Both the position numbers and the translations under genes were made by a program. Shown here in pieces: positions 1 through 17,863 of a stretch of 17,863 nt of DNA. The DNA comes from Planctomycetota bacterium (GTDB lineage: Bacteria; Planctomycetota; GCA-002687715; DRQF01), in contig WFTN01000525.1 of assembly GCA_015485455.1 (NCBI GenBank), forward strand, positions 1 to 17,863, read 5' to 3'. The notes under the pieces are model-generated. The model saw only the letters and a list, made by a program, of their open reading frames with translations. It searched no databases and was not told the DNA's origin. The number at the start of each line of letters is the position of its first letter. The first letter of the stretch is position 1.

Positions 1-1
1 A

Positions 2-739
2 GGTGTCTTTGAGACTCTCCGAACGATCGAAGGCCGCCCGATGTTTTTTGCCCAGCATTTGGCTCGACTGGCCGGCGGCGCCAAGAGTCTTCAGTTCTCC
101 TATTCTCTGCCTTGCCAAGATGATCTTGAGAAACAGGTGGCAACCTTGGTGAAGGACCTGCCTGGGGCGGAAGGGCGCATCAAAATTTGTCTTTTGCTGG
201 TGGAGAATGGTGTCAATCTTCTGGTGACCGCTGAACCAGCTTCAGATTTTATGCCCTGGACTGGTCCCCGAGCTATTACCCTCTGCCCCTCACCTTTTGG
301 GGCGAATTGTGATTTGCCTACGATGAAGTTGTGGAACCGACTTCCCTACGCCCTGACCCGCAAACGGGCGGAAGAATCTGGCTTTGATGACGCGGTTTTT
401 CTGTCTTCTGAAGGCCACCTCACAGAATCAACCCGATCGAATCTCTTCTTCTTCAAAAACGATGTACTTTTGACCCCGAAACTGGAAGAAGGCATTCTCC
501 CGGGTGTGACAAGGGCCGTTATTCTTGAGTTGGGAAAAACCGCAGGAATGGCGGTCGAAGAGGGGGAATTCACCGCAAATGACCTAAAACAGGCGGACGA
601 AGCATTTTTGACCGGATCTTTCTCTGGAATTCAGCCGGTTTCACGTATTGAGAGTGTGCCCTTCGTTGCCGTGCCCGGTCCCAAAACACTGGCCTTGATC
701 GATCAGTATGAACGGGCAGCACGGCGCTCGATATGTTAA
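2..739 (+). CDS. pabC: Class IV aminotransferase, aminodeoxychorismate lyase-like (5' end outside window)
   Basis: A PLP-dependent fold-type IV enzyme. The best match is 4-amino-4-deoxychorismate lyase, which releases p-aminobenzoate and pyruvate for folate synthesis; a branched-chain or D-amino acid aminotransferase is the alternative. The reading frame is open from base 2, and the 13 codons before the first ATG (41) encode GVFETLR...GRP, the classic N-terminal motif of this family. The true start therefore lies upstream and the visible part is 245 codons. The probable Schiff-base lysine is in MKLWNRLPYAL (codon 326-328). The family signatures TESTRSNLFF and GILPGVTR follow in the usual order. 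The C-terminus is intact with a TAA stop. About 180 bases separate it from the next gene, so it is probably the last gene of an upstream operon. Aminotransferase class IV is secure; substrate choice is inferred. Confidence 0.8.
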   Translation, partial: GVFETLRTIEGRPMFFAQHLARLAGGAKSLQFSYSLPCQDDLEKQVATLVKDLPGAEGRIKICLLLVENGVNLLVTAEPASDFMPWTGPRAITLCPSPFGANCDLPTMKLWNRLPYALTRKRAEESGFDDAVFLSSEGHLTESTRSNLFFFKNDVLLTPKLEEGILPGVTRAVILELGKTAGMAVEEGEFTANDLKQADEAFLTGSFSGIQPVSRIESVPFVAVPGPKTLALIDQYERAARRSIC

Positions 740-907
740 CCTTCTGCCAGTAATCCGTCTCACCCTGAGGCCATGCCCCTGAACCATGATTGGTAAGGCG
801 GGTTTAGCGAGGGTTGTCCGAAGAAGGGAAAGGAACCCCAGATTCGCCATTGGCGAGCCATGTCCGGAGTTTTTCCCATTCACCGATCCTTTTAGGTCCA
901 TTACCAC

Positions 908-911
908 GAGG
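908..911 (+). promoter_or_regulatory. Shine-Dalgarno GAGG for the HEAT-repeat lipoprotein
   Basis: GAGG ends six bases before the ATG at 918. It decides the start: the frame is open from 786, but only the 918 start gives a signal peptide directly at the N-terminus. Confidence 0.6.
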
Positions 912-917
912 TACGCG

Positions 918-1670
918 ATGAGAATCTTAGAAGTCACACTGATTGCCATTTTGGCACTTGTCACCTTTTGTCCCGCGACTTTGGCCGGGTGTCAAAATGA
1001 GAAAAAGGACCCCAAGCCCACGGAAGAGTCTATCGCCGCCTTGCAGGAGACCATGGATGGTCTTTCCGAATCTCTCAAGGACAAAGACTTTTCTCAAGCC
1101 ACTGCTCAAATTGACAAAATCTCGACTCAGTATGCCGGTGGTAACAAGAAGCAAAAAGAAGCTGCGGTTTCCATGCTGAAGGGTTGCCTGAAAAACAAAG
1201 ACTTGTCGGTTCGTAAGGCAGCGATTGCAGCTTTAGGGCACACCGGTGGCAAAGCCATCAAGATCTTGATGAAGGGGGCGAAAGCCGCCAAGAAAGATCC
1301 CGACCTGCAACAACGCTATTTGAATGCTGCTGGTAAGTTGCGTGATGAAAGCGTGGTCAAGGACTTCTTGAAGTACCTCAACAACAAAGACAACAATGTC
1401 ATCAAGATTGCCATCTACGCCTTGGGCAACTACAAGGATAGCCCGACCAAGTTGCGCAAGGAAATCGTCAAGGGTCTTCTCAAGGTATATTCGTCTGTTG
1501 CCAGCGCCTACTCGAAGCCCAATCCGACAACGACAAACAAGGCCAGGTACGAAGCTCTTTACAATCCTTTCGAATCCACACTCAAGAAACTGACGAAGCA
1601 AGAAATCAAAGGTGCCAATGAGTGGAATCGTTGGTTCCGCAAAGACGGCAAGAAACGAAAGGAATGGTAG
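918..1670 (+). CDS. HEAT-repeat lipoprotein
   Basis: A 250-residue exported lipoprotein. Residues 1-24 form a hydrophobic signal sequence ending in the lipobox LAGC, with the lipidated cysteine at residue 25. It should therefore be anchored to a membrane outside the cytoplasm. A Lys-rich helical region follows. Residues about 75-190 contain two to three HEAT-like helical pairs, for example VRKAAIAALGHTGG and VIKIAIYALGNY. HEAT repeats usually bind other proteins; no catalytic motif is visible. The frame extends upstream to 786, but the ATG at 918 has a good ribosome site and places the signal peptide at the N-terminus. It sits 20 bases ahead of a DUF2062 gene and may be cotranscribed with the envelope genes that follow. 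Specific partner and role are unknown. Confidence 0.85.
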   Translation: MRILEVTLIAILALVTFCPATLAGCQNEKKDPKPTEESIAALQETMDGLSESLKDKDFSQATAQIDKISTQYAGGNKKQKEAAVSMLKGCLKNKDLSVRKAAIAALGHTGGKAIKILMKGAKAAKKDPDLQQRYLNAAGKLRDESVVKDFLKYLNNKDNNVIKIAIYALGNYKDSPTKLRKEIVKGLLKVYSSVASAYSKPNPTTTNKARYEALYNPFESTLKKLTKQEIKGANEWNRWFRKDGKKRKEW

Positions 1671-1690
1671 TCAATACCTTTCGCTGATTT

Positions 1691-2251
1691 GTGACTTCGA
1701 AAGATCCAATTGTTGGTCAGAAACCAGAGAATCGCCTTTGGGCGATTTTCTATTTGAAGCTGATCAAACCCGTTTTGACGGTAAAAGACACCCCCCATGC
1801 TTTGGCTTTGGGGATTGCCATTGGCTTGTGGATTAGTTTGACCCCAACGGTGGGCATACAAATGACTTTGGTTTTTGTCTTGGGGACAATCTTCAAGGCG
1901 AATCGAATTGCCGGTGTTGCGATGACATGGATTTCGAATCCCGTCACCTTCCTACCTATGTATTATGGCTACTACCGCATTGGTCTTTGGCCTTTGGGGC
2001 AAGAGCCCATTAGTTATGCCACGCTTCAAGAAAACGCGGCCGAGATCAGCGGCTGGGATCTTGTGGTTTACTACTTTGATGTTTTGGGAAAACCTCTTTG
2101 GGTGGGAAGCCTGCTGGTCGCTACTGTTGTTGCTTTGCCTGCGTATCCCCTTTGTCGGCGCTACTTTGAGCGCCGAGAGCAGAAAAGGCGAGATCTAAGG
2201 GAAGTCAAGCCCTCAAAGGATCGTCAAACAGTCACTTCTGAGGGTAATTGA
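1691..2251 (+). CDS. DUF2062 family inner-membrane protein
   Basis: A 186-residue integral membrane protein of the DUF2062 family, whose biochemical role is not established. The typical order is visible: a short N-terminal helix; a glycine-rich hydrophobic stretch at about 38-68 with TPTVGIQM; the signature WISNPVT at about 80-86; and a last membrane segment at about 133-155 followed by a strongly basic cytoplasmic tail. The start is GTG at 1691 with no convincing Shine-Dalgarno; the alternative TTG at residue 22 would remove part of the conserved N-terminus. The stop TGA shares its last base with the ATG of the next gene, so the two are probably translationally coupled. Confidence 0.88.
   Translation: MTSKDPIVGQKPENRLWAIFYLKLIKPVLTVKDTPHALALGIAIGLWISLTPTVGIQMTLVFVLGTIFKANRIAGVAMTWISNPVTFLPMYYGYYRIGLWPLGQEPISYATLQENAAEISGWDLVVYYFDVLGKPLWVGSLLVATVVALPAYPLCRRYFERREQKRRDLREVKPSKDRQTVTSEGN
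2240..2244 (+). promoter_or_regulatory. Shine-Dalgarno GAGGG deciding the ATG at 2251
   Basis: GAGGG lies six bases before ATG 2251. A TTG at 2248 is in frame directly before it, but the spacing favours the ATG. Confidence 0.55.
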
Positions 2252-2955
2252 TGCGCAAATGGATGATTCTTCTGCTGCTGGTCTCGACTTCCGCTGCACT
2301 CAGCGTTGGCATTTATTTATTGCGCAATCAAGTTGATGAAGACATCGGCGAAAGTGTCGAATTACCAGAACCCGCAGAATATGTGGCGGTTTTCTACGGC
2401 CAAAAAGATGGACTCGAATTCTTGCTGCGGCCTTTTTATGGTGACGATGGCGAGGACGAATTTCAGACGGAGCAACTCAACAGGCTGTTGGGCGACGGAG
2501 TGGAGTACACCTTTGGCCGCCTTTGGATTGTCAACCACAGCGCTCGTGACGTCGCCCTGGACGTGGGAGAAGAATCGGTTCTCGACTTCACATGGGGGCA
2601 GGGCAACAGTGGAAGCAGCCAATCGATCAAGTCTCTGACTCAGGACAAGAAAGAACTGAGTCGTGTGGCACAAATGGTCTTCACGACTTTGGGACAAGTC
2701 AATAAGATCCAATTGGCAAAACGCGAGCTGGTGGATCTCACGGTGGCGATGCCCAGCGAAGTTGACTTGGAATTCCTGGATTCGGTGACTCAGAGAGAAA
2801 GGAGCATCCTATTTCGGCCTGCTTCCGCGAGACGGGTCGACCTTCTTCAGTACATCTCTCAACCTCGGGGTTACATTGAAAAGATCCTTATCACACGGGA
2901 AGACCAAAAAGAAAATCAGGAACAAGCGAGCCGCAAGAAAGAGGGACAAAGATGA
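2251..2955 (+). CDS. Membrane-anchored protein of unknown function
   Basis: I do not recognise a family. The product is 234 residues. Residues 2-24 form a basic-hydrophobic membrane anchor or uncleaved signal sequence (RKWMILLLL...). It is followed by an acidic segment, then a compact domain at about 42-215 rich in alternating hydrophobic residues, which looks like mixed alpha/beta, and a highly charged Lys/Glu/Gln tail. Topology suggests one N-terminal helix with the rest outside the cytoplasm. No cysteine or catalytic motif stands out. The gene overlaps both neighbours (TGATG upstream, ATGA downstream), so it is very probably made together with the DUF2062 protein and the coiled-coil protein. 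Confidence 0.82.
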   Translation: MRKWMILLLLVSTSAALSVGIYLLRNQVDEDIGESVELPEPAEYVAVFYGQKDGLEFLLRPFYGDDGEDEFQTEQLNRLLGDGVEYTFGRLWIVNHSARDVALDVGEESVLDFTWGQGNSGSSQSIKSLTQDKKELSRVAQMVFTTLGQVNKIQLAKRELVDLTVAMPSEVDLEFLDSVTQRERSILFRPASARRVDLLQYISQPRGYIEKILITREDQKENQEQASRKKEGQR

Positions 2956-4373
2956 CTAGACGATCAACGAAACGCGGCCTAAATTCTCCCTATCGACGCA
3001 AGAAGACCGCGGAGCCAGTGCCCCAGGAAAACCCAGAAGAGACTTTGGAAGTCGAAGAGTCTGACCAGGAGAATCCGTCATTGGAGCCTGGTCAAATGGC
3101 TCAACTTATCGTTGACATGCGCAACGGTGTGGTTGACCAGCAAGCGGCCAATGCTCTGTCGGAACCATTGAATGATCTGGCCAAAGCCTTTGCTATGCAA
3201 GCTGAGATTCTCCGAGGTGTCCATGAGACACAAGTCGAACTTAGCAAGACGATCAAGAACGACTCCAAAGCAGAGATGATGGTGAATGCCACCGATTCTC
3301 TCAACAGCACCTTCAAGGGTGTCAAGTGGGTGCAACAGAAGTTGCTCGATGAATTGGAAGACCGTGGGACTAAGTCCAAGTCCATTGCTCTTTGGGCAGT
3401 TGGTGTGTGTGTGGTGGTTCTTTTTGCCTTCGCTGGGTTGTTCTTTTGGAATAACGATCAATCAGAAAAGAGAAGTGATGGCCTGCGCAATGAATTGAAG
3501 GCTGACTTTGCTAACCGCTTAGATGCCCTCTACGAAGAAGGGGTGGCGAACAACGACTCTGCCGAGAAATGGCAATCGATCGTTGACCAGGCGCGAAAAG
3601 ATCTCCGTCAAGTCGAAACTGAGCGCAATGCGTTCAAGATGCAGATCGATATCCTCAATGAATCCCTGGAGAAAGCGAACAACCTCTCTTCTGCAGAAGG
3701 CCAAGAATTGGCTCGCTTGCGTGGGGAGGTCATGAGTCAAAAACCCGAGCTGGATCGTTTAGCGGCCAAAGTGAAAGATCTCGAAAATCAGCTCACAGAC
3801 TCCCTTCAGCGGCTGGAGGCTTCGCGCAAAGAAGCGGATCACCTGCGCATGAATGTGATTGCCAAACTCAATCGTGTGGGGGCCGAGCGTATGGCTGAAA
3901 CGACTGAGAACGACAACTCCAAGAAACGGATTATCGAACAAGGGGAGGCTACTGCTGCTTTGTTGAAAGATGGAGCAGAGGGAGGCAATTCAGGTCCACC
4001 ATCCATTTCCAACGAAAAAGCCTTAGACGATCTCAATGGTTTGATGAGCAATCATCGAGGTAGCCGGAAGTATCGTATTGAGAGTATTGGCAAAGTGGGA
4101 AAACACCACTTGGAAGACGTTGTCTTAACGGAATCCGCTCCTGGACGTGGTCTCATCAAGAAGGTGCGAGCCAAGAAACTCGATATTGCCATCTCAGGTC
4201 GTGGTGACATCGTCGAATTCAACTTCAAAAACGGCGAAGTTCAACAGAAACGAACTGGCGGTGCCATGGGGCCATGGACCAGTTTCTACAATGGTCGCTA
4301 TCGCCTGACCATCTACTGCCTCAATGGCGAGAAGTGGATGGCGCGGAACTACGGTTTCTTCGTGGTCGATTAA
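2952..4373 (+). CDS. Single-pass membrane protein with long coiled coil, unknown function
   Basis: A 473-residue protein without a family I can name. Parts in order: a basic N-terminus (1-20), an acidic Pro/Glu-rich stretch (21-46), a helical region (47-140), one transmembrane helix at about 145-166, a long heptad-like coiled coil at about 172-312, a linker, and a small C-terminal domain at about 355-473 rich in beta-type residues (VEFNFKNGEV, NGRYRLTIYCLNGE). With one internal helix the N-terminal 140 residues are probably cytoplasmic and the coiled coil with the C-terminal domain periplasmic. This is a layout suited to spanning the envelope. GAGGG six bases before the ATG is a good ribosome site. 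ATGA overlaps the previous stop. Confidence 0.83.
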   Translation: MTRRSTKRGLNSPYRRKKTAEPVPQENPEETLEVEESDQENPSLEPGQMAQLIVDMRNGVVDQQAANALSEPLNDLAKAFAMQAEILRGVHETQVELSKTIKNDSKAEMMVNATDSLNSTFKGVKWVQQKLLDELEDRGTKSKSIALWAVGVCVVVLFAFAGLFFWNNDQSEKRSDGLRNELKADFANRLDALYEEGVANNDSAEKWQSIVDQARKDLRQVETERNAFKMQIDILNESLEKANNLSSAEGQELARLRGEVMSQKPELDRLAAKVKDLENQLTDSLQRLEASRKEADHLRMNVIAKLNRVGAERMAETTENDNSKKRIIEQGEATAALLKDGAEGGNSGPPSISNEKALDDLNGLMSNHRGSRKYRIESIGKVGKHHLEDVVLTESAPGRGLIKKVRAKKLDIAISGRGDIVEFNFKNGEVQQKRTGGAMGPWTSFYNGRYRLTIYCLNGEKWMARNYGFFVVD

Positions 4374-4397
4374 TTGCCTTGTCGTTCGGCCATATTC

Positions 4398-4413
4398 GCT
4401 TTCGGGCGAAAGC
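4398..4413. terminator. Possible bidirectional terminator hairpin between convergent genes
   Basis: A perfect six-base stem (GCTTTC/GAAAGC) with loop GGGC lies between the stop codons of two converging genes (4373 and 4439). Location fits a shared terminator, but no T tract follows on either strand, so the call rests on position and symmetry only. Confidence 0.3.
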
Positions 4414-4438
4414 CAACACCCCAGCGCTCAGAGTGAAC

Positions 4439-4621
4439 TTAGGAATACTGTGGGCTCTGAACGATGCAAGCCATGGGGCAGACCTCAATGCAAGCATGAC
4501 AGGAGGTACATTTCTCCTGATTGATCACAAACTGATCCGCCTCTTCGACAATGCAGTCTTCGGGGCAGGGGGCCAGGCACAAAGCGCAGCTCACGCATTC
4601 TTCTTGTATCGTAATAGACAT
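4439..4621 (-). CDS. 2[4Fe-4S] ferredoxin
   Basis: A 60-residue electron carrier of the clostridial-type two-cluster ferredoxins. Both cluster motifs are intact: CVSCALCLAPCP (C-x2-C-x2-C-x3-CP) near the N-terminus and CTSCHACIEVCP near residue 40. Such proteins shuttle low-potential electrons in the cytoplasm; the partner enzyme is not in the window. The start is given as ATG (complement of 4619-4621); a GTG directly upstream (4622-4624) is in frame and would add one residue. An AAGG lies about 9-12 bases before these starts. The gene is isolated on the minus strand, convergent with the envelope genes and divergent from xseA, so it has its own promoter within roughly 4625-4700. Confidence 0.92.
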   Translation of the reverse strand: MSITIQEECVSCALCLAPCPEDCIVEEADQFVINQEKCTSCHACIEVCPMACIVQSPQYS

Positions 4622-4698
4622 CACCCCAGCATACCTTCAGTCCTCCGAGCGGGTCGGCTCTTTCGCTGCTCTTTGTTATTCTGCGCTCTCCAAGGACC

Positions 4699-6162
4699 GT
4701 GAATGCGGGGCTCTCGCCCCAAGAAAAGGATGATTTTTCTGTGACAGGCCGCCGCCGCTCACTTTTTGGTTATGACCCTAACGCTCTTGACCGGCCCAAT
4801 TTGGGACCTTCGGCCAAAGAAGAGTCATTAACGGTTTCCCAAGTGACCGCCATGGTCAGGCAACGTCTGGAGCGCGAGTTTCGTCAAATCGTCGTTGTTG
4901 GCGAATTGAGCAATGTGGTCCATGCGGCCAGCGGTCATCTCTATGCCAACCTGAAAGATGGAAAGTCGCAGATCGCCATGGTTATGTGGCGGACCCAGAA
5001 AGCCCGGCTCAACTTTGAAGTGGAGGATGGGGTTGAGGTTGTTGTGACCGGCCGTTTGAGTCTCTACGAACCAAGAGGCAGCTTTCAGCTTATCGCTGCT
5101 TCCATGGTGGCAGAAGGCACTGGAAATTTAGAAGCTCAATTCCGCGCTCTCAAAGCCCGCTATGAAGAGTTGGGGTGGTTCGACCCGGCCCAGAAATTGG
5201 AACTGCCTTTTCTTCCGGAAACGATTGGTGTTGTGACCTCTTCTGCGGGGGCTGCCATCCATGACATTTTGCAGACGATTCTTGGGCGTTTTCCTAAGGC
5301 TCATCTACGTCTCATTCCCGTTCGTGTGCAGGGGGCAGGTTCCTCAGAAGAAATTGCCGCGGCCATCGATCACTTTTGCGCCACCAAGGCCTGCGACGTT
5401 TTGATTGTCGGGCGAGGTGGGGGCAGCATTGAAGATCTTTGGGCTTTCAACGAAGAGCCCGTGGTAGAAGCCATTCATCGAGCCAAGATCCCCGTGATTT
5501 CCGCTGTTGGGCATGAGACCGATGTCACTTTGTCAGATCTTGTGGCCGACCACCGTGCTCTCACGCCGACGGCTGCTGGGGAAGTTGTCGTGCCGATCTT
5601 GGAAGATTTGGAGGATGACCTTGGTGATTCTCTTGGTCGCCTCAATCGTGTGGTCAACCATCAGATGGCAAGTGCACAAAACAGCTTGAACGCCTTGGCA
5701 CGAAGCTGGGCTTTGCGTGAGCCCCTGAATTACTTGCGCCGAGTTGAGCAGAGGTTGGATGAACTTGGACGCACCCTCAATCGCGTTTGTTCGGACAGAC
5801 TCGCAGCCTCGAAGAAACGGCTGGAGGTTTTGGGAGAAACACCAGGTCGTCTTGGTTTGCTCTCTCGTTTGACCCAAGCACAGGAAGGCCTGGCTCGCGG
5901 GAGTTCTCGGTTGGACGGCAGTATGAATGAATTGATGAAGCGCGCTGCCAATGACCTGGATTTTCAAAGACGATTGTTAGAGGGCCTATCACCTTTATCT
6001 GTCCTCGAGCGGGGCTACAGCATCACCCGAACTCAAGATGGTAAGATCGTGCGGAGGGCGGACGATCTGACTCCCGGGGATCAACTGAACACGCGTTTTG
6101 CCGATGGCGAAGCGGCATCGACTGTCACGAAAATATCAAGGGAAGACGAAGCAAACCGATGA
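4699..6162 (+). CDS. xseA: Exodeoxyribonuclease VII large subunit
   Basis: Catalytic subunit of exonuclease VII, which degrades single-stranded DNA from both ends to acid-soluble oligonucleotides and acts in mismatch repair and damage processing. An OB-fold nucleic acid binding domain occupies about 43-135 (IVVVGELSN..., GHLYANLKD). The catalytic domain carries TSSAGAAIHDI (180-190), VGRGGGSIEDLWAFNEE (237-253) and AVGHETDVTLSDLVADHRA (269-287). A long helical region follows, then the C-terminal LERGYSITR motif. The length of 487 is slightly above usual because of an unconserved N-terminal extension. The start is uncertain: GTG at 4699 has AAGGA only two bases away, while GTG at 4741 is preceded by AAAAGGA ten bases upstream and would give 473 residues. 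It heads a gene run with xseB 32 bases downstream. Confidence 0.96.
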   Translation: MNAGLSPQEKDDFSVTGRRRSLFGYDPNALDRPNLGPSAKEESLTVSQVTAMVRQRLEREFRQIVVVGELSNVVHAASGHLYANLKDGKSQIAMVMWRTQKARLNFEVEDGVEVVVTGRLSLYEPRGSFQLIAASMVAEGTGNLEAQFRALKARYEELGWFDPAQKLELPFLPETIGVVTSSAGAAIHDILQTILGRFPKAHLRLIPVRVQGAGSSEEIAAAIDHFCATKACDVLIVGRGGGSIEDLWAFNEEPVVEAIHRAKIPVISAVGHETDVTLSDLVADHRALTPTAAGEVVVPILEDLEDDLGDSLGRLNRVVNHQMASAQNSLNALARSWALREPLNYLRRVEQRLDELGRTLNRVCSDRLAASKKRLEVLGETPGRLGLLSRLTQAQEGLARGSSRLDGSMNELMKRAANDLDFQRRLLEGLSPLSVLERGYSITRTQDGKIVRRADDLTPGDQLNTRFADGEAASTVTKISREDEANR

Positions 6163-6194
6163 ACTCGGAGTGCCCCAAAGAATGAGGAAAGACC

Positions 6195-6425
6195 ATGGCC
6201 AAGAAAATTGGTTTTGAACAAAAGATGTCCGACTTGGAAAAAATTGTTGCCGATCTCGAAGGGGGTGAATTGAGTTTGGAAGATGCGGTTTCTCACTATC
6301 AAAAGGGAATCAAACTTCACCGAGACGCCCAAGGGATGCTCAATGCTATGGAGAAGAAAATCGAGGCGGTGACCGCCGATGGAACTTTCGCTCCTCTAGA
6401 AATCAAGGACGGGGAGAAAGCGTGA
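6195..6425 (+). CDS. xseB: Exodeoxyribonuclease VII small subunit
   Basis: A 76-residue helical subunit that assembles in several copies around the XseA helices to make active exonuclease VII. The family core is visible: FEQKMSDLEKIVADLEGGEL followed by SLEDAVSHYQKGIKLH. The length is standard. GAGGA at 6184-6188, six bases before the ATG, is a good ribosome site. The stop overlaps the GTG start of ispA (GTGA), giving translational coupling. The xseA-xseB-ispA order is widespread in Proteobacteria and related groups, which supports all three calls. Confidence 0.96.
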   Translation: MAKKIGFEQKMSDLEKIVADLEGGELSLEDAVSHYQKGIKLHRDAQGMLNAMEKKIEAVTADGTFAPLEIKDGEKA

Positions 6426-7303
6426 GCGATCATCTGAAACATCTCTTGGAAGGCCACAAGCAGACAGTCGAGCAAAAGATGGCCGAAATATTGCCAACTT
6501 GCCCAGTCAATGCAGCCATTGTTGATGAGGCGATGCGCTACAGTTTGTTCGCCGGGGGAAAGAGGTTGCGTCCCGGGATGATGCTTGCGGTCAAAGATGC
6601 ATTGGGGGGTGAGACAGAAAATGTCTTACCGGTGGCATGTGCCATTGAGATGATCCATACTTATTCTCTGATTCACGACGATCTTCCCTGCATGGATGAC
6701 GACGACTTGCGCCGTGGAAAGCCAACTTGTCACGTCAAGTATGGCGAAGGGATGGCGGTGCTGGCGGGAGATGCTCTGTCGAATGCAGCCTTCTGGGTCA
6801 TTGCTGAGCACACGCGGGATAAGGACTTAGTCCCTGATTTGGTCACTGAACTGGCCACGGCGGCGGGCACCAGTGGCATGATTGGGGGGCAAGTCCTGGA
6901 TATTGTCAGTGAAGGGGCCAAGCCGGAGATCGAAGCTGTACGGGAGATTCATCGGCGGAAAACAGGGGCGCTTTTTGTGGCGTCTATGCGCTTGGGGGCC
7001 ATTGCCTCTCGGGCGACTTCTGAGCAACTGGAACATATTTGTGAGTTTGGCCGTCGCGTGGGCTTGGCCTTTCAGATTATGGACGACATTCTCGACTTAG
7101 AAAGTGACGCCGCCACTCTCGGAAAGACTGCCGGAAAAGACCTAGAACAAGGTAAGATGACCTATCCCGCCTGCATCGGCGTCGAGGCTTCGCGCAAGGA
7201 AGCAAAGGAATTGATCGATGGCGGGCGTGAATTGTTAGTTGGACTTGATCCCCATGGCGATTTAGAAGCCTTGGCTGGATTCATTTATTCGAGGCTCAAT
7301 TAG
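6422..7303 (+). CDS. ispA: Farnesyl diphosphate synthase (short-chain trans-prenyltransferase)
   Basis: Condenses dimethylallyl diphosphate with isopentenyl diphosphate to farnesyl diphosphate, the precursor of undecaprenyl carrier, quinone tails and other isoprenoids. At 293 residues it is normal for IspA. The first aspartate-rich motif is DDLPCMD at 86-92, inside YSLIHDDLPCMDDDDLRRG, very close to the Escherichia coli IspA sequence. The second is DDILD at 221-225. GGKRLRP (45-51) and GGQ (155-157) are also present. The residues just before the first motif are Tyr-Ser as in bacterial farnesyl synthases, which favours the C15 product; a C20 product cannot be excluded. The GTG start has GGGGAG five bases upstream and overlaps the xseB stop. 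Confidence 0.95.
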   Translation: MSDHLKHLLEGHKQTVEQKMAEILPTCPVNAAIVDEAMRYSLFAGGKRLRPGMMLAVKDALGGETENVLPVACAIEMIHTYSLIHDDLPCMDDDDLRRGKPTCHVKYGEGMAVLAGDALSNAAFWVIAEHTRDKDLVPDLVTELATAAGTSGMIGGQVLDIVSEGAKPEIEAVREIHRRKTGALFVASMRLGAIASRATSEQLEHICEFGRRVGLAFQIMDDILDLESDAATLGKTAGKDLEQGKMTYPACIGVEASRKEAKELIDGGRELLVGLDPHGDLEALAGFIYSRLN

Positions 7304-7305
7304 AC

Positions 7306-9225
7306 ATGTCAGGACTCCTTCAGTCCATTCGCAACCCCAGAGACCTTCGGCAAGTGCCGATTGCACGTTTGCCTCATTTAGCCATTGAGCTTAGAGAGCA
7401 CATCTTGCGTCGCTTCGCCATGAAAGACGCTTATTTGAAAAGTGCTCTGGGTATGGCAGACCTGACAGTTGCTTTGCATCACGTCTTCGACTTTGCCCAT
7501 GATAAGCTGGTTTTCGATTTGGCCCATCAGGCGGCAGCCCATTTGGTGTTGACGCGAGGGAAATCGGAGAATGGCAATTCCTTGGACGAACGACCTCTCC
7601 CTGTTTCTCCTGGCGATGAGAGAGAGCCCTACGATCACTTCTTCTCCCTTCATCCTGGCACTGCGGTATCGAAGGCTTTGGGAATTGCCCAGGCCTCTGG
7701 CAATGACTCCAAGACTGTTGCGGTGATTGGCGATGGGGCTGTGGTCTCTGGGGTGGCCTTGGAAGCTTTGAACAACGGACACGGCTTAGACAGCAACACT
7801 TTGGTCATCCTCAATGACAATGAAATGAGTGTTTCGAAAGTTGTCGGCGCCATGGGGGAGTACTTGGCAAAAGTTCGGGCGGGCAAGACTTATAACGAAC
7901 TCAAAAAAGACGCTCACAAGATTCTGCAGTCCATCCCCATCATCGGAACGGGCTTGGATAAGGCAGCGGAGCAACTGAAGGATGCAGTTTCGAAGGCGCT
8001 CGTCCCAGGGTCGATTTTTGAGAAACTGGGACCGCGTTACTTTGGTCCCGTTGACGGTCACAATGTCGGTCATTTGGTCCAATTGATGAACGAGATCAAG
8101 GACCAGGAAGGGTTCAATCTTCTCCATGTGATCACTCGGCGAGATGAAAGAGTTGATAGCGATCATGAACGTTTGGTTTTTCCTGTCGCTTCTGTGGCAG
8201 AAGATGAGGACGTTGATGCTGATCTGGTGCGGGGCATTGAGTTTGAACGCCAGGGAGAAGATCCTTGGAATGACGTTTTTGCCCACAGTCTCCTGCGGGT
8301 GGCTGAAGAAGACGAGGCCATCAGGGTTCTTCTTCTTGCCGCTCCCGATGTGCGTGGCATCGGCAAGGCCAGCTCCCAATTTGAATCGAAATTACCGGGC
8401 CGCGTCTTTGATATGCAGGTGAACGAGCAGCACGGAGTTGCTTTCGCTGCGGGCTTAGCTCATGCTGGTCTAAAACCTGTGATCGTGTCTCCTGCCAGCG
8501 TCATCCAACGGGCCCAAGATCAGATTTTTCAAGAAATTGCTTTGAGTGGTTTGCCAGTGGTTTTGGCTTTGTGTTACGCCGGGTTGATTGATGCCCGCGC
8601 GGGCCTTTATCATGGTATTCAAGATATCGCTCTTCTTCGTGCCATGCCTGGCATCGACATGATGTCGCCCAGGGACGGGCGCGAACTCGATTTGATGTTT
8701 GATATGGCCTTGCAATCCAGTGGCCCCAGTGTTTTGCGGATTTCCCATTCTTTCGCTCCAGATGCCGATCGTCTCTATGACGAGCAACAAGAGTTGGTGC
8801 GTGGTCGTCCTGAAATCTTGCGTCGCGGAAGTGATATGGCCATCTTTGCTTTGGGCAGTTTGGTCTACTCGGCCATGGAGGCAGCCGATCTATTGGCAGC
8901 AAAGGGGCTCGAAGCTACGGTGATCAACGCGCGCTTCGCTAAACCCCTCGACGCCGAATTTTTGGAGTCGATGTTGGATGAGCACACCATCGTTTTCACC
9001 TTAGAAGAACATGCAATCGCTGGAGGGTATGGCTCAGCTATACTTGAGCTGGCGGCTCGGGAGCGCTTGGGGGCTGGGAAGATTGTCCCCATTGGTGTTC
9101 CCAAGGGTGCAGTGAGTCGACTCTCGCGGATGCGGCTTCTAAGACGCATGGGGCTGGATCGCCAAGGATTGGCAGATCGCATGGTCCATGAATATCGACG
9201 GCACGTTAGATCTCCGAATCGGTGA
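7306..9225 (+). CDS. dxs: 1-deoxy-D-xylulose-5-phosphate synthase, divergent
   Basis: A transketolase-fold, thiamine diphosphate enzyme. By position and overall sequence it is DXS, which makes DXP from pyruvate and glyceraldehyde 3-phosphate, the entry step of the MEP isoprenoid pathway. It is 639 residues long. Conserved elements are LHHVFD (57-62), AHQ (73-75), GDG (142-144), NDNEMSVS (170-177), YFGPVDGHN (245-253), the catalytic glutamate in NEQHGVAFAAGLA (E374) and QRAQDQ (R402). Unusual points: the GHSS motif reads LHPGT; the KGKGY-type motif after the DGH region is missing; and residues equivalent to E. coli Y392, D427, H431 and R478 appear as Pro, Arg, Tyr and His (numbering from memory). 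It follows ispA by two bases, as is usual for dxs. The function is likely, but altered substrate use is possible. Confidence 0.82.
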   Translation: MSGLLQSIRNPRDLRQVPIARLPHLAIELREHILRRFAMKDAYLKSALGMADLTVALHHVFDFAHDKLVFDLAHQAAAHLVLTRGKSENGNSLDERPLPVSPGDEREPYDHFFSLHPGTAVSKALGIAQASGNDSKTVAVIGDGAVVSGVALEALNNGHGLDSNTLVILNDNEMSVSKVVGAMGEYLAKVRAGKTYNELKKDAHKILQSIPIIGTGLDKAAEQLKDAVSKALVPGSIFEKLGPRYFGPVDGHNVGHLVQLMNEIKDQEGFNLLHVITRRDERVDSDHERLVFPVASVAEDEDVDADLVRGIEFERQGEDPWNDVFAHSLLRVAEEDEAIRVLLLAAPDVRGIGKASSQFESKLPGRVFDMQVNEQHGVAFAAGLAHAGLKPVIVSPASVIQRAQDQIFQEIALSGLPVVLALCYAGLIDARAGLYHGIQDIALLRAMPGIDMMSPRDGRELDLMFDMALQSSGPSVLRISHSFAPDADRLYDEQQELVRGRPEILRRGSDMAIFALGSLVYSAMEAADLLAAKGLEATVINARFAKPLDAEFLESMLDEHTIVFTLEEHAIAGGYGSAILELAARERLGAGKIVPIGVPKGAVSRLSRMRLLRRMGLDRQGLADRMVHEYRRHVRSPNR

Positions 9226-10157
9226 ACCAGAAGAGAAAATCGGCGTTTCTGATGTTTGAGTCATTGAGGAATAAGGCCGTGAGCTCTCCCATTTTCGACA
9301 ATGAAATCCGCAAGCAGATCCGCGCTATGAAATTGCGTGTTCGCAAGGTTTTCTCTGGAGAAGGGGGTGGCGCCATTCGGGCTCGGGGACTGGGGGCAGG
9401 TCATGATTTTCACGACCACAAGCCATACTCCGAAGGCGATGACTTTCGCTACATTGACTGGAATCTCTTTGGGCGTCATGGGGAGTTGCATATCAAGAGG
9501 TTTCGCCAGGAGACCAATTTAGAGTTTTTCCTGATTTTGGACCGAAGCGCATCCATGTCTTTAGGGAAGCCCAGCAAAGATGTTTTTTGCCGACGGCTTG
9601 CTTCTGCCTTATCTGCTTGTTTTGCCGGTCCAGCTCAACCCGTTCAAATTGTTCTCGCTGAAAGAGGTCTACCAAGGGTTGGCCCCCAAATAAGAAACAG
9701 CAACGATCTTGAGGTCGCCATGAACGATCTGGAATCTCTGTCCCCAGCCCAAGGGCAATTAGAGTTGCCACTTGGGGATGGTTTGCCCAGAACGGCCCAG
9801 AATCGTGTTGTTTTCTATTTGGGAGACTTCCTCCAAAGCGGCAACTTGATAGGGGAGTTGGCATCTTTGCGCAGCAGCCAATGTGAGGTGCAATGTGTCT
9901 TGATATGCGCGGAAGAAGAGCGGGCTCCCAAGTTGCATGGCCGAGTTCATTTGTGGGATATCGAGTCAAATGCTGAACTTCGCTTGACTCTAAACCCGAA
10001 GATGCTTGATCGTTATGTTGAGCTCTTTGAAGCTCACTTAGAAGACCAACAGCGTTTGGCCCGAGCCGCTGGGCTGAAGCTCTTCATCGTTGGTTCTGAG
10101 TCGACTTTGGAGCAGGCCATCATCTCTTTGGTCACTCATGGTGGGTTGACGACATGA
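9222..10157 (+). CDS. DUF58 domain protein (vWA-like), MoxR-associated family
   Basis: Belongs to the DUF58 proteins normally encoded beside MoxR AAA+ ATPases and Bat-type vWA proteins, and thought to act in assembly or stress protection of envelope or metal-containing complexes. The hallmark HKPYSEGDDFRYIDWN lies at about 66-81, followed by HIKRFRQE and the metal-site-like DRSASM (107-112) of the vWA fold. No membrane segment is visible. The GTG start at 9222 overlaps the dxs stop (GTGA); an alternative ATG at 9252 would shorten it by 10 residues, and neither has a strong ribosome site. The stop overlaps the next ATG (ATGA). No moxR gene is in the window. Confidence 0.9.
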   Translation: MNQKRKSAFLMFESLRNKAVSSPIFDNEIRKQIRAMKLRVRKVFSGEGGGAIRARGLGAGHDFHDHKPYSEGDDFRYIDWNLFGRHGELHIKRFRQETNLEFFLILDRSASMSLGKPSKDVFCRRLASALSACFAGPAQPVQIVLAERGLPRVGPQIRNSNDLEVAMNDLESLSPAQGQLELPLGDGLPRTAQNRVVFYLGDFLQSGNLIGELASLRSSQCEVQCVLICAEEERAPKLHGRVHLWDIESNAELRLTLNPKMLDRYVELFEAHLEDQQRLARAAGLKLFIVGSESTLEQAIISLVTHGGLTT

Positions 10158-11662
10158 TTCTCATCAATCCCCAATTCTTGTGGCTTCTTCTTCCCTTTAT
10201 TGCTCTTTGTTGGTGGCGACTGAGGCGAACAGGAGAATTGGGACGCAATGTCAGTACTTTGGCGATTTGGCAACAGCTTTTGGCTGAGCAAGGGCAGGGG
10301 CAAACCACCGCTTTGCGTATTCCTTGGCGTCTACTTCTTGAGTTGCTCGCTGGGTTGTTGATCATTCTGACAATCGTGAATCCAGCTTATGTTGAGGAAG
10401 ACCCGCTCCTCGTTTTGGTCGATCAAAGTGGGTCCATGGGGGCCCCCAATCGAGTCGCAGGAGCGAAACTTCGGGTCAGCGAGTTGAAAAAGGAAAATAG
10501 AGGCTCCGTAGACGTTGTATTTCTACCTCCTGACAAGAACGGCTTTCCTCCCCATTGGACTCAGCTCTTGTCATCGGCGGATTACCGGGGGCGCCGTACG
10601 GAAATCGTATCTGATTTCTTAGCAGCCAACGTCAGCTTGCCGCCGAACGTTGGTTTTCAAGTGATCAGTGATCCCGTGCACAACGTGGGACTTGTAAAGG
10701 CCCGCGCAGTTCCGGCGACTGAAGGTGGTATCAGCTTATTTGTCGCCATTGCACGCACTACAAATGAGATCGGTGGCAAGGTCGAAGTCCAAATACTGGT
10801 CCCCGGATTGCCGACTCCTATTCACGCCCTTACTTTTGAAGGAGGGGTGAGCCAATACCAACAGGAAACAGTGGCTCTGAGCATTCCTCAAGACGCCCAA
10901 AGTTTGATCATAAGGCTCCCCCAACAGGATGATCTTTCTTTTGACAACCAGATGACGTTGTCCCGTCCCCACCCAGCGCGTCTGGTTTTTTCGGAACCGG
11001 GGCGCGGCTCAGAAACATGGCAAGCCATGTGGGACGCCGCAGCGGCCTTGCGTTTTGACCCCATCATGGCGGTAAATTCCACCACGACTCGTTCGCAGTT
11101 TGTCCTGTCTGTGGGGATGCCCACACCCAGTGCCCGAGGCAACTTAGTCATGGCTGCAACTTCCCTTCCCAAACAAGTGTTGATGAGTCCAGAAGCGACA
11201 ACACGTCGATCTGCCAAGCTCAATGACCTGCCAGGAATCAACGACTGGCTCTTTCAACAACGTTTTCAAACACCTCTGCCCCAAGGCTTCCAACTGTTGG
11301 TAAGCACTCAGTCAGGTCCGGTGGTGGTTAAGGAGAAGGCGACGAACACGATCTTCGTTGCTGGTGATCCCATCAAATCGAAATGGGCTGAGAGAGCGTT
11401 CTTCCCCCTCATGATTCGAGCACTTCTAACTGAACTTGGTTTCGAAGGCTCAGGCAGCACCAATGCCTGGCAGCCTCATGACCCAACCTCGCAACCTCTC
11501 GAAAGCCGCCTCAACGAAACCCAAGCTTCTACATCACCCCAACAAGCCTGCCCCGCAACCAATCCGTCCTCAAGAGCACAACCCTGGGGCCCATGGTTAG
11601 GGCTCATCACCTGTTTGCTCCTTTTGGCCCTCGCCCTGGATTGCCTCAAGCAGTATCGCTGA
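10154..11662 (+). CDS. BatA-like membrane protein with vWA domain
   Basis: A 502-residue membrane protein with the BatA N-terminal arrangement: helix one at about 5-22 (FLWLLLPFIALCWW), then a short loop with a basic patch, and helix two at about 58-78. Helix two leads directly into a vWA domain whose metal-ion site is DQSGSM (90-95). The middle (about 150-440) is mainly beta-like and should face the periplasm. A Pro/Ser/Gln-rich linker and a C-terminal helix at about 478-498 (LGLITCLLLLALALDCL) close it. The family functions beside DUF58 and MoxR proteins. The vWA segment looks shortened, because the TxD-type second metal motif is not obvious. It is the last gene of the long plus-strand run, coupled to the DUF58 gene by ATGA overlap. 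Confidence 0.82.
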   Translation: MILINPQFLWLLLPFIALCWWRLRRTGELGRNVSTLAIWQQLLAEQGQGQTTALRIPWRLLLELLAGLLIILTIVNPAYVEEDPLLVLVDQSGSMGAPNRVAGAKLRVSELKKENRGSVDVVFLPPDKNGFPPHWTQLLSSADYRGRRTEIVSDFLAANVSLPPNVGFQVISDPVHNVGLVKARAVPATEGGISLFVAIARTTNEIGGKVEVQILVPGLPTPIHALTFEGGVSQYQQETVALSIPQDAQSLIIRLPQQDDLSFDNQMTLSRPHPARLVFSEPGRGSETWQAMWDAAAALRFDPIMAVNSTTTRSQFVLSVGMPTPSARGNLVMAATSLPKQVLMSPEATTRRSAKLNDLPGINDWLFQQRFQTPLPQGFQLLVSTQSGPVVVKEKATNTIFVAGDPIKSKWAERAFFPLMIRALLTELGFEGSGSTNAWQPHDPTSQPLESRLNETQASTSPQQACPATNPSSRAQPWGPWLGLITCLLLLALALDCLKQYR

Positions 11663-12032
11663 TCCAGAACTCTCACACGATAGAATGCTCTCGATTTTCC
11701 CTGGAAGCCAGTGGCTGTGTGGGGTAGGTGTTGCCGAATGAGGGCGGAGTTCGAATTCGCCTGTTGATTCTCTCTTTCTGCGAATTGCAGAGCACTCAGG
11801 TGTTCGGTGTAAGTCGTTCCTACCGCACTTCTTGCTGCACATGCTCACGGACCCGGCTCGCCGTTTCTCGGTAAAATCCCCTTTTCCACATGGCGTGTGA
11901 CAATCCTCTGTCTTGACAGCCAGTTTGGGACCGAATAACTTGCGCGTAGTTCCGTGAAGGCGCGTTTGCATCTTTGTTTCGGAGCAAGGATCTCAGGTTT
12001 CAACATTAATTCGCAAGGCAAATAGTCGCGCC
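11663..12032 (+). other. 370-base intergenic gap between the housekeeping run and the kinase/SNF2 pair
   Basis: I see no gene here on either strand. Open minus-strand frames exist, but they are low-complexity and run into the flanking genes. It contains an 11-base perfect inverted repeat, AGCCAGTGGCT (11706-11716), without a T tract, and a TTCGAATTCG palindromic stretch near 11750. It also contains a perfect TTGACA at 11913. No tRNA, attachment-site repeat or insertion-sequence end was recognised. It is the obvious place for the end of the upstream transcript and the promoter of the downstream pair. Confidence 0.6.
11913..11939 (+). promoter_or_regulatory. Candidate sigma-70-type promoter for the kinase/SNF2 gene
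   Basis: A perfect -35 box TTGACA (11913-11918) is followed after 15 bases by AATAAC (four of six matches to TATAAT) ending at 11939; a 17-base spacer gives the weaker TAACTT. It lies about 94 bases upstream of the ATG at 12033. Position and the -35 box support it; the -10 box is weak. Confidence 0.3.
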
Positions 12033-15000
12033 ATGACCATCGATGCTCGCAAAAAGCTCGCGGACCAAATATGCCGAGTCTTGATTCGATCAAACGAACC
12101 ACTTTGTGCTCATTCCATTGGCGATCGACTTCGAGGTGAAGGGCACATCGTCACAAAGCAAGAAATCAATAGCATTCTCTATTCTGGTGTTCATGGGAAA
12201 AACTTCCGAAGTTGTCGTGGTGAATCCAAAAGACCTCTTTGGGAGTCTGTTGCCAAGACCGGTAGAGCGAAGAACCCTGAACCCGTTCCGCGCGATGAAC
12301 CGAAAACGAGAAAAATCGAATCGGCTGATAATGAACGAATAGATCTGTTGAGTAGCACAAGGACACCACCGGCCCGGGGGGGGCCAAAGAAAGATGATCT
12401 GCCTGTCGTTCCAGAGGAGATAGGTGTCGCCCCTGGACTAAACGGAATTCTGTTTCCAGAATTGACAATGACAACTCCTCGAGTGAAACGCTCGATAGTC
12501 GTGGGCAGAAAAGAGGTAACAATACTTGGTCACCCCGCATTATCGCCGACGCTTACAACTCCGCCCAGAGCGAAACCAGTTGGCAATACTTCGAAAGGAG
12601 CAGAGTCGGTCGTCAACACTGTACGCTATGAAGCTGGTGAGGTTCTTGACGACCGTTATGAAGTAATTGCGTTGTTGGGCGAAGGAGGAATGGGACAGGT
12701 GCTATGTGCTCTCGACTTGCAACGCTCGCGGCAAGTTGCCCTAAAAACACTTCGACGTCGGGAAGGAGTCGATAGAATCGCCCTCAAGAACGAAGTCGAG
12801 TTGCTCACCCTGATTGATCGTCCTGACTATTTCCCACGGGTCTATGAATCCTTTGAGTTTGAAGGTGCTTTCTTCATGCCGATGGATCTCCTCGAAGGCG
12901 AGGATCTCAGGGTGCATTTAGAATCAGCTGACCCCGCCGCCATCGATGCAGCATTTGTTCGCCAGGTCTTTGATCAGATTTGCGACCGATTGGACTATTT
13001 GCACAACTTCTTGGGCGGTCAAGTCTTATTTCGTGACCTGAAACCCAGTAACATTATGGTTGAGAAAAATCCTCTTACGGTTCGGCTGATTGACTTTGGA
13101 ATTGCTTCCATGTCTGAGCGAGATGACATTCATGCGGGCACTCGGTTTTTTTGGGCCCCGGAAGCTCAATTAGGGACATATTCTGTCCAAAGTGATCTCT
13201 ACGCATTGGGCGGCATCTTATCTTGTTTACTGCAGTCGCGGGGAGCCAGTGATCCCAAGAAAGTGCTGCACACTATACCTTTCAGTGCTGAAAGGAGTCT
13301 GCCATCAAGCTTGGTCGAAGTCGTCGCGACCTTAAGATCGGAAGCTCCCGGTGATCGACCTGCAAGTGTGCGCAGTGCTCAAGATTTGTTTCATGCCGCC
13401 TTCAGCAAAATCGAAAATAGCGAGCATGCGGTTGTTAATCGTTGCGAACGGTGTGACGCTCCTCAAGGTCGGGACTATTTTCTGTGCTGGAAATGTGGGA
13501 CATGGTTGAAAGGAGTCGCAAGCGTTGGCGCCGCCAGAATCGATGGATTTAAGGCCAATTTACGTCATCAACTGCAAATTGCGTGCGATGGTGCCCCTGA
13601 TGGCGCCCCTGCTGAAATAATCGATCTTGCAGAAAGGGCTGCCTCTCTTCAAAGGTTGCCAGCCTACGAAGAACTCACATGTTTGCCCTACATTGATGTT
13701 TCACCTTACCCTTATCAGACCGGTGCCGCACTGAAAGTCCTGCGAGATTTTGGAGGACGTGGTATTTTGGCGGATGAGGTCGGGTTGGGAAAGACAATTG
13801 AAACCGGCTTGATTGTAAAAGAATACATTGTTCGCAAGGAAGCCAAACGGATATTGGTTCTTGTTCCCCCACAAACGAAAATGCAATGGGCGGAAGAGAT
13901 GCGCATGAAATTCAGAATCAATAACGTCCAAGTCTTTGGGACGGGGGATGGTGAAACTTCAGACCGTCGGTCTTTTCATCGAAACGAGGTTTTTGTGGTT
14001 GTGTCTCATTCCATTGCTAGTCGGCGGGACAATTTCGAAATGTTTCGCCAGTCGCCTTGGGATGTCGTTATCGTTGACGAGGCGCATCGAGCCCGTCCAG
14101 GGAGAAAGGCCAACAATCTTGGCAGACTGGTCGCTTCGCTCAAGACTCGGCGAATGCTCCTGTTGAGCGCGACGCCGGCAAGAAACAGCCTGACAGAACT
14201 CTATGACCTTGTGAGTCTCCTTCGACCCGGCCTATTTGCAGAGGACACAAATGCATTCATTTCTTTTTTTGGCGGTAGAAAAGGCAATTGGGCGGTAAAA
14301 AACTTGGACATGCTGCAGTCAACACTTGAAGAGGTCATGATTCGTAATCGAAGAGAAATGGTACACAAGGCCTTCCCGAGTAGGAAGTCACAAACCTTCC
14401 GGATTACCCTAAGCGCCAAGGAGTCGAAAGCCTACAAAGGATTCATTGGTGCTCTACAAGGTAGCGTTTCCGGCGGATTAGTCATCACCACTCGCGCTCG
14501 CCAGTTTTGTTCTTCGTTTCAGGCGCTCCTTGATTCTTCGGTCGGTAGTGATTTCTTGGACCACATTCGAAGTGTGGCGCAGTCCTCTCATTTCAAGACT
14601 CGATGTCTCATCGATCAGATTGTCCCACAATTGATGAATGCAGGCGAAGAAAAAGTGATTATCTTCTCGCAGTTTGTCGCCAGCCAAAAAGAGATTTGTG
14701 CCGCACTTGAGTCTGCAGGTTACCGAACTGCTTGGAGTGGAAATGGGACCGTAAAAGCGATCAAGCAGTTTCAGCACGATGCCAAAACTCGTTTTCTTGT
14801 GACTGGAGTGGGGCTGTCGGAAGGAGTAAACCTTCAATTTGCGAGATGTATGATTAACCTAGACCTACCTTGGAACCCGCAACAGATCGAACAACGGATA
14901 GGCCGAATTCAGCGTCTTGGCAGCAAGTTTCGCGAAGTTCTGGTGCTCAATCTCATGGCAGAGGAGACCATCGAAAATCTCGTTATCGAATATATCGAAC

Positions 15001-15257
15001 AGAAATTAGGGATGTTCGAAACGGTATTTGGATTCGTAGAGGCAATACTCGGCCAGTTCAAGGACAGTGAATCTGTCGAGGGATTTGTGCGGAAGGCACT
15101 TCAACAGGGAAGTGCTGGCGAAATTGACCCTTCAATCGCACGCCGTGGGGGAGAACGCATCCAAGAAGCCCGGCAAGCGGCAGATTCGAATGTCTCTGCA
15201 AATCGCTTTGACTCTTTGCTTATTGGCCTGGGGTCTGATGCGGAAATTGGGCTTTGA
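12033..15257 (+). CDS. Fusion of Ser/Thr protein kinase, zinc ribbon and RapA-like SNF2 ATPase
   Basis: A 1074-residue multi-domain protein. Residues 5-70 look like a winged helix (SIGDRLRGEGHIVTKQEINS, then ILYSGVHGK); 75-205 is a polar linker. A Hanks-type kinase spans about 209-455: Gly loop GEGGMG (216-221), K238 in VALK, catalytic FRDLKPSN (D335; His of HRD replaced by Phe), DFG (354-356) and APE, so it looks active. A zinc ribbon follows with Cys 471, 474, 485 and 488. The SNF2 motor covers about 555-1010: GLGKT (K587), DEAH (682-685), SAT (712-714), LSEGVNLQFA (about 926-935), and QQIEQRIGRIQR (950-961), which is closest to the RapA/HepA type. It should use ATP to move along double-stranded DNA or strip proteins; the kinase may regulate it or a partner. 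ATG 12033 has a poor ribosome site. Its stop overlaps the next start (TTGA). No family with this exact order is known to me. Confidence 0.93.
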   Translation: MTIDARKKLADQICRVLIRSNEPLCAHSIGDRLRGEGHIVTKQEINSILYSGVHGKNFRSCRGESKRPLWESVAKTGRAKNPEPVPRDEPKTRKIESADNERIDLLSSTRTPPARGGPKKDDLPVVPEEIGVAPGLNGILFPELTMTTPRVKRSIVVGRKEVTILGHPALSPTLTTPPRAKPVGNTSKGAESVVNTVRYEAGEVLDDRYEVIALLGEGGMGQVLCALDLQRSRQVALKTLRRREGVDRIALKNEVELLTLIDRPDYFPRVYESFEFEGAFFMPMDLLEGEDLRVHLESADPAAIDAAFVRQVFDQICDRLDYLHNFLGGQVLFRDLKPSNIMVEKNPLTVRLIDFGIASMSERDDIHAGTRFFWAPEAQLGTYSVQSDLYALGGILSCLLQSRGASDPKKVLHTIPFSAERSLPSSLVEVVATLRSEAPGDRPASVRSAQDLFHAAFSKIENSEHAVVNRCERCDAPQGRDYFLCWKCGTWLKGVASVGAARIDGFKANLRHQLQIACDGAPDGAPAEIIDLAERAASLQRLPAYEELTCLPYIDVSPYPYQTGAALKVLRDFGGRGILADEVGLGKTIETGLIVKEYIVRKEAKRILVLVPPQTKMQWAEEMRMKFRINNVQVFGTGDGETSDRRSFHRNEVFVVVSHSIASRRDNFEMFRQSPWDVVIVDEAHRARPGRKANNLGRLVASLKTRRMLLLSATPARNSLTELYDLVSLLRPGLFAEDTNAFISFFGGRKGNWAVKNLDMLQSTLEEVMIRNRREMVHKAFPSRKSQTFRITLSAKESKAYKGFIGALQGSVSGGLVITTRARQFCSSFQALLDSSVGSDFLDHIRSVAQSSHFKTRCLIDQIVPQLMNAGEEKVIIFSQFVASQKEICAALESAGYRTAWSGNGTVKAIKQFQHDAKTRFLVTGVGLSEGVNLQFARCMINLDLPWNPQQIEQRIGRIQRLGSKFREVLVLNLMAEETIENLVIEYIEQKLGMFETVFGFVEAILGQFKDSESVEGFVRKALQQGSAGEIDPSIARRGGERIQEARQAADSNVSANRFDSLLIGLGSDAEIGL
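12376..12383 (+). repeat. Homopolymer of eight G in the kinase/SNF2 gene
   Basis: Eight consecutive G encode part of Ala-Arg-Gly-Gly-Pro (around residue 115) in the linker between the N-terminal domain and the kinase. A one-base slip here would truncate the protein before the kinase, so it is a possible slippage site or a sequencing-error risk. Confidence 0.9.
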
Positions 15258-17863
15258 GTGCGTGGATAACAAGTGAGTTAGAACGCTTTGTCGTGGATGT
15301 TTGCCGAGAGCTTGGCATTTCGGTGAAGCGGCCATCGCCTCATGAGATTGAATTGATCATTCCACCTCACTTAAGGAAAAGGTTTGGCAATCTTTCAACG
15401 GTGCGGCTTACTGGATCCCAAGACATGAAGAGGCTCGACAGCGAGCTTGAGTACCTTGCGCCAGGAAACTTTGTCGTTGACTGCATGTTCGACTTAATGC
15501 GTGGCAAGAACGTACCCTTTGGATCAGTGATTGCCGGGGTTCCCAAGCGTGTTGATGCCGAAGAATATGCCCATTCTTTCGCAAAACGGTTTATCTCGTC
15601 GACTCGCGAGAAGGGGAAGTTGCCTCCCGGGTACGAGCTCGTCTCTTTGGAGCAGGAGGTTGGCTATAGGACTTTTCTCAGGGCCCTTGTTGAGCTCAAG
15701 ATACATGGCGCAAGGCCCCTTCACGAGGTTTTTCCTGTTCTTGTAAATCTTGCAGATGGCGAGCTCGTTCCTGCAAGCTTGTTTGCCGCGCGAACAACTT
15801 ATGACCCGAAAGATCACCCTGCAATCGCACGAGCACTGCCAAAGGAAATCGACCGAGTACGATTGAGTAGCGCGCTTGATTCCATCACCCATGCAGTAGA
15901 TCAGATCGGTTCAAGTCTCATGGCGGAGGCTATTGGTCCCAATACTCAGGCGGTCGAAGCTCAGCGTATTGAGACCGAGCGCTACTATGACAGACAACTG
16001 CTCTTAGCCCCTTTCGACAGGGATGCCATTGAAGCCGAGCGGGCAACTCGCCTTGAATCATTGGACGAATCCCGCCATGCGAGGGCGGCAGCCATGCCGA
16101 TTTCTTTGACTGTCATTCATGAAGTTGTGCCACACCTAGGGGTGATTGTCGCGAACGGTCGAGGTCGAGAATTTGAGTTCAGAATTCCGGCGATTCCAGG
16201 GCGCGCCGAGATCCCAGATGACGCGATCTGTTGTGGGCACCTTGACCGACCGCTCCTCATTGATCCTGCTGGAGGAATTTATTGCGACGAGTGTTTGCAG
16301 GAATGCCGCTGCTGCAGCACCGGTTCGGCCAATTCTGCTTGTGAAGCTTGTGCCAAACAGGGTCATTCTGTTTGCATCGATTGTGCTGTTAGCGTCGGTG
16401 ACGGGTGGTCTTGTGAGAAACATTCATTTGTCTGCTCGATAGGGGGGGAGCGCCACCTGAGTATCGAACGTACGAAATGTGCCCGGTGTGATGCCGATGT
16501 CTGTCGATTGGAAGAACATTCCTCACAATGCGAGACCCAAGGTGAGACATTCTGTCGAAAATGCGCCACGATTCACCTTTATGCATGCCGAGAATGTGGT
16601 GGCAAGGTTTGTAGTTCGCATGCACTGAGGTCCAGCGTTGATGACGCACCACTTTGCAGTGGCTGTGCCGTCGAATGTAGCGCTTGCAAGGGGACGATGT
16701 CTAAATCCCAAGGGATCATGTGTTCCACGTCCACGTGCGCGGAGGTGCTTTGCCCCGAGGATGCCAATGATCACTTCTGTACACAGTGCGGAAAAGTCAC
16801 TTGCGTCGATCACCTTGGCGATTCGACTCTTACGAATCGACCATTCTGTGACTCCCATCGCGTAGATTGCCGAGCCTGTGGGACTGTGCTTGGAGAGATT
16901 GAAAGCCAGAAATGCGAAGGCTGTCATGCGCCATTTTGTGAGGCATGTTGCGTAGAAACTAGAGCTGGTCAAATGGCATGTTTGGGTTGTACTGGCCAAT
17001 GCGCCGTTGACGGTCACGTTCACTTTTCTAACCAGCTGAAGAGGTGCACGCAGCACGACGATAGCAGTGCTCAGTTTTGTGAGGACCATTGTTCAACTTG
17101 TAAATCTTGCGCGGTCCCCATTTGCGCCGAGCATACAGAAATTGCGTCTTTAAGTAGCGACACATTGTGTTCGCGGTGCATTGTTGAATGCAGTGATTGC
17201 GGTGGGACACTTCGGGAGGTTGAAACAGTTCATTGCACAATTTGTGATCAACCGCACTGCAAAGCGCATGATTCCAAGTGCAGCTACTGTCTGAAACCAG
17301 TTTGCCACACTCATCGCGTAGTCTCGGTGTTGACCGGGGCTGTCGTTTGCCTCACGTGTGCCGTTCCTTGTCAAACGTGTGAAGTAGCGATTGGTCCTGA
17401 TGAGGGGGTCGGATGCGGTTCCTGTAGCGCACGTTTTTGTGGCCTTTGCGGGGAGGTCCCTCATTGTGCAGAGGGTGGGCATCCTACGTGTGTTGATCAT
17501 CTATCGGCATGCAAGATCACGGGGCAAGAATTATGCGAGTCTCACAGGGAATCGTGCGTGAGATGCGAGGCGACTTTGAAAGAAGAAGTTGCGGAGGCCT
17601 GCAGTTCTTGTGGCGACTATTCCTGTTGGGAACACACCGCGAGATGCCGCCTTGATGACAAGATTCTGTGCGATAAATGCGCTGTCACGACAACGCTCGA
17701 TACCGGCATTTTCTGTGATAGTCACTTGAAAACGTGTAGCTGTTGCAATGAAAGGTCGGCGTACTTTTCGGTTGGATCCAATCTCTGCAAGCTCTGCGAG
17801 ATATTCCGGACAAGAATTACTGCTGGCGAGCTTCCATTTTCAATAGAGAAGATCGATTGCTTC
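15254..17863 (+). CDS. Giant cysteine-rich multi-zinc-finger protein, coupled to the kinase/SNF2 gene (3' end outside window)
   Basis: An open frame of 870 codons runs from 15254 to the window end without a stop. The frame is closed by TGA at 15236, so the first usable start is TTG 15254, which overlaps the SNF2 stop as TTGA; GTG 15293 is the alternative. Residues 1-325 contain only two cysteines; 235-300 is a charged coiled coil (ERYYDRQLL, EAERATRLESLDESRHARA) followed by a beta stretch, like the C-terminal accessory region of RapA-type SNF2 proteins. Residues 326-870 contain about 86 cysteines in regular CxxC/CxxH pairs, which must bind many zinc ions (disulfides are unlikely in a cytoplasmic partner). 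No signal peptide or membrane helix is seen. Spacing resembles FYVE/PHD/RING-class cross-brace fingers. I do not recognise the family. Coupling suggests it forms a complex with the upstream ATPase, perhaps as substrate reader or kinase target. Confidence 0.9.
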   Translation, partial: MSAWITSELERFVVDVCRELGISVKRPSPHEIELIIPPHLRKRFGNLSTVRLTGSQDMKRLDSELEYLAPGNFVVDCMFDLMRGKNVPFGSVIAGVPKRVDAEEYAHSFAKRFISSTREKGKLPPGYELVSLEQEVGYRTFLRALVELKIHGARPLHEVFPVLVNLADGELVPASLFAARTTYDPKDHPAIARALPKEIDRVRLSSALDSITHAVDQIGSSLMAEAIGPNTQAVEAQRIETERYYDRQLLLAPFDRDAIEAERATRLESLDESRHARAAAMPISLTVIHEVVPHLGVIVANGRGREFEFRIPAIPGRAEIPDDAICCGHLDRPLLIDPAGGIYCDECLQECRCCSTGSANSACEACAKQGHSVCIDCAVSVGDGWSCEKHSFVCSIGGERHLSIERTKCARCDADVCRLEEHSSQCETQGETFCRKCATIHLYACRECGGKVCSSHALRSSVDDAPLCSGCAVECSACKGTMSKSQGIMCSTSTCAEVLCPEDANDHFCTQCGKVTCVDHLGDSTLTNRPFCDSHRVDCRACGTVLGEIESQKCEGCHAPFCEACCVETRAGQMACLGCTGQCAVDGHVHFSNQLKRCTQHDDSSAQFCEDHCSTCKSCAVPICAEHTEIASLSSDTLCSRCIVECSDCGGTLREVETVHCTICDQPHCKAHDSKCSYCLKPVCHTHRVVSVLTGAVVCLTCAVPCQTCEVAIGPDEGVGCGSCSARFCGLCGEVPHCAEGGHPTCVDHLSACKITGQELCESHRESCVRCEATLKEEVAEACSSCGDYSCWEHTARCRLDDKILCDKCAVTTTLDTGIFCDSHLKTCSCCNERSAYFSVGSNLCKLCEIFRTRITAGELPFSIEKIDCF
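16442..16448 (+). repeat. Homopolymer of seven G in the cysteine-rich gene
   Basis: Seven G encode Gly-Gly and the first base of Glu (residues 397-399) near the beginning of the zinc-finger array. It parallels the eight-G tract in the partner gene and would likewise disrupt the frame if it slipped. Confidence 0.9.
16553..17797 (+). repeat. Protein-level array of cross-brace-like zinc modules
   Basis: Within the cysteine-rich protein (residues 434-848) the pattern C-x2-C-x11-C-x2-C-x4-C-x2-[HC]-x10/11-C-x2-[CH] recurs. Full examples start at Cys539 (539, 542, 554, 557, 562, 565, 576, 579) and Cys768 (768, 771, 783, 786, 791, His794, 806, 809). Partial or variant copies start at about 434, 475, 598, 646 and 706. 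The block C-x2-[CH]-x3-C-x2-C recurs at 468, 532, 639, 699, 761 and 821, 60-64 residues apart apart from one longer gap. The DNA itself is not visibly repeated, so the copies are old and diverged. Confidence 0.8.

Follow-up and report, generated by a model that had tools for sequence, protein, structure and literature searches.

Genes A and B at the contig end

The window, by which the whole stretch of DNA analysed here is meant, spans an entire contig of 17,863 bases. At its end lie two genes, designated gene A and gene B, which share four bases (Table 1). Gene A codes for a polypeptide in which Pfam identified Pkinase (1.7e-28), SNF2-rel_dom (1.1e-35) and Helicase_C (5.7e-15). The catalytic motifs of the kinase are present (Table 1), and the four-cysteine motif in the linker between the kinase and the ATPase core is unchanged in seven of seven sequences. 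With residues 440-1074 as the query, six orthologues of the same layout (P0004-P0009) were identified at 46-56% identity, below which the score falls from 552 to 336 bits. Among 294 genomes of the window's phylum, with the best two candidates scored for each, only the window's own was found with gene A at E<=1e-120. The window's own genome contains one strong match to PSD1, a family of Planctomycetota and their relatives, which makes an origin from this phylum likely. Gene A aligns with residues 152-731 of E. coli RapA, and the C-terminal Pfam domain of RapA occupies its residues 605-965. The Tudor-like N-terminal domains present in RapA were not detected in gene A by Pfam at E<=1.

Table 1. 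Features of genes A and B in the window
Feature	Position	Strand	Remark
Gene A: kinase, zinc ribbon and SNF2 ATPase, 1074 aa	12033..15257	+	Pfam
Protein kinase domain, gene A residues 209-403	12657..13241	+	K238, E254, RDLKPSN, DFG and APE present
Four-Cys motif, probably a zinc ribbon, kinase-SNF2 linker	13443..13499	+	C471, C474, C485, C488
SNF2 ATPase core, gene A residues 577-963	13761..14921	+	Pfam
Gene A stop and gene B start, overlapping as TTGA	15254..15257	+	four bases shared
Gene B	15254..17863	+	870 codons up to the contig end, 62 beyond it
Putative RapA C-terminal-like/YqhG-like partner domain, gene B residues 1-293	15254..16132	+	predicted fold and profile
Cys-rich array, gene B residues 326-870, running on past the window	16229..17863	+	43 Cxx[CH] pairs
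Modelled array module, gene B residues 640-731	17171..17446	+	CxxC-x11-CxxC-x4-CxxH-x3-CxxC-x4-CxxH-x11-CxxC-x3-CxxC

The reading frame of gene B starts at a TTG codon whose final TG also begins the TGA stop codon of gene A, and it runs without a stop to the last base of the window; both points had been made in a preliminary description of this DNA and were confirmed in the sequence. Since the window is the whole contig, the missing stop codon is accounted for by the contig end. A protein from a longer record of 35,259 bases (P0002) is identical to gene B in the overlap, continues for 62 residues and then ends, so that the downstream extension proposed in the preliminary description was obtained and the complete protein comprises 932 amino acids. 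It had also been stated that the gene lacks an ATG start. An internal ATG, from which P0002 is annotated, does exist (Met58 of gene B), but it is not likely to be the start. Since the homology of gene B to the partner genes described below begins at about residue 7, and since TTG is the only ATG, GTG or TTG codon before this residue, the TTG start is supported by the sequence comparison as the better one.

Gene B was confirmed to be a real gene, and consists of two parts, a RapA/YqhG-like partner domain and a Cys array. Direct searches of Pfam, PADLOC, NCBIfam and the PDB sequences with gene B gave no match, and the same was the case for viral contigs. From a large protein database, in which the 7996 candidates with the most words in common were scored, gene B retrieved no record but its own; orthologues were possibly missed in this way. 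Two loci collected in the first search for relatives of gene B (L002 and L003) were rejected as chance matches.

The partner domain of gene B and its SNF2 genes

When the predicted fold of residues 1-293 was compared to the PDB by Foldseek, four matches at E<=0.001 were obtained, all of them to RapA (best 1.2e-7), with a structural alignment covering residues 708-968 of E. coli RapA. A profile of 74 realigned partner sequences, for which the zinc tail was taken off both sides, matched gene B residues 1-325 at 25.0 bits (E=5.6e-6), compared to at most 7.2 bits for an unrelated ORF, 5.8 bits for a reversed ORF and 4.3 bits for 2000 shuffles. In addition, an iterative profile was seeded on L020, the best sub-threshold match of gene B (E 0.055), with the window gene excluded. 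For the best-scoring piece of the window gene in each of six rounds, the E-values were 0.059, none, 0.0081, 1.7e-8, 4.1e-8 and 1.2e-11, a variation which makes this search alignment-dependent. In rounds four and five the match was limited to the piece L129 of this gene, and in the last round gene B itself (P0001) reached 6.7e-11, the next unrelated ORF among 5424 sequences being found at 0.16.

The direct comparison of the partner profile to RapA by plain HMMER gave 1.4 bits for the best domain. Of three RapA relatives, two were found at 1.4 and -0.7 bits and the third was absent, a weak match in the same register. The C-terminus of RapA had no significant match among the ORFs of the fetched loci. 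Pfam RapA_C (PF12137) was identified neither in gene B nor in the window's own genome, and does not occur among the families listed for the members of alignment A2 (25 of the 77). The Pfam family of YqhG (PF11079) is matched at E<=1 by 22 of 40 members of A2, while gene B has no match at E<=1 and does not reach the Pfam gathering score. Mutual exclusion of RapA_C and the partner was rejected as an argument, because genomes with RapA_C are too few (3 of 294 above the cut-off, 5 of 294 at E<=0.001). One of the genomes with a weak RapA_C match, G123, carries the partner too.

By predicted fold and profile, a RapA/YqhG-like identity of residues 1-293 appears close to certain, a grading that was reached by judgement and not computed, and gene B would be a remote profile relative of Bacillus YqhG. 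The preliminary description of gene B as a cysteine-rich gene was correct for the array, but the partner domain had been overlooked.

A scan of genome contigs with A1 gave 548 confirmed relatives, the best 80 of which were sampled; these are SNF2 genes without a kinase, and P0004-P0009 lie outside the sample. In 75 of these 80 loci, a partner gene lies after the SNF2 gene in the same orientation, and in one more, L083 from Mycobacterium asiaticum, SNF2 and partner are fused in a single frame. No partner was identified in four loci, two of which (L032 and L062) lie near a contig end. The nearest possible partner start is located at most 150 bases from the SNF2 stop in 71 of the 75 pairs (the exceptions being L024, L048, L063 and L029), and a four-base overlap is possible in 18 of the 75, a count that is favoured by the choice of the nearest start. 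The pair at L173, described below, has a four-base overlap too, with an ATG start. Within the sample the pair is present above all in Bacilli, where the partner is YqhG (PF11079; L054, L020), and in one archaeal record (L055, Haloarcula). In 45 viral loci fetched with A1, no partner was found.

In the window's phylum, matches to A2 were identified in 31 of 294 genomes, the window's own counted; A2 includes the window sequence, and at most seven candidates were scored per genome. At 25 of 30 partner loci of the phylum, the window again counted, a gene A profile match is present in the 1.5-kb flank. The other five all belong to the genus g104. Here, the distance to the SNF2 gene upstream is about 2.4 kb in G232 and about 12 kb in G149 (same strand), and for L164, L169 and L171 the contig ends at the upstream side of the partner or at most 1 kb from it. 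The SNF2-partner pair is usual, yet adjacency is not universal, and by sequence, split two-gene motors similar to genes A and B seem to occur in many bacteria. The earlier proposal that the cysteine-rich gene and the kinase/SNF2 gene are one functional unit is supported, though unproven, by this pairing, by the resemblance of residues 1-293 to the part of RapA that is absent from gene A, and by the same arrangement at L168, L172 and L173.

Among the papers listed, none was found, by its title and the beginning of its abstract, to tie YqhG to RapA or to describe the SNF2-partner pair. For YqhG and its wider relatives, a structural identity is suggested, as the C-terminal portion of a RapA-type motor encoded on its own, a testable claim for a pair present in many bacteria. 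The yqhG genes of E. coli and S. aureus are taken to be namesakes of Bacillus YqhG.

The cysteine-rich tail and the fused kinase

In residues 326-870 of gene B, 86 of 545 residues are cysteines (15.8%, given before as about 16%). The pairs noticed in the preliminary description were recovered as 43 Cxx[CH] pairs, compared to 17.6 on average and at most 30 in 2000 shuffles of the same residues. One array module was modelled with a pLDDT of 93. The top-ranked structures for this module include FYVE, LIM and PHD zinc fingers, every match being weak, and its ligand spacing resembles that of these fingers. The array spacing of gene B is common to L077 from candidate division KSB3; counted as non-overlapping pairs over the whole frame, gene B contains 42, L077 27 and L173 60. 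All tail cysteines are retained in four related g104 partner genes at 61-76% identity, the fifth, L171, being excluded as a fragment. For these relatives, this speaks against the lack of purifying selection that the preliminary description had named as a refuting outcome.

By sequence and model, the tail appears to be an array of zinc-finger-like modules that would bind zinc and a further ligand. The content of 86 cysteines in 545 residues could also indicate a metal store or a redox sensor without a binding role. However, the spacing is fixed and common to L077 and the module fold is confident, which argues for structural fingers and makes a store or sensor highly improbable.

A fused kinase is uncommon. 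It was identified by Pfam in eight among 120 SNF2 proteins listed, the window's included, and, where longer stretches of DNA from the phylum were analysed, in three of their 12 SNF2 genes (L168, L172 and L173), with kinase motifs that are intact in L168 and L173 and degenerate in L172. In these three other genomes, a Cys-tailed partner is located after the kinase-SNF2 gene, so that the homologues looked for beside other kinase/SNF2 genes are present. Since Cys arrays were found beside kinase-less SNF2 genes too, and since none of the 80 SNF2 frames sampled from genome contigs (best 80 of 548, Bacilli included) has a fused kinase, array and kinase are not tied to each other. Members of this one phylum appear to have extended a RapA-type motor by long arrays of zinc fingers and, in some cases, by kinases.

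Downstream of the L173 pair lies a gene that combines a HerA-like ATPase and an FHA domain, and the two genes downstream of this pair have no homologue in the other fetched loci.

The helicase similarities of gene A raise the question of whether the pair belongs to a system for phage defence, or for another type of conflict, that is related to the DISARM or BREX helicases. DrmD is the top PADLOC match of gene A (7.7e-59), NCBIfam DrmD is matched by two of 40 partner-family members (best 7.4e-5), and the HerA-FHA neighbour at L173 would fit such a system. However, gene A reaches 199.2 bits against an NCBIfam DrmD cut-off of 950, gene B has no PADLOC match, and the HerA-FHA gene lacks a homologue in the other fetched loci. 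In addition, the genes identified by Pfam upstream of gene A include polyprenyl synthase, Dxs and DUF58, which are not known as defence genes. A conflict system is considered quite unlikely.

Proposed function and relation to known systems

The reading we favour, and hold to be reasonably likely, is that genes A and B code for a split, kinase-equipped SNF2 translocase of the RapA/HepA type. It is based on the domains of the two proteins, the recurrence of the gene pair, the predicted fold, which resembles that of RapA, and the conserved cysteine spacing. Gene A would provide the ATPase core, with the Ser/Thr kinase in place of the N-terminal Tudor-like domains of RapA, and residues 1-293 of gene B would supply the RapA C-terminal part which gene A lacks. 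By the four-base start overlap, translation would be coupled and the two chains would assemble during their synthesis; the existence of an A-B complex is very likely in our judgement, not by computation. Like RapA, the complex would move along DNA and dislodge or recycle RNA polymerase that has stalled, and for RNA polymerase as the target the chances are even, again by judgement and not by calculation. The tail, as a chain of FYVE/LIM-like zinc fingers, could serve for multivalent docking, with RNA polymerase, nucleic acid or another partner as the ligand. The motor may be tuned, or its target marked, by the kinase.

In the available part of PMC8501970, RapA is described as a polymerase-bound SNF2 ATPase which stimulates recycling, and a putative salt bridge is given between RapA D744 and the zinc-binding domain of the polymerase beta-prime subunit. 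From the literature on RapA, HepA and yqhH, we infer the assembly of A and B and their action on stalled polymerase, with the array used for docking and the kinase for control.

Finger arrays on eukaryotic SNF2 remodellers bind DNA or modified protein. With an array of this kind, the pair might remodel or repair DNA or nucleoid protein complexes and not act on RNA polymerase. The SNF2 core of gene A fits eukaryotic remodellers equally well (ISWI 3.6e-27, RapA 6.7e-27), and the HerA-like ATPase with its FHA domain downstream at L173 is compatible with such a role. For Bacillus thuringiensis, the accessible portion of PMC10054049 reports that a yqhH knockout reduced UV survival at 30 min, not at 60 min, and that YqhH has ATPase and DNA-unwinding activity in vitro. 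However, RapA is the sole significant fold match of the partner domain, and B. subtilis HepA (= YqhH, RapA) is named among the translocases interacting with RNA polymerase in the excerpt available of PMC7385302, so that DNA or nucleoid remodelling appears doubtful. It is likewise rather unlikely that the pair is a bacterial counterpart of the regulated eukaryotic remodellers, as a two-chain kinase-SNF2 motor with a FYVE/LIM/PHD-like array that reads a mark on protein or nucleic acid. Under this reading, a phosphorylation circuit may in some members be closed by a phospho-reading protein in which FHA is combined with a HerA-like ATPase, as downstream at L173.

The proposed split translocase shares the SNF2 core of gene A with RapA/HepA, the RNA polymerase recycling ATPase of E. 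coli, and the predicted fold of gene B residues 1-293 resembles RapA 708-968, with a profile match that is weak but in register. In contrast to RapA, which is encoded by one gene, the motor of A and B is divided between two genes and contains a kinase and a zinc array, with no detected Tudor-like domains and no RapA_C match. With the SNF2 protein YqhH and YqhG (PF11079) of Bacillus, it has in common the order of the two genes, SNF2 before partner, and a remote profile homology. However, YqhG consists of about 270 amino acids without a tail, gene B has no PF11079 match, and no fused kinase is present in the 80 sampled SNF2 frames (best 80 of 548). For the wider family of YqhG-like SNF2 partners as defined here, gene B shows both the profile homology and the same-strand position after an SNF2 gene.

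The partner genes of KSB3 (L077) and G091 (L173) are like gene B in combining a partner domain with a Cys array of common spacers; the one at L173 also follows a kinase-SNF2 gene, whereas the SNF2 frame at L077 is without a fused kinase. To DISARM DrmD and the BREX helicases, gene A is similar in its SNF2 core; unlike DrmD, it lies far under the NCBIfam cut-off, and gene B has no match. By the curated cut-offs the gene pair is placed outside RapA and YqhG, and it probably works like a split RapA.

Degenerate kinase motifs and the C-terminal end

In the kinase-SNF2 gene of locus L172, the kinase motifs are degenerate, and the kinase domain is possibly a pseudokinase. For gene B, the Cys-rich partner gene, residues 871-932, which lie past the window end and are known from the database protein P0002, form a Cys-free stretch following the array. 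The partner in locus L173 has a similarly placed Cys-free C-terminal stretch, and perhaps both ends represent a small cap domain.

Separated and single-frame arrangements

In genus g104, from the window's phylum, the SNF2 gene and the Cys-tailed partner are set apart by other genes, with about 12 kb between them in genome G149. As judged from their translations, the intervening frames of locus L162 would encode one nitroreductase-like and one repeat-rich protein. In Mycobacterium asiaticum, the SNF2 core shares one open frame of 2027 codons with the partner domain, and this frame also contains Cys pairs.

Coordinates of the genes described
Feature	Location	Remark
Kinase-SNF2 gene	L172:6897-9524
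SNF2 gene and Cys-tailed partner set apart	L162:6360-8564	frame labels read from translations
Single frame	L083:9515-15595	M. asiaticum
XseA-like, small XseB-like, polyprenyl synthase and dxs genes	window 4699-9225	consecutive
Small XseB-like gene	window 6195-6425
571-aa frame and HerA-like ATPase with FHA domain	L173:9237-13012	downstream of kinase-SNF2/partner pair, genome G091

Genes downstream of the L173 pair

The 571-aa frame gave no Pfam match, and no homologue of it or of the HerA-like ATPase was found in the other retrieved loci. FHA domains are phospho-threonine readers.
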